DNA from: Geodermatophilus sp. TF02-6 | GTDB lineage: Bacteria; Actinomycetota; Actinomycetes; Mycobacteriales; Geodermatophilaceae | Assembly (NCBI RefSeq): GCF_003319115.1 | Contig: NZ_QOHF01000013.1 | Location: 78,892 to 142,891 of the forward strand | Length of the DNA stretch: 64,000 nucleotides | Direction of reading: 5' to 3' | Shown here: piece by piece, positions 1 to 64,000 of the stretch | Layout: the number at the start of each line of letters is the position of its first letter | Numbering within the stretch: the first letter of the stretch is position 1 | The notes under the pieces: model-generated | Told to the model about the DNA's origin: nothing | The model's input: only the letters and a program-made list of their open reading frames with translations | Database searches by the model: none | Translations under genes and position numbers: made by a program

Positions 1-448
1 CGCCGAGGTCGCGGCGCATCTGCAGCAGCACCCGGGCCCGCGTGTACCCGTGCCGCGCGGCCAGCTCGGCGGAGCCCGGCAGGTCGCCGTGCGCCCACAC
101 CCGCAGCGGGCGGAGGTCGGCGAGCTGTTCGAGCCGGGTCAGCAGGGCGCGGCCGACCCCGCGGCGCCGGTGCTCGGGGGCGACGACGAGCTCGCCCTCG
201 GCGTCCTCGCTACCCGTGCCGCCCTCGAACCGTGCGTAGCCGGCCAGCGCGCCGTCCGCGGTGGTGGCCAGGACGTCGCGCCCGCCGGGGGGGCCGCCGT
301 GCTGCAGCCGCAGCTCGGCCTCCTCCGACAGCGGGCGGACGCCGTCGGCCGCCGCCGCGGCGCGCAGCAGCGCGAGGACGGCGGCGACGTCGGCCGGGTC
401 GAGCCGGGCGACGTCGCGGACCGCAGCGGCAGCGGACAGGACGGCCTC
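1..448 (-). CDS. mshD: mycothiol synthase MshD, 3' end cut off by window edge
   Basis: N-terminal part of the two-GNAT-domain acetyltransferase that acetylates Cys-GlcN-inositol in the last step of mycothiol synthesis. The reverse-strand frame reads VARLDPADVAAVLALLRAA, then GELVVAPEHRRRGVGRALL (the acetyl-CoA binding R/Q-x-x-G-x-G/A loop), then LRVWAHGDLPGSAELAARHG and LLQMRRDLG. These match the first GNAT domain of M. tuberculosis MshD, including the WAHG and QMRR landmarks. The second GNAT domain lies outside the window. The gene abuts glnR (its frame overlaps the glnR stop at 447-449). No ATG or GTG is near the expected start, so the start (about 437-448, perhaps CTG) is unresolved. The glnR-mshD order matches Rv0818-Rv0819. 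Confidence 0.85.
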
Positions 449-1211
449 AGACCAGCTCGGTGTCGTTCTCCGCGGCCGCCCCCGCGGCCCCGGCCTCCGC
501 CTCGGCGCGCGCAGCCGCCGCCGTCGCGTCGGCCACCTGCTGGTCGAGCTTGTAGCCGACGTTGCGCACGGTGCCGATCAGCGCCTCGTGCTCGGTGCCG
601 AGCTTGGCCCGCAGCCGGCGCACGTGGACGTCGACGGTGCGGGTGCCGCCGAAGTAGTCGTAGCCCCAGATCTCCTGCAGCAGCTGCGCCCGGGAGAAGA
701 CCCGACCCGGGTGCTGGGCCAGGTACTTGAGCAGCTCGAACTCCTTGTAGGTGAGGTCCAGCGGGCGGCCGCGGAGCTTGGCCGAGTAGCTGTGCTCGTC
801 GATGACCAGCTCCCCGGCCTGGGTGACGCCGCCGTCGACACGGTCGGCCGGCACGGTGGCCGCCGTGCGGCGCGCGGTGGCCCACTTCAGCCGCGCGTCG
901 ACCTCCGCCGGGCCGGCGGTGTCGAGCAGGACGTCGTCGACCCCCCAGTCGGCCGACAGCGCGACCAGGCCGCCCTCGGCGAGGACCGCGACGAGCGCCG
1001 AGGCGAGGCCGGTGGAGGACAGCAGCCCGCACAGCGTGCGGGCCTGGATGAGGTCGTGGCGGGCGTCGACGAGGACGACGTCCCCGGAGTCGCCGTCGAG
1101 CAGGCTGGACAGCTCGGGCGCCACCACACGGACGTGGTGGCCCAGGAGGCCGAGAGCGGGCAGCACCTCGGTCGTGGCCTGGCGGGCAGCGGTCATGAGC
1201 ACGAGTCGCAT
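447..1211 (-). CDS. glnR: orphan OmpR-type regulator GlnR
   Basis: 254-residue transcription factor. The receiver-like domain (about 1-115) contains [18 protein letters not shown] and [18 protein letters not shown]. The C-terminal winged helix (about 135-230) contains [39 protein letters not shown] and [10 protein letters not shown]. These strings are close to Streptomyces GlnR. GlnR is the global nitrogen regulator of actinobacteria; its receiver lacks the usual N-terminal acidic pocket and has no cognate kinase, and none is encoded nearby. The start is an ATG preceded by a GAGGAGAC ribosome site. It is transcribed toward mshD with overlap. Nitrogen targets are not identifiable within the window. 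Confidence 0.93.
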
Positions 1212-1380
1212 GTCGTCTCCTCATGGAGCCGGGGACGACCGGGGTCGTCCGGGGGCCCACGACGGCGCTGTCGGAGTGCCGTGAGGATAGCCGACGCGTC
1301 GCCGCGACCCTCCGTCGTCCCGGACCTGCAACACGTGACCGCGCACACCCGACGGCGGAGCGCGGGGCCGGCGGCGACGG

Positions 1381-1408
1381 CGTGTCCGGCCCCGCGGGTC
1401 CGGACACG
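1381..1408. promoter_or_regulatory. palindrome in the glnR divergent intergenic region
   Basis: Perfect 9-bp inverted repeat CGTGTCCGG / CCGGACACG with a 10-nt spacer, lying in the 264-bp gap between the divergent starts of glnR (1211, minus) and the membrane protein (1476, plus). It could be an operator or a hairpin. No recognisable GlnR box was identified. Confidence 0.35.
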
Positions 1409-1475
1409 CCGATGGCGTCGGTCCCACCCCGCTCGTGAACGGATCCGGTCGGGAGGCGTCTGCCACCATCGACGC

Positions 1476-2309
1476 GTGACTGCGGCCGCGCTGGGGACCG
1501 GGATCTCCGCCCGGGGCCACCACCTCCCCGCGGCCGCCGCCGTCGCGGTGGCCACCGCCCTGCTGGTGCTGCTGCCCGGGTACGCGCAGCAGCCGGGCCG
1601 GGTGGTCGCGGTCGCCGTCCTGCAGCTGGTGCTGGTGGCGGCCTGGGTGCCGGCCACCGGCATCCCGGCCCGGGTCGGCGGGCCCGCGCTGGGGGCGGCC
1701 GCGGCCGTCGGCGCGGACCTGCTCGTGGTGTTCCCGGAGCGGCCCGAGCTCGGCTCGCTGCTGGCCGTGCCGGGACTGGGCTTCCTCGCCGCGGTGCTGC
1801 ACCAGATGCTGCGCCGGGCGCCGCGACGCGACGTCGTCGGCTCGCTGGCCGGCGTGGTCCTGCTGATCTGCGCGGTCTGCGCCCTGGCCGTGCTGCTCGT
1901 CGAGCCGCGCGGCCCGGACGGCGGGGCGGCGACGACCGCGCTGCTGATGGTCGGGACGACGCTCGTCGTCGGGCACCTGGTCGACCTGGTGCTGCCGCGG
2001 CCGCCCATCGCACCCGGCCTGCCCCGCGGGGTGCCGGGGCTGGTGCTGTCGGTCCTGGCCGGGACGGCGGTGGCGCTGGTCCGGCACGGATCGCCCGGCC
2101 TGGCCGACCTGGTCTCGGTGCTCCTCGCCGGCCTGGTGCTGGGCTCGGTCGCCGCGCTGGTCGGCCTGGCCGCCGGCTTCGTCACGGTGGGAGAGCCCGG
2201 CGCTGGCGGCCCGCGCCGGACCTGGGCCGCCCCGTTGCTGCAGGCGGTGCTGCCGTTCGCCGCGTGCGCCCCGGTGACCTTCTCCCTCCTGCTGCAGGAC
2301 GTGCTGTGA
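1476..2309 (+). CDS. polytopic membrane protein of unknown function
   Basis: 277 residues, almost entirely hydrophobic, with roughly eight or nine membrane-spanning stretches (for example VVAVAVLQLVLVAAWVPA and GVVLLICAVCALAVLLV). There are no catalytic motifs I recognise. The GTG start at 1476 (VTAAALGTG) is the first in-frame start in the divergent gap. The gene ends in a GTGA overlap with the DUF2993 gene, so the two are probably translationally coupled and may act together at the membrane. The family is not recognised; Leu/Val/Ala richness alone does not give function. Confidence 0.75.
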   Translation: MTAAALGTGISARGHHLPAAAAVAVATALLVLLPGYAQQPGRVVAVAVLQLVLVAAWVPATGIPARVGGPALGAAAAVGADLLVVFPERPELGSLLAVPGLGFLAAVLHQMLRRAPRRDVVGSLAGVVLLICAVCALAVLLVEPRGPDGGAATTALLMVGTTLVVGHLVDLVLPRPPIAPGLPRGVPGLVLSVLAGTAVALVRHGSPGLADLVSVLLAGLVLGSVAALVGLAAGFVTVGEPGAGGPRRTWAAPLLQAVLPFAACAPVTFSLLLQDVL

Positions 2310-3010
2310 GACGCCGGCCGGTGCTGGTGCTGCTGGTCGTGCTGCTGGTCCTGGCCGGCCTGGCCGTCGTCGCCGACCGGGTGGTCGTGGGCATCGCCGA
2401 GGACCGCGTGGCGCGGTTGATCGCCGAGCGGGGACGGCTGGCCGGGCGGCCGGACGTGCAGATCGAGGGCTTCCCGTTCCTCACCCAGGCGGTCCGCGGC
2501 CGCTACGACGACGTGCGGATCGCGCTGACCGCCGCCGACCTCGACCAGCCCGCGGGCACCCGTGCCGACGTCTCGCTGCGCGGCGTCCACGTGCCGCTGT
2601 CCGACGTGCTCTCCGGCTCGGTGCAGGAGGTGCCGGTCGAGCACGTCGACGGGACGGTGACCCTGTCCTACGACCTGCTGGCGCAGCGGCTGGGCCCCGG
2701 CACGACGCTGGCCCGGGAGGGCGACGGCCTGCGCGTCCAGCGGACCGTGGAGGTCGCCGGGGTCACGGTGCCCCTCACCGCGACCGGCACCATCGCCCTC
2801 GACGGCGACGAGATCCTGTTCGACGTGCAGGACGTCTCGAGCGAGGACGAGCACGTGCCCGACTTCATCGTCGACCAGGCCAGCGACCTGCTCGACCTGC
2901 GCTACGGGGTGCCGGACCTGCCCTTCGGCCTGCGGGTGACCGGGGTCAGCGTCGCCGACGACGGCGTGGACGTCGCCTTCTCGGCCACCGACACGGTGCT
3001 GCGGGGCTGA
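2306..3010 (+). CDS. DUF2993 protein, LmeA-like
   Basis: 234 residues. An N-terminal signal anchor (VLVLLVVLLVLAGLAVVADR) is followed by a soluble extracytoplasmic domain with IAEDRVARLI, DVQIEGFPFLTQAVRGRYDD and a C-terminal LPFGLRVTGVSVADDGVDV. This is the DUF2993 layout of mycobacterial LmeA (Rv0817c), implicated in lipomannan elongation. The GTG start overlaps the upstream stop (GTGA at 2306-2309). Placement beside glnR, a thioredoxin and CysA/SseC reproduces the Rv0814c-Rv0818 order. A role in envelope glycolipid maturation is inferred from family and synteny only. Confidence 0.85.
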   Translation: MRRRPVLVLLVVLLVLAGLAVVADRVVVGIAEDRVARLIAERGRLAGRPDVQIEGFPFLTQAVRGRYDDVRIALTAADLDQPAGTRADVSLRGVHVPLSDVLSGSVQEVPVEHVDGTVTLSYDLLAQRLGPGTTLAREGDGLRVQRTVEVAGVTVPLTATGTIALDGDEILFDVQDVSSEDEHVPDFIVDQASDLLDLRYGVPDLPFGLRVTGVSVADDGVDVAFSATDTVLRG

Positions 3011-3011
3011 G

Positions 3012-3072
3012 GAAGGGCCCTCCTGCCTCCCACCGCTCACGAGCTCGCGGAGAACCCGGCAGGAGGGCCGTC
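3012..3072. repeat. family A intergenic hairpin repeat
   Basis: Imperfect long hairpin directly after the DUF2993 stop. Outer arms GGGCCCTCCTGCC and GGCAGGAGGGCC flank a core with CCACCGCTCACGAGCTCGCGG. It shares its core (CTCRCRAGCTCG) and G/C-rich arms with about ten other intergenic elements in this window. It could terminate transcription, but its recurrence in varied contexts marks it as a dispersed repeat. Confidence 0.75.
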
Positions 3073-3114
3073 CTCGACCGGAACAGCCGCCGCCCGAGCC
3101 GGGTTGGGCGGGTC

Positions 3115-3468
3115 GTGGAGCGGATCGCGACCGCGGTGCTCGAGGCCCTGGGCGTGCGCCCGGAGGACGCCGACCTGACCGTCGTGCAGTTCTCGACGGC
3201 GTTCTGCGGGCCGTGCCGGGCGACCCGGGCGCGGCTGCGGCAGCTGCACGTGACCCGGCCCGGGCTGGCCTGCGTCGAGGTCGACGCGGAGAGCCACCTG
3301 GACGCCGTCCGCGCGCTCGACGTCCGGCGGACGCCGACCCTGTTCTGGCTCGACCGCACCGGCCGGCTGCTCGGCCGCAGCGACGGGGCGCCGCGGCCCG
3401 CCGAGCTGACCGCCCTGGTCGCGGCCCACCTCCCGGCTCCCGGTGCGCGGGGCGGGCGGGAGGTGTGA
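3115..3468 (+). CDS. thioredoxin-fold protein (ThiX-like)
   Basis: 117 residues with a thioredoxin fold. TVVQFSTAFCGPCRATRARL holds the CGPC redox motif, and VRALDVRRTPTLFWLD holds the cis-Pro after RRT. The length is typical of small thioredoxins. The GTG start at 3115 is the only in-frame start near the domain. It lies upstream of the sulfurtransferase/SseC pair, as Rv0816c does relative to Rv0815c-Rv0814c, suggesting it reduces or recycles sulfur carriers in sulfane-sulfur metabolism. That role is inferred from context. Confidence 0.88.
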   Translation: MERIATAVLEALGVRPEDADLTVVQFSTAFCGPCRATRARLRQLHVTRPGLACVEVDAESHLDAVRALDVRRTPTLFWLDRTGRLLGRSDGAPRPAELTALVAAHLPAPGARGGREV

Positions 3469-3725
3469 TCCGTTACCCTTTCCAGCCGTGGGCATCCTGC
3501 TGACCTCCCGCCGCACAGTGGACCTGTGCCGCGTCGGCAGCTGTCTCTGTCCGGCCTCCTGAGGGCGGCCCACCTCGCCCCGGCGTGCCCCGGCCGCCGT
3601 CCGGGAGCGCTCGCCGTTCCCGCGTCCCCACCGACCGAGCAGCCCGTCGGCGTCCGGGGGCCGCGTCCCGCCCTCGTCCCCACCCGACCGAACGCGCACA
3701 CCCGACCAAGGGAGGAACACCCCGC

Positions 3726-4559
3726 ATGAGCCGCAACGACGTGCTCGTCTCCGCCGACTGGGCCCAGGAGCACATCGGCGCTCCCGGCATCGTCTTCGTC
3801 GAGGTCGACGAGGACACCAGCGCCTACGACAAGGGCCACATCGAGGGCGCGGTCAAGCTGGACTGGAAGGAAGACCTGCAGGACCCGCTGCGCCGCGACT
3901 TCGTGAGCAAGGAGCAGTTCGAGCAGCTGCTGTCCGAGCGCGGCATCAGCAACGACGACACCGTCGTCCTCTACGGCGGCAACAACAACTGGTTCGCCGC
4001 GTACGCGTACTGGTACTTCAAGCTCTACGGCCACTCCGACGTCAAGCTGATCGACGGCGGCCGCAAGAAGTGGGAGCTCGACAGCCGCCCGCTGTCGGAG
4101 GACCCGGTCGAGCGCCCGGCCACCCAGTACGTGGCCAAGGACCCCGACACCTCCATCCGCGCCTTCCGCGACGAGGTCGTCGCCGCCATCGGGCAGCAGA
4201 ACCTGGTCGACGTCCGCTCGCCCGACGAGTTCGCCGGCAAGCTGGTCGCCCCCGCCCACCTGCCGCAGGAGGGCGCGCAGCGCCCGGGCCACATCCCGAC
4301 CGCGGTCAACGTGCCGTGGAGCAAGGCGGCCAACGAGGACGGCACCTTCAAGAGCGACGAGGAGCTGGCCGGGCTCTACGCCGACGCCGGCCTGGACGCG
4401 TCGAAGGACACCATCGCCTACTGCCGCATCGGCGAGCGCTCGAGCCACACCTGGTTCGTGCTGCGCGAGCTGCTGGGACACCAGAACGTGAAGAACTACG
4501 ACGGCTCGTGGACCGAGTACGGCTCGCTGGTCGGCGTCCCGATCGAGAAGGGAGCCTGA
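3726..4559 (+). CDS. two-domain thiosulfate sulfurtransferase (CysA/SseA-like rhodanese)
   Basis: 277 residues, two rhodanese domains. The N-terminal domain (about 8-125) is structural. The C-terminal domain (about 145-270) carries the active-site loop CRIGERSS with nucleophile Cys233. It is predicted to transfer sulfane sulfur from thiosulfate to acceptors such as cyanide or thioredoxin. The ATG at 3726 is preceded by a strong AGGGAGG ribosome site. SseC follows 2 nt after the stop, so the two form an operon, as in mycobacteria where CysA2/CysA3 are paired with SseC1/SseC2. Confidence 0.92.
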   Translation: MSRNDVLVSADWAQEHIGAPGIVFVEVDEDTSAYDKGHIEGAVKLDWKEDLQDPLRRDFVSKEQFEQLLSERGISNDDTVVLYGGNNNWFAAYAYWYFKLYGHSDVKLIDGGRKKWELDSRPLSEDPVERPATQYVAKDPDTSIRAFRDEVVAAIGQQNLVDVRSPDEFAGKLVAPAHLPQEGAQRPGHIPTAVNVPWSKAANEDGTFKSDEELAGLYADAGLDASKDTIAYCRIGERSSHTWFVLRELLGHQNVKNYDGSWTEYGSLVGVPIEKGA

Positions 4560-4561
4560 GC

Positions 4562-4855
4562 ATGTGCGGCGCCCCCAAGCAGGGCGGCAGCCTGGCCGGC
4601 ATCGACCTGGACACCCAGACGGTGATCCAGGGGTCGGTGTGGCACGACGGCGCTCCGGTCGCCGGCGCCTACGTGCGGCTGCTGGACGCGACCGACGAGT
4701 TCACCGCCGAGGTGGTCTCCAGCCCGGAGGGCGAGTTCCGCTTCTTCGCCGCGCCCGGTGAGTGGAAGATCCGCTCGCTCGCGCCGGTGGGCAAGGGCGA
4801 GCGGGTGCTCACCGCCGACGTCGGCCTCAACGAGACCACGGTCGCGATCGGCTGA
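4562..4855 (+). CDS. DUF1416 protein, SseC-like
   Basis: 97 residues, MCGAPKQGGSLAGIDL start, then a predicted beta-sandwich with VIQGSVWHDGAPVAGAYVRL and GEFRFFAAPGEWKIRSLAP, a transthyretin/carboxypeptidase-regulatory-like pattern. It is a member of the actinobacterial SseC family that always sits beside the rhodanese CysA. The conserved N-terminal Cys2 could take part in sulfur handling, which is inference. The ATG lies 2 nt after the sulfurtransferase stop. Confidence 0.88.
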   Translation: MCGAPKQGGSLAGIDLDTQTVIQGSVWHDGAPVAGAYVRLLDATDEFTAEVVSSPEGEFRFFAAPGEWKIRSLAPVGKGERVLTADVGLNETTVAIG

Positions 4856-4875
4856 AGGACCCTGGAGGGGTCGTG

Positions 4876-4911
4876 CAGCGCCCGTCACCGGTTGCCCGGG
4901 GACGGGCGCTG
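4876..4911 (+). terminator. hairpin terminator after sseC
   Basis: Perfect 11-bp stem CAGCGCCCGTC / GACGGGCGCTG with a 14-nt loop, 20 nt after the SseC stop, between convergent genes (TetR ends at 4979 on the other strand). There is no strong T tract, as is usual at this GC content. Confidence 0.7.
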
Positions 4912-4978
4912 TCGCATGTTGCGGCACGTACCGAGTCCGCACGGCTCGCTCGCCTCCGGCCGGGCTCGACCGAGACCG

Positions 4979-5692
4979 TCATCCACGGCCCAGGCCGACG
5001 AGGGCGGCCAGCTCGTCCGTCACCCGGTCGAAGTAGCGGTCGCCGTCCTCCACCGAGCCGACGAAGTGCCCGAACAGCTCGAAGCTGATCGTCCCGAACA
5101 GCGAGCTCCAGGCCAGCAGCGCGCGCAGCCGGACGGCGTCGTCGAGGGCGGGGTGCTCCCCGCCCAGGACCGCGACGGCGTCGTCGCTGACCAGCTCCGG
5201 GTCCCGCGCGCGCCCGGCCGCCGCGGGCAGCGCGCCGCTGCGGGCCGCGTCGCCCAGGATCCGACCCAGGACGACGCCGACGCGCGCGGCCGCGGGCACC
5301 GTGTCGCGGGGAGCCGTGTAGCCCGGCACGGGCGAGCCGTAGAGCAGCGCGTACTCGTGCGGGTGCGCCCGCGTCCAGTTCCGGACGGCGCGGCACACGG
5401 CCAGCCAGCGCTCCCGTGGCGGCGCGGACGGGTCGTCGGCGGCCTCCGCGGCGGCGCCGAGCGCGTCGTAGCCGTCGAGGATCAGCCGGGTCAGCAGGTC
5501 GTCCCGGCTCGGGAAGTAGCGGTAGAGCGCGGAGGAGGCCATGCCCAGCTCCCGCGCGACGGCCCGCAGCGACAGCGCGGCCGCGCCGACCTCGGCCAGC
5601 TGCCGGCGTGCGGCGGCGGTGATCTCACCGATCACCTCGGCGCGGACGCGTTCCCGCACGCTCGTCGTCACGGCCGCCATCCTGCCTGTCAT
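4979..5692 (-). CDS. TetR/AcrR-family repressor with WHG-type C-terminal domain
   Basis: 237 residues. The N-terminal HTH includes ALSLRAVARELGMASSALYR and YFPSRDDLLTRLI. The C-terminal ligand/dimer domain ends in LLAWSSLFGTISFELFGHF, the W-x-G pattern of TetR_WHG regulators. An ATG at 5692 (MTGRMAAV) or at 5680 (MAAVTTSV) could be the start. The second has the better-placed purine tract and leaves the operator fully upstream. It is divergent from the epimerase gene, with three copies of one palindrome in the gap, so it very probably represses itself and the epimerase. Confidence 0.88.
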   Translation of the reverse strand: MTGRMAAVTTSVRERVRAEVIGEITAAARRQLAEVGAAALSLRAVARELGMASSALYRYFPSRDDLLTRLILDGYDALGAAAEAADDPSAPPRERWLAVCRAVRNWTRAHPHEYALLYGSPVPGYTAPRDTVPAAARVGVVLGRILGDAARSGALPAAAGRARDPELVSDDAVAVLGGEHPALDDAVRLRALLAWSSLFGTISFELFGHFVGSVEDGDRYFDRVTDELAALVGLGRG

Positions 5693-5725
5693 GAGCGGTG
5701 CGCGCAAATATGAGCACCGCTCTTG
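5693..5725. promoter_or_regulatory. TetR operator, proximal pair
   Basis: GAGCGGTGC (5693-5701) and GCACCGCTC (5714-5722) form a perfect 9-bp inverted repeat with a 12-nt spacer immediately upstream of the TetR start. Read on the minus strand, 5711-5725 is AAGAGCGGTGCTCAT, the same core as the distal site at 5763. Confidence 0.65.
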
Positions 5726-5760
5726 ACGACCAGGACGGGCTGTGCGAGCGTCGTCCGCAA

Positions 5761-5779
5761 CCGAGAGCAGTGCTCTCGG
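5761..5779. promoter_or_regulatory. TetR operator, distal site
   Basis: CCGAGAGCAGTGCTCTCGG is a 9-bp perfect inverted repeat around one central base, 19 nt upstream of the epimerase GTG. Its core AGAGCnGTGCTCT recurs at 5711-5725 and partly at 5691-5703. Confidence 0.7.
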
Positions 5780-5797
5780 ACAAATCGAGGAGGAGCC

Positions 5798-6742
5798 GTG
5801 GGACTGCACGTCATCGTGGGCAAGGGGCCGGTCGGGACGACGACGGCGGAGGTGCTCGCCGGGCGCGGGCACCGCGTCCGGGTGCTCTCGCGCAGCGGCG
5901 GGGTGTCGACCGAGGCCGTCGAGCACCGCCGGGTGGACGCCGCCGACGCCGGGGCCGTGGCGGCCGCGGCCGACGGCGCGGACGCCCTCTACAACGCGGT
6001 CAACCCCGCCTACCACCGCTGGGCCACCGACTGGCCGCCGGTCGCCACGGCGCTGCTGACCGCGGCCGAGCGGACCGGTGCGGTGCTGGTCACCATGGCC
6101 AACCTCTACGTGTACGGCCGGCCGGCCGGCCCGATGACCCCGGACAGCCCGCTGGCCGCGACCGACGTCAAGGGCCGGGTGCGCATCGCCATGTGGCGGG
6201 AGGCGCTGGCCGCGCACGAGGCCGGTCGGGTGCGGGTGACCGAGGCCCGGGCGGCGGACTTCGTCGGTCCGCAGGTGCCGGCCGAGCACTCGCACCTGGT
6301 CCGGCAGCTGCCCGCGCTGCGCCGCGGCCGGCGGGCCTGGGTGGTCGGCGACCCCGACGCCCTCCGCAGCTGGGCCTACCTGCCCGACGTCGCGGCCACG
6401 CTGGCGACCCTGGGCACCGACGAGCGGGCGCTCGGGCGGGCCTGGCACGTGCCCAGCCCGCCGCCGCGCTCGCAGCGGCAGGCCCTCACCGACCTCGCGG
6501 CGGCGATGTCCTCGCCGGCCCACCCGGTGCCCCCGGCGCGGGTCGGCAGCATCCCGTGGCCGGTGCTGCGCGCGCTGGGGCTGGTCTCGCCGATGCTGCG
6601 CGAGGTCGTGGCCGTCCGGCACCAGTTCGACCAGGAGTACGTGACCGACGCCTCGGCCACGACCGCCACCTTCGGCCTGACCGCGACGCCCTGGGCGGAG
6701 GTCGTGGCGGCGACGGCGGCGTCGTCCCCGGCGACTGCCTGA
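5798..6742 (+). CDS. NAD(P)-dependent epimerase/NmrA-like atypical SDR
   Basis: 314 residues. The Rossmann start HVIVGKGPVGTTTAEVLAGR keeps a glycine-rich dinucleotide loop (GKGPVG). It is followed by ADALYNAVNPAYHRWATDWP and MANLYVYGRPAGPMTP (the Y-x-x-x-K-type active site region is atypical: VYG then no clear YxxxK). The substrate is unknown. The GTG at 5798 follows GAGGAGG at a good distance; a further-upstream in-frame start would lie inside the operator region. It is controlled by the divergent TetR, so the enzyme probably handles the regulator's inducer or a related compound. Confidence 0.82.
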   Translation: MGLHVIVGKGPVGTTTAEVLAGRGHRVRVLSRSGGVSTEAVEHRRVDAADAGAVAAAADGADALYNAVNPAYHRWATDWPPVATALLTAAERTGAVLVTMANLYVYGRPAGPMTPDSPLAATDVKGRVRIAMWREALAAHEAGRVRVTEARAADFVGPQVPAEHSHLVRQLPALRRGRRAWVVGDPDALRSWAYLPDVAATLATLGTDERALGRAWHVPSPPPRSQRQALTDLAAAMSSPAHPVPPARVGSIPWPVLRALGLVSPMLREVVAVRHQFDQEYVTDASATTATFGLTATPWAEVVAATAASSPATA

Positions 6743-6743
6743 T

Positions 6744-6798
6744 GAAGGACCCCCTCCCCACCCCTCGCGAGCTCGGGGTGGTACCCGGGAGGGGGCCG
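6744..6798. repeat. family A intergenic hairpin repeat
   Basis: Begins at the epimerase stop (TGAAGGACCCCCTCC) and continues through CACCCCTCGCGAGCTCGGGGTG, a perfect inner stem, to CCCGGGAGGGGGCC. Same core and arms as the other family A copies. Confidence 0.75.
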
Positions 6799-6823
6799 GC
6801 CGGGCGGTCCTACGGTGGGACGC

Positions 6824-6928
6824 ATGGTCTCTGCCTGGGTCCTCGTCACCCTGGCGTCGCTCGCCGCCCTGGGCAGCGGGTACGGCGCCCTTCGGCTCGC
6901 CCGCCGGCCGCAGGAGCCGGGTCGGTGA
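6824..6928 (+). CDS. possible 34-residue single-span membrane peptide
   Basis: ATG at 6824, starting MVSAWVLVTLASLAALGSGY and ending ARRPQEPGR. One hydrophobic helix is followed by a basic tail. Its stop overlaps the GTG of the nitrobindin-like gene (GTGA), the coupling used throughout this window, which is the main reason to take it seriously. No clear ribosome site and no known family. Confidence 0.4.
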   Translation: MVSAWVLVTLASLAALGSGYGALRLARRPQEPGR

Positions 6929-7458
6929 GCGACGCCACCGAGCTGCCGGTGCCCGACACCGTCGACGTCCGCTCCGGGCCCGAGGTCTCCGAGGAGCTGC
7001 TGGCCGTCCTGCCGCTGCTCGGCGAGTGGCACGGCGAGGGACAGGCCGCGGGAGCCGAGGGGGACCACCGCTTCGGTCAGTGGATCCGGTTCAGCCACGA
7101 CGGCCGCGGGTTCCTGGCCTACGAGTCGCGCACCTGGCGGCTCACCGACGACGGGCGGATCGTGGGGCCGCAGTCGCGCGAGTCCGGCTTCTGGCGGCCC
7201 CGCGGGCGGGACGACGTCGAGCTGCTGGTGGTCAGCTCCGACGGGCTGCTGGAGCTCTACGTCGGGCGGGCCCGGACGACGACCAGCTGGGAGCTGTCCA
7301 GCGACGTCCTCGCCCGAACACCGGACGCCCCGGACGTGGCTCGCGTCGTCCGGCTCTACGGCATCGTCGAGGGGGCGCTGATGTACGCCATCGACCGCGC
7401 CGGCGCCGACGAGCCGCTGCGGCCCACGATGTCGGCCCGGCTGGAGCGGATCCGGTGA
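6925..7458 (+). CDS. nitrobindin-like heme-binding beta-barrel (DUF1794/FABP-like)
   Basis: 177 residues. The signature G-x-W-x-G-x-G appears as LLGEWHGEGQA, followed by FGQWIRFSHDGRGFLAYESR and a C-terminal ARVVRLYGIVEGALMYAID and PLRPTMSARLER. This matches Rv0813c-type nitrobindins, small 10-strand barrels that bind ferric heme and isomerise peroxynitrite. The heme-ligating His expected near the C-terminus is not obvious here, so heme binding is uncertain. The GTG start at 6925 overlaps the preceding peptide; the stop overlaps the DUF885 GTG. Neighbourhood agrees with Rv0813c near SseC. Confidence 0.85.
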   Translation: MSDATELPVPDTVDVRSGPEVSEELLAVLPLLGEWHGEGQAAGAEGDHRFGQWIRFSHDGRGFLAYESRTWRLTDDGRIVGPQSRESGFWRPRGRDDVELLVVSSDGLLELYVGRARTTTSWELSSDVLARTPDAPDVARVVRLYGIVEGALMYAIDRAGADEPLRPTMSARLERIR

Positions 7459-9206
7459 GCGAGCCGGTCACCGCGGGTCGTCCGGCCCGCCCCGCCACCC
7501 CGCGGTCACCCACCCGCCCCACCACCCCGAGACGAGTCGCCGACCGCTACGTCGACGCCGTCTGCGACCTCGACCCGGTCGTCGCCACCGTGCTGGGTAC
7601 CCGCCCCGGCGACGACCGGCTGCCCGACCCGAGCCCGGCCGGGCTCGAGGCCGAGGCGCAGCTCGCCCGCGACACCCTCGCCGGACTCGACCGGGCGACG
7701 GCCGCGGACCCCGCGCTCGCCGACGACCCGGTCGAGCGGCGCTGCGCCCGGCTGCTGCGCGAGCGGCTCGGCGCGGAGCTGGCGGCACACGAGGCGGGCG
7801 AGGGGCTGCGCGCGCTGTCCAACCTGTCCAGCCCGGTGCACTCGATCCGCCAGGTGTTCCTGCTCATGCCGTCGTCCTCGGAGGAGGACTGGGCGGTCGT
7901 CGCCCGCCGCTTGGCCCGGGTCCCGGAGGCCTACCGCGGCTTCTGTGCTGCGCTGGAGGAGGGCGCGCGCCGGGGCCTGTTCGCCGCGCCGCGGCAGGTC
8001 GCCACCGTCGTCGGCCAGCTCGACGAGTGGCTGTCCGGCCCGTTCTTCGCCGGCTTCGCCGCGAACGGCCCGGACGCGCTGCGCGGCGAGCTGGACGCCG
8101 CGGCGCGGGCCGCGGACGAGGCGGTGGCCGAGGTCCGCGACTTCCTCCGCGACGGCTACGGCCCGCGGGCCGAGGGGACGCCGGACGCCGTCGGCCGGGA
8201 CCGCTACGCCCTGGCCGCCCGCCGCTGGACCGGGTCCGACCTCGGCGCCGGGGACGGGCTCGAGGAGGCGTACGCCTGGGGCTGGGCCGAGCACCGGCGG
8301 ATCCTCGGCGAGCAGCGGGCCGAGGCCGAGCGGGTGGTGGCCGGTGCAGGGCCGATGGAGGCGATGCGCTGGCTGGACGAGCACGGCCCCGCGGTCGAGG
8401 GCGTCGAGGCGGTCCGCGAGCGGCTGCAGGCGATGATGGACGCGGCGATCGACGCCCTCGACGGCGTCCACTTCGACCTCGCCGAGCCGGTGCGCCGGGT
8501 CGAGGCGGTGATCGCGCCACCCGGCAGCGCCGCCGCCCCGTACTACACCCGGCCGTCCTCGGACTTCTCCCGACCGGGGCGGACCTGGCTGCCCACGCTG
8601 GGCCGGGAGCGCTTCCCGCTGTGGGACCTGACCTCGATCTGGTACCACGAGGGCGTCCCGGGCCACCACCTGCAGCTGGCGCAGTGGGTCCTCGTCGCCG
8701 GCCGGCTGTCGACGTACCAGACCTCGCTCGGGCAGGTCGGCGCCGACGTCGAGGGCTGGGCGCTCTACGCCGAGCGGCTCATGGACGAGCTCGGCTTCTT
8801 CCCGGACGCGGGCACCCGGCTCGGCTTCCTCGACGCCCAGCAGCTGCGGGCCGTGCGGGTCGTCGTCGACATCGGCGTGCACCTGCGGCTACCGGTCCCG
8901 GACGACGCCGAGGGCGCGCTCGCCGAGCACCGTGGGCGGCCGTGGACGCCGGAGCTGGCCCGCGCGTTCCTCGGCGAGCACTCCGGCGCCGACCCGGCCT
9001 TCCTCGACAGCGAGCTGGTGCGCTACCTGGGCCTGCCCGGCCAGGCGATCACCTACAAGCTCGGGGAGCGGGCGTGGCTGGCCGGCCGGGACGCGGCGTG
9101 GCGGGCGCGCGGCGAGGGCTTCGACCTCAAGGCCTGGCACATGGCGGCGCTGTCGCAGGGCTCGCTCGGCCTCGACGACCTGGCCGCGGAGCTGGCCCGG
9201 CTGTGA
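7455..9206 (+). CDS. DUF885 family zinc metallopeptidase-like protein
   Basis: 583 residues of the DUF885 family. The hallmark HEGVPGHHLQ (HExxPGHH; first and third His plus a downstream Glu would bind zinc) follows FPLWDLTSIWYHEG, and VEGWALYAERLMDELGF supplies the conserved W-x-x-Y-x-E. It ends with FDLKAWHMAALSQGSLGLDDL. No signal peptide, so probably cytoplasmic. The substrate is unknown; the family is predicted to cleave small peptides. The GTG start overlaps the upstream stop. Confidence 0.88.
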   Translation: MSEPVTAGRPARPATPRSPTRPTTPRRVADRYVDAVCDLDPVVATVLGTRPGDDRLPDPSPAGLEAEAQLARDTLAGLDRATAADPALADDPVERRCARLLRERLGAELAAHEAGEGLRALSNLSSPVHSIRQVFLLMPSSSEEDWAVVARRLARVPEAYRGFCAALEEGARRGLFAAPRQVATVVGQLDEWLSGPFFAGFAANGPDALRGELDAAARAADEAVAEVRDFLRDGYGPRAEGTPDAVGRDRYALAARRWTGSDLGAGDGLEEAYAWGWAEHRRILGEQRAEAERVVAGAGPMEAMRWLDEHGPAVEGVEAVRERLQAMMDAAIDALDGVHFDLAEPVRRVEAVIAPPGSAAAPYYTRPSSDFSRPGRTWLPTLGRERFPLWDLTSIWYHEGVPGHHLQLAQWVLVAGRLSTYQTSLGQVGADVEGWALYAERLMDELGFFPDAGTRLGFLDAQQLRAVRVVVDIGVHLRLPVPDDAEGALAEHRGRPWTPELARAFLGEHSGADPAFLDSELVRYLGLPGQAITYKLGERAWLAGRDAAWRARGEGFDLKAWHMAALSQGSLGLDDLAAELARL

Positions 9207-9249
9207 ACGAGGACCACCCTGCCCCGACTGCCCCCCCTCTCCCCGAGTC

Positions 9250-9315
9250 GATCATGGGGTTGTCGTCGTGCGACACGCAGACGCCGGCGTGTCGCACGAC
9301 GACAACCCCATGATC
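9250..9315. repeat. 27-bp perfect inverted repeat between convergent genes
   Basis: Arms at 9250-9276 and 9289-9315 are perfectly complementary over 27 bp, beginning GATCATGGGGTTGTCGTCGT. The 12-nt loop can add two more pairs. It sits 43 nt after the DUF885 stop and 134 nt before the stop of the convergent gene at 9449. It could act as a bidirectional terminator, but it is far longer than needed and is not GC-only, so it may be a dispersed palindromic element. Confidence 0.85.
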
Positions 9316-9448
9316 ACCAGCGAGACGGGCGGGGCGGGAGCCTGCAGGGTGGCCGACACAGGGCCTGCGAGGTCACGGCACCCGATCGTGGCCGCCCCCG
9401 CCGGGTCGACGGCGGTCGCCGGTGCAGCAGCCGGCCGGTCCGGGCTGG

Positions 9449-10195
9449 TCAGACGGGGCCGTCGGGCGGCAGTGGGTTGAGAGTGTCGGCGTCCCAGGTC
9501 GTGCGCTGCCCGGCGTCGACCTCGGCGGTCTCCAGGCCGTCGGTGGCCAGGAGCTCGTCGACGCAGGCCCGGCTGCCGCCGACGTAGGTGGTCACCAGGT
9601 CGATGTCGGTGGCCACGCACCAGGTCCGGTCGGCCGGCCACCACAGGTTCGCGCTCTGCTCGGCAGGCTCCGGGGCGAGGTTCGCGGCCGCGAGGCCGAC
9701 CGGCCCGCGGACGAGCCAGTGCTGGCGGCCGGGCAGCGTGAGGGTGGGCCGGTCGGCGGACACGGAGCCGAAGCCGTGCCAGACGCCGAACCAGCAGTCG
9801 TCCGGCGTGGTGGTGTGGCGGGCCAGGACCGCGGCGAGCCGTTCGGCCACCGACACCGGCAGGTGCCCGCGGGCCGGCGCGCCGTTCCACAGCGGGGACT
9901 GGTCCGCCTCCTCGAAGAACTCCATCGAGCCGGTGATCGACCCCCACTCCATGGCGGGGTGGGCGGCGGTGCCGTTGTGCGCGGCGACCTCGGCCCAGGT
10001 CACGTCGACGTCGTCGAGGCCGTGGTAGCGGACCGCGGGGTGGAAGACCCGGGCGTGGGCGGGGAAGACGGGCGGCACCAGGGAGCCGACGACATGACGG
10101 CCGAACGGGCGCAGCGCCTCGACGATCCAGGCTCCGGCGGAGACGTGGATCTCGATGTCGGCCTCCCCGCCCCAGGCCTGGCCGGCGGACGGCAC
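9449..10195 (-). CDS. conserved hypothetical protein
   Basis: 248 residues, no family recognised. Soluble, Trp-rich, with ADIEIHVSAGAWIVEALRP, VTWAEVAAHNGTAAHPAMEW, CWFGVWHGFGSV and WWPADRTWCVATDIDLVTTY. The GTG at 10195 was chosen because GGGGAGG lies 5 nt upstream; a longer reading to 10378 would add a low-complexity Arg/Pro leader. It is convergent with the DUF885 gene across a long palindrome. The regular pattern of acidic and aromatic residues suggests a real folded protein, but no catalytic motif is visible. Confidence 0.75.
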   Translation of the reverse strand: MPSAGQAWGGEADIEIHVSAGAWIVEALRPFGRHVVGSLVPPVFPAHARVFHPAVRYHGLDDVDVTWAEVAAHNGTAAHPAMEWGSITGSMEFFEEADQSPLWNGAPARGHLPVSVAERLAAVLARHTTTPDDCWFGVWHGFGSVSADRPTLTLPGRQHWLVRGPVGLAAANLAPEPAEQSANLWWPADRTWCVATDIDLVTTYVGGSRACVDELLATDGLETAEVDAGQRTTWDADTLNPLPPDGPV

Positions 10196-10517
10196 GGAAC
10201 CTCCCCGGGGAACGGACAACCCCCGGGCTGCTCCGCGGCGCCCGGCCCTCCGAGGAGGGGGGCAGCACGCGGGCCGGCTGGACAAGTGCCGGCGGCCCGG
10301 GGGTCGGGTGACTGTCCGGTTCTCGCTCGCCGCCGTACCACGCGACGGGCGATTCGTGCCGTCGTCCGGCTTCCACACCGGACGGGCGGCCCATCACAGA
10401 CGGCGGCTAGCGGACAGCCACCTCACGAGTCCGATCAGAAGACAATTGTTCGGACCACCTCCTCTCCCGTGTACCTCGACGGTACGTCGTCCGCGGAGGG
10501 GTCGGCAATGCGGATTT
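10196..10517. other. 322-bp intergenic region
   Basis: Lies between the 3' end of nhaA (10518, minus) and the start of the hypothetical gene (10195, minus). It contains a locally AT-richer stretch around 10435-10455 with ACAATTGT and should hold the promoter of the downstream gene. No gene, RNA or clear terminator was identified. Confidence 0.5.
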
Positions 10518-11906
10518 TCAGCCGTCGGCGGAACCCCGTTGGTAGACGTCGGGGATGCCGTCGGCGTCCCGGTCGACGTGTTCGGCCTCGTACACCCGCC
10601 GGTAGCGGCGGTTGCGCAGCCGGAGCACGACCGTGGCCAGCAGCGCAGCCGTGACCGTGCCGGTGAGGATGCCCACCTTCGCGTGGTCGTAGGTCGGCGA
10701 CCCGATCCCGTAGGCGAGCTCGGTGATGAGCAGGGCGACGGTGAACCCGATGCCGCCGAGCAGGGACAGGCCCAGGACGTCGGGCCAGCCCAGGTCCTCG
10801 TCCAGCTCCGCCCGGGTGAACCGGGCGACCAGCCAGGTGGCCGCGGTGATGCCGAGCGTCTTGCCCACCACCAGGCCCAGGACGACCCCGAGCGCGACGG
10901 GGTCGGTGACCGAGGCGGCGAAGCCGGAGAGCCCGCCGACGGCCACCCCGGCCGAGAACAAGGCGAACACCGGGACGGCGACCCCGGCCGACAGCGGCCG
11001 GAGCAGGTGCTCGAGGTGTGCGGCCGGTCCCCGTCCGGCGCCGGGACCGCCGGCCATCGCCTGCGCCGGCGGACCCGCGGCCTCGGTCCTCCGCGCGTCC
11101 CGGTCTGGCGCGTGGCTCGGCTCCGCCGGGCGCACGGGCACGGTGGCCGCCAGGAGCACCCCCGCCACGGTGGCGTGCACCCCGGACTCGTGCACCAGCA
11201 CCCAGGTGAGCACCGCCGGCGGCAGCAGCAGCCACCACGGTGCCCTCCGCCCGCCCCGCCGCCCCCACCTCTGCACGAGCAGCCCGAAGGCGGCCAGGGG
11301 CACCAGGGCCATGAGCAGCGGCAGCACCGACAGGGACGCCGTGTAGAAGACCGCGATCACCACGATCGCCAGCAGGTCGTCGACCACCGCGAGGGTGAGC
11401 AGGAAGGTGCGCAGCGCGCTGGGCAGGTGGCTGCTGACCACGGCCAGGACGGCGAGGGCGAAGGCGATGTCGGTGGCCGAGGGGATGGCCCACCCGCGCA
11501 GGGCGCCGTCCGGACCACCCAGGTTGACCAGCACGAACAGCAGCGCGGGCACGGCCATGCCACCGACGGCCGCCGCCACGGGCAGCACCGCCCGCCGCGG
11601 GTCGCGCAGGTCCCCGGCGACGAACTCGCGCTTGAGCTCCAGGCCGGCGACGAAGAAGAACAGCGCCAGCAGGCCGTCGGCCGCCCAGGTGCCGAGGGAG
11701 AGGTCCAGGTGCAGCGACGCCGGGCCCACCCGGGTGTCGCGCAGCGTCTCGTAGGCGCCGGCCCACGGCGAGTTGGCCCACACGAGAGCGACCGCGGCGG
11801 CGGCCAGCAGCAGCGCCCCGCCCACGGTCTCCTCGCGCAGGACGGCGGCGATCCGGCTGGTCTCGGCCCAGGAACCGCGGCGGAAGAGGCGGGCGGGGCT
11901 GCTCAC
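10518..11906 (-). CDS. nhaA: Na+/H+ antiporter NhaA
   Basis: 462 residues. Family landmarks in order are [40 protein letters not shown] and [17 protein letters not shown] (the paired Asp of the ion site and the preceding ATD Asp), then LHESG-type [17 protein letters not shown] and [18 protein letters not shown]. About 12 membrane helices. The GTG at 11906 ([11 protein letters not shown]) has a GGAG 8 nt upstream; a GTG at 11978 would add 24 residues. The cytoplasmic tail ends with [12 protein letters not shown], a D-x-D-x-D-G calcium-loop-like sequence. It probably exports Na+ in exchange for protons. Confidence 0.95.
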
Positions 11907-12117
11907 GAGGCGGCTCCAGGGGACGGGTCGGGTCGGGCGGCGCACGTCGAGGACACCGCCGACCAGACTTCCCGGCACACCTGCTGATGACCCTACCGGC
12001 GGGTCCCCTCACGCGGGTCCCCTCACGCGGGTCCCGTTGCGCGCCGTCCGGAACCGGCCGCGCTCCGTAGAGTGGGTGCATGGCCTCCCCCTCGGCGTTC
12101 CCCGACCGGAGCGGCCG

Positions 12118-13512
12118 GTGAGGCTCGCCGATCTGGCCGGGCGCCGGGTCGGCGTCTGGGGCCACGGCCGGGAGGGCCGGGCGGCGGTCCGCGCCGCCGT
12201 GGCCGCCGGCGCCGCCGGCATCGTGGTCGTCGACGCCGTGCCCCCCGCCCCCGAGGAGCTCCCGCCGGACGCGCAGGTCGGTACGGACGCCGTCGCCCTG
12301 GCCGGTTGCGACGTCGTCCTCCGGTCGCCGGGGATCAGCCCGTACCGCGAGGACGCGCAGGCCCTGGCCGCCGGTACCCGCGTGACCTCGGGCACCGCCG
12401 TGGCGCTGGCCGAGTTCACCGCCCGGTCGGTGCCGACCCTCTGCGTCACCGGCACCAAGGGCAAGAGCACCACCAGCGCGCTGGCCGCCGCGGTGCTCCC
12501 CGCCGCCGGCCGGCCCGCGGTGCACGCCGGCAACATCGGCACGCCGCTGCTCGACGTCCTCCTGGACGGCGCCGTGGGGGACGCGACGTCGCTGGTCGTC
12601 GAGGTCTCCAGCTACCAGGCGGCCGCGGTCGACGACTTCACCGGCTGGGGAGCGGTGACCTCCCTGTCGCCCGAGCACCTCGACTGGCACCGCTCGGTCG
12701 AGGCCTACTACCGCGACAAGCTGCACGTCTTCGCCGGCTGCGGGCCGGGATCGGTGGTGGTCGGCGCGCAGGCCCGCCCGATCGCCGAGCGCCACCTCGA
12801 CCCCGCGGTGCTGGTCGACCCGGCCGACGTCGTCCCGCCGGCGGTGCTCGACGGCTTCCACCCGGCGCACCTGCCGGGCGCGCACAACCTGGCCAACGTG
12901 CACGTGGCGCTGGCCGCCTGCGTCCGGATGGGCGTGGACCTCGACCGGTCCGCCGACGCCGTCCGCGCCGCCGTCGCCGGGTTCCGTGCCCTCCCGCACC
13001 GGCTCTCCCCGGTGGCCACCAGGGACGGCGTCACGTTCGTCGACGACACGTTGAGCACCACCCCCGTCTCGGTGCTCGCCGCCCTGGACGCCCACGCCGG
13101 GCGGGCGGTGACCCTGCTGGCCGGCGGGCAGGACCGCGGGCTGGACCACACCGACCTGGCCCGCGCGGTGGTGGCCCGCGGCGGGGCGGTGCGGGTGGTC
13201 ACGGTCCCCGACACCGGCGCCCGGTTGGCCGCCGGCATCCGCGCCGAGGCCGCCCGCGCCGGCGTCGACGCCCCGGTCACCGAGACCGCGTCGCTGGAGG
13301 AGGCGGTCGCCGAGGCGCTCCGGACGACGCCGCCCGGCGCGGTCGTGCTGCTCTCGCCGGGCGCACCCAGCTACAACCGCTTCCGCAACTACGAGGAGTT
13401 GGCACGGACCTATGAGCAGATCCTCGCCGCCGCCGGGGCCGAGCGCCTCGGAGCAGGGCGTCTCGGAGCAGGGCCTCTCGGAGCGGGGCGTCTCGGAGCA
13501 GGGCGTACCTGA
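12118..13512 (+). CDS. murD2: MurD2, UDP-MurNAc-L-Ala-L-glutamate ligase
   Basis: 464 residues of the Mur ligase fold. The N-terminal Rossmann-like part includes RRVGVWGHGREGRAA. The ATP loop is CVTGTKGKSTTSALAA. Central features are HAGNIGTPLLD, VVEVSSYQAA and SPEHLDWHRSVEAYYRDKL, and the C-terminal domain has ALPHRLSPVATRDGVTFVDD and LLSPGAPSYNRF. Directly followed by MurL, it fits MurD2, which adds L-Glu rather than D-Glu to UDP-MurNAc-L-Ala. The GTG at 12118 has GGAG upstream. The last 24 or so residues (LGAGR repeats) come from a 15-bp tandem repeat shared with the start of murL. Confidence 0.9.
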   Translation: MRLADLAGRRVGVWGHGREGRAAVRAAVAAGAAGIVVVDAVPPAPEELPPDAQVGTDAVALAGCDVVLRSPGISPYREDAQALAAGTRVTSGTAVALAEFTARSVPTLCVTGTKGKSTTSALAAAVLPAAGRPAVHAGNIGTPLLDVLLDGAVGDATSLVVEVSSYQAAAVDDFTGWGAVTSLSPEHLDWHRSVEAYYRDKLHVFAGCGPGSVVVGAQARPIAERHLDPAVLVDPADVVPPAVLDGFHPAHLPGAHNLANVHVALAACVRMGVDLDRSADAVRAAVAGFRALPHRLSPVATRDGVTFVDDTLSTTPVSVLAALDAHAGRAVTLLAGGQDRGLDHTDLARAVVARGGAVRVVTVPDTGARLAAGIRAEAARAGVDAPVTETASLEEAVAEALRTTPPGAVVLLSPGAPSYNRFRNYEELARTYEQILAAAGAERLGAGRLGAGPLGAGRLGAGRT

Positions 13513-14866
13513 GCCGTTCGTCGTCGCCGACCGCTCGCTCGACCCCGCCACCGGCGAAGCCGCGTTCACCTACCGGCTGGCCGGCGACGAGTTCACCGAG
13601 CGGCTCACCCTCGACCCCGCCCTGCTCCCCGGCGCCGACCCGGCCCGGCTCGACGCCGCGCTCGACCTGGTCCACCTCGTGATGGGCACCAGCTACTACA
13701 AGCTGCGCGCGCCCGGCCGGGTCGTGGTGCGGCGGCCGGTCACCAAGGCGCAGGCCGCCGTCGCCGAGGCCGCCTACACGCACGGGCTGGGCGAGTTCGC
13801 CGCGGTCAACCGGCTGCCGGTGCCGCACGAGGTCGCCTTCGACGTCGAGGTCCGCGACGACGTCCCCGCGCCGGCCGGCGGCGGCGGCCGGGGCGCGCTG
13901 CTGCCGGTCGGCGGCGGCAAGGACTCCGCGCTGGCGCTGGTCGTCGTCTCACCGGCCACCGCCCTGGCGGTCAACCCGACCGGCGCCCAACGCGACGTGG
14001 CCCGCGCGGCCGGGGTGCCGCTGCTCGGCGTCCGGCGCCGGCTGGACCCGCTGCTGGCCGAGCGGACGGCGGCCGGCGGGCTCAACGGGCACGTGCCGGT
14101 CACCGCGATCAACTCAGGCCTGGCCACGCTGGTCGCCGTCCTCGGCGGCTTCGACCCGGTGGTCTTCGCCAACGAGCGCTCCGCCGACGAGGAGACGCTG
14201 ACGGTGAACGGCGCGCGGGTGAACCACCAGTACTCCAAGTCCCACGAGTTCGAGCGCCTCTTCGCCGCCGCGGCGGCCGAGGTCGGCGTCGGCTACTTCA
14301 GCCTCACCCGGCAGCTGTCGGAGCTGGCCACGGTCGCCGCGGTGGCCGCCCTGCCCGACCTGCGCGGGCAGATCCTGTCCTGCAACCGCTCCTACACGCA
14401 GGCGCACCTGGGTTTCAGGGACGGCGGCTTCGGGGACGGCGGCTTCGGGGACGGCGGGCAGGCTCCCCAGCGGTGGTGCCTGCACTGCGACAAGTGCCTG
14501 TTCACCTTCCTGTGCTTCGCGGTCTTCCTGACCCCGGACGAGGCGGTCGGGGTGTTCGGCGGTGACCCGCTGCGCGACCTGGCCCTGGTCGACGGCTTCC
14601 GGAGGCTGTGGGCCACGGAGAAGCCGTTCGACTGCGTGGGGGAGCGCGCGGAGAGCGCCGCCGCGATGGCCCACCTGGCCGGGAGCGCGGCCTGGGGCGA
14701 GCACGCCGTCGTCCGGGCGCTGGGCGAGGAGGCGACGTCGTTCGCCCGTGTCAGCGGGGCCACCGTCGAGGGCCTCCTCGAGCCGCGCGGCGAGCACTCG
14801 GTGCCTCCGGCGTACCTGGCCGCGCTGCAGCGGGTGCTCGCGGAGGCCCGCCCGCCGGTGCGGTGA
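13412..14866 (+). CDS. murL: MurL, UDP-MurNAc-L-Ala-L-Glu epimerase
   Basis: 484 residues. ALLPVGGGKDSALALVV is a PP-loop (GGxKDS), consistent with ATP-dependent chemistry. It is followed by ANERSADEETLTVNGARVNH, QYSKSHEFERLF and a Cys-rich WCLHCDKCLFTFLCF. This matches MurL, which with MurD2 builds the D-Glu of peptidoglycan by epimerising the terminal L-Glu in place. The ATG start lies 100 nt inside murD2, and the first 30 or so residues are SEQGV-type repeats from the shared tandem repeat, so the true functional N-terminus is near residue 33 (PFVVADRSLD). Confidence 0.88.
   Translation: MSRSSPPPGPSASEQGVSEQGLSERGVSEQGVPEPFVVADRSLDPATGEAAFTYRLAGDEFTERLTLDPALLPGADPARLDAALDLVHLVMGTSYYKLRAPGRVVVRRPVTKAQAAVAEAAYTHGLGEFAAVNRLPVPHEVAFDVEVRDDVPAPAGGGGRGALLPVGGGKDSALALVVVSPATALAVNPTGAQRDVARAAGVPLLGVRRRLDPLLAERTAAGGLNGHVPVTAINSGLATLVAVLGGFDPVVFANERSADEETLTVNGARVNHQYSKSHEFERLFAAAAAEVGVGYFSLTRQLSELATVAAVAALPDLRGQILSCNRSYTQAHLGFRDGGFGDGGFGDGGQAPQRWCLHCDKCLFTFLCFAVFLTPDEAVGVFGGDPLRDLALVDGFRRLWATEKPFDCVGERAESAAAMAHLAGSAAWGEHAVVRALGEEATSFARVSGATVEGLLEPRGEHSVPPAYLAALQRVLAEARPPVR
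13444..13503 (+). repeat. 15-bp tandem repeat translated in two frames
   Basis: Four 15-bp units (13444, 13459, 13474, 13489) of consensus CGTCTCGGAGCAGGG, with a degenerate fifth. In the murD2 frame they encode LGAGR, and in the murL frame SEQGV. Both frames remain open through the array. Confidence 0.9.
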
Positions 14867-15750
14867 CGCCGGCCCTCGCGGCGGTCGAGCGGGCACTGCT
14901 GCGCCCCGGGGCCCGCGACGTCACCGGGCTGGGCGCCGCCGTGCCCGGCCAGCTCGCCCGGCTGGCCGGGGAGCTCGCCGCCGCCGGGCAGGCCCGGTCC
15001 CGGGTCGGCCTGGTCACCGGGGTGCACATCGCCTGGGCGCCCACCCCCGCGGCCGAGACCGACGGCCCGGTCGGCGTCGCCGTCCTCGCCGCCGCGCTGG
15101 CCACCCTGGGCGCCGAGCCGGTGGTGCTCACCGACGATCCCTGCGCCGGGGTGACCGGCGCCTGCCTGGCGGTCCTCGGCGCCGGGCGGCTCGAGGTCGT
15201 GCCGGTGGCCGCGGACGAGGCCGCCGTGGCCGGGACCGTGGCGGACCTGGGCCCGTCGCACCTGGTCGCGGTCGAGCGCCTCGGCCCCAACACCGAGGGC
15301 CGGGTGATGACGATGCGTGCGGTGGACGTCACGGCGTCCACCGCGCCGCTGCACGCAGCGTTCGCCCTGCCCGGCCTGGTCACCGGGGCGGTCGGCGACG
15401 GCGGCAACGAGATCGGCATGGGCAACGTGCCGGCCGACGTCGTCGCGGCCTGCGTCGCGCACGGCGCGCGGATCGCCTGCCGTGTGCCGGTGGACGCCCT
15501 CGTGGTGGCCGGCACGTCGAACTGGGGCTGCTGCGGGCTCATCGCCGCCCTGGCGCTGCTCGTGCCCCAGCACGGCCCCGCGCTGCGCGCGCTGCTCGAC
15601 CCGGCCGTGGACGCCGCGGTGCTCGACGCGGCCACCGCCGCCGGCGGGATCGACGGCGTGACCGGGCGGCCCGGCGCCTCGGTGGACGGCGTCCGGGTGG
15701 CCGACCACGCCGACCTGCTCGCCGGCCTGCGGGCACTGGCCCGGGCCTAG
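14863..15750 (+). CDS. D-glutamate cyclase-like protein (DUF4392)
   Basis: 295 residues. Features are VGLVTGVHIAWAPTPAAETD, GPVGVAVLAAALATLGAEPV, HLVAVERLGPNTEGRVMTMR, VGDGGNEIGMGNVPADV and the repeated-glycine VVAGTSNWGCCGLIAALALL. These fit the DUF4392/GLUCM C-terminal family, whose eukaryotic members convert D-glutamate to 5-oxo-D-proline. The GTG start overlaps the murL stop (GTGA) and the gene ends with TAG. Coupling to MurD2-MurL suggests disposal or recycling of D-Glu, which is inference. Confidence 0.82.
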   Translation: MTPALAAVERALLRPGARDVTGLGAAVPGQLARLAGELAAAGQARSRVGLVTGVHIAWAPTPAAETDGPVGVAVLAAALATLGAEPVVLTDDPCAGVTGACLAVLGAGRLEVVPVAADEAAVAGTVADLGPSHLVAVERLGPNTEGRVMTMRAVDVTASTAPLHAAFALPGLVTGAVGDGGNEIGMGNVPADVVAACVAHGARIACRVPVDALVVAGTSNWGCCGLIAALALLVPQHGPALRALLDPAVDAAVLDAATAAGGIDGVTGRPGASVDGVRVADHADLLAGLRALARA

Positions 15751-15760
15751 GCTGGACCGC

Positions 15761-16243
15761 GTGCCGCACCCGCACCACACCGAGGACACCGCGCTGGAGG
15801 GTATGGCGCCGCTGGCCGAGCGCCTGCGCGCCCGCGGCCTGCGGTTGACCACCCAGCGCCAGCAGGTGCTCGCCGCCGTCGGCGCGCTCGAGCACGCCAC
15901 CCCCGAGGACATCGGCGTGCGGCTGCGCGCGGAGGCCGGCCCGGACGGCGCCGCTCCCGACACCTCGACCGTCTACCGCACCCTGGAACTGCTCGAGCGG
16001 CTGGGCCTGGTCTGGCACACCCACCTGGGCAGGGGCGCGCCGGTCTACCACGCGGCCGAGCACCCGCACCTGCACGTCGTCTGCTCCGGCTGCGGCGAGA
16101 TCTCCTCGGCCGACCCGGCGCTGCTCGACGGCGCCGCGGAGCGGCTGGCCGCCGACCTCGGTTTCCAGCTCGACGTGGGGCACGTCGCGCTGTCCGGGAC
16201 GTGCCGCGCCTGCCGTGAACGAGCCGGACAGGAGAGGTCGTGA
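15761..16243 (+). CDS. Fur-family metal-dependent repressor
   Basis: 160 residues. A winged-helix domain (LRARGLRLTTQRQQVLAAV, TSTVYRTLELLERLGLVW) is followed by a metal/dimer domain with HLHVVCSGCGEI and CRACRERAG, giving the two CxxC pairs of the structural Zn site. Whether it senses Fe, Zn or peroxide cannot be read from sequence alone. GTG start 11 nt after the previous stop; the end overlaps ygfZ (GTGA). Confidence 0.92.
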   Translation: MPHPHHTEDTALEGMAPLAERLRARGLRLTTQRQQVLAAVGALEHATPEDIGVRLRAEAGPDGAAPDTSTVYRTLELLERLGLVWHTHLGRGAPVYHAAEHPHLHVVCSGCGEISSADPALLDGAAERLAADLGFQLDVGHVALSGTCRACRERAGQERS

Positions 16244-17364
16244 CCACCCCCAGCCCCCTGCTCTCCCGCCCCGGCGCCGTCGCCGGGGAGGACGGGTCCG
16301 TCTCCGCGTACCACTCCGTCGCAGCTCACTACGGCGACCCGCTGCGGGAGCAGCGCGCGCTCGCCGAGGGCGCCGGCCTGGTCGACCGCGGCGACCGCGA
16401 CGTCCTCGTCGTCCCCGGCGCCGACCGGCTGACCTGGCTGCACAGCCTCACCACGCAGCACCTCGAGCGGCTGGCCGACGGCACCGGCGCCGAGGCGCTG
16501 GAGCTCACCCCGAACGGGCACGTCGAGCACCACCTCGTCCTGGCCGAGCTGGGCGGCACCACGTGGGTGGACGTCGAGCCGGGCACGGGAGCGGCGCTGC
16601 AGGCGTTCCTGGAGCGGATGCGGTTCCTGCTGCGCGTCGAGCCGGCCCTGGTCACCGACGAGTGGGCGCTGCTCTCGCTGGTCGGCCCGCGGTCGGGAGC
16701 GGTGCTCGCCGCCGCGGGGCTGCCGGTTCCCGCCGAGCCGTACGCGGTGGCCGCCGCCGAGGGCGGCGGGTGGGTGCGCCGGATGCCGCCGGTCGGGGAC
16801 GGCGCCGACGTCGTCGACCTGCTGGTGCCCCGCGCCGAGCTGGCCGCCCGCGCCGACGCGCTGCTCGCCGCCGGGGCCACCCTCGCCGGGCTGGACGCGT
16901 ACGAGGCGCTGCGCGTGGAGGCCCGCCGGCCGCGGCTCGGCGTCGACACCGACCACCGCACCATCCCCAACGAGACCGGGTGGCTGACCACCGCCGTCCA
17001 CCTGGCCAAGGGCTGCTACCGCGGGCAGGAGACCGTCGCCCGGGTGCACAACCTCGGCCGCCCGCCGCGCCGGCTGGTCCTGCTGCACCTGGACGGGCTC
17101 TCCGAGGAGCTCCCCGCCCCGGGCACGCCGGTGCTCGCCGGCGCCCGCGAGGTGGGCCGGGTCGGCACCGTCGTCCGCCACCACGAGCTCGGGGTGGTCG
17201 CCCTGGCGCTGGTCAAGCAGTCGGTCGCCATGGACGCGCAACTCACCGTGGGCGGGGCGGGCGCCGCGATCGACCCGGACGACGCCCCGGCGGCGCTCGA
17301 CGACACCCGGGCCGCGGCGCGGGAACGGGTCCAGGCCGTCCGGTCTGCCACCATCCAACGGTGA
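16240..17364 (+). CDS. ygfZ: YgfZ/CAF17-family folate-binding Fe-S assembly protein
   Basis: 374 residues. A GcvT-like fold with the diagnostic signature KGCYRGQETVARVHNLGRPP near residues 257-276. YgfZ helps mature or repair certain Fe-S enzymes using tetrahydrofolate. A Fur regulator directly upstream and overlapping fits an iron/Fe-S theme. The GTG start overlaps the Fur stop and the end overlaps the BKACE gene. Confidence 0.92.
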   Translation: MTTPSPLLSRPGAVAGEDGSVSAYHSVAAHYGDPLREQRALAEGAGLVDRGDRDVLVVPGADRLTWLHSLTTQHLERLADGTGAEALELTPNGHVEHHLVLAELGGTTWVDVEPGTGAALQAFLERMRFLLRVEPALVTDEWALLSLVGPRSGAVLAAAGLPVPAEPYAVAAAEGGGWVRRMPPVGDGADVVDLLVPRAELAARADALLAAGATLAGLDAYEALRVEARRPRLGVDTDHRTIPNETGWLTTAVHLAKGCYRGQETVARVHNLGRPPRRLVLLHLDGLSEELPAPGTPVLAGAREVGRVGTVVRHHELGVVALALVKQSVAMDAQLTVGGAGAAIDPDDAPAALDDTRAAARERVQAVRSATIQR

Positions 17365-18203
17365 CCGGCACGCTGATCACGCTCGCCCCGACGGGGGCGG
17401 AGTCGGCGAAGGCGGACGTCCCGGCGCTGCCGGTGACCGTCGACGAGGTCGTGGCCACCGCGCGCGACTGCCAGGCGCTGGGCGCCGCTGTCGTCCACCT
17501 GCACGTGCGCGACGCCGAGACCCGGCCGACCCTCGACCTGGGCCGGGTGCGGGAGGTCGTCACCGCCGTCCGCGAGGCCACCGACCTGGTCGTCCAGCTG
17601 TCCACCGGCTGCGCGGTCACCGACCCGGCGGACGCGCGGCTCGCCGTCCTCGACGCCGAGCCCGACGCCGCCTCGCTGACCCTGGGCACGGTCAACTTCG
17701 GCCGTGACGTCTTCTGCAACCCGTGGGACCTGATCGTCGAGCTGCACACGCAGATGCAGCAGCGCGGCATCGTCCCCGAGTACGAGGTGTTCGACCTCGG
17801 CCACCTGGCCACCCTGGCCCGGTTGCTGGACCGGCACGGTCCGCCGTCCGGCGGGCACGTGCACGCCGACCTGGTCATGGGCGTGCCCGGCGGGATGCCC
17901 GGGACGACGCAGGCGCTGGCGGCCTGCCTGCCGCACCTGCCGCCGGGGGCGACGTTCGCCGCGACCGGGGTGGGCCGCACCTCGCTGCCGGTGGTGCTGG
18001 CGGCCCTGTCGGCCGGCGGCCACCTGCGGGTCGGCATGGAGGACACGCTCACGTACGCACCCGGGCAGCCGGTGCGCGACAACGCCCAGCTGGTCGCCCG
18101 GGCGGCGGGGCTGGCCCGCATCGCCCAGCGCCCGCCGATGAGTACCGAGGACGCCCGAGCGATGCTCGGCATCACCCGAACCACCGTGGAGGCTCGCGAG
18201 TGA
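17361..18203 (+). CDS. BKACE-family protein (DUF849 beta-keto acid cleavage enzyme)
   Basis: 280 residues, TIM-barrel BKACE family. TLITLAPTGAESAKADVPAL at the N-terminus, AAVVHLHVRDAETRPTLD (metal-binding HxH), HADLVMGVPGGMPG and a C-terminal GHLRVGMEDTLTYAPGQPV. The family condenses a beta-keto acid with acetyl-CoA to give acetoacetate and a new CoA ester; the substrate here is unknown. GTG start overlaps the ygfZ stop and the end overlaps rsiG. Confidence 0.9.
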   Translation: MTGTLITLAPTGAESAKADVPALPVTVDEVVATARDCQALGAAVVHLHVRDAETRPTLDLGRVREVVTAVREATDLVVQLSTGCAVTDPADARLAVLDAEPDAASLTLGTVNFGRDVFCNPWDLIVELHTQMQQRGIVPEYEVFDLGHLATLARLLDRHGPPSGGHVHADLVMGVPGGMPGTTQALAACLPHLPPGATFAATGVGRTSLPVVLAALSAGGHLRVGMEDTLTYAPGQPVRDNAQLVARAAGLARIAQRPPMSTEDARAMLGITRTTVEARE

Positions 18204-18757
18204 CCCCCGAACCGACCCCCGCCGGCGGCGCCGCCGTCGACGCGCTGCTCGACCCCGGCTTCCTCGAGGCCGCCGTGGCGCGCCCGATGGCCGACGTCCG
18301 CCGGCTGCGCCGCCAGGCCGAGCAGGAGGAGGTCAACCTCTCCTACACCCGCCGGCTGCTGCAGGGCCGGCTGGACATCGTGCGCCGGGAGCTGCAGCGG
18401 CGCGCCGAGGACGACGGCCGGTCGCTGGTCGACCTGCTGCCGGAGATCCTGGCCGAGAAGGGCCGCGGCCCCGCGCACGGGCTGGGCCGCCACCAGACGG
18501 TGCAGCCGGCCGCGCCCGAGGCGCACGAGTCCTGGGTCACCGGGCTCACCCCGGGCGCCGACCTCTCGGCGGTCCCCGACCTGTCCGACGCCGAGCTGGA
18601 GCAGGCCGCGCGCGCCCTCGCCGCGGCCGAGGCGTCGCTGTCCGAGCGCCGCCGGGGCGTGCAGCAGGTCATGGACGGGCTCGCCGCCGAGCTCGGCCGC
18701 CGGTACCAGGCCGGCGAGGCCGACGTCGCCGCGCTGCTGGCCGACGAGGCCCGCTGA
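18200..18757 (+). CDS. rsiG: RsiG-like c-di-GMP-binding anti-sigma factor
   Basis: 185 residues, mainly helical. It contains two exact copies of the RsiG signature E-x3-S-x2-R-x3-Q-x3-D: E44-S48-R51-Q55-D59 (EEVNLSYTRRLLQGRLD) and E144-S148-R151-Q155-D159 (EASLSERRRGVQQVMD), 100 residues apart. In Streptomyces, RsiG sequesters the sporulation/motility sigma factor WhiG when loaded with a c-di-GMP dimer bound between two such helices. A WhiG/FliA-type sigma gene is not in this window. The GTG start overlaps the BKACE stop. Confidence 0.88.
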   Translation: MTPEPTPAGGAAVDALLDPGFLEAAVARPMADVRRLRRQAEQEEVNLSYTRRLLQGRLDIVRRELQRRAEDDGRSLVDLLPEILAEKGRGPAHGLGRHQTVQPAAPEAHESWVTGLTPGADLSAVPDLSDAELEQAARALAAAEASLSERRRGVQQVMDGLAAELGRRYQAGEADVAALLADEAR

Positions 18758-18892
18758 AAGGACCCCCGTGCCCCCCACCACTCGCAAGCTCGCGGCGGGA
18801 CCCTGCACGGGGGCCGCCGCCGACCCCCCACCGGAGAAGGACCCCGTCCTCCCCACCCTTCGCGAGCTCAGGGCGGCGCCCGGGACGGGGCC
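18758..18892. repeat. two family A hairpin repeats in tandem
   Basis: First copy 18758-18818 begins AAAGGACCCCCGTGCCCCCC, core CTCGCAAGCTCGCGGCGGG, arm CCCTGCACGGGGGCC. Second copy 18836-18892 begins AGAAGGACCCCGTCCTCCCC, core CTTCGCGAGCTCAGGGC, arm CCGGGACGGGGCC. They lie between rsiG and the asparaginase gene and run into its possible 5' end. Confidence 0.8.
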
Positions 18893-18926
18893 GGGGACGG
18901 GGTCCTCCCACTGGCCGGACAACCCG

Positions 18927-19871
18927 GTGCTGGTCGAGGTGGAGCGCTCGGGGTTCCTCGAGTCGGTGCACCGCGGGTCGCTGGTCGTGGTGGGCCCCGA
19001 CGGGCAGGTGCTGTTCTCCGCGGGGGACGTCGACCGGCCGGTGCTGCCCCGCTCGTCGAACAAGCCGGTGCAGGTGACCGCGATGCTGGCGGCGGGCTGG
19101 TCGCCCCGCTCGGGGGAGGAGCTGGCGATCGCCGCCGGCTCGCACTCCGGTGAGGACGGCCACCGGGAGCTCGCCGCCGGCATGCTGGCCGCCGCCGGGC
19201 TGACCCCCGACGACCTCGGTTGCCCGCCCGCGCTGCCCTCCCACGAGCCCACCCGGGCCACCTGGCTGACAGCCGGCCGGCAGCCGCAGCGGCTGGCGAT
19301 GAACTGCTCGGGCAAGCACGCGGCGATGCTGGCCACCTGCGTCGCCGCGGGCTGGCCCACCGACGGCTACCTCGACCGCGAGCACCCGCTGCAGCAGGCG
19401 GTCGAGGCCCGGCTCGGCGCGGTCGCCGGGACGCCGGTGACCGCGGTCGTCGTCGACGGCTGCGGCGCACCCCAGCACGCCCTACCGCTCACCGGCCTGG
19501 CCCGGGGCGTGTCCTCGCTGGTGGAGGCCGCGGCCGGGTCGCGGAACCGGTCGGTCGCCGACGCGATGCGCGCCCACCCCTGGTTCGTCGCCGGCACCGG
19601 CCGGGAGGACACCGACCTCATGCGCGCGGTCGACGGCCTGCTGGTCAAGGGCGGGGCCGACGGCGTGCACGTCGCCGCGCTGCCGGGCCGCGGCGCGGTG
19701 GCGCTCAAGCTGGACGACGGCGGGGACCGCGGCCGCACCCCCGCGCTGTGCGCCGGCCTGCTGCGGCTCGGGGTGCCCGCCGAGCAGCTGGCCCCCTGGT
19801 CGCTGACGCCCGTGCCGGGTGGGGACGGCGTGGTCGGGGAGGTGCGTCCCGCCGCGTCGGTGACCAGGTGA
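18927..19871 (+). CDS. L-asparaginase II family protein
   Basis: About 314 residues. Conserved blocks are EVERSGFLESVHRGSLVVV, LPRSSNKPVQVTAML, AIAAGSHSGEDGH, RLAMNCSGKHAAMLATC and VDGCGAPQHALPLTGLA. This is the asparaginase II type of actinobacteria and rhizobia, predicted to hydrolyse asparagine to aspartate and ammonia. The start is uncertain: GTG 18927 fits the family N-terminus but has no ribosome site. The next in-frame start upstream is GTG 18768, inside a family A repeat, which would add 53 repeat-encoded residues. Confidence 0.88.
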   Translation: MLVEVERSGFLESVHRGSLVVVGPDGQVLFSAGDVDRPVLPRSSNKPVQVTAMLAAGWSPRSGEELAIAAGSHSGEDGHRELAAGMLAAAGLTPDDLGCPPALPSHEPTRATWLTAGRQPQRLAMNCSGKHAAMLATCVAAGWPTDGYLDREHPLQQAVEARLGAVAGTPVTAVVVDGCGAPQHALPLTGLARGVSSLVEAAAGSRNRSVADAMRAHPWFVAGTGREDTDLMRAVDGLLVKGGADGVHVAALPGRGAVALKLDDGGDRGRTPALCAGLLRLGVPAEQLAPWSLTPVPGGDGVVGEVRPAASVTR

Positions 19872-19958
19872 AGCCGACACACCGCAGGTGAGGCAGCTCA
19901 CGCCTCGGGGCGGGCCGGACCGCTTGCAGGAGCTAGCACCGCTGGGTAACGTCGGAAC

Positions 19959-20456
19959 GTGCAGACACCCGGCGAGTTCGTCCGCGAACAGGTGACCACC
20001 GTCCGGGAGAAGGTGGACCAGCTCGCGGGTAGCGTCGCGGAGACGGTGGCCGCAGAGCGGTCCAAGGTCACCACGACGAGTTCGCAGGTCGGCGAGTTCA
20101 TCCGGGAGCAGCGCAACCTGGCCCGGGTGTCCCTCCGGGAGCTGGCCCGCTCGGCAGGCGTGAGCAACCCGTACCTGTCCCAGGTGGAACGGGGGCTGCG
20201 CAAGCCCTCGGCGGAGATCCTGGCCGCCATCGCCAAGGGGCTGAAGATCTCGGCCGAGACGCTCTACGAGCAGGCCGGGATCCTCGACCGCCGGTCCGGC
20301 AACCCGGACACCGTGGCGGCCATCCGCTGCGACCCGTCGCTGTCCGAGCGGCACAAGGCGGTGCTGCTCGAGCTCTACGAGACCTACGTCCGGGAGCACG
20401 CCGCGAGCCGGCCCGCCACACCGAGCCCCCCCACCACCACGAAGGAGTCGGCATGA
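19959..20456 (+). CDS. XRE-family regulator (Rv0474-like)
   Basis: 165 residues. A helical N-terminal extension (QVTTVREKVDQLAGSVAETV) precedes a Cro/CI HTH: IREQRNLARVSLRELARSAG, VSNPYLSQVERGLRKPSAEI and LAAIAKGLKISAETLYEQAG. The C-terminal tail is Pro/Thr-rich. The gene overlaps the HbhA-like gene by 4 nt (ATGA), repeating the Rv0474-Rv0475 pairing. The N-terminal coiled stretch resembles the downstream protein and could mediate interaction with it. Confidence 0.88.
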   Translation: MQTPGEFVREQVTTVREKVDQLAGSVAETVAAERSKVTTTSSQVGEFIREQRNLARVSLRELARSAGVSNPYLSQVERGLRKPSAEILAAIAKGLKISAETLYEQAGILDRRSGNPDTVAAIRCDPSLSERHKAVLLELYETYVREHAASRPATPSPPTTTKESA

Positions 20457-21136
20457 CCGCCACCCAGACCCTCAAGAAGGCCGGCGAGACCGTCGCCGTG
20501 CGCCAGAAGACCGTCCTGCTCGCCGCCGTCGGCGCCGGTGACCTGGCCGTCGAGCGGGCCCGCGCCCGCGCCGAGCAGGCCGCCGACCGCACCCTCGGCG
20601 CCGTGCGCTCCGCCCGCACCTCCGCCCAGCAGGTCGCCTCCGCCGTCCGGCCCGTCACCGTCGCCAGCACGGTGGCCGGCCTGGTGAGCACCGCCCGCAC
20701 CCAGACGGTCGCGACCATCGAGACCCTCGCGGTCCGCGGTGCCGAGGTGGTCGAGGAGCTGCGCCGCCAGCCCGGCGTGCGCAGCGTCGTCGGCCGCGCC
20801 GAGCGCGCGGTGGACGCCGTCGAGGACGCCGTGGAGGAGGTGCTCGAGGAGACCGCCGAGACCGTCGCCGAGGTCTCCAACGAGGTCACCTCGATCACGC
20901 AGAAGACCGCGGCGAAGGCCGAGCAGGTCCTCGACTCGGCCGAGGCGGCCACCCACGAGGCCGCGGAGTCGGCCCGGGCCACGCTCGCCGAGACCGAGCC
21001 GACTCCGGCGAAGCGACCTGCCCGCAGGAGCCCGGCGGTCCGGAAGACCGTGGCTGCGACCACGGCCCGGGCGACCCGCGCCCGCACCGCCCAGCGCACC
21101 GACCCGACGGCCGTCCCCGCCAAGCGCAACGACTGA
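20453..21136 (+). CDS. HbhA-like coiled-coil protein
   Basis: 227 residues, Ala/Glu/Val-rich helical repeats (AVERARARAEQAADRTLGAV, VEDAVEEVLEETAETVAEV) followed by a basic Ala/Arg/Pro tail (PAKRPARRSPAVRKTVAATT). The layout equals mycobacterial heparin-binding hemagglutinin: a coiled coil plus a cationic C-terminus. Its role here is probably membrane or polar-growth related rather than adhesion, which is inference. ATG with GAAGGAG upstream inside the regulator's end. Confidence 0.78.
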   Translation: MTATQTLKKAGETVAVRQKTVLLAAVGAGDLAVERARARAEQAADRTLGAVRSARTSAQQVASAVRPVTVASTVAGLVSTARTQTVATIETLAVRGAEVVEELRRQPGVRSVVGRAERAVDAVEDAVEEVLEETAETVAEVSNEVTSITQKTAAKAEQVLDSAEAATHEAAESARATLAETEPTPAKRPARRSPAVRKTVAATTARATRARTAQRTDPTAVPAKRND

Positions 21137-21137
21137 G

Positions 21138-21247
21138 AAAGGACCCCTCTGCCCCCCGCCGCTCGCAGGCTCGCGGCGGGCCCCTGCAGAGGGGCCGCCC
21201 GTCCTCCCCACCCCTCGCAAACTCGGGGCGGGGCCCTGGAGGGGGCC
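21138..21247. repeat. one complete and one partial family A repeat
   Basis: Complete copy 21138-21196: GAAAGGACCCCTCTGCCCCC, core GCTCGCAGGCTCGCGGC, arm CCCCTGCAGAGGGGCC. Partial copy 21201-21247 starts at GTCCTCCCCACCCCTCGC and ends CCCTGGAGGGGGCC, lacking the outer left arm. Lies between the HbhA-like and DUF2516 genes. Confidence 0.8.
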
Positions 21248-21379
21248 GCGGGCGACCGGCCGACGCACCGACCCAGGGCCCCGGAGCTGCGATCCGCGCT
21301 CCGGGGCCCTGTGCCGTCCCGGGCCTGCCGCGGTCGCGCGTCCTGGGATCGGGACCGCTGCGGCGGGTACCCTCCGGGC

Positions 21380-21667
21380 ATGCCGTCCTTCGACCTGCTC
21401 GTCTCCTCCGTCCTCACCTACGGGGCGCTGGCGCTGGCGGGCTGGGCCCTCGTCGACGCGCTCGTCCGGCCGGCCGCCGGGTACGTGGCGGCGGGGAAGC
21501 TGACCAAGCCCGGCTGGACGGCGATCCTCGGGCTGGCCCTCCTCGTCGTCTTCTTCGCGGGGCCGATGAGCTTCCTCGGGCTGCCCGCGGTCATCGCCTC
21601 GATCGTCTACCTGGTCGACGTGCGGCCCGCCGTCCGCGGGCTGAGCCGGGGCGGCAGCAGCTGGTGA
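21380..21667 (+). CDS. DUF2516 membrane protein (Rv0476-like)
   Basis: 95 residues with about three hydrophobic spans (VLTYGALALAGWALVDALV, ILGLALLVVFFAGPMSFLGL, AVIASIVYLVDVRPAV). This is the small membrane protein that follows hbhA in mycobacteria. Start ATG 21380. Function unknown. Confidence 0.85.
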   Translation: MPSFDLLVSSVLTYGALALAGWALVDALVRPAAGYVAAGKLTKPGWTAILGLALLVVFFAGPMSFLGLPAVIASIVYLVDVRPAVRGLSRGGSSW

Positions 21668-21675
21668 GCCGGAGC

Positions 21676-21689
21676 GGGGCCGCGGCCCC
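21676..21689. terminator. GC palindrome between convergent genes
   Basis: GGGGCCGCGGCCCC, self-complementary, 9 nt after the DUF2516 stop and upstream of the convergent PspC gene end. Weak evidence for a terminator at this base composition. Confidence 0.3.
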
Positions 21690-21809
21690 GCCCCGACCGT
21701 CCCCGCAGGGCGGTGCACGCCCCGACCGGGGACGACGACCCGCCCCCGGCGGCCGGGATGACGACCGCCGCCCCGCCGGACCCTCCGGACGAGCCCGCCG
21801 GGGGATCGC

Positions 21810-22013
21810 TCAGTACCGGGTGTCCGCGGGGATGAGCACCCACAGCAGCAGGTAGGCGATGAACTGCGGCCCGGGCAGGATGCACGAGAGGACGAACGCC
21901 AGGCGCAGTCCGTTGACCGACAGGCCGTAGCGCCGGGCGATCCCGGAGCAGACGCCCGCGATCACCCTGTTCCGGGTGTCGCGGCGCAGCGGCGGGCGTG
22001 CGGGGGAGGTCAT
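21810..22013 (-). CDS. small PspC-domain membrane protein
   Basis: 67 residues that are essentially one PspC domain: RDTRNRVIAGVCSGIARRYG, then LSVNGLRLAFVLSC and FIAYLLLWVLIPAD. PspC domains act in envelope-stress or membrane signalling, and stand-alone forms are common in actinobacteria. ATG start at 22013. Confidence 0.88.
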   Translation of the reverse strand: MTSPARPPLRRDTRNRVIAGVCSGIARRYGLSVNGLRLAFVLSCILPGPQFIAYLLLWVLIPADTRY

Positions 22014-22053
22014 GGGCCAGAACCCTACGGCCGCGGGTGCCCTCCGGCGGCGC

Positions 22054-22917
22054 TCAGCGGCTGAAGACGCCCTCCGGGGGCTCGGGGGAGGCGACCGCGT
22101 CGGCGTCGTGCACCGGGAGGGCCCTCCCGACGAACCGGTCCAGGTCGGTGCCCTCGACCACCCGGCTCGGCACGGGGTCGGCGGCGCAGCGGCGGACGAG
22201 GGCGGCGACCGGCAGCTCGGCGTCCGAGGCGACCGCCACCAGGTTGCCGAACCGCCGGCCGCGCAGGGTGCCGGGCTCGGCGACCAGGCAGACGTGCGCG
22301 AAGACCGCCCGCAGGGTGGCGACCTGCGCGCGGGCGAAGCGCAGCGGCGGGCCGTCGGCGACGTTGGCCAGGAGGACGCCGCCGGGCCGCAGCACCCTCC
22401 TGGCCTCCCGGGCGTACTCGACGCTGGTCAGGTGGGCAGGGGTGCGGGCGCCGGCGAACACGTCGCTGACCACGACGTCGGCGCTGGCCGGGGGCAGCGC
22501 CGCCAGACCGGCGCGGGCGTCGGCGGCGCGCACCCGGATGCGGGCCCCCCGCGGCAGCGGCAGGTGGGCACGGACGAGGTCGGTCAGCGGCTGGTCGATC
22601 TCCACGACCCGCTGCCGCGAGCCGGGGCGGGTCACCGCGACGTAGCGGGGCAGGGTGAGCGCCCCGCCGCCGAGGTGGACGGCGTCGACGGGACGGCCCT
22701 CCTCGGCGGCGAGGTCGAGTGCGTGACCCATCCGGCGGACGTACTCGAACTCCAGGTGCGACGGGTCGGCCAGGTCGACGTGCGACTGCGGCGTCCCGTC
22801 GACCAGGAGCACCCAGGAGCCGTCCCGGTCGGCGTCGCCGAGCAGCTCGGCGACGCCGCCGTCCACCGGCGTGGGACCGGGCGGGACGATCGGCTCGCTC
22901 TGCGGACGCCGGCTCAC
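22054..22917 (-). CDS. spermidine synthase-like SAM-fold protein
   Basis: 287 residues. A polyamine-synthase-type Rossmann fold: LEFEYVRRMGHALDLAAEEG, AVHLGGGALTLPRYVAVTRP (SAM loop GGG), VVEIDQPLTDLVRAHLPLP and SADVVVSDVFAGARTPAHLT. It lacks an obvious polyamine-specific signature, so it may be a methyltransferase-like paralogue of unknown substrate. GTG start at 22917. Confidence 0.82.
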   Translation of the reverse strand: MSRRPQSEPIVPPGPTPVDGGVAELLGDADRDGSWVLLVDGTPQSHVDLADPSHLEFEYVRRMGHALDLAAEEGRPVDAVHLGGGALTLPRYVAVTRPGSRQRVVEIDQPLTDLVRAHLPLPRGARIRVRAADARAGLAALPPASADVVVSDVFAGARTPAHLTSVEYAREARRVLRPGGVLLANVADGPPLRFARAQVATLRAVFAHVCLVAEPGTLRGRRFGNLVAVASDAELPVAALVRRCAADPVPSRVVEGTDLDRFVGRALPVHDADAVASPEPPEGVFSR

Positions 22918-23016
22918 CGCCGGCGCCGCGGGACGGCGGCCAGGCGGGACACGCCCGTCATGGTGCCCCGCCCGGCGCAGCGGAGAGGCCGGACGCCGTC
23001 CCGGGAGGAGCCGAGC

Positions 23017-23193
23017 TCACCCCGCGCCGCGGATGCGCTGGCGCACCCGGTCGACGAGCTCCGGCGGGATGTCGGTGAGGCCGTGGTCGGTGCGGGCGTG
23101 CACGGCGACGGCGGCCAGGATCTCCTCGTCGGTGGGCTCGAGGAAGGTGCGGGTGCAGTTGGGGACGACGTCACCACAGGCGAACTGCTTCAC
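23017..23193 (-). CDS. DUF1059 small protein
   Basis: 58 residues: VKQFACGDVVPNCTRTFLEP at the start, then DEEILAAVAVHARTDHGLTD. This is the DUF1059 pattern, with two conserved Cys and a His. GTG start at 23193 with CTGGAGG 5 nt upstream. Function unknown. Confidence 0.85.
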   Translation of the reverse strand: MKQFACGDVVPNCTRTFLEPTDEEILAAVAVHARTDHGLTDIPPELVDRVRQRIRGAG

Positions 23194-23269
23194 GGGTGCC
23201 TCCAGCGGGATCGGGTGTCGGATCGGCGGGTGCAGGTCGGGCGCCGCCGGGTGGTGGCGCCCGACCGGA

Positions 23270-23372
23270 GTGGCGGCGCTGCGGCCGCCCCGTCCTCCGC
23301 GCCGGCGGCTCACCCACCGGCGTCCTCCGCACCGGCGTTCTCCGCGACGGCGGTGTCCGCACCGGCGGCGTC
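23270..23372. repeat. degenerate short tandem repeats
   Basis: Several imperfect units around TCCGCACCGGCG / TCCGCGACGGCG follow one another between the DUF1059 start and the EAL gene stop. No coding sense; probably replication-slippage sequence. Confidence 0.45.
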
Positions 23373-24539
23373 CTACGCATCGGCGGCGAGCCGGAGCAGC
23401 AGGCGTTCCACGCGGACCACCCCGACCGCGATGCCCACGTCGTCGACGCAGACCACTGGGTCGAAGCGGCAGGAGTCGGGGCGCGCGGCGACCCGCCGGG
23501 CCACCTCCCGGACCCCGGCGAGCGTGGGGACGCGCAGGCTCACCGGGGCGACGCGGTGACCGGGCTGGTCGTCGTCGCGGCGTCGCGGCAACAGCAGGGA
23601 CACGGGGCGGCCGACGGCGTCGACCCGCAGCCCGGCCTGCCCGGGGGGCACCACCCCCCCGTACGGTCCGCCCTCGACCGGCACCTGCTCGACCAGGCTG
23701 GCCACGTGGTCGACCAGGTGGGCCCGCGCCGACCGGAAGCGCAGCCCTGCCGCGACCACGGGGTCGAGCCGGGGCCACGCCGGGCCGGGCCGCCCGAGGA
23801 GCCAGCCCTGGCCGAGCGGGACGCGCAGGCGCAGCAGCGCCTCGAGCTCGCCCCAGGCCTCGATGCCCTCGGCCAGCAGCCACGCGTCGATGCGTCCGGC
23901 GAACTCGCCGAGCACCTCGGTGAGGGCCAGCTTCACCTCGTCGCCGTCCACGCCGGTCACGAGCGTGCGGTCGAGCTTGACCATCTGCGGCTTGATGGAG
24001 GCGATCTGCCGGAGGCCGGAGTAGCCGGCCCCGGCGTCGTCCACGGCCAGGAGCGCCCCGCGGCTGCGCAGCTTCTCGCGCAGGTCGAGGAGGGTGCGCA
24101 GGTCGGCCACGTCCTGGTGCTCGGTCAGCTCGAGGACGAGCGGAGCCAGTTCCGGAACGGCCAGGAGGACGTCGGTCAGCTCGGAGTCCGTGAGCAGGTG
24201 CGGGCTGACGTTGACGGTGAGGAAGCAGTTGGGGGGCAGCTGGCCCAGCAGGTCGAGGCTGCGCCGGACGACGAGCGCCTCCAGGCGGGCGCCGCGGCCC
24301 TGCGCCTCTGCGGCAGCGAACCACCGGTCGGGGGACAGCCGACTGGGCCGTCCGTCGGGCTCGGAGAAGCGGGCGAGGGTCTCGTAGCCGGCGACGACGC
24401 CGCGTTGCAGGTCGACGATCGGCTGGAAGACCAGCTGGAGCAGTGCCGGATCGGCCAGGACGGACTCCACCCGTCGCTGCCACTGCTCCACCGTGCCGGC
24501 GGGTGTCGTGGTGGAGGAGTTGCGCATCAGCAGGTACAC
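23373..24539 (-). CDS. EAL-domain c-di-GMP phosphodiesterase
   Basis: 388 residues. The EAL domain (about 30-265) has YETLARF in place of EAL (catalytic Glu kept), NVSPHLL, VLELTEHQDVADL, AVDDAGAGYSGLRQIASIKP (DDFG variant DDAG), VKLDRTLV and LLAEGIEAWGE. The metal-binding Glu/Asn/Glu/Asp set is therefore present and activity is plausible. The C-terminal 120 residues form a separate domain that may be regulatory (VVCVDDVGIAVGVVRVERLL). GTG 24539 has GGAG upstream; ATG 24527 is an alternative. Stop is TAG. Confidence 0.88.
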   Translation of the reverse strand: MYLLMRNSSTTTPAGTVEQWQRRVESVLADPALLQLVFQPIVDLQRGVVAGYETLARFSEPDGRPSRLSPDRWFAAAEAQGRGARLEALVVRRSLDLLGQLPPNCFLTVNVSPHLLTDSELTDVLLAVPELAPLVLELTEHQDVADLRTLLDLREKLRSRGALLAVDDAGAGYSGLRQIASIKPQMVKLDRTLVTGVDGDEVKLALTEVLGEFAGRIDAWLLAEGIEAWGELEALLRLRVPLGQGWLLGRPGPAWPRLDPVVAAGLRFRSARAHLVDHVASLVEQVPVEGGPYGGVVPPGQAGLRVDAVGRPVSLLLPRRRDDDQPGHRVAPVSLRVPTLAGVREVARRVAARPDSCRFDPVVCVDDVGIAVGVVRVERLLLRLAADA

Positions 24540-25013
24540 GGGGACGTCTCCGGTGCCGACCCGGAACCGGGGGGAGCCGGCAGCGCCGGTCCTCGGCCGC
24601 TGCCCTCCTGTCGGGGGGCCGTGCCGGGTCGTACGAGCCGTCCCGAGGCACCGCGGTCGGGGCGCCGCTCGGAGGACGGGTGCCGCAGGTCAGGGCCGAG
24701 CCAGGTCGCCGCACAGCCCGCCACGCCGGTTCCTCTCAGCCGTCCCCCTGGCCCGCCGGAGGACGGGGTCCTCGGTAGGCGTGTCCTGCCGCTGAGTGAC
24801 CACCGTACCCGGGCGGGGGTGACGGCTCGGCCGCACCTCGGCCGCACCTCGGCCGCTCACGACCGCCTCCCGTCGCCCGGCCGAGGACTCGCCGCCCGTC
24901 CGACCCCATCCCTTGGCGTGGACGGACGGTAGCGTGCTGCCTCCTCCCTGTCGTGCCCGGGTGAGGGTCGGCCGACCCGCCCCGAGGGACGTGCAGGTCG
25001 GCGGTCGCGCTCC
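24540..25013. other. 474-bp intergenic region
   Basis: Upstream of the EAL gene and downstream of the methyltransferase, both on the minus strand. It contains a short direct repeat (CGGCCGCACCT twice near 24827-24850) and GC-rich stretches, and should hold the EAL promoter. I looked for tRNA-like cloverleafs and small ORFs and saw none I could support. Confidence 0.5.
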
Positions 25014-25979
25014 TCAGGTCGGGGCGACGGCCGACCAGCGCACGGTCACCTCGCCGTGCTTCCACCGGCGGCTCGAGCCGACGAACGGCCAGCCCTGTTC
25101 GGCGAGGGCCTGGACGGCGGCGCTCCAGCGCTGCCGCGGACCGAAGGTGGACAGCCCGGCGGCCGCGGCCCACGCCGCGTCGAACGCCCGCAGGAACCCG
25201 TGCACCGGCCGCCCCGGCACGTTGGAGTGGATGAGCGCCTTGGGCAGCCGCTCGGCGAGGTCCGAGGGCCGGTCGAGGTCGGACACCCGGGCGGAGAGCG
25301 TGAGGATCAGCGGCCCGTCGGCGTCCAGGGCGACCCAGGCCGCGCGGCGTCCCCACTCGTCGCAGGTGCCCTCCACCAGCAGCCCGCCGGGGCCGAGGGC
25401 GGCGCACATCGTCTGCCAGGCGCGGGCCGCGGACTCCTCGTCGTACTGGCGCAGCACGTTGAACGCGCGGACCAGCACCGGGCGCAGTCCGGCCAGCTCG
25501 AAGCCGCCCAGCCGGAAGTCGATCCGCGGCGGGTCCCGGTCGGCGGCGGCGGCGGCCACCCGGGCCGGGTCGATCTCCAGGCCGACCACCTCGAGGCCGC
25601 GCACCTCCGGGCCCAGCCGGTCGGCGAGCTCGAGCGTGGTGACCGCCGACGAGCCGTAGCCGAGATCCACGACCAGGGGGCGGGCGGCGTCGCGCAGCCG
25701 CGGCACCTGGGTGGCCAGCAGCCAGCGGTCGACCCGGCGCAGCCGGTTGGCGGTGGTGGTGCCGCGGGTCGGCAGGCCGAGCGCCCGCGCGCGGCCGGCG
25801 GCCAGCCGCGGGTCGGCCTTCCTGGGGAGGCTGGCCCGGCGCTTGTGCTCACCGCCTCCCGCGGCCCCGTCCCGGGTCCCGCCCCGAGCCTCGATCGGCC
25901 TCCCTGCAGGGGCCCGCCGCGAGCTTGCGAGCGGTGGGGAGCAGGGAGGTCCTTCTCGGGGAGGACGGGGTCCTTCCAC
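25014..25979 (-). CDS. class I SAM-dependent methyltransferase-like protein
   Basis: Core TRGTTTANRLRRVDRWLLAT, VVDLGYGSSAVTTLELADRL (SAM loop), LEVVGLEIDPARVAAAAADR and GLLVEGTCDEWGRRAAWVAL. Substrate unknown. The start is odd: in frame, the only ATG/GTG/TTG upstream of the conserved core is GTG 25979, which lies inside a family A repeat, so about 25 repeat-encoded residues would be translated. Otherwise a CTG inside the gene (RLAAGR) is used. Coordinates therefore give the longest plausible form. Confidence 0.72.
   Translation of the reverse strand: MEGPRPPREGPPCSPPLASSRRAPAGRPIEARGGTRDGAAGGGEHKRRASLPRKADPRLAAGRARALGLPTRGTTTANRLRRVDRWLLATQVPRLRDAARPLVVDLGYGSSAVTTLELADRLGPEVRGLEVVGLEIDPARVAAAAADRDPPRIDFRLGGFELAGLRPVLVRAFNVLRQYDEESAARAWQTMCAALGPGGLLVEGTCDEWGRRAAWVALDADGPLILTLSARVSDLDRPSDLAERLPKALIHSNVPGRPVHGFLRAFDAAWAAAAGLSTFGPRQRWSAAVQALAEQGWPFVGSSRRWKHGEVTVRWSAVAPT
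25863..25978. repeat. family A repeats, reverse orientation
   Basis: On the minus strand, 25978 to about 25900 reads GGAAGGACCCCGTCCTCCCC, then AGAAGGACCTCCCTGC, core CTCGCAAGCTCGCGGCGGG and arm CCCCTGCAGGGAGG. This is followed at 25895-25863 by the right half of another copy (GGGGCGGGACCCGGGACGGG). It covers the 5' end of the methyltransferase reading frame. Confidence 0.78.
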
Positions 25980-26012
25980 GGTCCGCAGCGTAGTCGCGGT
26001 TAGCGTGGGGAC

Positions 26013-27023
26013 GTGCAGGTCCGACGCGACGCCCGCCTCGCCGAGCTGACGACCCTCGGGGTGGGTGGCCCCGTCGACCGGCTGGTCGAGGTCACCACCG
26101 CCGAGGAACTCGTCGCCGCCGTCCGCGAGGCCGACGAGGCGGGGCGGCCGCTGCTGCTGCTCGGCGGCGGCTCCAACGTCGTCGCGCCGGACGCGGGCTG
26201 GCCCGGGGACGTCGTCGCCGTCCGCAGCCGCGGCGTCGAGCGGGACGGCGCCCGGCTCGTCGTCCAGGCCGGGGAGCCGTGGGACGACCTGGTGGCGTAC
26301 ACGGTCGAGCGGCAGCTGGCCGGGATGGAGGCGATGTCGGGCATCCCCGGCTCGACCGGCGCGACACCCGTGCAGAACGTCGGCGCCTACGGCCAGGAGG
26401 TCGCCCAGGTCGTCACCGCGGTGCGCGTGTACGACCGCGCGGGCAGGACCGAGCGGGTGCTGACCCCCGCCGAGTGCGGGTTCGCCTACCGCGACAGCCG
26501 GCTCAAGCGCGAGCCCGGCCGGTTCGTCGTCCTCACGGTCGGCTTCGCGCTCGAGCCGGGGGAGCTGTCCCGGCCGGTCGGCTACGCCGAGCTCGCCCGC
26601 CGGCTGGGCGTCGAGCTGGGGCAGCGGGCACCGCTGGCCGACGTCCGGGCGGCCGTGCTGGAGCTGCGCCGGGGCAAGGGCATGGTGTGGGACCCGGCCG
26701 ACCCGGACAGCCGCAGTGCGGGCTCGTTCTTCACCAACCCGGTCCTCCCGGCGCGGCAGGCGGTCGAGGGCTGCCCGAGCTGGCCGGCCGGCGACGGGCG
26801 GGTCAAGCTGTCCGCCGCCTGGCTGGTGCAGCACGCCGGGTTCGGCCGGGGGACGCGCGACGGCCTGGTCGGGACGTCGTCCCGGCACAGCCTGGCCCTG
26901 ACCACCGAGCCCGGGGCGAGCGCCGACGAGCTGCTCGCCTTCGCCGACGAGGTCGTGGCCCGGGTGCGGGAGCGCTTCGGCGTGACGTTGGAGCGGGAGC
27001 CGACCGCCGTCCGGCCGGTTTGA
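26013..27023 (+). CDS. murB: UDP-N-acetylenolpyruvoylglucosamine reductase MurB
   Basis: 336 residues. The FAD-binding part has TTLGVGGPVDRLVEV, LLLLGGGSNVVAPDAG and SGIPGSTGATPVQNVGAYGQ. The C-terminal substrate domain has RLKREPGRFVVLTV, SAGSFFTNPVLP (catalytic Ser) and AAWLVQHAGFGRGT. It catalyses the NADPH-dependent second step of UDP-MurNAc synthesis. GTG start. Same relative position as Rv0482, before the SDR and mshA genes. Confidence 0.95.
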   Translation: MQVRRDARLAELTTLGVGGPVDRLVEVTTAEELVAAVREADEAGRPLLLLGGGSNVVAPDAGWPGDVVAVRSRGVERDGARLVVQAGEPWDDLVAYTVERQLAGMEAMSGIPGSTGATPVQNVGAYGQEVAQVVTAVRVYDRAGRTERVLTPAECGFAYRDSRLKREPGRFVVLTVGFALEPGELSRPVGYAELARRLGVELGQRAPLADVRAAVLELRRGKGMVWDPADPDSRSAGSFFTNPVLPARQAVEGCPSWPAGDGRVKLSAAWLVQHAGFGRGTRDGLVGTSSRHSLALTTEPGASADELLAFADEVVARVRERFGVTLEREPTAVRPV

Positions 27024-27026
27024 GCA

Positions 27027-27098
27027 CCCATTGCCGGTTCTCCTCGCCCATTGCGGGCGCGGCGGCACCGGCAAGGCGCGAGGAAAGCCGGCAATGGG
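27027..27098. repeat. long imperfect inverted repeat after murB
   Basis: 21-nt arms at 27027-27047 and 27078-27098 pair at all but two positions (CCCATTGCCGG / CCGGCAATGGG outermost). The 30-nt loop contains another CCCATTGCGGG. It lies between convergent murB and the SDR remnant. Possible terminator or mobile palindrome. Confidence 0.75.
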
Positions 27099-27113
27099 CC
27101 GCCGCCGGCGAGC

Positions 27114-27508
27114 TCAGCCCTCGCGGAAGACCTTGTGCTGGGCGGCCTGGGCGCGGGGGCGGACGACGAGCAGGTCGACGTCGACGTGGTGCGGGCGGGT
27201 GAGCGCCCAGGCGATGCAGTCGGCGACGTCCTCGGCGACCAGCGGCTCGCGCACCCCCCGGTAGACCGCCTCCGCCCTCTGCGGGTCGCCGACCCGGTTG
27301 AGGCCGAACTCCTCGGTCCGCACCATCCCCGGCGCGATCTCGATGACCCGCACCGGCTCGCCGCACGGTTCCAGCCGCAGCGTCTCGGCCAGGGTGTGCA
27401 CCCCGTGCTTGGCCGCGGTGTACGAGGCGCCGCCCTCGTAGCTGACCAACCCGGCCGTCGAGCCGACGAACAGCACGTCACCCGCGCCGGAGGCGACCAG
27501 CCCGGCCC
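27114..27508 (-). pseudogene. 5'-truncated short-chain dehydrogenase (Rv0484c-like)
   Basis: Only the C-terminal half remains: VASGAGDVLFVGSTAGLVSY, SYTAAKHGVHTLAETLRLE (catalytic YxxxK as YTAAK), VRVIEIAPGMVRTEEFGLN and the end LLVVRPRAQAAQHKVFREG. The NAD-binding TGxxxGIG half is absent. Similarity stops near 27508, where sequence of a different character begins, 133 nt before the mshA start. No usable in-frame start remains. The deletion appears to have removed the region between this gene and mshA. Confidence 0.8.
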
Positions 27509-27641
27509 GCGCCGGGCGGCTCCGCGGAGCCGGGGGCAGGATGGGCCGAGGGGCCGGGCATGAGCCCCATCCTGGCGCTGTTGCAGGATGCAGGATCGAG
27601 CGGGTGCCGTCCGGCGCCCCGGGCAGGGCGGGAGGTCGGAC

Positions 27642-28991
27642 GTGTCCGCTCGCCGCCGTCCCCGGTCGGCCGCGCCCCGGCGGGTGGCGACGCTCTCGGT
27701 GCACACCAGCCCGCTCGACCAGCCCGGCGCCGGTGACGCCGGCGGCATGAACGTCTACGTCGTCGAGGTCTCCCGCCGGCTGGCCGCCCGCGGCATCGCC
27801 GTCGACGTGTTCACCCGCGCCACCTCCAGCGACCTGCCGCCGGTGGTGGAGATGAGCCCCGGGGTGACGGTGCGGCACGTCAGCGCGGGGCCGTTCGAGG
27901 GGCTGGGCAAGGAGGAGCTGCCGGCCCAGTTGTGCGCCTTCACCGCCGCCGTCCTGCGCGAGGAGGCGCAGCACGAGCCGGGCCACTACGACGTCGTCCA
28001 CTCCCACTACTGGCTCTCCGGGCAGGTGGGCTGGCTGGCCCGCGACCGGTGGAGCGTGCCGCTTATCCACACCGCGCACACCCTCGCCAAGGTGAAGAAC
28101 GCCGCGCTGGCCGCCGGTGACCGGCCCGAGCCGCGGGCCCGGGTGATCGGCGAGGAACAGGTCGTCGCCGAGGCCGACCGGCTGGTCGCCAACACCGCCG
28201 ATGAGGCCCGCGATCTGGTCGACCACTACGGCGCCGACCCGCGCCGCACCCTCGTCGTCCCGCCCGGGGTCGACCTCGACCGGTTCACCCCCGGCGACCG
28301 GACGGCGGCCCGCCGCCGGCTGGGCGTCCCCGAGGACGCCGTGGTGCTCCTGTTCGTCGGCCGCATCCAGCCGCTCAAGGCCCCCGACCTGCTGCTCGAG
28401 GCCGCCGCGCGGATGCTCGCCGACGACCCCGGGCTGCGCGCCCGGCTGCGGGTGCACGTCATCGGGGCGCCCAGCGGCTCCGGCCTGCAGGCCCCGCGCC
28501 AGCTCGAGCAGCTGGCCGGCGACCTGGGCATCGCCGACCTGGTCCGGTTCCTGCCGCCCGTGCACGCCGAGCTGCTCGCCGAGCACTACCGGGCCGCCGA
28601 CGTCGCCGTCGTCCCCAGCCACAACGAGTCCTTCGGGCTGGTGGCGCTGGAGGCGCAGGCCTGCGGCACCCCGGTCGTGGCGGCCGCGGTCGGCGGCCTG
28701 CGCACCGCCGTCCGGGACGGCGTCGCAGGCAGCCTGGTCGAGGGCCGCGACCCGGCCGACTACGCGGCCGCGATCCGGGCCGTGCTGGCCCGCCGGGAGC
28801 TGCTGTCGGCCGGTGCCCGCCGGCACGCCGGTTCCTTCTCCTGGGAGCGCACGGTCGACTCGCTGGTCGCGGCCTACACCGCCGCGGCCGAGGAGCTGGC
28901 CGCCGCACGAGGCGCCGTCGCCGGCACGCTGCTGCGCCCCGCCCGGGCCCTGGGGACGCTGCGGCCGCTGGGCGCGCAGGTGGCGCGGTGA
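27642..28991 (+). CDS. mshA: D-inositol-3-phosphate glycosyltransferase MshA
   Basis: 449 residues, GT-B glycosyltransferase family 4. Features are [100 protein letters not shown] and the ESFG-x5-E donor motif. It transfers GlcNAc from UDP-GlcNAc to inositol-3-phosphate, the first step of mycothiol synthesis. GTG 27642 has GGGAGG upstream. Beside YbjN and gpmA as in Rv0486-Rv0489. Confidence 0.95.
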
Positions 28992-29034
28992 GCGGCTCGG
29001 CTGTCCTGCCGGCTCCGCCGGGCGGGAGCGATCA

Positions 29035-29607
29035 GTGAGCACGGGGGGCGAGGACGGGGGCGCCGTGGGCCGACGACGCAGCGTCGAGGAGCTCGACGCG
29101 GTCGTCGAGCAGACGCTGCGGGACGCCGAGCTGGTGCACGAGCACCCCGCCCCGGGCCGCTGGCTGGTCGACCTGCCCGGCACCAGGAAGCTCAAGACCG
29201 TCTGCGGGCTGATCGTCGGCGAGCACGCGCTGCGGGTGGAGGCGTTCGTCTGCCGCCAGCCCGACGAGAACCGCGAGCAGCTGTGGACCTTCCTGCTGCA
29301 GCACAACGCCCGCACGTACGGGGTCGCGTACTCCATCGACCGCGTCGGCGACGTCTACCTCACCGGCCGGCTCCCGCACGCCGCGGTCACGCCCGAGGAG
29401 CTCGACCGCGTCCTGGGCGCCGTCCTGAGCTACGCCGACGACCACTTCAACACGATGCTGGAGATCGGCTTCGGCACCTCGATCCGCCGGGAGTGGGAGT
29501 GGCGGGTCAAGCGGGGCGAGTCGCTGGCCAACCTCGAGGCGTTCGCCGACTTCGCCGACCCGGGGCGCCGGTCCCGCTCCGGCGGCTCCCCGGACGGCGG
29601 GGTGTGA
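29035..29607 (+). CDS. YbjN-domain protein (Rv0487-like)
   Basis: 190 residues with a YbjN/type III secretion chaperone-like fold: LVDLPGTRKLKTVCGLIVGE, RVEAFVCRQPDENREQLW, SIDRVGDVYLTGRLPHAAV and ADDHFNTMLEIGFGTSIRRE. GTG with GGGAG upstream. Function unknown; always linked to mshA in actinobacteria. The end overlaps the next gene. Confidence 0.88.
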   Translation: MSTGGEDGGAVGRRRSVEELDAVVEQTLRDAELVHEHPAPGRWLVDLPGTRKLKTVCGLIVGEHALRVEAFVCRQPDENREQLWTFLLQHNARTYGVAYSIDRVGDVYLTGRLPHAAVTPEELDRVLGAVLSYADDHFNTMLEIGFGTSIRREWEWRVKRGESLANLEAFADFADPGRRSRSGGSPDGGV

Positions 29608-30002
29608 CCGTTCCCCCGACCTGCAGGAGCGCCCCCGACGATGCCCCGACGGGGCACGCCGCCGGCCCGTCGGCCGCGCCGGCAGCCGATAGCGTGGCGG
29701 CGGTGCAGGAGGGTCGCGGACAGCAGCGCTTCGTCCGGGCGCTCGTGGGCGTGGTCGCGGCCTCGGCACTGGCGTACCCGCTGCTGCTCTGCGCGGTGCG
29801 GTTGCTCTTCGCCCAGCTCGTCGTCCCGGACGTCGCCGAGGTCGTGCTGTGGCTGGTCGTCGCGGTGACCTGCAGCGTCGCCGCCGTCGCCGTCCTGCGG
29901 TGGGGCGCCGAGCGGCCGGTGCGCAGCCGGTGGCTGCTCGTCGGCCTGCTGCCGCCGGCGGCGTTCGAGACCTGGCTGCTGTGGCCGCTGCTCACCAGAT
30001 GA
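29604..30002 (+). CDS. small three-span membrane protein
   Basis: Up to 132 residues. After a polar N-terminus come [39 protein letters not shown] and [23 protein letters not shown] 29604 overlaps the YbjN stop. GTG 29694 ([11 protein letters not shown]) is an alternative start that would remove the low-complexity leader. Not recognised beyond its conserved position between YbjN and gpmA. Confidence 0.7.
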
Positions 30003-30027
30003 GGCCCGCATCGGGCAGGATGACGGC

Positions 30028-30792
30028 GTGACCGCGCCGACCCCCACCCACACCCTGGTGCTCCTCCGCCACGGCGAGAGCGAGTGGAACAAGGCCAACC
30101 TGTTCACCGGCTGGGTGGACGTGGCGCTGTCCGAGAAGGGCCGGGCCGAGGCGGCGCGGAGCGGCGAGCTGCTCGTCGAGCACGGGCTGCTGCCGGAGGT
30201 CGTGCACACCTCGGTGCTCAAGCGGGCCATCTCCACCGCCGAGCTGGCGCTGGCCGCCGCCGACCGGCAGTGGATCCCGGTGAAGCGCTCCTGGCGGCTC
30301 AACGAGCGGCACTACGGCGCGCTGCAGGGCAAGGACAAGGCGGCCACCCTCGCCGAGTACGGCGAGGAGCAGTTCATGGTGTGGCGCCGCTCCTACAGCA
30401 TCCCGCCGCCGCCGATCGAGCCCGGCAGCGAGTTCTCGCAGGACGGCGACCCGCGGTACGCGGTGCTGCCGCCGGAGGTGCGCCCGGCGACCGAGTGCCT
30501 GGCCGACGTCGTCGTCCGGATGCTGCCGTACTGGTACGACACGATCGTGCCGGACCTGCGCACCGGGGCCACCGTGCTCGTCGCCGCGCACGGCAACAGC
30601 CTGCGGGCGCTGGTCAAGCACCTGGACGGCATGGGGGAGGACGAGGTCGTCGGGCTGAACATCCCCACCGGCGTCCCGCTGCGCTACGACCTGGACGGCG
30701 ACCTGCGCCCGGTCAAGCCCGGCGGCGAGTACCTCGACCCCGAGGCCGCGGCCGCCGCCATCGAGGCCGTCAAGAACCAGGGCAAGCGCTGA
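30028..30792 (+). CDS. gpmA: 2,3-bisphosphoglycerate-dependent phosphoglycerate mutase
   Basis: 254 residues. [20 protein letters not shown] has the phospho-acceptor His in RHGES, followed by [30 protein letters not shown] and [19 protein letters not shown]. It interconverts 3- and 2-phosphoglycerate. GTG start. Neighbour of senX3-regX3 as in Rv0489-Rv0491. Confidence 0.95.
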
Positions 30793-31045
30793 CGAGCCGG
30801 CCCCGGAGGGGTTGGCGAGGAAGCGCTGGAGCCGCCCTGCGAGGCGCGCCGACGAGTGGGGGCCCGGAGGGTCCCCCGAGGAAGCGCCTGGAGTCGCCCT
30901 GCGAGGCGGCCCGAGGAGTGGGCGGGCGGAGCCCTCCCCGACAAGGGTCGGGAAGGGCTCAACGCAGGTCGGGGACGGCACCTGGCCGCGGTGTCGGCCG
31001 GTAGGCCGACGATGTCACGGTGTCGCCCGGAGGCCGACGGTGTCA
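30793..31045. repeat. family B repeat region between gpmA and phoU
   Basis: The whole 250-bp convergent gap is repetitive. A 46-nt segment with GAGGAAGCGCCTGGAGTCGC occurs twice (30817 and 30878). From about 30913 the sequence GGGGACGGCACCTGGCCGCG, TGTCGGCCGGTAGGCCGACG and ATGTCAC follows. The same elements occur in reverse orientation at 63752-64000. A further short direct repeat with GCCGACGGTGTCACGGTGTC lies near 31000-31045. Confidence 0.8.
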
Positions 31046-31050
31046 CGGTG

Positions 31051-31710
31051 TCATCGGTGCACTGCGTGCATCTCCCGCTCGCCGGTGACGAGGAAGACCA
31101 CCCGACGGGCGACGCTGACCGCGTGGTCGGCGAAGCGCTCGTAGTAGCGGCCCAGCAGGGTGATGTCGATCGCCGCCTCCATGCCGTGCGGCCAGTCCTT
31201 GGAGAGCAGCTCGCTGAACAGCTGCCGGTGCAGCTGGTCCATGAGGTCGTCGTCGGCCTCGAGGTGGGCGGCGGCCTCGACGTCGAGCTTGGCGATCACG
31301 GTCGCGGTCTGGCTGACCAGGCTCTCGGCCACGTGGCCGGCCTCCAGGAAGATCGGCCGCAGCTCCTGGGGGACGGCGTGGTCGGGGAAGCGCATGCGCG
31401 CCAGCTTGGCGACGTGCACGGCGAGGTCACCCATCCGCTCGAGGTCGCTGATGATCCGCATCGCCGCGGTGATCGTCCGCAGGTCCGTGGCCACCGGCGC
31501 CTGGCGGGCCAGCAGGGTGAAGCAGCGCTGCTCGATGCTCTCCCGGGTCGCGTCGATGCGCTCGTCGCCCTCGATGACCAGGTTGGCCAGCTCGATGTCG
31601 GCGTCGAGCAGCGCGGTGGTCGCCTTGCTCATCGCCGAGCCGACCCAGTTGGCCATCTCGACCAGGGTGTCGTTGATGTCGTCGAGTTCCTCGTGGTAGT
31701 GCTGGCGCAC
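31051..31710 (-). CDS. phoU: phosphate signalling protein PhoU
   Basis: 219 residues, two three-helix repeats. RQHYHEELDDINDTLVEMAN, then VATDLRTITAAMRIISDLER and MGDLAVHVAKLARM, and in the second half GRYYERFADHAVSVARRVVF. These E/D-x-x-x-D motifs form the metal sites of PhoU. It relays phosphate status from Pst to the SenX3/PhoR-type kinase. GTG 31710 is preceded by GAGGAGGACGAC. Divergent from senX3 across a PHO box. Confidence 0.95.
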   Translation of the reverse strand: MRQHYHEELDDINDTLVEMANWVGSAMSKATTALLDADIELANLVIEGDERIDATRESIEQRCFTLLARQAPVATDLRTITAAMRIISDLERMGDLAVHVAKLARMRFPDHAVPQELRPIFLEAGHVAESLVSQTATVIAKLDVEAAAHLEADDDLMDQLHRQLFSELLSKDWPHGMEAAIDITLLGRYYERFADHAVSVARRVVFLVTGEREMHAVHR

Positions 31711-31837
31711 GTCGTCCTCCTCGTCGGCCGGCCGGTCCCGGCCGGAGCAGCGGGTCTCCGCGACGCCGGTACCTCACGACGCCCGGCGCACTCCCTGTCG
31801 AGGGTATGGCGGCAACGCTGCTGCTCGTGGCCGCACC

Positions 31838-31866
31838 GGTGAACGCAGGGGCACCGGAACGTGAAC
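31838..31866 (-). promoter_or_regulatory. PHO box between phoU and senX3
   Basis: On the minus strand, GTTCACG (31866-31860) and GTTCACC (31844-31838) are exactly 22 bp apart, i.e. two 11-bp periods with a degenerate middle unit (GGTGCCC). Direct repeats of GTTCACC with 11-bp spacing are the known actinobacterial PhoP/RegX3 sites. Suggests autoregulation of senX3-regX3 and control of phoU. Confidence 0.7.
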
Positions 31867-32002
31867 AGTACTGGTACGGACGCGTTCCGCCACCCGGACG
31901 GACGAGGTCCCCCGCCGCGGCGGCCTAGCATCGGGCGGGGAGCGGGCTCGTGAGCTTCCCGGACGGTTGAGGGGCCTCCGCGAGCGCCGACGAGGAGGAT
32001 GC

Positions 32003-33274
32003 GTGAGCGCGACGGTCGCCCTCGTGGTCGGCCTGGTCGTCGGCGGCGTCCTGGCTGCCACGGTCCTGCTGCGCCTCCGCCGTCCCGACCGCGACGTCGC
32101 GGCCCCCGCCGCACCCGCACCGGTGCCCGAGGCGGTGCTGGCCCGGCAGCTGATCGACCTGGTGGACCCCGCCGTCGTCCTGCTCGACCCCGACGACGTC
32201 GTCCTCCTGGCCAACCCCGCGGCGCGCGCGCTGGGCATCGTCCGCGACACCCGGCTGCTGGTCCCCGAGCTGCTCGAGCTGGCCCGCACGGTGCGCACCG
32301 GCGGACGGCGGCGCGCGGACGTCGCCCTGCCCGGCGCGCTGGTCGGCGGCGGCCCCCGGCTGGTCGGCGTCCAGGGGGTGCGCCTGGAGAGCGGGCCGGT
32401 GCCCGGCCCGGTGGGGCTGGTGCTGACCGACGTCACGGAGGCCCGCCGGGTGGAGGAGGTCCGCCGCGACTTCGTCGCCAACGTCGGCCACGAGCTGAAG
32501 ACGCCGGTCGGCGCGCTGTCCCTGCTCGCCGAGGCGGTCGAGGACGCCGCCGACGACCCGGAGACCGTGCACCGGTTCGCCGCCCGCATGTCGCACGAGG
32601 CCGACCGGCTCGCCCGGCTGGTCCGCGAGCTGATCGACCTGTCCCGGCTGCAGGGCGGTGAGCCGCTGCCCGAGCTGGTGCCGGTCGAGGTCGACACGGT
32701 CATCGCCGAGGCCGTCGACCGGACCAGGCTGGCCGCGGCCGCCCGGCACACCGCGATCGCCACCGGCGGCCAACGCGGCCTGCTCGTGCGCGGGGTGGAG
32801 GCCCAGCTGACCACCGCGGTGACCAACCTGCTGGCCAACGCCGTCGCCTACAGCCCGGAGGCAGCCCGGATCGCGGTCGGCGCCCGCGCCCGCTCCGGGT
32901 TCGCCGAGATCACCGTGACCGACAGCGGCATCGGCATCCCGCGCCAGGACCGGTCGCGGGTGTTCGAGCGCTTCTACCGGGTCGATCAGTCCCGGGCCAG
33001 CGGCACCGGCGGCACCGGCCTGGGGCTGGCCATCGTCAAGCACGTGGCCACCAACCACGGCGGCTCGGTGAGCGTGTGGAGCGAGGAGGGCCTCGGCTCC
33101 ACGTTCACCCTGCGGATCCCGCTGGCTCCCGGCGCCGCGCCCCCCGCCGAGCCCCCCGCCGAGCCCCCCGCCGAGCCCGAGGTCACCCCGGCTGCACCCG
33201 CCGGGGACGCGCCGGCCAAGCACCACCTCGCCGGCGGTGCGCCCGCCGGGAACGCCCCGGAGGGACGGTCGTGA
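32003..33274 (+). CDS. senX3: phosphate-sensing histidine kinase SenX3
   Basis: 423 residues. One N-terminal membrane span (TVALVVGLVVGGVLAATVLL), a PAS-like domain (about 45-145), then HisKA with NVGHELKTPVGALSLLAEAV (phospho-acceptor His163) and HATPase with NLLANAVAYS, DSGIGIPRQD and GTGGTGLGLAIVKHVA. The C-terminus has a PPAE repeat. GTG 32003 follows GAGGAGGA. The stop overlaps regX3. With PhoU it forms the low-phosphate switch. Confidence 0.95.
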   Translation: MSATVALVVGLVVGGVLAATVLLRLRRPDRDVAAPAAPAPVPEAVLARQLIDLVDPAVVLLDPDDVVLLANPAARALGIVRDTRLLVPELLELARTVRTGGRRRADVALPGALVGGGPRLVGVQGVRLESGPVPGPVGLVLTDVTEARRVEEVRRDFVANVGHELKTPVGALSLLAEAVEDAADDPETVHRFAARMSHEADRLARLVRELIDLSRLQGGEPLPELVPVEVDTVIAEAVDRTRLAAAARHTAIATGGQRGLLVRGVEAQLTTAVTNLLANAVAYSPEAARIAVGARARSGFAEITVTDSGIGIPRQDRSRVFERFYRVDQSRASGTGGTGLGLAIVKHVATNHGGSVSVWSEEGLGSTFTLRIPLAPGAAPPAEPPAEPPAEPEVTPAAPAGDAPAKHHLAGGAPAGNAPEGRS

Positions 33275-33951
33275 ACCGAGTGCTGGTCGTGGAGGACGAG
33301 GAGTCCTTCTCCGACGCGCTGTCCTACATGCTGCGCAGGGAGGGCTTCGACCCCGTCGTCGCGGCCAGCGGCCCGGAGGCGCTGGACGAGTTCGACCGCG
33401 GTGGCGCCGACATCGTCCTGCTCGACCTCATGCTGCCCGGGCTGCCCGGGACCGAGGTGTGCCGCGCCCTGCGCGCCCGCAGCGCGGTGCCGATCATCAT
33501 GCTCACGGCCAAGGACGCCGAGATCGACAAGGTCGTCGGGCTCGAGCTGGGCGCCGACGACTACGTCACCAAGCCGTACTCGGCCCGCGAGCTGGTCGCC
33601 CGGATCCGGGCCGTGCTGCGCCGCCGCGGGCACACCGAGGCGCCGGCCGGGTCGGTGCTGGCGGCCGGCCGGGTCCGCATGGACGTCGACCGGCACGTGG
33701 TCTCCGTCGACGGCGAGCCCGTCGCCCTGCCGCTCAAGGAGTTCGACCTGCTCGAACTGCTGCTGCGCAATGCCGGCCGGGTGCTCACCCGCGGGCAGCT
33801 CATCGACCGGGTGTGGGGCGCGGACTACGTGGGTGACACCAAGACCCTCGACGTCCACGTCAAGCGGCTGCGGGCCAAGATCGAGCCCGACCCGGCCAAC
33901 CCCGAGCACCTGGTGACGGTGCGCGGCCTCGGCTACAAGTTCGAGGCCTGA
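33271..33951 (+). CDS. regX3: response regulator RegX3
   Basis: 226 residues. The receiver has VLVVEDEESF, phospho-acceptor Asp52 in IVLLDLMLPG, and TKPYSARELVARI. The winged helix has LPLKEFDLLELLLRNAGRVL, VWGADYVGDTKTLDVHVKRL and TVRGLGYKFEA. It activates phosphate-starvation genes. GTG start overlaps the senX3 stop. A diverged copy of its last 142 bp lies at 50656-50797 on the far side of the island. Confidence 0.96.
   Translation: MNRVLVVEDEESFSDALSYMLRREGFDPVVAASGPEALDEFDRGGADIVLLDLMLPGLPGTEVCRALRARSAVPIIMLTAKDAEIDKVVGLELGADDYVTKPYSARELVARIRAVLRRRGHTEAPAGSVLAAGRVRMDVDRHVVSVDGEPVALPLKEFDLLELLLRNAGRVLTRGQLIDRVWGADYVGDTKTLDVHVKRLRAKIEPDPANPEHLVTVRGLGYKFEA
33801..33945 (+). repeat. left direct repeat of the island (3' end of regX3)
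   Basis: This segment inside regX3 matches 50656-50797 with 10 substitutions and one 3-nt deletion (about 93% identity). Both copies are in the same orientation and flank the accessory genes at 34016-50530. Confidence 0.88.
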
Positions 33952-34015
33952 AGGAGCGAGGCTCCTCCGTGGGCAGCGCGCCGACCGCCGCGGTGCTGGC
34001 GGCGGTGACACCGGC

Positions 34016-35686
34016 TCAGCCGCCGAGCGTCGCGCCCCGCCCCAGCGGCGACACCGTCCGCGCGTAGACGTCCAGCCACCCGCACCCGCGGGGAGCCGGC
34101 AGCGGGGGCAGCTCGGCGCGGCGCCGCTCGAGCTCCTCGGCCGGCACCTGCAGCTCCAGGGTGCGCGCGTCGACGTCCACCGAGACCAGGTCGCCGTCGC
34201 GGACCAGCCCGATCGGGCCGCCGACCGCGCCCTCGGGGCTGACCTCCGCGACGACCAGGCCCTTGTTGACCAGGCCGGACATCTGCCCGTCGGTGACGAC
34301 GACGACCTCGTCCCCCAGCCCGGCGCCGTCGAGGGCGAAGACGACCGCCGAGGTCAGCGCCATGCCGGGCGAGCCGCGCAGGCCGAGGCCGCTGAGGACG
34401 ACGACGTCGCCGGCGCTCACCTCGCCCGCCCGGATGCCGGCCAGACCCTCCTCGCGGGAGGAGTAGACCCTCGCCGGGCCGGTGAACCGGTGCAGCCCGT
34501 CGTCGGCCACGGTGCGCTTGACGACCCCACCCTCGGGCGCCAGCGAGCCGCGGACGACGGTGATGCCGGGGTGGCGGGCCAGCGGGTCCTCCACCGGCCG
34601 GATCACCCGGGCGTCACCGACCGACGCGCCGCCCAGGACCTCCCCCAGGGTGCGGCCGTCCACGGTGGGCTGGTCGAGGTCGAGCAGCGACCGCAGCTGG
34701 TGGAGCAGCGCCCGGGCCCCGCCGGCGGCCTCGAACTCGTCGATCCGCCGTGCCCCGTTGGGCTTCACGCCGGTGATCAGCGGGACCTGGGGCGCGAGCT
34801 GCTCGAACAGCGCCAGGACATCGACGTCGCAGCCGGCCTCGACCGCGACCGCCTGCAGGTGCTTGACGCAGTTGACCGACCCGCTGATCGCCAGGACGGC
34901 GGTCACCGCGTTGCCGAACGCGCCCGGCGTCATGACCTGCCGCGGGCGCAGGTTCTCGGCGACCAGCTCGACGATCCGGCGCCCCGCCCGCTCGGCGTCG
35001 GCGAACATCTTCGGGCTGTTGGCCAGCACCGGGGTGGTGCCGGACAGTGCCATGCCGAGCGCCTCGGTGGCGATGTGCATGGAGTTCGCCGTCCCCATGC
35101 CCGCGCACACGCCCGGGCCGCCGACCGCCACGCTGGCCATCTCGGTCAGCTCCTCGACGGTCATGGCACCGGTGGCGACGTGGCCGGCGTAGAGGAAGAC
35201 GTCCTCGAAGTCGACGTGCTCGCCTCGGTAGACGCCGCTGGGCTGGTATCCGCAGCCGACGACGATCGTCGGGACGTCCAGCCGGCCGGCGGCCATGAGC
35301 TGGCCCGGGGTGGTCTTGTCGCAGGAGGCCAGGGTGACCATCCCGTCGAGCAGGGCCCCCTCGACGGCGACCTCGATGTCGCTGGCGATGAGGTCGCGGG
35401 TGGGCAGGATGTACTGCCCGGCCCGGCCGGCGCTGGTGATGGCGTCGCTGGAGGCGGCCGTGCGGACCTCGAACGGCACACCCCCGGCCGCGCGGATCGC
35501 CTGCTCCAGGCGGGGCACGATGCCGTCGAGGTGGCTGAAGCAGCTGGCCAGCTTCGAGGAGCTGTTGACGATGGCGATCTTGGGCTTGTCCATGTCCTCG
35601 TCGGACAGGCCGAGCGCGGTCCACTGCGCCCGGCGCATCGCCCAGGGGGTGCTGCCGGGGGTGGAGTTGCTGCGCAGCGTGCTCAC
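34016..35686 (-). CDS. IlvD/Edd-family dehydratase (copy 1)
   Basis: 556 residues. The three Cys that bind the [2Fe-2S] cluster in this family are visible in KLASCFSHLDGIV, TLASCDKTTPGQLMAAGRLD and GPGVCAGMGTANSMH. The C-terminal barrel has GLRGSPGMALTSAVVFALDG and VTDGQMSGLVNKG (catalytic Ser region). Dihydroxy-acid, sugar-acid or gluconate-type dehydration is expected; the substrate is unknown. GTG start follows GAGGAGGAGC and overlaps the FAD gene stop. Close paralogue of 41562-43280. Confidence 0.9.
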   Translation of the reverse strand: MSTLRSNSTPGSTPWAMRRAQWTALGLSDEDMDKPKIAIVNSSSKLASCFSHLDGIVPRLEQAIRAAGGVPFEVRTAASSDAITSAGRAGQYILPTRDLIASDIEVAVEGALLDGMVTLASCDKTTPGQLMAAGRLDVPTIVVGCGYQPSGVYRGEHVDFEDVFLYAGHVATGAMTVEELTEMASVAVGGPGVCAGMGTANSMHIATEALGMALSGTTPVLANSPKMFADAERAGRRIVELVAENLRPRQVMTPGAFGNAVTAVLAISGSVNCVKHLQAVAVEAGCDVDVLALFEQLAPQVPLITGVKPNGARRIDEFEAAGGARALLHQLRSLLDLDQPTVDGRTLGEVLGGASVGDARVIRPVEDPLARHPGITVVRGSLAPEGGVVKRTVADDGLHRFTGPARVYSSREEGLAGIRAGEVSAGDVVVLSGLGLRGSPGMALTSAVVFALDGAGLGDEVVVVTDGQMSGLVNKGLVVAEVSPEGAVGGPIGLVRDGDLVSVDVDARTLELQVPAEELERRRAELPPLPAPRGCGWLDVYARTVSPLGRGATLGG

Positions 35687-37038
35687 CGCTCCTCCTCGCG
35701 ACCCAGGAACACCCCGCCCTGCTCCAGCCGGCGCTGCAGCTCGGTGACCGGCACGTCCCCGACGGCCAGGTCGCCGGCGATGGCGAGGTCCGCGGCCTGG
35801 CCCACGGCTTCGCCCATCGCGAAGCAGGGGCCGGTGACCCGGGCCGAGGACTGGCCGCCCTGCGTCATGGAGGCGCAGCGCCCGGCGACGAACAGGTTGT
35901 CCACCCGCTGCGGCACCAGCATGCCGTAGGGCAGCTGGTTGTAGCCGCGCGGCCGGCGCTGCCAGCGGAACTCCACGGTGCCGGCGACGTGGGCCTCGAC
36001 CGGCCAGCCGTTGACGCCGATCGCGTCGTCGAAGTCCGCGCAGTCGAGGACGTCGTCCTCGGTGAGCCGGTACTCGCCGTGCACCCGGCGGGTCTCGCGG
36101 ATGCCGACCTGCGGGGCGATGTCGACGATGTAGGAGTCCCCGAAGCCCGGCGTCCGGTGCTTGATGAAGTCGAAGGCGTCGAAGGCCTGTCGGCGGCCCT
36201 GCAGCTCCCCGTGGGTGAGCTGGTCGACGTCGGTGCCGTCGACCGCGCTGCCGTCGGGGTTCGACAGCTGGGTGAGGTTGGCCCGCCACTCCAGCGGGTT
36301 GCGCTGCGGGCGCACGATCGGCTTCTTGCGGGGGAAGGTGTGCGTACCGGCCGCCTCGGCCTCGGTCATCAGCCGCTCGACCGTCCGCCACGGCGCGGGC
36401 CCGGCGGCGGCGACGTCCACCCCGTTGATCCGGAACATCAGCGACGGGTACAGCAGGTGCGGCGCCTTCTCGAACGGCACCCCGGCCCAGGCGGCGACGT
36501 CGGCGTCCCCCGAGGCGTCGACGAAGACCCGGCCGCGGACGGCGGCGCGGCCGGACTTGGACTCGATGAGGACCGCCTCGATCGTGGCCCTGTCGTCGGT
36601 CGCGCTGTCGGCCATGACGACGCCGACGGCGACCGCGTGGAACAGCAGCCGGGCGCCGGAGGCGGTGACCAGCTCGTCGGCGGCCAGCTTGTAGCAGGAG
36701 ATGTCGAAGGCCTGGGCGAGGATGCCGTCGTTGATGGTCAGGTGCGGCTCGTTGAGCCCGTCGAGCTTGGCCAGCCGCTCGAGCAGCTCGTCGGCCAGGC
36801 CGTGGATCACCTGGCGGTGCTCGCCGTGCACCTTGGCGTGCAGCCCGCAGAAGGTGGACAGCCCGCCCATCGTGCCGGCGCCGCCGAGGAAGCCGTAGCG
36901 CTCGAGCAGGATCGTCGAGCGGCCGGCGCGCGCGGCGGCGGCCGCGGCCGTGATCCCGGCCGGGCCGCCGCCGATGACGACGACGTCGAACTCTCCGTGG
37001 ACCGGGGTGTCCCGGGCGGGCTCGTGCACGGTGCTCAT
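35683..37038 (-). CDS. FAD-dependent oxidoreductase (copy 1)
   Basis: 451 residues. The dinucleotide-binding start is DVVVIGGGPAGITAAAAAAR (GxGxxG), then LLERYGFLGGAGTMGGLSTF, GRVFVDASGDADVAAWAGVP and a C-terminal NLFVAGRCASMTQGGQSSAR. This is the FAD_oxidored family (PF12831 type), soluble, no signal peptide. Possibly oxidises a hydroxyl or amino group of the island's substrate, which is inference. ATG 37038 gives the conserved start just before HGEFDVVVIGG. Close paralogue of 43277-44623. Confidence 0.88.
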   Translation of the reverse strand: MSTVHEPARDTPVHGEFDVVVIGGGPAGITAAAAAARAGRSTILLERYGFLGGAGTMGGLSTFCGLHAKVHGEHRQVIHGLADELLERLAKLDGLNEPHLTINDGILAQAFDISCYKLAADELVTASGARLLFHAVAVGVVMADSATDDRATIEAVLIESKSGRAAVRGRVFVDASGDADVAAWAGVPFEKAPHLLYPSLMFRINGVDVAAAGPAPWRTVERLMTEAEAAGTHTFPRKKPIVRPQRNPLEWRANLTQLSNPDGSAVDGTDVDQLTHGELQGRRQAFDAFDFIKHRTPGFGDSYIVDIAPQVGIRETRRVHGEYRLTEDDVLDCADFDDAIGVNGWPVEAHVAGTVEFRWQRRPRGYNQLPYGMLVPQRVDNLFVAGRCASMTQGGQSSARVTGPCFAMGEAVGQAADLAIAGDLAVGDVPVTELQRRLEQGGVFLGREEER

Positions 37039-37096
37039 GCCGGGGTCCCCGCGGCGTCGTGGAGCGGAGCGACGTCGGGGGTGGCGTGGGGTCGGC

Positions 37097-38269
37097 TCAT
37101 CGGGTGCTCCCCTGGGTCGGCGCGTCCTCGACGCGGGCGATGGCCGGGGCGCCACCCCGGGGGCCGAAGGTCTCGGCGACGGCGGAGACGCCGGCGTTGT
37201 GGGCGCCGGCGACGGTGACGAGGAGGGCCTCGGGCGAGTTGAGCACCGAGACGACGTCGCGCCCCTCCTCCGCGGCGGTGTCCGGCACCGCGTCGGGGTG
37301 GCCGGCCGGCACCCGCCAGCGGGTCTCCCGCGAGACGAGGTCCTTGCCGACCCGGGCCAGCTGCTCGCGGGTGTTCACGGCGTGCTCGTGCACGAACCGC
37401 CGGACGTCGGTGCGCGACCAGCCGGCGCGGGCGAACACGTGCGCGTGCTCGGGCCCCAGGACCAGGCAGCCGCTGATCGTCTCGTGCACCAGCGCACCGG
37501 TGCGGGCCAGCGTGCCGGCGAGGTCGCGGCCGAGCTGCTCGGGGTCGGTGGTGTGCCGCGCCTCGAGGTGGACCACCGAGCGGATCAGCATCGCGGTCAC
37601 CGTGCTCTCACCGGCGGCGAAGCCGTGGTCGGTGGGGAACGGCGCCCAGGGGCTGTCCTCCTCGTTCTCGGCGATGCAGCAGGTGTACTTGGCCGGCGTC
37701 CCCTGGGTGGCCTGGTCCAGCTGGTGCGGGTGCAGGCCGAAGGCGTTGATGGCGGTGAGCCGGATGGCGCGGCCGATGCTGGCGTTGGCCCGGACGCCGG
37801 AGCCGAACACGTTGCCGCGGCCGTTGAGCCCGATCCGCTGCCGCACCGGCCCGTTGACCAACAGCAGCGGCGCGGTTCCCGTCGTGCTCTGCCAGATCCC
37901 CCGGCCGGCGTAGCCCTCCAGGGTCAGCGCGTCCCAGGCGGCCAGCACCACCGGGAAGTACTCGGGCAGGCAGCCGGCCATCGCGGCGTTGACGGCCGCG
38001 GCGCGGACCGTGCAGACCCGGTCGAGGTGCGGCATGCGCAAGACGACGTCCCCCGGCGCCCGCGAGGTCCGGGCGAGGAACTCGGCGAGGTAGGACTCGG
38101 TCACGGGCACGACCGGCAGGCCGTCGGTCCAGCCCTGCTGGGCGTAGTACTCCACGACCCGACGGAGGGCCGCCATGTCCACCATCGGCCGGCCAGCGGC
38201 GTCGGTGGGCACTCCGGGCGTGCCGTCGACCGGCGCCGCGCCGTCCCTCGCGTCGAGCTGACCGCCCAC
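37097..38269 (-). CDS. UGSC-partner family protein (copy 1)
   Basis: 390 residues. Conserved with the protein at 48922-49989 over its whole length: YYAQQGWTDGLPVVPVTES, VNAAMAGCLPEYFPVVLAAW, GIWQSTTGTAPLLLVNGPVR, LDQATQGTPAKYTCCIAENE and CLVLGPEHAHVFARAGWS. No known catalytic motif recognised; conserved Cys and His (MAGCLPEYF, GPEHAH) suggest thiol or metal chemistry. Here there is no UGSC gene next to it, unlike copy 2. GTG 38269 follows AGGAGGAAGC. First gene of the minus operon. Confidence 0.75.
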   Translation of the reverse strand: MGGQLDARDGAAPVDGTPGVPTDAAGRPMVDMAALRRVVEYYAQQGWTDGLPVVPVTESYLAEFLARTSRAPGDVVLRMPHLDRVCTVRAAAVNAAMAGCLPEYFPVVLAAWDALTLEGYAGRGIWQSTTGTAPLLLVNGPVRQRIGLNGRGNVFGSGVRANASIGRAIRLTAINAFGLHPHQLDQATQGTPAKYTCCIAENEEDSPWAPFPTDHGFAAGESTVTAMLIRSVVHLEARHTTDPEQLGRDLAGTLARTGALVHETISGCLVLGPEHAHVFARAGWSRTDVRRFVHEHAVNTREQLARVGKDLVSRETRWRVPAGHPDAVPDTAAEEGRDVVSVLNSPEALLVTVAGAHNAGVSAVAETFGPRGGAPAIARVEDAPTQGSTR

Positions 38270-38307
38270 GCTTCCTCCTGCCGGCGTGCGACCCCATCGT
38301 CGGTGAT

Positions 38308-38342
38308 GTGCGACATCCGCACGGTTGCACTCTGTGCGCACA
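38308..38342. promoter_or_regulatory. palindromic operators between the divergent island operons
   Basis: GTGCGACATCCGCAC (38308-38322) has GTGCG/CGCAC arms with a 5-bp centre, the architecture of PcaR/PobR-type IclR regulators. TGTGCGCACA (38333-38342) is a second perfect palindrome. Both lie 40-75 nt upstream of the minus-operon start. The IclR gene at 46437 is the obvious candidate regulator. Confidence 0.55.
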
Positions 38343-38443
38343 GGACGGTACCCGGCGGTGGGGGCCGGGTCGAGGCCCTCGGGCCGAGGGTCACGATCCG
38401 GTCACGCTCCGCCGAGCGCCCGCCGCCGATCCGGAACCCGGCG

Positions 38444-38472
38444 TTGACACCCCTGTGACCGTCATCATAAGT
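38444..38472 (+). promoter_or_regulatory. sigma-70-type promoter of the ABC/dehydratase operon
   Basis: TTGACA (38444-38449), 17-bp spacer, ATAAGT (38467-38472). It stands out as AT-rich in this GC-rich DNA and would give a leader of about 160 nt before the ATG at 38638. The 38270-38637 gap (368 bp) otherwise holds the operators above and no gene I can support. Confidence 0.5.
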
Positions 38473-38637
38473 TCGCAAAGAGCACGGGTGATCGCATGCC
38501 GCACAAGCCCGGTGCCGCCGGCCAGCTCGCCGGTGCACCGGGCCCACCGCCCGACCGGTGCCGCACCGCCGGAGGTGGCCGGAGCCGGACGCCTCCACCA
38601 CGACCCCGCCGGCCCGTCCGAGTCCGAGGAGGACCCG

Positions 38638-39738
38638 ATGACCTGCACCCCCACCCGTCCGTCCGGTGCAGCACCACGTCGCCGCCCGCGCTGGCGGGCC
38701 GCGCTCGCGGCGGCCAGCGCGGCGACCCTGCTGGCCGCCTGCGGCGGCGGGGACGACGCGGCCGGCAGCAGCAGCAGCGGGGGCAGCGAGGGTGGCGGCG
38801 GCGCGCTGCAGGACGTGACCTTCCTCAACATCCTCCCGCTGGAGAGCCTCACCTTCACCCCGGAGCTGGTGGCCAAGTCCTGCGGCTACTTCGAGGACCA
38901 CGGCCTGAACGTGACCTTCGAGACCACCCAGGGGTCGGCCCCCGCGATCCAGACCGTGCTCGCCGGTGGTGCGCTGATCACCCGCGTCGGCGACATGGAG
39001 ACGATGCTGGCCGCCGGTGAGCGGGACGCGCCGCTGGTCAACGTCGGCCAGATCAACAAGACGGGCACCATCCGCTTCGTCTCGGCGAAGTCCGACCCGC
39101 TGCAGTCGCCGCAGGACATCGAGGGCCGGCTGATGGGCACCCCGTCGGAGGGCGGCACCAGCGAGATCATCCTCAAGCTGGTCGCGGCCACCGCCGGCAT
39201 CGCGCCGGACGACGTCCAGACCCAGGTGGTCGGCGTCGCCCCCGGCGTCTTCGACCTGGTGACCTCCGGCCGGATCGGCGGCTACATCGTCTCGCTCGAC
39301 ACCTCGGTCGCCCTCGCCGCGCAGCAGCCGGACGCGGTGGTCTACAACCCGTCGGACGCCGTCCGGAGCGGCGGGCAGGTGTACGTGACCAGCCAGGACC
39401 AGGCCGACGACCCGGACAAGCAGGAGCAGCTGCGCAACTACCTGGCCGCCGTCAAGGAGGCCGTGCAGTTCGTGGCGCAGGACCAGGCCGGCGGCTACGC
39501 CGAGACCAAGAAGTGCCTGGCCGACTACGACATCCCGACCCTCAAGGACGAGGCGGTCGCGAACGCCGCGCTGGACCAGTACGTCGAGTCGTGGACCGCG
39601 GCCGGCGACGACCAGATCGCCCGCACCGTGCCCGAGCAGTGGCAGGCCGTCTACGACGAGATGTCGGGCTCCGGCTTCGTCCCGAAGGGCCTGGACCCGG
39701 CCGAGTGGTACACGAACGACTACGCGCCGGGGTCCTGA
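38638..39738 (+). CDS. NitT/TauT-type ABC substrate-binding lipoprotein
   Basis: 366 residues. The lipoprotein signal ends LLAAC with Cys35. The mature protein reads DVTFLNILPLESLTFTPELV, KSCGYFEDHGLNVTFETTQG, SAPAIQTVLAGGALITRVGD and VVGVAPGVFDLVTSGRIGGY. This is the SsuA/THI5-like periplasmic-binding family used for sulfonates, nitrate, pyrimidine precursors and aromatic acids. ATG follows GAGGAGGACCCG. First gene of the plus operon. Confidence 0.9.
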   Translation: MTCTPTRPSGAAPRRRPRWRAALAAASAATLLAACGGGDDAAGSSSSGGSEGGGGALQDVTFLNILPLESLTFTPELVAKSCGYFEDHGLNVTFETTQGSAPAIQTVLAGGALITRVGDMETMLAAGERDAPLVNVGQINKTGTIRFVSAKSDPLQSPQDIEGRLMGTPSEGGTSEIILKLVAATAGIAPDDVQTQVVGVAPGVFDLVTSGRIGGYIVSLDTSVALAAQQPDAVVYNPSDAVRSGGQVYVTSQDQADDPDKQEQLRNYLAAVKEAVQFVAQDQAGGYAETKKCLADYDIPTLKDEAVANAALDQYVESWTAAGDDQIARTVPEQWQAVYDEMSGSGFVPKGLDPAEWYTNDYAPGS

Positions 39739-39851
39739 TGACGCGCCCCCCGGCCGGTGCCGGACCCGGATCACCCACCCACGTCGGTGCCACCCCCTCC
39801 GGGGTGCCGGCAGCAGAGAACGGACGTCCCGCGGACCACGGGGAGGACGGC

Positions 39852-40691
39852 ATGACCATCTCGGAACCGGACGTCGCCGTGCGACCGGGCGCCGTGCCCG
39901 CAACGGAGGGCCGCCCGGCCCAGCTGGAGGTCACGGGCGTCGACAAGGTCTACCAGGCCCGCCGCGGCGAGGTGCACGCGCTCTCCAACGTGGACCTCTC
40001 CATCGGCAGGGGCGAGTTCATCTCCCTGGTCGGGCGGTCCGGGTGCGGGAAGACCACGCTGCTGCGCATCCTCGCCGGCCTGCTCGCGCCCAGCTCCGGC
40101 ACGGTCACCGCCGACGGGGAGAGCACCTGGCGCGGCGGCAAGCGCAACGACGAGGCGTTCGCGCAGTTCGGCCTGGTCTTCCAGGACGCCAACCTGTTCC
40201 CCTGGTACACGATCGCCGACAACATCGCGCTGCCCCTGAAGCTGCGCGGGGTCGCCAGGCGGGCCCGCCGGGCGCGCGCCGCGGAGCTGTGCGAGCTGGT
40301 CGGCCTGCCCGGGTTCGAGAACGCCTACCCGCGGGAGCTGTCCGGCGGCATGCGGCAGCGCGCGGCGATCGCCCGGGCGCTGAGCTACGACCCGAAGATC
40401 CTGCTCATGGACGAGCCGTTCGGGGCCCTGGACGCGCTGACCCGCGACCGGATGAACCTGGAACTGCAGACGATCCACGCGCAGGCCGGCGCGACCGTCG
40501 TCTTCGTGACCCACTCGATCAACGAGGCGGTCTTCCTGGCCGACCGGGTCGTGCTGCTCACCCCGCGGCCGGGGCGGATCCGCTCGATCACCCCGGTGCC
40601 CGTCGCCCGCCCGCGCTCGCTGGAGACCGAGACCACCACCGAGTTCCAGACCGTCGTCCGCCGGCTCCGCCACGAACTGGACGAGGAGTGA
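39852..40691 (+). CDS. NitT/TauT-type ABC transporter ATPase
   Basis: 279 residues. Walker A VGRSGCGKTTLLRIL, Q-loop GLVFQDANLFPWYTIADNI, signature LSGGMRQRAAIARALSYDPK, Walker B ILLMDEPFGALDALTRDRM and the H-loop VFVTHSINEAV. ATG 39852 was chosen because GGGAGG lies 5 nt upstream; an ATG at 39738 overlapping the binding-protein stop would add 38 low-complexity residues. Confidence 0.92.
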   Translation: MTISEPDVAVRPGAVPATEGRPAQLEVTGVDKVYQARRGEVHALSNVDLSIGRGEFISLVGRSGCGKTTLLRILAGLLAPSSGTVTADGESTWRGGKRNDEAFAQFGLVFQDANLFPWYTIADNIALPLKLRGVARRARRARAAELCELVGLPGFENAYPRELSGGMRQRAAIARALSYDPKILLMDEPFGALDALTRDRMNLELQTIHAQAGATVVFVTHSINEAVFLADRVVLLTPRPGRIRSITPVPVARPRSLETETTTEFQTVVRRLRHELDEE

Positions 40692-40698
40692 CCCGCCC

Positions 40699-41565
40699 AT
40701 GACCACGCTCGACCGCCGCACCGGGACCACCCCGCCGGCCGGGGGCAGCACGCCGGCCCGCCGGGAGAAGGCCCCCGGCGAGCGGGACGGCCTGATGAGG
40801 GCCCTGCCGCTGATCTCCACGCCGGTCCTGCTCCTGCTGCTCATCGGCGGCTGGCAGTTCACCGTCTCGGTCATCGGCGTCTCGCAGTTCATCCTGCCCG
40901 CGCCGCTGGACGTCTGGCGCTCCCTGGTCGACCTGCTCACCGGCGGGACCATCTGGCGCGACGTCTGGATCACCCTCTACGAGGTCCTGCTCGGCTTCGT
41001 CATCGCCGTCGTGGTCGGCACGGTGGCCGGCGCCGTCCTCGGCCGGGTGGTCTGGCTGGAGCGGGCCCTGCAACCGGCGCTCGTGGCCCTGCAGGTGATC
41101 CCGAAGGTCGCCTTCATCCCGATCTTCGTCATCTGGTTCGGCTTCGGGACGACGTCCAAGGTCATCATGGCCGCGATCCTGGCCTTCTTCCCGATCATGC
41201 TGAACGTGATGCTGGGCGTCCGGTCGGTGGACCGCGGGCACCGCGACGTGATGCGCGGCCTGGGCGCCAGCCGCTGGGCTACGTTCCGCGACCTGGAGCT
41301 GCCCAGCACGCTGCCCTACATCTTCGCCGGCGCCGAGGTGGGCATCGTCTTCGCCGTCATCGGCGCGATCGTCGGCGAGTACCTGGGCGGCAGCGAGGGC
41401 CTGGGGCACCTGGTGGTCCGCAGCCTCAACGCCCTCGACGCGCCGCAGCTGTTCGCGGTCATCGTGCTGCTGGCGATCATGGGGTCCCTGCTCTACGCGG
41501 CGGTGACCCTGACCAAGCGGCTGCTCATCCCGTGGCACGACTCGGTCTCCGGGGTCAGCCCGTGA
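40699..41565 (+). CDS. NitT/TauT-type ABC transporter permease
   Basis: 288 residues. About six spans, with the EAA loop DVMRGLGASRWATFRDLELP following RSVDRGHR. Other landmarks are FIPIFVIWFGFGTTSKVIMA and AIVGEYLGGSEGLGHLVVRS. Seven nt after the ATPase stop; its own stop overlaps the second IlvD gene. Confidence 0.92.
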   Translation: MTTLDRRTGTTPPAGGSTPARREKAPGERDGLMRALPLISTPVLLLLLIGGWQFTVSVIGVSQFILPAPLDVWRSLVDLLTGGTIWRDVWITLYEVLLGFVIAVVVGTVAGAVLGRVVWLERALQPALVALQVIPKVAFIPIFVIWFGFGTTSKVIMAAILAFFPIMLNVMLGVRSVDRGHRDVMRGLGASRWATFRDLELPSTLPYIFAGAEVGIVFAVIGAIVGEYLGGSEGLGHLVVRSLNALDAPQLFAVIVLLAIMGSLLYAAVTLTKRLLIPWHDSVSGVSP

Positions 41566-43280
41566 CCGACGGCGGGCCGCGGCTGCGCAGCAACCTGCAG
41601 GAGGGCAGCTCCCGCTGGGCCGTCCGCCGGGCGCAGTGGCGGGCGCTGGGCATCTCCGACGAGGACATGCGCAAGCCCAAGGTCGCGATCGTCAACTCGT
41701 CGTCGGACCTGGCGATCTGCTTCAGCCACCTGGACGGGATCGTCGCGCCGCTCAAGGAGGCGATCCGGGCCGCCGGCGGCCTGCCGTTCGAGGTCCGGAC
41801 GGCGGCCCCGAGCGACTTCATCACCTCCGCCGGCCGGGACGGGCGCTACATCCTGCCCAGCCGCGACCTGATCGTGAACGACGTCGAGGTCGCCGTGGAG
41901 GGCGCCCAGCTCGACGGGATGGTCACCCTCGCCTCGTGCGACAAGACCGCGCCGGCGCACCTCATGGCCGCCGGCCGGCTGGACATCCCGACGATCGTCG
42001 TCGGCTGCGGCTACCAGCCCAGCGGCGACCACCGCGGGGAGCACGTCGACATCGAGGAGGTCTTCCTGGCCGCCGGCTCCGTGGCCGCCGGCCGGATGAG
42101 CCTCGAGCAGCTGTGCGGCATGAGCGACAACGCCATCCGCGGGCCCGGTGTCTGCGCCGGCCTCGGCACCGCGAACACCATGCACACGGCCTGCGAGGCC
42201 CTGGGCATGTCGCTGTCGGGCACCACCCCGGTGCTGGCCAACGGCCCGGCCATGTGGGACGCCGTCCGCCGTGCCGGCGCCCGCATCGTCGACCTGGTCA
42301 CCGAGGGCCGGCGCCCGCGCGAGGTCATGACCGCCGGCGCCTTCCGCAACGCGGTCACGGTGATGCTGGCGATCAGCGCCTCGGTGAACTCGATCAAGCA
42401 CCTGCAGGCCGTGGCGCACGAGGCGGCGGTCGACGTCGACGTCCCCGGCCTGTTCGCCGAGCTCGCCGACCGGGTGCCGCTGCTGTGCGCGGTCCGTCCG
42501 AACGGCCCGCACTCCATCGAGGACCTGGAGCGGGCCGGCGGCACCCGCGCCGTCCTCGTCCAGCTGCGCGACCTGCTCGACCTCGACGTCCCCACCGTGG
42601 ACGGCGGCACGCTCGGCGAGGTGCTGGCGGGCGCCACCGTGGCCGACGAGGAGGTGGTCCGCCCCGCGGACCGCCCGTTCGGGACCCGGCCGACGATCGT
42701 GGTCGTCCGCGGGTCGCTGGCCCCCGGCGGCGCTGTGGTGAAACGGCCGGTGGACGACCGCGGCGCGCGCCGCTTCGAGGGCACGGCGCTGTGCTACTCG
42801 ACCCGCGACGAGGCGCTGGCCGGACTGCAGCGCGGCGAGGTCGGCCCCGGCACGGTGCTGGTCGTCCGCGGCCTCGGCGTCGTCGGCGGGCCCGGCATGG
42901 CGCTGGGCTCGGCGGTGGTCTTCGCGCTGGAGGGCGCCGGCCTGGGCGACAGCGTCGCGGTGGTCACCGACGGGCAGATGTCCGGGTTGGTCAACGTGGG
43001 CACCGTCGTCGGCGAGGTGACGCCGGAGGCGGCGCTGGGCGGGCCGCTGGCCCTGGTGGAGGACGGCGACCGGATCGTCATCGACGTCGACCGGCGCACC
43101 GTCGACCTCGAGGTGCCCGACGACGTCCTGGCCGCCCGCCGCGAGCGGCTGGGCAGCACCGACCTGGGCCCGGACCACGGCTGGCTGTCGGCCTACCGCC
43201 GGCTGGTCTCCCCCGTCCCCGAGGGCGCGGTGCTCACCGCCCCCGCCCCGGGCCGTGCGCCTGCCGAGGAGACGACGTGA
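41562..43280 (+). CDS. IlvD/Edd-family dehydratase (copy 2)
   Basis: 572 residues. Fe-S ligand Cys in DLAICFSHLDGIV, LASCDKTAPAHLMAAGRLD and GPGVCAGLGTANTMH, and the C-terminal VTDGQMSGLVNVGTVVGEVT. Colinear with copy 1 throughout but clearly diverged (for example CDKTAPAH versus CDKTTPGQ at the cluster loop), suggesting related but different substrates. GTG overlaps the permease stop; the stop overlaps the FAD gene. Confidence 0.9.
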   Translation: MTDGGPRLRSNLQEGSSRWAVRRAQWRALGISDEDMRKPKVAIVNSSSDLAICFSHLDGIVAPLKEAIRAAGGLPFEVRTAAPSDFITSAGRDGRYILPSRDLIVNDVEVAVEGAQLDGMVTLASCDKTAPAHLMAAGRLDIPTIVVGCGYQPSGDHRGEHVDIEEVFLAAGSVAAGRMSLEQLCGMSDNAIRGPGVCAGLGTANTMHTACEALGMSLSGTTPVLANGPAMWDAVRRAGARIVDLVTEGRRPREVMTAGAFRNAVTVMLAISASVNSIKHLQAVAHEAAVDVDVPGLFAELADRVPLLCAVRPNGPHSIEDLERAGGTRAVLVQLRDLLDLDVPTVDGGTLGEVLAGATVADEEVVRPADRPFGTRPTIVVVRGSLAPGGAVVKRPVDDRGARRFEGTALCYSTRDEALAGLQRGEVGPGTVLVVRGLGVVGGPGMALGSAVVFALEGAGLGDSVAVVTDGQMSGLVNVGTVVGEVTPEAALGGPLALVEDGDRIVIDVDRRTVDLEVPDDVLAARRERLGSTDLGPDHGWLSAYRRLVSPVPEGAVLTAPAPGRAPAEETT

Positions 43281-44623
43281 CCTGGATCGAGGAGCCGGGA
43301 CGGCGCACCGCCGTCCTCGGCGAGTACGAGGTCGTCGTGGTCGGCGGCGGCCCGGCCGGGGTCATGGCCGCGGCCGCCGCCGCCCGCGCCGGCCGCTCGA
43401 CGATCCTGGTCGAGCGCAACGGCTACACCGGCGGCGCGGGCAGCGCCGGCGGGCTGTCCACGTTCTGCGGGCTGCACGCCAACGTGCACGGCGAGCACCG
43501 CCAGGTGATCCACGGCCTGGCCGACGAGCTGCTGGCGCGGATGGCCGCGCTCGACGGGCTGAACGAGCCGCACCTGAGCTTCGCCGACCGGATCCTCGCC
43601 CAGGCCTACGACATCAGCGCCTACAAGATCGCCCTCGACGACCTGCTGGTCGGGTCCGGCGTGACGCTGCTGTTCCACGCCCTCGCCGTCGGCGTGGTCA
43701 TGGCCGACGAGTCCACCGTCGACGCGCTGCTGGTGGAGTCCAAGTCGGGCCGCGGCGCGATCCGCGGCCGGGTGTTCGTCGACGGCTCCGGCGACGGCGA
43801 CCTCGCCGCGTGGGCCGGGGCGCCGTACGAGAAGACCGACCCGGGGCACGGGATGCTCTACCCGTCACTGATGTTCCGCATCAACGGCGTGGACGCCGGG
43901 GCCGCCGCGGCGACCCACGACCGGCTGTCCGGCCTCATGGAGGACGCCGAGCGCGCCGGCCGGTTCACCTTCCCGCGCAAGCGCCCGATCGTGCGGCCCC
44001 AGCGCAACCCGCTGGAGTGGCGGGCCAACATCACCCAGCTGCGCAACCCCGACGGCAGCGCGATCGACGGCACCGACGTGTGGCAGCTGACCCGCGGCGA
44101 GCTGCAGGGCCGCCGGCAGGTCCGCGACGTCTTCCCGTTCTACCGGCAGGAGGTGCCCGGCTTCGCGGCCGCCTACGTCGTCGACATCGCGCCGGACATC
44201 GGCATCCGGGAGACCCGCCGGATCGTCGGCGCCCACCAGCTCACCCAGGACGACATCCTCGACTGCGCCGACTTCCCCGACGCGATCGGCGTCAACGGCT
44301 GGCCGGTCGAGGCCCACGTCGCCGGCGACGTCGAGATCCGCTGGCAGCGCCGGCCGCGCGGCTACAACCAGCTGCCGTTTCGCATGATCGTCCCGCAAGT
44401 GCTGTCCAACACCTACGTGGTGGGCCGGTGCGCCTCGATGACCCACGAGGGCCAGTCCAGCGCCCGGGTCAGCGGGCCCTGCTTCGCGATGGGCCAGGCC
44501 GCCGGCACCGCCGCCGACCTCGCCCTCTCCGCCGGGGTGGCGGTCGGGGACGTCGACGTCGCCAAGCTGCAGGCCCGCCTCGAGGAGGACGGCGCCTGGC
44601 TCGGCGGGGAGGGCGGGCGATGA
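43277..44623 (+). CDS. FAD-dependent oxidoreductase (copy 2)
   Basis: 448 residues, GxGxxG in VVVVGGGPAGVMAAAAAARA, then LVERNGYTGGAGSAGGLSTF, GRVFVDGSGDGDLAAWAGAP and NTYVVGRCASMTHEGQSSAR. Very similar to copy 1, including PIVRPQRNPLEWRANITQL. Overlaps both neighbours by 4 nt, so it is tightly coupled to the dehydratase and aconitase X. Confidence 0.9.
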   Translation: MTWIEEPGRRTAVLGEYEVVVVGGGPAGVMAAAAAARAGRSTILVERNGYTGGAGSAGGLSTFCGLHANVHGEHRQVIHGLADELLARMAALDGLNEPHLSFADRILAQAYDISAYKIALDDLLVGSGVTLLFHALAVGVVMADESTVDALLVESKSGRGAIRGRVFVDGSGDGDLAAWAGAPYEKTDPGHGMLYPSLMFRINGVDAGAAAATHDRLSGLMEDAERAGRFTFPRKRPIVRPQRNPLEWRANITQLRNPDGSAIDGTDVWQLTRGELQGRRQVRDVFPFYRQEVPGFAAAYVVDIAPDIGIRETRRIVGAHQLTQDDILDCADFPDAIGVNGWPVEAHVAGDVEIRWQRRPRGYNQLPFRMIVPQVLSNTYVVGRCASMTHEGQSSARVSGPCFAMGQAAGTAADLALSAGVAVGDVDVAKLQARLEEDGAWLGGEGGR

Positions 44624-45903
44624 GGCTGACCGACGACGAGCGGGTGATGCTCGACGGCGAGCAGGGCGAGGCGGTCGCCGCCGCGATGGACCTGCTGGTC
44701 CGCTACGGCGAGGTGCTCGGCGCCGAGCGGCTGGTCGACACCGACAACGTGTGCGGAGCCAACCTCTTCGGATCCCGGCACAGCCTGGTCTGCGGCTCCC
44801 CCACCCCGGACGCCGCCTTCTCCGAGCACAGCCTCGACGCGCCCACCGTGCTGACCATCCCCCCGGTGCGCGCGCAGAGCTACCAGCTCATCGGGCCGAT
44901 GGACACCAAGCACTGGCAGGTGCAGGGGCTGCCGCAGGCCGAGCACGACGAGATCATCGCCAGCGAGCGGTACAACGCCGAGCACGGCATCCACCTGCTC
45001 ACCACCTGCACCCCGTACCAGGTGGGCAACGTCCCGCTCAAGGGCGAGCACTGCGCCTGGATGGAGAGCTCGGCGGTCGTCTACGTCAACTCCGTGCTCG
45101 GCGCGCGCACCAACGTGGAGGGCCGGGAGAGCACGGGCGCGGCCATGCTCACCGGCAAGATCCCCTACTGGGGCCTGCACCTGGAGGAGAACCGGCACGG
45201 CTCGCACCTGGTCGAGGTGACCACGCCGGTCGAGAGCAACCGGGACTGGGGGCTGCTCGGCTACTGGATCGGCGAGCAGGTGCCGGAGGAGGCCATCCCG
45301 GTGGTCGACGGGATCACCGCCACCACGCCCGACCTGGTCCGGCTCAAGCACTTCGGCGCCGCGGCCGCGTCCTCGGGGGGCGTGGAGCTCTACCACGTCC
45401 CGGGCGTCACGGCGGAGGCGCGCACCGTCGAGGAGGCGCTCGCCGGGCGGACGCCGGTCGAGCGGCTGACCTACGGTCCGGCGCAGCGCCGGGAGGCGTA
45501 CGAGCACCTGAACGCCACGGCCACGGACACCTCGGTCGACCTGGTGATGATCGGCTGCCCGCACGCGACGCTCGGGCAGATCCGCGACGTCGTCCGGCTG
45601 CTCGAGGGCCGCCGGGTGCACCCGGACACCGAGCTGTGGGTCTTCACCCCCCGCGCGTTGCGGCACGTCGCCGAGCGCAACGGGTACGACCGGGCGCTCG
45701 CCGACGCCGGCGCGCTGCTGATGAGCGACACCTGTCCGGCGATCGGCCGGTTCCTGCCGAAGGGGACCCGGGTCATCGCCACCGACTCGGCCAAGCAGGT
45801 GCACTACCTGCCGGCGATCATGGACGTGCAGGGCCGGTTCGGCACCCTCGCCGAGTGCGTGGACGCCGCGGTGACCGGCACCTGGCGGGGGGAGGTCCCG
45901 TGA
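44620..45903 (+). CDS. aconitase X catalytic (large) subunit
   Basis: 427 residues of the AcnX/DUF521 family. Cys ligands of the family's Fe-S cluster are seen in TDNVCGANLFGSRHSLVCGS, VMIGCPHATLGQIRDVVRL and LLMSDTCPAIGRFLPKGTRV. MLTGKIPYWGLHLEENRHGS is the family's substrate region. Known members dehydrate cis-3-hydroxy-L-proline or mevalonate-5-phosphate. ATG overlaps the FAD gene; the stop overlaps the small subunit. Confidence 0.92.
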   Translation: MRLTDDERVMLDGEQGEAVAAAMDLLVRYGEVLGAERLVDTDNVCGANLFGSRHSLVCGSPTPDAAFSEHSLDAPTVLTIPPVRAQSYQLIGPMDTKHWQVQGLPQAEHDEIIASERYNAEHGIHLLTTCTPYQVGNVPLKGEHCAWMESSAVVYVNSVLGARTNVEGRESTGAAMLTGKIPYWGLHLEENRHGSHLVEVTTPVESNRDWGLLGYWIGEQVPEEAIPVVDGITATTPDLVRLKHFGAAAASSGGVELYHVPGVTAEARTVEEALAGRTPVERLTYGPAQRREAYEHLNATATDTSVDLVMIGCPHATLGQIRDVVRLLEGRRVHPDTELWVFTPRALRHVAERNGYDRALADAGALLMSDTCPAIGRFLPKGTRVIATDSAKQVHYLPAIMDVQGRFGTLAECVDAAVTGTWRGEVP

Positions 45904-46319
45904 GCCAGGTCGTGCTCACCGGTCGCGGACTGGTCGGCGGCGTCGCCGAGGGGGAGGCGCTGGTCACCCGCGAGGCGATCTCCGGCTGGGGCGGGGTCGA
46001 GCCCCGCGAGGGCCGGGTGATCGAGTCGCGGCACGAGCTGGTCGGGCAGTCCTTCGCCGGCAAGGTGCTGGTCTTCCGCGGCGCCAAGGGCTCCTCGGGC
46101 TGGTCGGGGGTGTTCCACCTGACCCGGCTGATGGGTTCGGCGCCCGCGGCGATGGTGTTCACCACGATGAACACCAAGATCGCGCTCGGGGTCGTGGTGA
46201 CCCACGTGCCGGCGGTGACCGACCTCGACGGCGACCCGTTCGAGCTCATCCGCACCGGTGACCGGGTGCGGGTGGACGCCGACCGCGGGCAGGTCATCGT
46301 CACCCCGGCGGGCGGGTAG
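45900..46319 (+). CDS. aconitase X swivel (small) subunit, DUF126
   Basis: 139 residues, swivelling beta/alpha domain: GRGLVGGVAEGEALVTREAI, GKVLVFRGAKGSSGWSGVFH (the SSGWSG active-site loop) and VVTHVPAVTDLDGDPFELIR. Separate small subunit of the type IIa AcnX arrangement. GTG start; ends with TAG. Confidence 0.92.
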   Translation: MSQVVLTGRGLVGGVAEGEALVTREAISGWGGVEPREGRVIESRHELVGQSFAGKVLVFRGAKGSSGWSGVFHLTRLMGSAPAAMVFTTMNTKIALGVVVTHVPAVTDLDGDPFELIRTGDRVRVDADRGQVIVTPAGG

Positions 46320-46377
46320 CGTCGTCGGCACCCGTCCCCGGCGCACGCACGGACGGGGATCGACGACGCAGACGGAC

Positions 46378-46398
46378 GTCGCGGCGCAGCGCCGCGAC
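46378..46398. promoter_or_regulatory. 10-bp-arm palindrome upstream of iclR
   Basis: Arms GTCGCGGCGC and GCGCCGCGAC around one central A, perfectly palindromic, between the AcnX stop and the IclR start. A looser CCCGTCC/GGACGGG hairpin lies just upstream. Candidate autoregulatory operator or attenuating hairpin. Confidence 0.45.
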
Positions 46399-46436
46399 GG
46401 CGCGGAGGAGCTGGACCACTGACCGAACCCGAGGCC

Positions 46437-47270
46437 GTGCCCGACGACGAGGGCGCCGGGGACGTCGGCGCCGTCCGCCAGCGCGGCGACTACTTCGTGC
46501 AGTCCCTGGAGCGCGGGCTGGCCGTGATCAAGGCCTTCACCGCCGAGGAGCCGGAGCTGACCCTCAGCGACATCGCCCGCCGCACCGGGATGACCCGCGC
46601 GGCGGCCCGCCGCTTCGTGCTGACGCTGGTCGACCTGGGGTACGTCGGCACCACCGACCGGCGGTTCCACCTGCGCCCGACCGTCCTGGAGCTCGGCTAC
46701 ACGTACCTGTCGCTGCTGTCCTTCCCGCAGGTGGCCACCCCGCACCTGACCGCGCTGTCCGAGCGGCTCAACGAGACGACCAGCGTCGCCGTCCTCGACG
46801 GGGACGACATCGTCTACGTCGCGCGGGTGGGCCCGCGCCGCGTCATCTCCAGCGGGCTGACCGTCGGCACCAGGCTGCCGGCCTTCGTCACCTCCCACGG
46901 CCGCGTCCAGCTCGCCGCGCTGCCCGACGACCGGCTGGACGCCTACCTGACCCGCGCCCGCCTCGAGCCGCGCACCGCGCGGACGACGACCGACCCGGTC
47001 AAGCTGCGCGACCGGCTGCTGGAGGTGCGCGCCCAGGGCTTCGCGCTGGTCGACCAGGAGCTGGAGGAGGGCGTGACCTCGATCGCCGTCCCGGTCCGCG
47101 ACGCCTCGGGCACCGTGGTCGCCTCGGTCAACGTCGGCTCCCAGGCCCGGCGGCTGACCCCCGCGGCGCTGCGGCGCGCCGCGCTGGAGCCGCTGCGGGA
47201 GACCGCCCACCAGATCGAACGGGACATCGCCCTGCTCGGCGTCCGGACCACCCCGCCCGGTCAGTTCTGA
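46437..47270 (+). CDS. IclR-family transcriptional regulator
   Basis: 277 residues. The winged HTH has FVQSLERGLAVIKAFTAEEP, LTLSDIARRTGMTRAAARRF and LVDLGYVGTTDRRFHLRPTV. The effector domain has SVAVLDGDDIVYVARVGPRR and GFALVDQELEEGVTSIAVPV. It resembles the PcaR/PcaU/PobR group. Likely senses the island's substrate or intermediate. GTG start. Its 3' end overlaps the convergent ligase gene by 10 nt. Confidence 0.9.
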   Translation: MPDDEGAGDVGAVRQRGDYFVQSLERGLAVIKAFTAEEPELTLSDIARRTGMTRAAARRFVLTLVDLGYVGTTDRRFHLRPTVLELGYTYLSLLSFPQVATPHLTALSERLNETTSVAVLDGDDIVYVARVGPRRVISSGLTVGTRLPAFVTSHGRVQLAALPDDRLDAYLTRARLEPRTARTTTDPVKLRDRLLEVRAQGFALVDQELEEGVTSIAVPVRDASGTVVASVNVGSQARRLTPAALRRAALEPLRETAHQIERDIALLGVRTTPPGQF

Positions 47271-48925
47271 GCCGGCTCCGGGCCCGTGGTCAGCCGCCGG
47301 GCCTGCTCGGCGGCCCAGCGCCGGTCGATCTTGCCGGACACCGTCCGCTCGATCCCCGGCACGATCCGGACCCGGCGCGGGCGCTTGTAGCCGGCCAGGC
47401 GTTGCCCCACGGCCGCCGCCAGCGGCTCCTCCCGCAGCCGCGCGCCGGGCTCGGGCACCACCAGCGCGGTCACCAGGCTCCCCCACCGGTCGTCGGGGAC
47501 GCCGACCACCACGGCCTCGGCCACCCCGGGGCAGTCGACCAGCGCCTGCTCGACCTCCTCGGCGAACACCTTCTCGCCGCCGGTGTTGACCACCCCGGAC
47601 CCGCGGCCGAGCAGGGTCAGCGTGCCGTCGGCCTCGACGGTGGCGGCGTCACCGGGCACCGCGTACCGGACTCCGTCGATGGTGCGGAAGACCGCCGCGG
47701 TGGCCACCGGGTCGTCGAGGTAGCCCAGCGGCAGGTTGCCGGTGCTGGCCAGGACGCCGACCTGGCCCGAGCCGGGGACGACGTCGGCGCCGTCGGGCGC
47801 GACCACCCGCGCGTTGGGCGGCAGGGCGAAGCGCGAGTCGACCGAGTCGGAGTCCGGCCCGCACAGCGAGACGCCGAACGGCCCGCCCTCGGTGGCGGCG
47901 ATGGAGTCCTGCAGCGTGAACCGGCCGGCCCGCAGCAGCCGGCGCTTGGTCTCGGGGCTCCAGCGGACCCCGGAGCTGACGATCCGGCGCAGCGAGCGCA
48001 GGTCGTAGGGGGTGCCGGCGGCCGCGGCCCGGTCGAGCTCGCCCAGCAGCGGGACGGCGAAGGCGTCGCCGACGATCACCAGCTCGTCGACGCGGTGCCG
48101 CTGCACCGCCGTCCACAGCGCCGCCGGGTCCAGCGACCGCTGCGGCAGGGTGACCACGCGGCCGCCGCGCAGCAGGTTGCCGACGCTGGAGAAGAAGCCG
48201 GTGCCGTGCACGAGCGGGGACGCCGGCAGCACCACCGGCGCGCTGCCCTCCCGTGCCGCCACGACCGCGTCGGCCACCACCCCGGCGGGGTCGGCCGGAA
48301 CGGGCCGCCCCGCCCGCCCGTAGGCCGAGGAGACGACGCCGCAGACGCCGGCGCAGTCCCACTCCACGCCCTTGGGCAGGCCCGTCGTCCCCCCGGTGAG
48401 CATGAGCACCCGGTCGTCGGGCGAGCGCGGCTGCCGGGGGTGCGGCGCTGCGGCCACCGCCTCCTCGTAGGCCACGAGCCGGCCTTCGTGGCCACTCCGG
48501 CCGCCCTCGTCGCCCACCACGACGACCGCGCGCAGGCCCGGGCGGGCGGCGGCGACCGCGGCCGCGGTGCCGGCCACGGTCGCGTCGGCCACCAGCGCGC
48601 GCAGGTCGGTGAGGTCCACGACCTGGGCGAGCTCGGCCTCCCGGTAGCGGTAGTTGACGTTGACCGGCACCGCCCGCAGCTTCAGCGCCGCGAACAGGGT
48701 CTCCAGGTACTCCGGCGAGTTGTGCAGCGCGATGCCCACCCGGTCGCCGGGGCCGACGCCGCGGGCGGCGAGGGTGCCGGCCAGCCGCGCCGCGCGGTCG
48801 TCGAACTGCGCCCAGGTCACCGCGCGCTCGCCGTGCACCAGCGCGGTGCGGTCGGGGTCGAGGGCGCTCAGCGCGTCGGCGACCGCTTCCAGCAGGGTGG
48901 CCAGGTTGTCCCGGAAGCCGGTCAC
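47261..48925 (-). CDS. acyl-CoA synthetase (ANL superfamily)
   Basis: 554 residues. AMP-binding loop MLTGGTTGLPKGVEWD, ATEGG in DSIAATEGGPFGVSLC, GYLDDPVATAAVFRTIDGV, RGSGVVNTGGEKVFAEEVEQ and the catalytic Lys in ERTVSGKIDRRWAAE. It activates a carboxylic acid to its CoA ester; specificity unknown. Third gene of the UGSC operon; its GTG overlaps the partner protein's stop (GTGA), so coupled translation is likely. Confidence 0.92.
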   Translation of the reverse strand: MTGFRDNLATLLEAVADALSALDPDRTALVHGERAVTWAQFDDRAARLAGTLAARGVGPGDRVGIALHNSPEYLETLFAALKLRAVPVNVNYRYREAELAQVVDLTDLRALVADATVAGTAAAVAAARPGLRAVVVVGDEGGRSGHEGRLVAYEEAVAAAPHPRQPRSPDDRVLMLTGGTTGLPKGVEWDCAGVCGVVSSAYGRAGRPVPADPAGVVADAVVAAREGSAPVVLPASPLVHGTGFFSSVGNLLRGGRVVTLPQRSLDPAALWTAVQRHRVDELVIVGDAFAVPLLGELDRAAAAGTPYDLRSLRRIVSSGVRWSPETKRRLLRAGRFTLQDSIAATEGGPFGVSLCGPDSDSVDSRFALPPNARVVAPDGADVVPGSGQVGVLASTGNLPLGYLDDPVATAAVFRTIDGVRYAVPGDAATVEADGTLTLLGRGSGVVNTGGEKVFAEEVEQALVDCPGVAEAVVVGVPDDRWGSLVTALVVPEPGARLREEPLAAAVGQRLAGYKRPRRVRIVPGIERTVSGKIDRRWAAEQARRLTTGPEPAQN

Positions 48926-49989
48926 GGCGCTGCGACCCCCGCGATCCGGGTGACCGGCGGCCGGTCGCCGCGCGGGCCGAAGGTCTCGACGACCGCGGAG
49001 ACGCCGGAGTTCGACGCCCCGGCGACCACGACGAGGACGGCGTCGGGCGAGGTCATCGTCCGGATGCCGTCGCGCGCCGGGTCGGGGCCGGGGTCGACGA
49101 CCGCGTCGGGGTGGTCGCGGGCCACCCGCCAGTGGCTCTTCTGCGACACCGCACCCTTGCCGGCGCGGTCGAGCTCCTCGCGGGGGACGAAGGACTGCTC
49201 GTGGAGCGCCACCGCCACGTCCCGCTTGCTCCAGCCGGCGTCGGCCAGCAGGTGGGCGTGCTCCGGGCAGAGGACGACGCAGGCGCTGACCGTCCGGTGC
49301 AGCAGCGCCCCGGTCCGCCGCAGCGTGCCGGCGACGTCCGCGACGAGCTGCTCGGCGACGTTGGTGTGCCGGGCCTCGATGTGCACGGTCGAGCGCATGG
49401 TCAGCGCGGTGACCGCGCTGACCTCAGGGGCGAGACCGCAGTCGACGTGCAGCGGCGTCCACGGCGACTCCTCCTCGTTCTCGCCGATGCACGCCGTGTA
49501 CTTGGCCGGCGTGCCCTGGGTGGCCTGGTCGAGCTCGTGCGGCTCGAGCCCCAGCGCGTTGATGGCGGTCAGCCGGACGGCGCGGCCGATCGTGGCGTTG
49601 GCCCGGAAGCCGGGACCGAACAGGTTGCCGGCGCTGTTGACACCCAGCTCGCGGCGCACCGGGCCGTTGACCAGTAGGAGGGACGCCGTCCCCGTGGTGC
49701 TCTGCCAGATGCCCTTGCGGGGGTAGCCCTCCTGGTCCAGCGAGTCCCAGGCCGCGACGACCACCGGGAAGTACTCCGGGAGGCAGCCGGCCATCACCGC
49801 GTTGATCGCCGCGAGCCGCACGGTCACCGCGCGGTTGATCTGCGGCATCGCGAGGAGCACCTCGCCGGGGTCGCGGTCGACCCGGGCCAGGACGGCGGCG
49901 AGCGCCTCCTCGTCGCAGGGGACGACCGGAAGTCCGTCGGTCCACCCCTGCGCGTAGCAGTGCTCGATCGCCCGCTGGGTGTCGTTCAC
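48922..49989 (-). CDS. UGSC-partner family protein (copy 2)
   Basis: 355 residues, colinear with the protein at 37097-38269: CYAQGWTDGLPVVPCDEEAL, INAVMAGCLPEYFPVVVAAW, GIWQSTTGTASLLLVNGPVR, LDQATQGTPAKYTACIGENE and CVVLCPEHAHLLADAGWSK. It has extra Cys at GLPVVPCDE and VVLCPEH compared with copy 1. GTG 49989 follows GAGGAG and lies 4 nt after the UGSC stop. The tight linkage suggests that the two proteins form a functional pair. Confidence 0.78.
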   Translation of the reverse strand: MNDTQRAIEHCYAQGWTDGLPVVPCDEEALAAVLARVDRDPGEVLLAMPQINRAVTVRLAAINAVMAGCLPEYFPVVVAAWDSLDQEGYPRKGIWQSTTGTASLLLVNGPVRRELGVNSAGNLFGPGFRANATIGRAVRLTAINALGLEPHELDQATQGTPAKYTACIGENEEESPWTPLHVDCGLAPEVSAVTALTMRSTVHIEARHTNVAEQLVADVAGTLRRTGALLHRTVSACVVLCPEHAHLLADAGWSKRDVAVALHEQSFVPREELDRAGKGAVSQKSHWRVARDHPDAVVDPGPDPARDGIRTMTSPDAVLVVVAGASNSGVSAVVETFGPRGDRPPVTRIAGVAAP

Positions 49990-49993
49990 CCGT

Positions 49994-50530
49994 TCACTCC
50001 TCGACCCCGAGGAGGTCCAGCACGCGGGGCAGCATCTCCTCCACCCGCTGCCGGATGCCCTCGGCGTCCAGGCTGGCCACCGGGTGCGGGATGGAGACCC
50101 ACTGGAAGCCCGGGAACCCGTAGGTCCGGGCCATCGCCTCGCCGGTGATCCCGAAGGCGTCGGTGCAGATCGAGACGGCCGGCACACCCTGCCGTTCCAG
50201 GAGGATCCCGTCGGCCACACTGGCCGCGCTGCAGGAGCCCTAGTCACCGATCGCGGTGATCGCGAAGTCGCACTCCTCGAAGATCCGCTGGGTCTGGGTG
50301 GGCTCGACCGGGGTGCCGAAGTAGGGCTTGCTGTACATCAGCACGCCCTCGAGCCCGTACCGCTCCCGCAGGACGGTGCCCAGCCCGGTGAGCAGGGCGG
50401 CGCCGTTGGGCTTGGTGTTGTCCAGCAGGCCGAGCGTCTTGCCCCGCAGGCTGGTCACCCGGGGGGCCAGCGACGTGTCCGCCGAGGCGTCGGTGCCGCC
50501 TGTCGGGTCCAGGATCGACTCCAGCTGCAT
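49994..50530 (-). CDS. UGSC-family selenoprotein with in-frame TAG as the predicted Sec codon
   Basis: 178 residues if TAG at 50242-50240 is read as selenocysteine (position 97). The N-terminal part ends CDFAITAIGD; after TAG the same frame continues GSCSAASVADGILLERQG, VPAVSICTDAFGITGEAMA and TYGFPGFQWVSIPHPVASL to a TGA. The motif is therefore U97-G-S-C100, the signature of the UGSC selenoprotein family. A strand, U-x-x-C, then a helix and GVPAV resembles selenoprotein B of glycine/proline reductases (inference). ATG follows GAGGAGCCGCC. A naive annotation would give two fragments (stop at 50240; GTG restart at 50218). A nonsense mutation is the alternative. Confidence 0.85.
50203..50239 (-). 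promoter_or_regulatory. SECIS-like hairpin directly after the TAG
   Basis: Reading 5' to 3' on the minus strand from the base after TAG: lower stem GGCTCCT paired with GGGATCC (6 of 7), internal loop GCAGCG / AC, upper stem CGGCC paired with GGCCG, apical loop AGTGT. The apical loop starts 18 nt after TAG and has G as its second base, matching the published bacterial SECIS model (16-37 nt, G in the first two loop positions). Confidence 0.7.
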
Positions 50531-50579
50531 GGCGGCTCCTCGAACGACACCTCGGCAAGTGGGCGGTATCCGAACACCA

Positions 50580-50594
50580 GTTCTCTTGTCGCAC
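50580..50594 (-). promoter_or_regulatory. candidate regulator site upstream of the UGSC gene
   Basis: Minus strand reads GTGCGACAAGAGAAC, sharing GTGCGACA and the 5-5-5 layout with GTGCGACATCCGCAC at 38308-38322. A looser palindrome GGTGTTCGGATACC follows at 50578-50565. Suggests the same IclR regulator controls the UGSC operon. Confidence 0.35.
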
Positions 50595-50635
50595 GCTGAC
50601 CCTAACCAGCCGGGCCCGCGGGGTCAACGCGCACG

Positions 50636-50797
50636 GTGCAGGACGCCGGCCCGGTCATCGGCCGGGTGTGGGACGCGCACCACGTGGGTGACACCGAGAC
50701 CCTCGACGTCCACGTCGAGCGGCTGCGGGCCATCGAGCCCGACCCGGCCGACCCCGAGCACCGGGTGACGGTGCGCGGCCTCGGCCACGAGTTCGAG
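50636..50797 (+). pseudogene. regX3 3'-end fragment (right direct repeat of the island)
   Basis: Encodes GRVWDAHHVGDTETLDVHVE, RLRAIEPDPADPEH and RVTVRGLGHEFEQ in one open frame, matching the RegX3 winged helix. DNA identity to 33801-33945 is about 93% over 142 bp, with one codon (Lys) deleted. No receiver domain or upstream gene part. It ends abruptly at a family A repeat. Every remaining Lys codon has become Glu, so it is decaying or was imported already diverged. Confidence 0.88.
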
Positions 50798-50910
50798 CAG
50801 AAGGACCCCGTCCTCCCCACCCTTCGCAGGCTCAGGGTGGGACCCGGGACGGGGCCGCCGTCCTTCCCACCCTTCGCAGGCTCAGGGTGGGACCCGGGAC
50901 GGGGCGGGGT
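50798..50910. repeat. family A repeats, 50-bp tandem duplication
   Basis: AGAAGGACCCCGTCCTCCCC starts the element at the fragment end. CCTTCGCAGGCTCAGGGTGG plus its arm GACCCGGGACGGGGC occurs at 50821 and again at 50871, a 50-bp period. Related pieces (GGGACCCGGGACGGGCCGCC) continue to about 50970. The 50531-51028 gap thus holds the UGSC promoter, the regX3 fragment and these repeats. Confidence 0.8.
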
Positions 50911-51028
50911 CCTTCTACCTGGAGGAGGCCAGCGGGACCCGGGACGGGCCGCCCTCCTGGCTCCCCTCGCTCCGCTGGGGGACGCCGAGGAGGGGGGCAG
51001 GCTCGGGGCGCCGACGAGGGGCCAGGAG

Positions 51029-51238
51029 TCACTGCCCCCGGCCGGTCTCCTGCTGCAGCTCGTCGATCTTGCGGGAGGCGTCGGCCTTGGTGATGTCCTC
51101 GGGGACCTCCTCCCCGGCCTCGCGCGCGAGGGTGTTCAGGTAGCTCTTCTGCGCGCCGGTGGCCGGCTCGTCGCCGGTGACCCAGTCGGAGGGGTCCTTC
51201 TCCGTGGTGCGCTCGGTGTGCGGGTTGGATTCGCTCAT
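51029..51238 (-). CDS. DUF3072 small protein
   Basis: 69 residues: PSDWVTGDEPATGAQKSYLN then TLAREAGEEVPEDITKADAS and KIDELQQETGRG. This is the DUF3072 pattern, a hydrophilic helical protein of unknown function. ATG 51238. Confidence 0.85.
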   Translation of the reverse strand: MSESNPHTERTTEKDPSDWVTGDEPATGAQKSYLNTLAREAGEEVPEDITKADASRKIDELQQETGRGQ

Positions 51239-51248
51239 GTGTTCGAGA

Positions 51249-51461
51249 CTAGACCCCTGCGGGCTGCCCCGCAGGTCGAACCGGGGCCTCCCGTCGGCGG
51301 CGGGCGGCCTCCCACCGGCGGCCGGTGCGGTAGACGTGCACCGCGCCGCAGGGGCACTCGACGTGCAGGGCGATGTGGGTCGGGTGGTTGACCACCGAGC
51401 GGACGCGCCGGTCGGCGACCAGCTCGTCGGTCCTCGTCACGGGGCAGGTGACCAGCAACAT
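51249..51461 (-). CDS. small hypothetical protein with a CxC zinc-ribbon-like motif
   Basis: 70 residues from ATG 51461: MLLVTCPVTRTDELVADRRV, then THIALHVECPCGAVHVYRTG and RRWEAARRRRE. The CP..CPCG arrangement could bind zinc. Eleven nt upstream of the DUF3072 gene, so possibly one transcript. Family not recognised. Confidence 0.6.
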   Translation of the reverse strand: MLLVTCPVTRTDELVADRRVRSVVNHPTHIALHVECPCGAVHVYRTGRRWEAARRRREAPVRPAGQPAGV

Positions 51462-51542
51462 GCGGCGAGCGTGCTCCCGCACCGGCCCGCCGACGAGTGG
51501 CAGGATCGACCACGACCGCAGCAGATCTGCCAAGATGCCGGC

Positions 51543-52547
51543 ATGGCAGGCACCGACCGTCCCCTGGTCGTCAGCACCGTCGTCGCCGACGGGCTGGTGG
51601 GCAGCTTCGGCCTCGGCGTGGCCGCGGAGGTCTTCGGCTACGACCGCCGCGCCATGGGCCTGCCCCGCTTCGAGTTCGGGCTGGTCAGCGAGCAGCCGGG
51701 CGTGGTCCGCACCGACACCGGCATCCCGCTGACCGTCGAGCACGGGCTGGAGCGGCTGGTCGTCTCCGACATCGTCACGATCACCGCCTGGGAGCTGTTC
51801 GACCGCGTCCCCTCACCACAGCTGCTCGACGCGTTCCGCGCGGCACACGCCTCCGGGGCGCTGATCGTCAGCCAGTGCACCGGGGCCTTCGTGCTCGCCG
51901 CCGCCGGGCTGCTCGACGGGCAGCGGGCCACCACGCACTGGCGGTACGCCGGCGAGCTGGCCGCCCGCTACCCGGCGATCCGGGTCGACCCGATGGTGCT
52001 CTACGTGGACAACGGCCGGATCATCACCGGCGCCGGCACCGCCGCGGGGGTGGACGCCCTGCTGCACCTGGTCCGCCGCGAGTGGGGCGCGGCCGCGGCG
52101 AACGCGCTGGCCCGGGAGATGGTCGTGCCGCCGCACCGCGACGGGGGGCAGGCGCAGTTCATCGACGCGCCGGTCGCCGCCTGCGAGGACGACCGCCTCG
52201 GCGCCGTCCTGGAGTGGGCCGCGGCGCACCTGGCCGAGGAGATCACCGTCGACGTCCTCGCCCGGCGGGCGCTGATGAGCCCGCGCAGCTTCGCCCGCCG
52301 GTTCCGGGCCACCACCGGGACGACGCCGCACTCCTGGCTGCTCGGCCGGCGGCTGGCCGCCGCCGAGGCGCTGCTGGAGGGCAGCGACGCCCCGGTCGAG
52401 GAGGTCGCCCGCCTGGTCGGCTTCGGCACCGCTGCCGGGTTGCGGGAGCAGTTCACCCGGCGCCGCGGGGTCTCCCCGCGCGCCTACCGGCAGACGTTCC
52501 GGGCCGCCGCGGCGGCCCCGACGGGGGACGACGACCGGGCGGCCTGA
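51543..52547 (+). CDS. GlxA-type AraC-family regulator
   Basis: 334 residues. A DJ-1/PfpI-like N-terminal domain (VVADGLVGSFGLGVAAEVFG, IVSQCTGAFVLAAAGLLDGQ, RATTHWRYAGELAARYPAI, VDNGRIITGAGTAAGVDALL) is followed by an AraC HTH (VDVLARRALMSPRSFARRFR, PVEEVARLVGFGTAAGLREQ). The Cys in SQCTG is in the nucleophile position. Ligand unknown. ATG 51543. Confidence 0.92.
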   Translation: MAGTDRPLVVSTVVADGLVGSFGLGVAAEVFGYDRRAMGLPRFEFGLVSEQPGVVRTDTGIPLTVEHGLERLVVSDIVTITAWELFDRVPSPQLLDAFRAAHASGALIVSQCTGAFVLAAAGLLDGQRATTHWRYAGELAARYPAIRVDPMVLYVDNGRIITGAGTAAGVDALLHLVRREWGAAAANALAREMVVPPHRDGGQAQFIDAPVAACEDDRLGAVLEWAAAHLAEEITVDVLARRALMSPRSFARRFRATTGTTPHSWLLGRRLAAAEALLEGSDAPVEEVARLVGFGTAAGLREQFTRRRGVSPRAYRQTFRAAAAAPTGDDDRAA

Positions 52548-52550
52548 GCA

Positions 52551-52600
52551 AGGACCCCGTCCTCCCCACCCTGCACAGGCTCAGGGCGCTGCGGGGATGG
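52551..52600. repeat. family A half-repeat at the end of a gene
   Basis: AAGGACCCCGTCCTCCCCAC then CCTGCACAGGCTCAGGGCG. Only the left half is complete. The convergent methyltransferase stop (TCA at 52581) lies inside it, so the repeat end forms the gene's last codons. Confidence 0.65.
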
Positions 52601-53432
52601 GGCGGGCGATCCCGACCAGGGAGTCCAGCCGGCCGGCGTTGGCCGGGGCCAGCGGGCTGCGGACCACCCGGGTGAGTGCCAGCCCGGCCCGGGCGAGGAC
52701 CAGCGCGTGGGTGCGCGCGGTGAAGTGCCAGATGTGCTCGGTCGGCTTGAGCGTCCACCAGCGGGCGCCCAGCAGCCGGGCCGGTACCGAGGACACGTAC
52801 GGGGTGGAGAAGAGGACGACACCGTCGTCGGCGACCAGCGCGCGCACCGTCCGCCAGAAGGCCAGCGGGTCGGGCACGTGCTCGACGGTGTCCCAGGCGC
52901 AGACGACGGCGAGACCCGGCTCCAGCGGCGCCTCCTCGAGCTGGCCGCAGAAGACGTCGAGGCCGAGGGTGTCCTGGGCGTGCTTGGCGCCGGTGCGGGA
53001 GAGCTCGACGCCGGACGTCGTCCAGCCCGCCTCGCGGGCCGCGGCGAGGAACAGGCCGTAGCCGCAGCCGACCTCCAGCAGCCGGTCACCGGCGGGCGCG
53101 CCGCCCCGGACCCGGTCGACCAGCCGCAGCCGGCCGGCGGTCCAGGTCCGCTGCAGCAGCATGGCGGGGGACAGGCGGCCCCCGGTCGTCGGGGCGCCGG
53201 GGTCGGTCGAGACCGCCGAGCCGTAGACGCCGCCCTCGAAGTACCCGGCGTCGTCGTAGATCCGCTGCAGGGCCGCAGGGCGCAGCCGGGGGCTGACGAA
53301 GACCAGCTCGCACCGCGGGCAGCGGACCACCCCGAACGGGGCGAGGTCGTGGACGAGCGTGCCCGGGACCCCGCACAGGCAGCAGACGACGTCCTCGGTG
53401 TCCTCGGCCGTCCACCGCGCGAGCTCGCTCAC
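52581..53432 (-). CDS. class I SAM methyltransferase with N-terminal zinc ribbon
   Basis: 283 residues. Two CxxC pairs at the N-terminus (VVCCLCGVPG and VVRCPRCELVFVSPRLRP), then a SAM fold: RLLEVGCGYGLFLAAAREAG, GVELSRTGAKHAQDTLGLD, VVCAWDTVEHVPDPLAFWRT and GVVLFSTPYVSSVPARLLG. This is the layout of small-molecule or glycan methyltransferases. Substrate unknown. Its start overlaps the stop of the upstream MFS gene. Confidence 0.88.
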   Translation of the reverse strand: MSELARWTAEDTEDVVCCLCGVPGTLVHDLAPFGVVRCPRCELVFVSPRLRPAALQRIYDDAGYFEGGVYGSAVSTDPGAPTTGGRLSPAMLLQRTWTAGRLRLVDRVRGGAPAGDRLLEVGCGYGLFLAAAREAGWTTSGVELSRTGAKHAQDTLGLDVFCGQLEEAPLEPGLAVVCAWDTVEHVPDPLAFWRTVRALVADDGVVLFSTPYVSSVPARLLGARWWTLKPTEHIWHFTARTHALVLARAGLALTRVVRSPLAPANAGRLDSLVGIARPIPAAP

Positions 53433-55624
53433 CCGGGCAGCCTACGAGAGGCGGTCGCCCCGCCCGACCCGCTGGCGGAGCCCGCCCCGGACGACACGGC
53501 GCCCACCGGCGGGTGGGGGGTGTGCCCGGCCCCGTCGGCGGTGCCGGGGTAGCGCACCGCCACGAGGCCGGTGACCCGCTGCCGGACGGCGGGGGAGACC
53601 AGGTCCGCCCCGCCGTCGACGTCCAGCGACTCTCCCGGGACGACGACGTAGCGGTCCGGCGCCGCCTCCGCCTGGGCCAGGAACGCCCGCCGCACCGCGT
53701 CGGCGTCGGCGTCGGCAGGCGCCGCGGTGACCGGCGAGTCGACGACGACGGTCAGGTCGGGCAGCAGCCCGCGGGTGGCCCACAGCGAGGTCCGGAAGAT
53801 GCGGTCGGCGTCCAGGCCCTGGCCGGCGCCGTGGAAGGCGATCGAGGTGTCCACGTAGTGCGTGCTCACCACGACCCGGTCGTCCTCCAGCGCCGGGCGG
53901 ATGACGGTCGCGACGTGCTGGGCGCGGTCGGCGGCGGCCAGCAGCGCGGCGGTGTACGCGCCGACCGGACGGCCCTCGCCGTCCGGAGGCGCCTCGGCGC
54001 CGCCGTCCGTCCCGGACGGCGGGGGGAACAGCAGGCGGCGCACCTGCCGCCCGAGCGGGGTGTCGCTGGGCTCGGCGGTGACCTCGACCCGGCAGCCCCT
54101 GTCGCGCAGCACGTCGGCCAGGGCCTCGGTGTAGCGGCGGGTGAGCTCGCGGTCGGCGCCCTCGACGACGACGAACAGCCCCACGCCGCTGGCCGAGGCC
54201 GAGAGGATGTCCGACCTGCCCCACAGCAGCCGCAGCACGTCGCGGACGCGGGTGCGCGAGCGGCCGGGAGCCACCTGGCGGGTGGCGTAGCTGCTCACCA
54301 GGAGGGCGATCAGCCCGCCGACCAGCAGGGTGAGACCCGGGCCGGTCAGGGTCAGCACCAGGTCGCCCAGGTGGACGTCGTGGGTGCCCAGCAGGCCGGC
54401 CAGCCCGGGGCCGACCGCCACGGCCAGCAGCAGGACGATGCGCACCGAGGAGACGAGGAAGGCGAAGACCCGGCCGCGCAGCCGGTCCTCCACCTCGAAG
54501 CCGATCAGCGTGTAGCCGATGATCCAGCTGACCCCGGCGAACAGACCCACCAGGAACGCCGTCCCGGTGGCCAGCACGTAGTCCCGGATCACCGACATGG
54601 CCAGCAGCGCCAGGCCGGCCAGCCCGATGGCGTGGGAGAAGACGCTGCGGCGGGGCACCGTCGGCAGGATGCGGGGGCCGACCAGCATGCCGATGGCCAG
54701 GCCCGTGAAGACCACGCCGAACAGGACCGAGTAGCCGGCGGCGCCGGCCTGCAGCGTGGCCACGTACAGCTGGGCGACGCCGATGATCAGCCCGCCGGCG
54801 CCGAACGCCCCGATGACGCCGACGTAGAGGGCGCGCATCAGCGGCTGCCCGCGCAGGAACGACACACCCTCCACGACCAACGAGAAGACGTTGCCCTGCG
54901 CATCGGCGCGGTCGGCCGGCGGACCGGGGATGAGGCCGCGGGAGAACAGGACGGTCAGCGCGCTGACCCCGAAGCTGGCGGCGTTGAAGACCAGGGCGAC
55001 CACGATCGCCGTCCTCGCCTCGTCGCCGTCGACCTCGCCGAGCAGCCGGCTGCCCGTGGACAGCAGGGCGAACAGCACGGAGGCCACGGGGACGGCGCCG
55101 TAGACGCTGAACAGCGAGATCTGGTTGGCCACCGCCAGCCGCTCGCGGGGCACGATCGACACCCACAGCGCCTGCTTGGCCGGGTTGGTGAACAGCCCGA
55201 CCGCCTCGACGAGGAACTGCGCGACGTAGAGCCAGGTGAGCTCGTAGGTCAGCGCGATCGACAGGTACAGCGCCAGCGCCAGCAGCTCGCCGACGACCAC
55301 GGTGGTCCGCCGGTCCAGCCGATCGGCCAGCGCGCCGGCCAGCGGGCTCAGCACCAGGTCCGGCAGCAGCCGAGTGAGGATGACCCCGGAGATCGCCGCA
55401 CCCTGCACCGCCACCGACTGGTCGCGGGTGAGCTGCTGGGCCATCGCGGTGGTGGCCAGCAGGCCCAGCCAGTCACCCAGGCTGGAGACGGCGATCGCGG
55501 CCCACAGCCGGCGGAAGACCGGGATGCGCACCAGCGCGAGCAAGGCGTTGTTCGGCCGCGGCTGTGCGACCCGGAACCGTTCGGTCGCCGAGGGAGGGGC
55601 CGCCGGCGCGTGCTCCTCGTCCAC
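53429..55624 (-). CDS. MFS transporter fused to a degenerate thymidylate kinase-like domain
   Basis: 731 residues. The N-terminal MFS (about 1-425, near 12 spans) has VSSLGDWLGLLATTAMAQQL, SPLAGALADRLDRRTTVVVG and GLFTNPAKQALWVSIVPRER. The C-terminal TMPK-like domain starts FVVVEGADRELTRRY where active kinases have a GGDGxGKST loop. DR-Y of the kinase is replaced (VVVSTHYVDTSIAFHGAG), while ADRAQHVATVIRPAL is kept. Fusion of MFS and dTMP kinase is known in actinobacteria; this kinase part has lost its P-loop Lys and DR pair, so it is probably inactive. GTG start. Confidence 0.88.
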   Translation of the reverse strand: MDEEHAPAAPPSATERFRVAQPRPNNALLALVRIPVFRRLWAAIAVSSLGDWLGLLATTAMAQQLTRDQSVAVQGAAISGVILTRLLPDLVLSPLAGALADRLDRRTTVVVGELLALALYLSIALTYELTWLYVAQFLVEAVGLFTNPAKQALWVSIVPRERLAVANQISLFSVYGAVPVASVLFALLSTGSRLLGEVDGDEARTAIVVALVFNAASFGVSALTVLFSRGLIPGPPADRADAQGNVFSLVVEGVSFLRGQPLMRALYVGVIGAFGAGGLIIGVAQLYVATLQAGAAGYSVLFGVVFTGLAIGMLVGPRILPTVPRRSVFSHAIGLAGLALLAMSVIRDYVLATGTAFLVGLFAGVSWIIGYTLIGFEVEDRLRGRVFAFLVSSVRIVLLLAVAVGPGLAGLLGTHDVHLGDLVLTLTGPGLTLLVGGLIALLVSSYATRQVAPGRSRTRVRDVLRLLWGRSDILSASASGVGLFVVVEGADRELTRRYTEALADVLRDRGCRVEVTAEPSDTPLGRQVRRLLFPPPSGTDGGAEAPPDGEGRPVGAYTAALLAAADRAQHVATVIRPALEDDRVVVSTHYVDTSIAFHGAGQGLDADRIFRTSLWATRGLLPDLTVVVDSPVTAAPADADADAVRRAFLAQAEAAPDRYVVVPGESLDVDGGADLVSPAVRQRVTGLVAVRYPGTADGAGHTPHPPVGAVSSGAGSASGSGGATASRRLPG

Positions 55625-55759
55625 TGTTCCCGCCGTCCGCTCGTCGGTCCGTACCGGCCGAGCCTAGTGGCGGCGGCGCGGAACTCCGGACTCGTGCACC
55701 CCGATCGGGGGAGCGGTGTCGGGCCGTCGGAGGTGCAGGACGACGGGCTGCGGGGTGGG

Positions 55760-56596
55760 TCAGGGGCGATGTGGTCGCGGGCTGGCCGGGTGGGGGGCGA
55801 CCATCCCCCGGTCCAGCCGGGCCTCGGTGAGCCGCCGCAGCTCCGCGTAGGCCGGGGCGCCGAGCAGGGCGGTCAGCTCGGCGGCGTAGGTCACCACCAG
55901 CGGCTCGGCGGACACGTGCGCCGCCGTCGACCCGGTGCACCACCAGTGCAGGTCGTGTCCGCCCGGACCCCAGCCGCGCCGGTCGAACTCGCCGATGCTC
56001 GACACCAGCACCGTGGTGCCGTCGGGGCGCTCGACCCGCTCCTGCTCACGACGCACCGGCAGCTGCCAGCAGACGTCGGGCTTGGTGTACAGCGGGTGCA
56101 ACTCCTCCCGCAGCGCCATGCGGTGCAGCGCGCAGCCGGTGCCGCCGGGGAAGCCGGGCCGGTTGAGGAACACGCACGCGCCGTCGACCAGCCGGGTGCG
56201 CAAGGAGCGGACGCCGCCCGCCTCGGGGGCCTGTCCCTCCTCCGCCCGGTCCTCCTCCGCCTGTCCCTCCTCCGTCCGGTCCTCCTCCGTCCAGGCGCCG
56301 CGGCCGACCGGGGCCAGCTGCCAGTCCCCGTCGGCGAGGTCGGCGACGGCGGCGGTCACCCGCGCCAGGTCGTCCTCGTCGGTGAAGAACGCCCCGTGGC
56401 TGCAGCAGCCGTCGTCCGGACGGCCCTCGACGACGCCGGCGCAGCCACGGCCGAAGACGCAGCTCCAGGCCGAGGAGAGCCAGGTCAGATCGGCCCGGAC
56501 GACGTGCCGCGGGTCGGCGGGGTCGGGGAACTCGATCCACTCCCGGGCGAAGTCCAGCGGCACCTCGGGCGGGACCTCGGGCCGGACACCGTGCAC
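55760..56596 (-). CDS. Cys-rich conserved protein (Rv0495c-like)
   Basis: 278 residues. [20 protein letters not shown] followed by [20 protein letters not shown], then [20 protein letters not shown] and [20 protein letters not shown], and [20 protein letters not shown]. Clustered Cys/His could bind a metal. Divergent from ppx as Rv0495c is from Rv0496. An acidic 20-residue insert ([20 protein letters not shown]) in the middle comes from a 30-bp tandem repeat. GTG start. Confidence 0.82.
56231..56290. repeat. 30-bp in-frame tandem repeat
   Basis: Two 30-bp units (56231 and 56261), each two imperfect 15-mers of CCTCCTCCG type, differing at few positions. They keep the frame of the Rv0495c-like gene and encode the acidic insert. 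Confidence 0.85.
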
Positions 56597-56697
56597 CCGG
56601 CCAGCGTAGGAGCCGCCGCTCCCGAGGGGACCCGCGAACCCGACACCTCACCCCCCGCAACCGGCCGGTCACCCGACGGCCAGGCAGACTCTCCCGC

Positions 56698-57645
56698 ATG
56701 CGGCTCGGGGTGCTGGACGTCGGATCGAACACCGTCCACCTGCTCGTGGTCGACGCCCACCGGGGGGCCCACCCCACGCCCCAGCACGACGACCGCTGGC
56801 TGCTGCGCCTGGCCGAGCACGTCGGCGACGACGACCTGCTGTCCAAGGAGGGCGAGAAGGCGCTGCTCCGGGCGGTGCGCAAGGCCTGCGAGCAGGCCGA
56901 GAAGCAGGGCTGCGACGAGGTGCTGGCGCTGGTCACCTCCGCCATCCGGGAGGCGAGCAACGGCCTGGAGGTCCTCGACCGGGTGCGGCGGAAGACCGGC
57001 GTCGACCTGCAGGTCACCAGCGGCGAGGAGGAGGCCCGGCTGACCTTCCTCGCCGTCCGCCGGTGGTTCGGGTGGAGCGCCGGCCGGCTGCTGGTGCTCG
57101 ACATCGGCGGCGGCTCGCTGGAGCTGGCCAGCGGCCTGGACGAGGCCCCGGACGTCGCGCTGTCCCTCCCCCTGGGCGCCGGCCGGATGACCCGCCGCCA
57201 CCTGCCCCAGGCGCGGACGGGTGGCCGCCCCGACCTGGCAGCGCTCGAGGGGCTGGACCGGCACGCCGCGGACCTGCTCGGGCCCGCGGCCGAGGAGCTC
57301 GTGGGCGGAGGGACGCCGGACCTGGTCGCGGCGACCAGCAAGACCTTCCGCACCCTCGCCCGGCTGACCGGCGCCGCGCCCTACTCCGCGGGGCTGCGGG
57401 CGCCGCGGCAGCTGACCCGCGACGGGCTGGAGCAGCTCATCGGCTTCGTCGCCCGCATCGAGTCCTCGGCGCTGGCCGAGCTGCAGGGCGTCTCCCCGGA
57501 CCGCGCCCACCAGGTCCCCGCCGGTGCCGTCGTGGCGCGCGCGGCGATGCGGGCCCTGGACGTACCGTCCGTCCGGATCTGCCCGTGGGCTCTGCGGGAG
57601 GGCGTCATCCTCCGGCGACTGGACCAGCTGGGGGACGAGCGATGA
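56698..57645 (+). CDS. Ppx/GppA-family exopolyphosphatase-like protein
   Basis: 315 residues, actin-like ATPase fold: RLGVLDVGSNTVHLLVVDAH (phosphate 1), LALVTSAIREASNGLEVLD, GVDLQVTSGEEEARLTFLAV, LLVLDIGGGSLELASGLDEA (phosphate 2) and LVAATSKTFRTLARLTGAAP. It is the short, single-core form like Rv0496, acting on short polyphosphate or ppGpp-type substrates. ATG 56698. The stop overlaps the next gene. Confidence 0.92.
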   Translation: MRLGVLDVGSNTVHLLVVDAHRGAHPTPQHDDRWLLRLAEHVGDDDLLSKEGEKALLRAVRKACEQAEKQGCDEVLALVTSAIREASNGLEVLDRVRRKTGVDLQVTSGEEEARLTFLAVRRWFGWSAGRLLVLDIGGGSLELASGLDEAPDVALSLPLGAGRMTRRHLPQARTGGRPDLAALEGLDRHAADLLGPAAEELVGGGTPDLVAATSKTFRTLARLTGAAPYSAGLRAPRQLTRDGLEQLIGFVARIESSALAELQGVSPDRAHQVPAGAVVARAAMRALDVPSVRICPWALREGVILRRLDQLGDER

Positions 57646-58415
57646 GCACCCCTCCCGGGGACCGGGGCGCGGGCCGCAGGGACCCGGAGACCGGTGGCCG
57701 GTCGCTGGCCGACATCCTGCGCGAGGCCGGTGTCGAGTCGCCCACCCGGGGCTGGCGCCGCCGCGGGGACGACCTCGAGGACACCGGGGTCCGCCAGCGC
57801 GGCGCCGACGGCGATCGCCCCCCCGGCCGGGTGACCGACCGGCCGGCGTTCGGACGCCGGGCCAGCGACCGGGCCGGCGACCCGTCCGCGCCGTCGACCG
57901 CGGCCATCCCCGGGCTGCGGCCCTCCCGCAAGCCCGGCGTCCCCGGTGCGGCGGCCCGGGCGGCCGCCGATGGCTCTCCGGGGGCCGCCGGCGCGTCGGC
58001 GCCAACCGGCGGCGGCGCGTCGACGCCAACCGGCGGCCGGGCGCGGACGGCCGACACCGGGCCGTCCACCGGACCCATCCCCGTCGTCCGGGCCGACGAC
58101 CCGCCCCTCCTCGACGACGAGCCCCTCGGCGCCAGGGAGGGCGCGCTCGCCTGGCTGCGCTTCGGCGGCGAGCTGCTGGTCGCCCTCGCCGTCGGGGTCG
58201 GCCTCTACTTCCTGTTCACCGTGGTCTGGGAGCAGCTGCCCTACCTGGCCGTCGTGCTGGCGCCGCTGGCCGTGGCCGGGCTCGTCGCCGGGGTCGGCGC
58301 GTGGCGGCAGCGGCAGGACCGGGAACCGGCCGGCGTCCGGCTGGTCGGGGTCCTCGTCTTCGCCGCGACCCTGCTGACCATCGCGCCGGCCGCTGGCCTG
58401 CTCTCCGGCGGCTGA
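57642..58415 (+). CDS. membrane protein with long disordered N-terminus (Rv0497-like)
   Basis: 257 residues. A short conserved segment GRSLADILREAGVESPTRGW is followed by about 120 low-complexity Pro/Ala/Gly/Arg residues, then three spans (LLVALAVGVGLYFLFTVVW, LAVVLAPLAVAGLVAGVGAW, RLVGVLVFAATLLTIAPAAG). Coupled to ppx by an ATGA overlap as Rv0496-Rv0497. Function unknown. Confidence 0.8.
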   Translation: MSTPPGDRGAGRRDPETGGRSLADILREAGVESPTRGWRRRGDDLEDTGVRQRGADGDRPPGRVTDRPAFGRRASDRAGDPSAPSTAAIPGLRPSRKPGVPGAAARAAADGSPGAAGASAPTGGGASTPTGGRARTADTGPSTGPIPVVRADDPPLLDDEPLGAREGALAWLRFGGELLVALAVGVGLYFLFTVVWEQLPYLAVVLAPLAVAGLVAGVGAWRQRQDREPAGVRLVGVLVFAATLLTIAPAAGLLSGG

Positions 58416-58416
58416 G

Positions 58417-58471
58417 ACAGGACCCCCTCCTCCCCACCCCGAGCACGCCCGGGGCGGTGCCCTGGAGGGGC
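58417..58471. repeat. family A intergenic hairpin repeat
   Basis: CAGGACCCCCTCCTCCCCAC, core CCCGAGCACGCCCGGGGCGG, arm CCCTGGAGGGGCC. The inner stem CCCCGAGC/CCGGGGC differs from other copies in the loop. Lies between convergent genes. Confidence 0.75.
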
Positions 58472-58494
58472 CACGGTTGGGACGCCGGCTCAGC

Positions 58495-59061
58495 TCAGCT
58501 CTGCTCGTCCTCGTCATCCGGCTCGGCGGCGAACTGTTCGACCATCGCGGCGGTGAACGCGTCGAGGTCGTCGGGCTTGCGGCTGGTCACCAGGTTGCCG
58601 TCGACGACGACCTCCTCGTCCACCCACTTCGCGCCGGCGTTGCGCAGGTCGGTCTGCAGCGACGGCCAGGAGGTCATCCGCCGGCCGCGGACGACGTCGG
58701 CCTCGGCGAGCACCCACGGCGCGTGGCAGATCGCGGCCACCGGCTTGCCCGCGTCGAAGAAGGACTTCACGAAGGCCACCGCGTCGGCGTCGGCGCGGAC
58801 GAAGTCGCCGTTGATGACGCCGCCGGGCAGCACCAGCGCGGCGTAGTCGTCGGGGTCGGCGGAGCTGACCACCGCGTCGACCTGCTTCGTGTCGGCCTTG
58901 TCGATGTGGTCGTACGCGGTGATCTCACCGGCCTGCAACGACACCAGCTCCAGCTCCGCGCCGGCCTCCACGAGGGCCTGCCACGGCCGGTCGAGCTCGA
59001 CCTGCTCCACCCCGTCGGTCGCGAGGACGGCCACCGTCATCCCACTGAGCTCATTCGCCAT
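58495..59061 (-). CDS. DJ-1/PfpI-family protein (stress protein 18 type)
   Basis: 188 residues. TVAVLATDGVEQVELDRPWQ, ALVLPGGVINGDFVRADADA and VAAICHAPWVLAEADVVRGR with the nucleophile Cys in ICHAP, and TSWPSLQTDLRNAGAKWVDE. Matches the YhbO/PfpI subgroup linked to glyoxal/stress protection. ATG 59061. Confidence 0.92.
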   Translation of the reverse strand: MANELSGMTVAVLATDGVEQVELDRPWQALVEAGAELELVSLQAGEITAYDHIDKADTKQVDAVVSSADPDDYAALVLPGGVINGDFVRADADAVAFVKSFFDAGKPVAAICHAPWVLAEADVVRGRRMTSWPSLQTDLRNAGAKWVDEEVVVDGNLVTSRKPDDLDAFTAAMVEQFAAEPDDEDEQS

Positions 59062-59121
59062 GGTCGGGCCGCTACCCCGGCCCCGGGGGCGGAACACGCC
59101 GCGCGCACTACGGTCAGCCTC

Positions 59122-59856
59122 GTGCGCCTGCCGTCCCCGTCCTCCGTGCGCCGCCTCCTCGGCCGGCGTCCCGGGGGGCCGGGCGCGGCCGGCCTCCGGG
59201 TCGACGACGCCGTCCAGACCGCCACCGAGCTCGTCCGGGCCGGGTTCTCCGTGGCCCTCGAGCCCGCGGCCGGGGCGGTCGACCCCGGTCGGCTGGAGGA
59301 GCTGGTGGTCCGCGTCGGGGGAACCGGCCTGGCCGCCCGCTGCGCGCTGACCGTGCCGGTGGACCGGCTGGACGCCGCGGCGGCGGCCGACGTGGCCCGC
59401 GCCGCGGCCGACGCCGGGCTGGACGTGGCGCTGGGCGGCGCGCCGCGCTCCGTCGCCGCCCTCGCCGCCCGGTCGCCCTCGGCCACGGTCGTCCTCCGCG
59501 CGGCCGACCCCGGAGCCGAGGCGCGCTGCCGTGCGCTGGCCGGGGGCCGTGTGCGGCTGGTCGGCGGCCGGGGCCCGGCCGCGGACCTGGCCTTCGTGCG
59601 CTGCCTGAACGTGCTGATGGCCGGGGCCGGACGCCCCGGTGTCGGCACGGCCGACCCGCGGCTGGTCACCATCGCCGGCGAGCGCGCCGCCTGGAACGAA
59701 CGAGCCCCCGACAGCTGGGAGTACGTCATGCCGTGGAAGGTCCGCACCGAGCAGCAGTGCCGGCTGGTCGCCGGGGGGTACGGGGTGCGGGTCGCCCTGA
59801 CCTGGGGCGAGGGTGCCCCGGCCGCCGTCCTGCGCCGTCCGGCGGGCCGGTCGTGA
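59122..59856 (+). CDS. proline dehydrogenase-like small protein
   Basis: 244 residues, shorter than PRODH catalytic domains (near 300). A TIM-barrel-like repeat with ARCALTVPVDRLDAAAAADV and VGTADPRLVTIAGERAAWN. The C-terminal WEYVMPWKVRTEQQCRLVAG and YGVRVALTWGEG mirror the FEYQMLYG..Q..L...GYRVRVY end of PRODH. Key FAD/proline residues are hard to locate, so activity is uncertain. Directly upstream of proC with overlapping stop and start. Confidence 0.68.
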   Translation: MRLPSPSSVRRLLGRRPGGPGAAGLRVDDAVQTATELVRAGFSVALEPAAGAVDPGRLEELVVRVGGTGLAARCALTVPVDRLDAAAAADVARAAADAGLDVALGGAPRSVAALAARSPSATVVLRAADPGAEARCRALAGGRVRLVGGRGPAADLAFVRCLNVLMAGAGRPGVGTADPRLVTIAGERAAWNERAPDSWEYVMPWKVRTEQQCRLVAGGYGVRVALTWGEGAPAAVLRRPAGRS

Positions 59857-60689
59857 CCGCCGCACGCGAGGGTGCCGGCCGCTCCGGCCTGGCCATCATC
59901 GGCGGCGGCAAGATCGGCGAGGCGTTGCTGTCCGGGCTCATCCGCCGCGCCGGCACCGAGGGCGTCGTCGTCTGCGAGCGCAGCCCCGAGCGCGCCGCAG
60001 AGGTCTCCGCCCGCCACGGCGTCCCGGTGCTGGGGCTGGCCGAGGCCGCCGCCCGCTCCCGCGTGCTGCTGCTCGCGGTCAAACCGCAGGACATCGGCAC
60101 GCTGCTCGAGCTGCTGGCCGGCGAGGTCGACCCCGGGCACCTGGTCGTCTCGGTCGCCGCCGGCGTCCCGACCTCGACCATCGAGGCGGCGCTGCCCGAG
60201 GGCGTCCCCGTCGTCCGGGTCATGCCCAACACCCCCGCGCTGGTCGACGAGGGGATGAGCGTGCTGTCGGCCGGGGCGCACGCCGACGAGGCGCACCTGG
60301 ACGAGGCCGAGGCGCTGCTGGCCGCGGTCGGGCGGGTCCGCCGGGTGCCGGAGGCCCAGCAGGACGCCGTCACGGCGCTGTCGGGCAGCGGTCCGGCGTA
60401 CTTCTTCTACCTGGTCGAGGCGATGATCGACGCCGGCATCCTGCTGGGCCTGCCGCGCGCGCTGGCCGCGGACCTCATCGTGCAGACCGCCCTCGGCTCG
60501 GCGGTGATGCTGCGCGACTCCGGGGAGCACCCGGTACAGCTGCGCGAGGCGGTCACCAGCCCCGGCGGGACGACGATCGCCGCGATCCGGGAGCTGGAGC
60601 GCCACGGCGTCCGGGCCGCGCTGATCGCCGCGATCGAGGCCGCCCACGCCCGCTCCCTCGAGCTGGGCCGTGCCGCTCGGGACCACTGA
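59853..60689 (+). CDS. proC: pyrroline-5-carboxylate reductase
   Basis: 278 residues. LAIIGGGKIGEALLSGLIRR (NADPH loop), LLLAVKPQDIG, VVRVMPNTPALVDEGMS, ALSGSGPAYFFYLVEAMID and REAVTSPGGTTIAAIREL, the P5C reductase signature. Last step of proline synthesis. GTG overlaps the PRODH-like stop. Same block as Rv0500. Confidence 0.95.
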   Translation: MTAAREGAGRSGLAIIGGGKIGEALLSGLIRRAGTEGVVVCERSPERAAEVSARHGVPVLGLAEAAARSRVLLLAVKPQDIGTLLELLAGEVDPGHLVVSVAAGVPTSTIEAALPEGVPVVRVMPNTPALVDEGMSVLSAGAHADEAHLDEAEALLAAVGRVRRVPEAQQDAVTALSGSGPAYFFYLVEAMIDAGILLGLPRALAADLIVQTALGSAVMLRDSGEHPVQLREAVTSPGGTTIAAIRELERHGVRAALIAAIEAAHARSLELGRAARDH

Positions 60690-60933
60690 CGACTCCGGAC
60701 CTCGATCATCAACGCTGCGTGATCGGATTGGCACGGAAACACGATGACTCGCCGAGGGATGTGTCGACCTGTCGTCGTGCGTACATAGTTGCCCAGGACG
60801 GACCAGTCCGCCTGTTCGTTTCTTCCATCGCTTCCGTCACGCCCGTCCCCTTACGCTCTGTGTCAGCACGTGCGTGTCCCGTAGTCGGTGGGGAAGCCGA
60901 CGCCCGACTCGTGCTAGGTCCGGAGATGAAGTC

Positions 60934-61275
60934 ATGACCATGCCCCAGCGCACCGCCGCCGCCTACGCCCGCCCGGGGATGCCCGGCCCGCGACCGGTCG
61001 CCCGGCCGGTCTCGGCCGCCATGATGGCCCGCCCCGTCGGGCCGGCCCACCCGGCCGCCATGCCGGTCGGCCGCCCGGCGGTGCCCGCCCCCCGCGCGGC
61101 CGTCACCTTCCTGACCGTGGCCGAGGTCGCCAGCATGATGCGCGTCTCGAAGATGACCGTGTACCGCCTCGTCCACGCCGGCGAGCTCTCCGCCGTCCGG
61201 GTCGGCCGCTCGTTCCGCGTCCCGGAGCGCGCCGTGGAGGACTACCTGCGCGACGCCTACACCGACATCGCCTGA
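60934..61275 (+). CDS. BldC-like HTH protein (Rv0500A-like)
   Basis: 113 residues. A Pro/Ala/Met-rich N-terminal tail of about 55 residues is followed by the conserved MerR-like HTH TFLTVAEVASMMRVSKMTVY, RLVHAGELSAVRVGRSFRVP and ERAVEDYLRDAY. This small winged HTH family (BldC and relatives) regulates development and growth in actinobacteria. ATG 60934 with CGGAG upstream. The 244-bp gap before it is the lowest-GC stretch of the area and should contain its promoter. Confidence 0.92.
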   Translation: MTMPQRTAAAYARPGMPGPRPVARPVSAAMMARPVGPAHPAAMPVGRPAVPAPRAAVTFLTVAEVASMMRVSKMTVYRLVHAGELSAVRVGRSFRVPERAVEDYLRDAYTDIA

Positions 61276-61276
61276 A

Positions 61277-61377
61277 AGAGGACCCCGTCCTCCTCACCCC
61301 TCACAGGCTCGGGGTGAGCCTCTGGTCGGGGCCGCCGCCGTGAGCTTGCGAGCGGTGGGGGGCAGGGAGGGCCTCAC
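61277..61377. repeat. family A repeats
   Basis: AGAGGACCCCGTCCTCCTCA, core CCCCTCACAGGCTCGGGGTG, then a reverse-orientation partial copy GTGAGCTTGCGAGCGGTGGG with GGCAGGGAGG. The 61276-61630 gap (355 bp) holds this, the palindrome at 61379 and the leader of the bS22 gene. Confidence 0.75.
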
Positions 61378-61378
61378 C

Positions 61379-61433
61379 GAGATCGGCGATCCCGACGTCA
61401 TCACCCACGGGTGGCGACGGGATCGCCGATCTC
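61379..61433. repeat. 16-bp perfect inverted repeat
   Basis: GAGATCGGCGATCCCG (61379-61394) and CGGGATCGCCGATCTC (61418-61433), 23-nt loop; one further flanking pair. Between the HTH and bS22 genes. Possible terminator for the HTH gene or a dispersed palindrome. Confidence 0.7.
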
Positions 61434-61630
61434 GTCGCGTCAGGGGTCCCGGACGGCTCCGCCCGTGGCGGCGTCACCGCGACGGTGCCGGGTAGGCTCG
61501 GACGCCGAGCGACACCGGGGCCGATCCGGTCCGGGTCGTCGCGCGCGAGCTGATCACCTCGCGCGGCGCCCCGGCGCGACCTCCCGGTCGCCGAGGGCCG
61601 CCGCGCCGCAACGACGTCGGGAGCACGGGC

Positions 61631-61729
61631 ATGGGTTCGGTCATCAAGAAGCGCCGCAAGCGGATGGCGAAGAAGAAGCACCGCAAGCTGCTGAAGAAGA
61701 CCCGCGTCCAGCGGCGCAACAAGAAGTGA
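61631..61729 (+). CDS. bS22-type/AURKAIP1-domain small ribosomal protein
   Basis: 32 residues, very basic: [20 protein letters not shown] then [12 protein letters not shown]. This is the actinobacterial Rv0500B family, found on the small ribosomal subunit of mycobacteria. ATG 61631. Its position before the epimerase gene is conserved. Confidence 0.92.
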
Positions 61730-61739
61730 GCTGACGCTC

Positions 61740-62846
61740 GTGCCACCCGCGGTCGTGCTGGTCACCGGCGTGAGCCGGTGGCTCGGGGGTGCGCTGGCGG
61801 CCGAGCTGGCTCGCGACCGCTCCATCGAGCGGGTCATCGGAGTGGACACCGTCCCCCCGTCGCCGGAGGTGCTCCGCCGGCTGGGCCGCACCGAGTTCGT
61901 GCGGGCCGACATCCGCAACCCGCTGATCGGCAAGGTCATCGCGACGGCCTCGGTCGACACGGTCGTGCACATGAACATCAGCTCCACGCCCGCGGGGTCC
62001 GGTGGGCGGGGGCCGATGAAGGAGCTCAACGTCATCGGGACGATGCAGCTGCTGGCCGCCTGCCAGCGGACGCCCTCGGTGCGCCGGTTCGTGCTCAAGT
62101 CGACCAGCGCGGTCTACGGTGCCTCCTCCCGCGACCCCGCGGTCTTCACCGAGGCGATGCAGGCGCGGCGGGTGCCCTCCGGCGGGTTCGCCAAGGACAG
62201 CCTGGACATCGAGGGCTACGTCCGTTCCTTCGCCCGCCGCCGGCCGGACGTCGGGGTGGCGGCGCTGCGGTTCACCAACTTCATCGGCCCGCGCATCGAC
62301 TCGCTGCTCACGCACTTCCTGCGCATGCCGCTGGTGCCCACGGCCCTGGGCTACGACGCCCGCGTGCAGCTGCTGCACGAGGACGACGCCCTCGCCGTGC
62401 TCACCCGGGCCACCACCGGCGACTTCGCCGGCACCGTCAACGTCGGCGGGGAGGGCACGTTGCTGCTGTCCCAGGTCATCCGCCGGCTCGGCCGGCTGCA
62501 GGTGCCGCTGCCCTCGCCCGCGCTGGGCTCGCTGGGCCGCGTCACCCGCCGGTTCGGGTACGTCGACTACTCCCCGGAGCAGATGCGCTTCCTCAACTTC
62601 GGCCGGGTGGTGGACACCACCGTGCTCCGCGAGGAGTTCGGCTACACCCCGCGCTACACGACCGAGCAGGCGCTCGACGACTACGCGCGCGCCATCCCAC
62701 CGGTGCTCTCGCCGGACCTCGTCCGCGGCGTGACCTCGCGGGCGCAGGAGCTGGTGGCGCGGGTGGGGGCCACCGCGGACACGGTGGGGCAGCGGCTGCG
62801 GCCCGCTCCGCCGTCCCCCGGGCTGCGGGCGGTGCGCGATGCCTGA
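61740..62846 (+). CDS. NAD-dependent epimerase/dehydratase (Rv0501-like)
   Basis: 368 residues, extended SDR: VVLVTGVSRWLGGALAAELA (TGxxxxxG), TVVHMNISSTPAGSGGRGPM, NVIGTMQLLAACQRTPSVRR and FVLKSTSAVYGASSRDPAVF. The usual YxxxK is not clear (GGFAKDSLDIEGYVRSFARR). Annotated galE2 in mycobacteria, but function is unproven. GTG start 10 nt after bS22. Overlaps the acyltransferase by 8 nt. Confidence 0.88.
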   Translation: MPPAVVLVTGVSRWLGGALAAELARDRSIERVIGVDTVPPSPEVLRRLGRTEFVRADIRNPLIGKVIATASVDTVVHMNISSTPAGSGGRGPMKELNVIGTMQLLAACQRTPSVRRFVLKSTSAVYGASSRDPAVFTEAMQARRVPSGGFAKDSLDIEGYVRSFARRRPDVGVAALRFTNFIGPRIDSLLTHFLRMPLVPTALGYDARVQLLHEDDALAVLTRATTGDFAGTVNVGGEGTLLLSQVIRRLGRLQVPLPSPALGSLGRVTRRFGYVDYSPEQMRFLNFGRVVDTTVLREEFGYTPRYTTEQALDDYARAIPPVLSPDLVRGVTSRAQELVARVGATADTVGQRLRPAPPSPGLRAVRDA

Positions 62847-63747
62847 GGCCCGCATCATCCCGCTGCGGCCCGAGGACGACGAGCCGCGCGTCCCGCCGCC
62901 GTCGTCGTCCTCCTGGGAGGAGCAGGTCGCCGGCGGGCTGGACTTCCTCCGCCGGCGGCTGACCGGGGAGTACGCGACCGACGAGTTCGGGTTCGACCCC
63001 GACCTCACCGACCACGTGGCGCTCCCGCTGCTGCGCCCGCTGTTCAACCGCTGGTTCCGGGTGGAGACCCACGGCGTGGAGAACGTGCCGGACACCGGCG
63101 GCGCGCTGCTCGTGGCCAACCACTCGGGCACGCTGCCGGTCGACGCGATGATGGCGACGGTGGCGCTGCACGACGACCACCCGGCTCGCCGACGGCTGCG
63201 GCTGCTCGGCGCCGATCTGGTCTTCGACCTGCCGGTCGTCGGTTCGACCGCTCGCAAGCTCGGCTCGACGCTGGCCTGCAACGAGGACGCCGAGCGCCTG
63301 CTCACCGGGGGTGAGCTGGTCGGCGTCTTCCCCGAGGGCTTCAAGGGCATCGGCAAGCCGTTCCGGGAGCGGTACACCCTGCAGCGGTTCGGCCGCGGCG
63401 GTTTCGTCACGGCGGCGCTGCGCACCGGGGCGCCGATCGTCCCGTGCGCCATCGTCGGGGCCGAGGAGATCTACCCGATGATCGGCAACCTCAAGACCGT
63501 CGCCCGCCTGTTCAACCTGCCGTACTTCCCGGTGACGCCGACCTTCCCGGCGCTCGGTCCGCTCGGCCTGGTGCCGCTGCCGTCGAAGTGGCTGATCGCG
63601 TTCGGCGAGCCCATCGAGACGGCGTCCTACGGCCCGGGCGCCGCGGAGGACCCGATGCTGGTGTTCAACCTCACCGACCAGGTGCGCGAGACCATCCAGC
63701 AGTCGATCTACCAGCTGCTGCTGCAGCGCAGGTCCGTCTTCGGCTGA
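62839..63747 (+). CDS. PlsC-type acyltransferase (Rv0502-like)
   Basis: 302 residues. LLVANHSGTLPVDAMMATVA holds the acyltransferase His/Asp block I, GELVGVFPEGFKGIGKPFRE holds the PEG block III, and APIVPCAIVGAEEIYPMIGN block IV. Predicted lysophospholipid or related acyl transfer at the membrane. ATG 62839 lies inside the end of the epimerase gene. Confidence 0.9.
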   Translation: MPEARIIPLRPEDDEPRVPPPSSSSWEEQVAGGLDFLRRRLTGEYATDEFGFDPDLTDHVALPLLRPLFNRWFRVETHGVENVPDTGGALLVANHSGTLPVDAMMATVALHDDHPARRRLRLLGADLVFDLPVVGSTARKLGSTLACNEDAERLLTGGELVGVFPEGFKGIGKPFRERYTLQRFGRGGFVTAALRTGAPIVPCAIVGAEEIYPMIGNLKTVARLFNLPYFPVTPTFPALGPLGLVPLPSKWLIAFGEPIETASYGPGAAEDPMLVFNLTDQVRETIQQSIYQLLLQRRSVFG

Positions 63748-63751
63748 GACG

Positions 63752-64000
63752 ATGACATCGTCGGCCTACCGGCCGACACCGCGGCCACGTGCCGTCCCCC
63801 AGCGACGTGAAGCCTCCCCGGCCGCTCGTCGGGGACCCTGCGGGCCCCACTCCTCCCGACCACCGCGGCCACGTGCCGTCCCCCAGCGACGTGAAGCCTC
63901 CCCGGCCGCTCGTCGGGGACCCTGCGGGCCCCACTCCTCCCGACCACCGCGGCCACGTGCCGTCCCCCAGCGACGTGAAGCCTCCCCGGCCGCTCGTCGG
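63752..64000. repeat. family B element with 84-bp tandem array, runs off window
   Basis: ATGACATCGTCGGCCTACCG, then CCGACACC, lead into 84-bp units starting at 63781, 63865 and 63949 (third cut by the window end). A unit starts GCGGCCACGTGCCGTCCCCC and ends GGCCCCACTCCTCCCGACCACC. Because 84 is a multiple of three, open frames run across it, but there is no sign of a real gene. The reverse complement matches 30913-31020. Confidence 0.88.

Follow-up and report, generated by a model that had tools for sequence, protein, structure and literature searches.

Background

Reading of UAG as selenocysteine (Sec) has already been described in the Geodermatophilaceae: a tRNA-Sec with the anticodon CUA, accompanied by in-frame TAG codons in formate dehydrogenase and UGSC genes, is reported in the relevant passage of PMC5330540, which credits the UAG-reading tRNA-Sec to an earlier report, Mukai et al. 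2016. Natural recoding extends to other stop codons and to sense codons, as outlined in PMC10778597. An ocean survey counts UGSC proteins among its most frequent selenoproteins and, in the section concerned, gives no specific function for them (PMC2398784).

The window analysed here, a stretch of 64,000 nucleotides from Geodermatophilus sp. TF02-6, contains a UGSC gene of this kind. Since UAG-encoded Sec in the Geodermatophilaceae, UGSC included, is in print, the recoding itself is not new. The system resembles that of Mukai et al. 2016, known here through citing papers, in its tRNA-Sec(CUA), in the presence of TAG in formate dehydrogenase and UGSC, and in the bacterial family; it differs in concerning another genome and a UGSC lineage within a catabolic-looking operon, and in being set in a survey of 112 genomes with hairpin covariation and one genome that has two kinds of tRNA-Sec. 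In the literature searched, where Mukai et al. 2016 is represented by citing papers only, there was no specific UGSC function, no description of the partner protein considered below, and no genome with two Sec codons. As far as the searches show, the new elements are the constant position of UGSC beside one uncharacterised partner of about 350 residues, the fusions of the two, those of the partner with thioredoxin in other genomes, and the likeness of the Sec segment to selenoprotein B.

A UGSC gene interrupted by TAG

The gene (Table 1) runs on the minus strand from an ATG at 50530 through 96 codons to TAG (50242-50240), and through 81 further codons to a TGA at 49996-49994; the TAG is the sole interruption of the frame. 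A sequence-only reading of this DNA had described the frame as broken only by TAG, with the flanks D-[TAG]-G-S-C-S-A-A-S and 81 codons onwards to TGA, and the sequence confirms this description. Its identification of the product as a UGSC protein is borne out by curated profiles: the 178-residue readthrough product matches PF24696 (UGSC) over the full length of the profile with 212.9 bits (cut-off 25), and NF041046 with 158 bits (cut-off 125). The product also shares with this family the U/C-G-S-C motif, which is invariant across 41 aligned sequences, and the alternation of Sec and Cys; it differs in that its Sec codon is UAG rather than UGA, and in having an uncharacterised partner and a CoA ligase alongside. 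Judging from substitutions between the window gene and three orthologues (six pairs), the part of the gene downstream of TAG is under purifying selection, with dN/dS values of 0.21-0.32 after the TAG and 0.09-0.27 before it; gene decay, which the sequence-only reading had named as an outcome that would speak against recoding, is absent.

Table 1. Positions of the genes and sequence elements discussed in the text; all are in the window except the last row, which belongs to a sister genome
Feature	Position	Strand	Remarks
Predicted UGSC-family selenoprotein gene	49994..50530	-	178 codons including one in-frame TAG
TAG codon, predicted selenocysteine 97	50240..50242	-	from sequence and codon column of relatives
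AGGAG, probable ribosome-binding site	50536..50540	-	5 nt before ATG; from sequence
SECIS-like hairpin core	50212..50226	-	6-bp stem 50226-50221 with 50217-50212, loop GTG 50220-50218
Partner gene	48922..49989	-	GTG start, 355 aa; very large uncharacterised family
Acyl-CoA synthetase (PRK07798 subfamily), third gene of likely operon	47261..48925	-	4-nt overlap with partner stop
IclR-type regulator, PcaR/PcaU/PobR subfamily	46437..47270	+	
Aconitase X swivel subunit	45900..46319	+	ordinary TAG stop
Aconitase X (PF04412) large subunit	44620..45903	+	below NCBIfam cut-off for cis-3-hydroxyproline dehydratase
FAD-dependent oxidoreductase (PF12831)	43277..44623	+	
IlvD/EDD-family dehydratase	41532..43280	+	
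NMT1/THI5-like binding protein and permease (Pfam)	38416..41565	+	ORF between them resembles ABC ATPase (by eye)
Second partner copy	37097..38185	-	60% identical; no adjacent UGSC gene
tRNA-Sec(UCA) cassette, contig C17 (L035) of G005	1169-1263 and 1579-2157	- and +	AhpD-like gene with in-frame TGA beside tRNA

A search of 61 genomes (that of the window and 60 relatives) found UGSC at E <= 1e-10 in 26 of them, in 48 copies, one of which is partial. The codon at the Sec column is TAG in 38 copies, TGC in nine and TGA in one, and no second in-frame stop occurs in the matched stretch of any copy; Sec or Cys at this column, as the sequence-only reading had expected of homologues, is therefore found in 48 of 48. 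The genome of the window has three copies, with TAG in the window and on contig C1, and TGC on contig C34. The single copy with TGA belongs to a genome (G038) whose tRNA-Sec has the anticodon TCA (L002). Orthologues that are 83-85% identical exist in three relatives, and yet none of the best 120 UGSC database matches listed exceeds 61% identity, from which it appears that TAG-containing UGSC genes are easily lost from databases.

A pattern scan for TAG-containing UGSC genes with the hairpin loop, over 84,980 species genomes, returned 51 stretches, all of them from the Geodermatophilaceae (Geodermatophilus, Blastococcus or Modestobacter). The pattern itself fixes D-TAG-GSC in frame, and it requires a TCN serine codon and an AGTNT loop, so that variants would be missed. 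In all 51 stretches the UGSC frame is open on both sides of the TAG, and this, together with the presence of the partner, confirms them beyond what the pattern fixes.

Two features of the DNA upstream of the UGSC gene may be recorded: an ORF immediately before it, at 50636-50768 (+), resembles, by eye, a truncated tail of an OmpR-type response regulator (compare 33076-33951), and a palindromic unit, CCACCCTGAGCCTGCGAAGGGTGGG, is present in two copies within 50810-50900.

The partner gene and the likely operon

The start of the partner gene lies four bases past the stop of UGSC; this gap and the 4-nt overlap of the partner with the acyl-CoA synthetase gene make a three-gene operon likely. The partner adjoins UGSC in all 35 copies with enough DNA to tell, namely that of the window and 34 others, the flanking DNA of the remaining 13 of the 48 copies being too short to judge. 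Of the 51 loci of the pattern scan, 49 likewise have it on the same strand, no more than 2 kb away, and both misses (L122 and L155) are cut at the end of the locus. The partner has no match in Pfam or NCBIfam, searches for its fold gave no convincing match, and 7834 of 8000 scored candidates are homologous to it at E <= 0.001. Two cysteines, C69 and C167, are invariant in 30 aligned sequences.

In Geodermatophilus sp. DF01-2 (L133) and in DSM 45219 (L136), UGSC, its TAG and the partner constitute one frame with no other stop. Nine of the 120 listed database entries (P0241-P0249) start about 8 to 36 residues past the place of Sec and continue into the partner, and look like UGSC-partner fusion selenoproteins that gene callers have shortened. 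A fusion of UGSC with an unknown domain was mentioned in the 2008 ocean survey, in the part that deals with UGSC (PMC2398784); that domain may or may not correspond to the present partner.

The partners of 17 loci, of the SCTSCS group, have an N-terminal extension with the motif K-x-x-C-x-T-C. A profile of 16 such extensions matches solved thioredoxins (best E 6.4e-6). With a limit of E <= 1, all but one of these 16 (15) also match Thioredoxin_2 of Pfam; the best E is 7.4e-6, and the member listed has a score of 20.2 where the cut-off is 27. The domain appears only when searched apart, the whole thioredoxin-bearing partner of one locus having no Pfam match at 0.01. The partner in the window is itself without a thioredoxin domain.

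The operon faces a plus-strand cluster (Table 1), and UGSC, partner and CoA ligase are kept together with the facing IclR regulator, aconitase X, FAD oxidoreductase, IlvD, permease and ATPase in Geodermatophilus sabuli DSM 46844, G. sabuli I12A-02694 and G. ruber DSM 45317 (L102, L103 and L104). Given the CoA ligase, the dehydratases and the transporter nearby, the substrate may be an organic acid. Nine proteins encoded at three other UGSC loci have no common theme, and the catabolic link may therefore be local. With a constant partner, fusions and an operon to go on, a function of UGSC can be put to the test. Beyond the second partner copy, the ORFs from 37038 to 34016 resemble duplicates of the FAD oxidoreductase gene and the IlvD gene, and the arrangement nearly mirrors the plus-strand cluster.

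Structure and possible function of UGSC

In a structure model of UGSC (pLDDT 88.9), strands and helices alternate in a flavodoxin-like arrangement, with Sec97 placed between strand 3 (89-95) and the start of a helix (98-113). No thioredoxin is among the structural matches listed for this model (50 rows and a further listing), and a search of solved structures with the UGSC sequence gave no real match (one hit, E 0.99).

Glycine reductase uses thioredoxin as its reductant. Comparison of UGSC with the family of its selenoprotein B (GRDB, PF07355), which takes in selenoprotein B of glycine, betaine and sarcosine reductases and PrdB of D-proline reductase, gave mixed results. Both have E(+15), G(+18) and P(+20) at equal distances downstream of Sec; these columns are invariant in UGSC, as are the first two in GRDB, where the proline is nearly so. 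Ungapped scores anchored at Sec are 18.5-31.5 for ten distinct GRDB rows; the null distribution has a mean of -28.5, a standard deviation of 11.8 and a maximum of 20.2, with five of 4000 windows (drawn from 9124) reaching 18.5. One hhalign comparison gave E 1.2e-4 with a probability of only 55.6%, and two further runs with other alignments found nothing. None of 41 UGSC members matches PF07355 at E <= 10, a search in which the HMMER filters drop most matches above 0.1. UGSC also differs from GRDB in size (178 residues against about 430) and in its partner protein, and homology between the two is no more than suggestive. Full-length PF07355 genes do occur in other genomes of the phylum (L229-L241); in all 13 loci read, an in-frame TGA precedes GTGTR[CS]G. 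As this evidence is weak and mixed, UGSC is said here to be likely to work like selenoprotein B and is not called one.

By this mechanism, Sec97 would attack a substrate that the partner holds, much as selenoprotein B acts in glycine and proline reductases, and the oxidised Sec/Cys100 pair would be re-reduced by thioredoxin, the likely reductant here as in glycine reductase. That UGSC and its partner act as such a thioredoxin-fed reductase is proposed tentatively. More speculative still is the full proposal that they form an undescribed selenoreductase, a distant aerobic counterpart of glycine and D-proline reductases that would use Sec to cleave a bond of an organic acid held by the partner and would be built entirely through UAG recoding in the Geodermatophilaceae, in some species as a single fusion interrupted by UAG; at least one species would read both UAG and UGA as selenocysteine with a single SelB.

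A general thiol or selenol oxidoreductase that reduces peroxides or disulfides, made by genuine recoding, is the strongest competitor and is on balance unlikely. The UxxC motif, the thioredoxin fused to the partner in relatives, and the 2008 ocean survey, which in its UGSC section calls the protein likely thioredoxin-like and redox-active (PMC2398784), favour such a role. Against it, the model is flavodoxin-like rather than thioredoxin-like, the E, G and P residues after Sec are common to UGSC and GRDB, and the operon with its CoA ligase, beside dehydratases and a transporter, is kept in four genomes; a constant partner of 350 residues is also more than one would expect a simple peroxidase to require. 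A role for UGSC as a redox or repair helper, with the partner itself as catalyst, is less likely again. UGSC might for example reduce C69 or C167 of the partner, in keeping with the invariance of both, and the partner occurs without UGSC elsewhere in the window; however, UGSC is itself strongly conserved around Sec, and is never found without the partner where flanking DNA could show it.

Predicted decoding of UAG as selenocysteine

The in-frame UAG of the UGSC gene is almost certainly decoded as selenocysteine, to judge from the codon column and from the genes for the decoding apparatus. The window lies on contig C4 of its genome (G000), which contains one strong tRNA-Sec match (C18:30256-30351; 65.3 bits to RF01852), for which ARAGORN gives the anticodon CTA, and another that reaches 48.7 bits against a cut-off of 47. 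Adjoining this tRNA-Sec(CUA) within 6.3 kb (L034) are selD, selA and selB, each above its NCBIfam cut-off. The sequence-only reading, which had named a UAG-reading tRNA-Sec as reported for Geodermatophilus and Blastococcus and had proposed to look for these three genes and a tRNA-Sec(CUA), was right on both counts: all are present in the same genome, and the use of such a tRNA is confirmed in print, in the passage of PMC5330540 that treats it. UAG also serves as an ordinary stop in the window, at the end of one of 19 genes read, that of the aconitase X swivel subunit.

Among 112 genomes of the family, tRNA-Sec was found at E <= 1e-9 in 108, and the CUA arm pattern in 101, comprising 92 of the 96 good-quality genomes and nine of twelve genera. 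The 11 genomes in which the arm was missed are nine from three genera (g5, g8 and g10) and two incomplete ones from another (g6); a tRNA was found in seven of the nine, and its anticodon is TCA. This distribution fits a single switch of anticodon inside the family. Formate dehydrogenase follows the tRNA: seven genes of five CUA genomes have TAG in the motif QARI-[TAG]-HS, and the UCA genome G038 has TGA where these have TAG. No formate dehydrogenase above the cut-off was found in the UCA genomes G029, G032 and G034 (nine genomes searched).

Insertion of pyrrolysine, serine or glutamine by a suppressor tRNA is very improbable: ARAGORN does label the tRNA 'Pyl', owing to its CTA anticodon, but the tRNA has tRNA-Sec architecture and sits among selD, selA and selB, relatives have Cys or TGA at the column, and formate dehydrogenase has TAG where G038 has TGA.

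Just after the TAG of UGSC, the sequence CGGCCA-GTG-TGGCCG could form a hairpin, with 19 nt from TAG to loop. Bacterial SECIS elements, as defined in the pertinent part of PMC13188914, have a loop of 3-9 nt with a G in the first two positions, a distance of 16-37 nt from codon to loop and a minimum free energy of at most -7.5; the hairpin of the window, with its loop GTG, its 19 nt and a folding energy of -16.7 kcal/mol over 42 nt, falls within all of these bounds. It is no more stable than shuffled sequence (folding energy z -0.35), and for one Sec row, G010, the energy favours a different fold. Every one of the 19 distinct Sec rows keeps all six stem pairs (114 of 114 cells), and three pairs are changed on both sides. 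Covariation in the stem is 0.489, compared with a mean of 0.138 after shuffling (none of 500 shuffles reaches 0.489) and at most 0.07 when the stem is slid; the double changes split the rows into 13 and 6 and therefore may be one event. Of the six pairs, the nine Cys copies have mostly lost two (kept in one and four copies), and the other four are kept in eight or nine. The hairpin is topped by a serine codon, which reads AGT in all 39 Sec copies; none of the nine Cys copies has AGT there, and this codon is rare, making up two of the 361 serine codons counted in 19 window genes. The support for this putative hairpin is its covariation and its codon choice.

That the TAG is a nonsense mutation or a sequencing error, in a decaying gene whose 96-residue piece is a non-functional remnant, can practically be dismissed: standard gene callers would truncate the gene here and Cys paralogues exist, one of them in the same genome, but the TAG occupies the identical column in 38 of 48 copies and occurs nowhere else in them, the region after it is under purifying selection, the hairpin is intact in Sec copies only, two frames run through the TAG into the partner, and recurrence of the TAG in three named genera in effect refutes decay.

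The natural UAG-to-Sec recoding claimed by the sequence-only reading is thus supported by the tRNA-Sec(CUA), the codon column and the absence of decay. SelA would make Sec on the CUA tRNA, and SelB would bind the hairpin and deliver Sec at the UAG of UGSC while other UAG codons still terminate. Taken as a whole, it is very probable that the UGSC UAG is read by tRNA-Sec(CUA), with SelB likely guided by the hairpin; that the product and the partner protein act together as a thioredoxin-fed reductase is the more tentative part of the explanation. The system offers a clear example from nature of one stop codon with two meanings, termination and selenocysteine, in which codon, anticodon and hairpin go together across the family.

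A sister genome with two predicted selenocysteine codons

The genome of Geodermatophilus sp. LHW52908 (G005) encodes tRNA-Sec(CUA) with SelB on contig C11 and a second tRNA-Sec, with the anticodon TCA, on contig C17, and has one SelB above the cut-off. None of the other genomes among the 112 of the family has two different kinds of tRNA-Sec (E <= 1e-9); one of them (G095) has two, both of the CUA kind. The gene adjoining the tRNA-Sec(UCA) encodes an AhpD-like protein (PF02627, 28.2 bits, cut-off 23) with an in-frame TGA in CFY-[TGA]-MESH, followed by a hairpin with the loop GTT. Among the 73 genomes with an AhpD-like homologue (112 searched), only the G005 copy has the internal stop, and the TGA column is Cys in 29 of 29 homologues read. 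The UGSC and formate dehydrogenase genes of G005 use TAG. It is predicted from these sequences that UAG and UGA both mean Sec in G005 with one SelB, which offers a chance to ask how one SelB serves two codons. A misassembly could still account for the two-code cassette. Contig C17 is native further in, with 77% identity over 2.4 kb to another genome (G008), and the cassette lies near the contig end, with ORFs that resemble transposases (by eye) and a stretch of lower GC content, so that recent transfer is likely.
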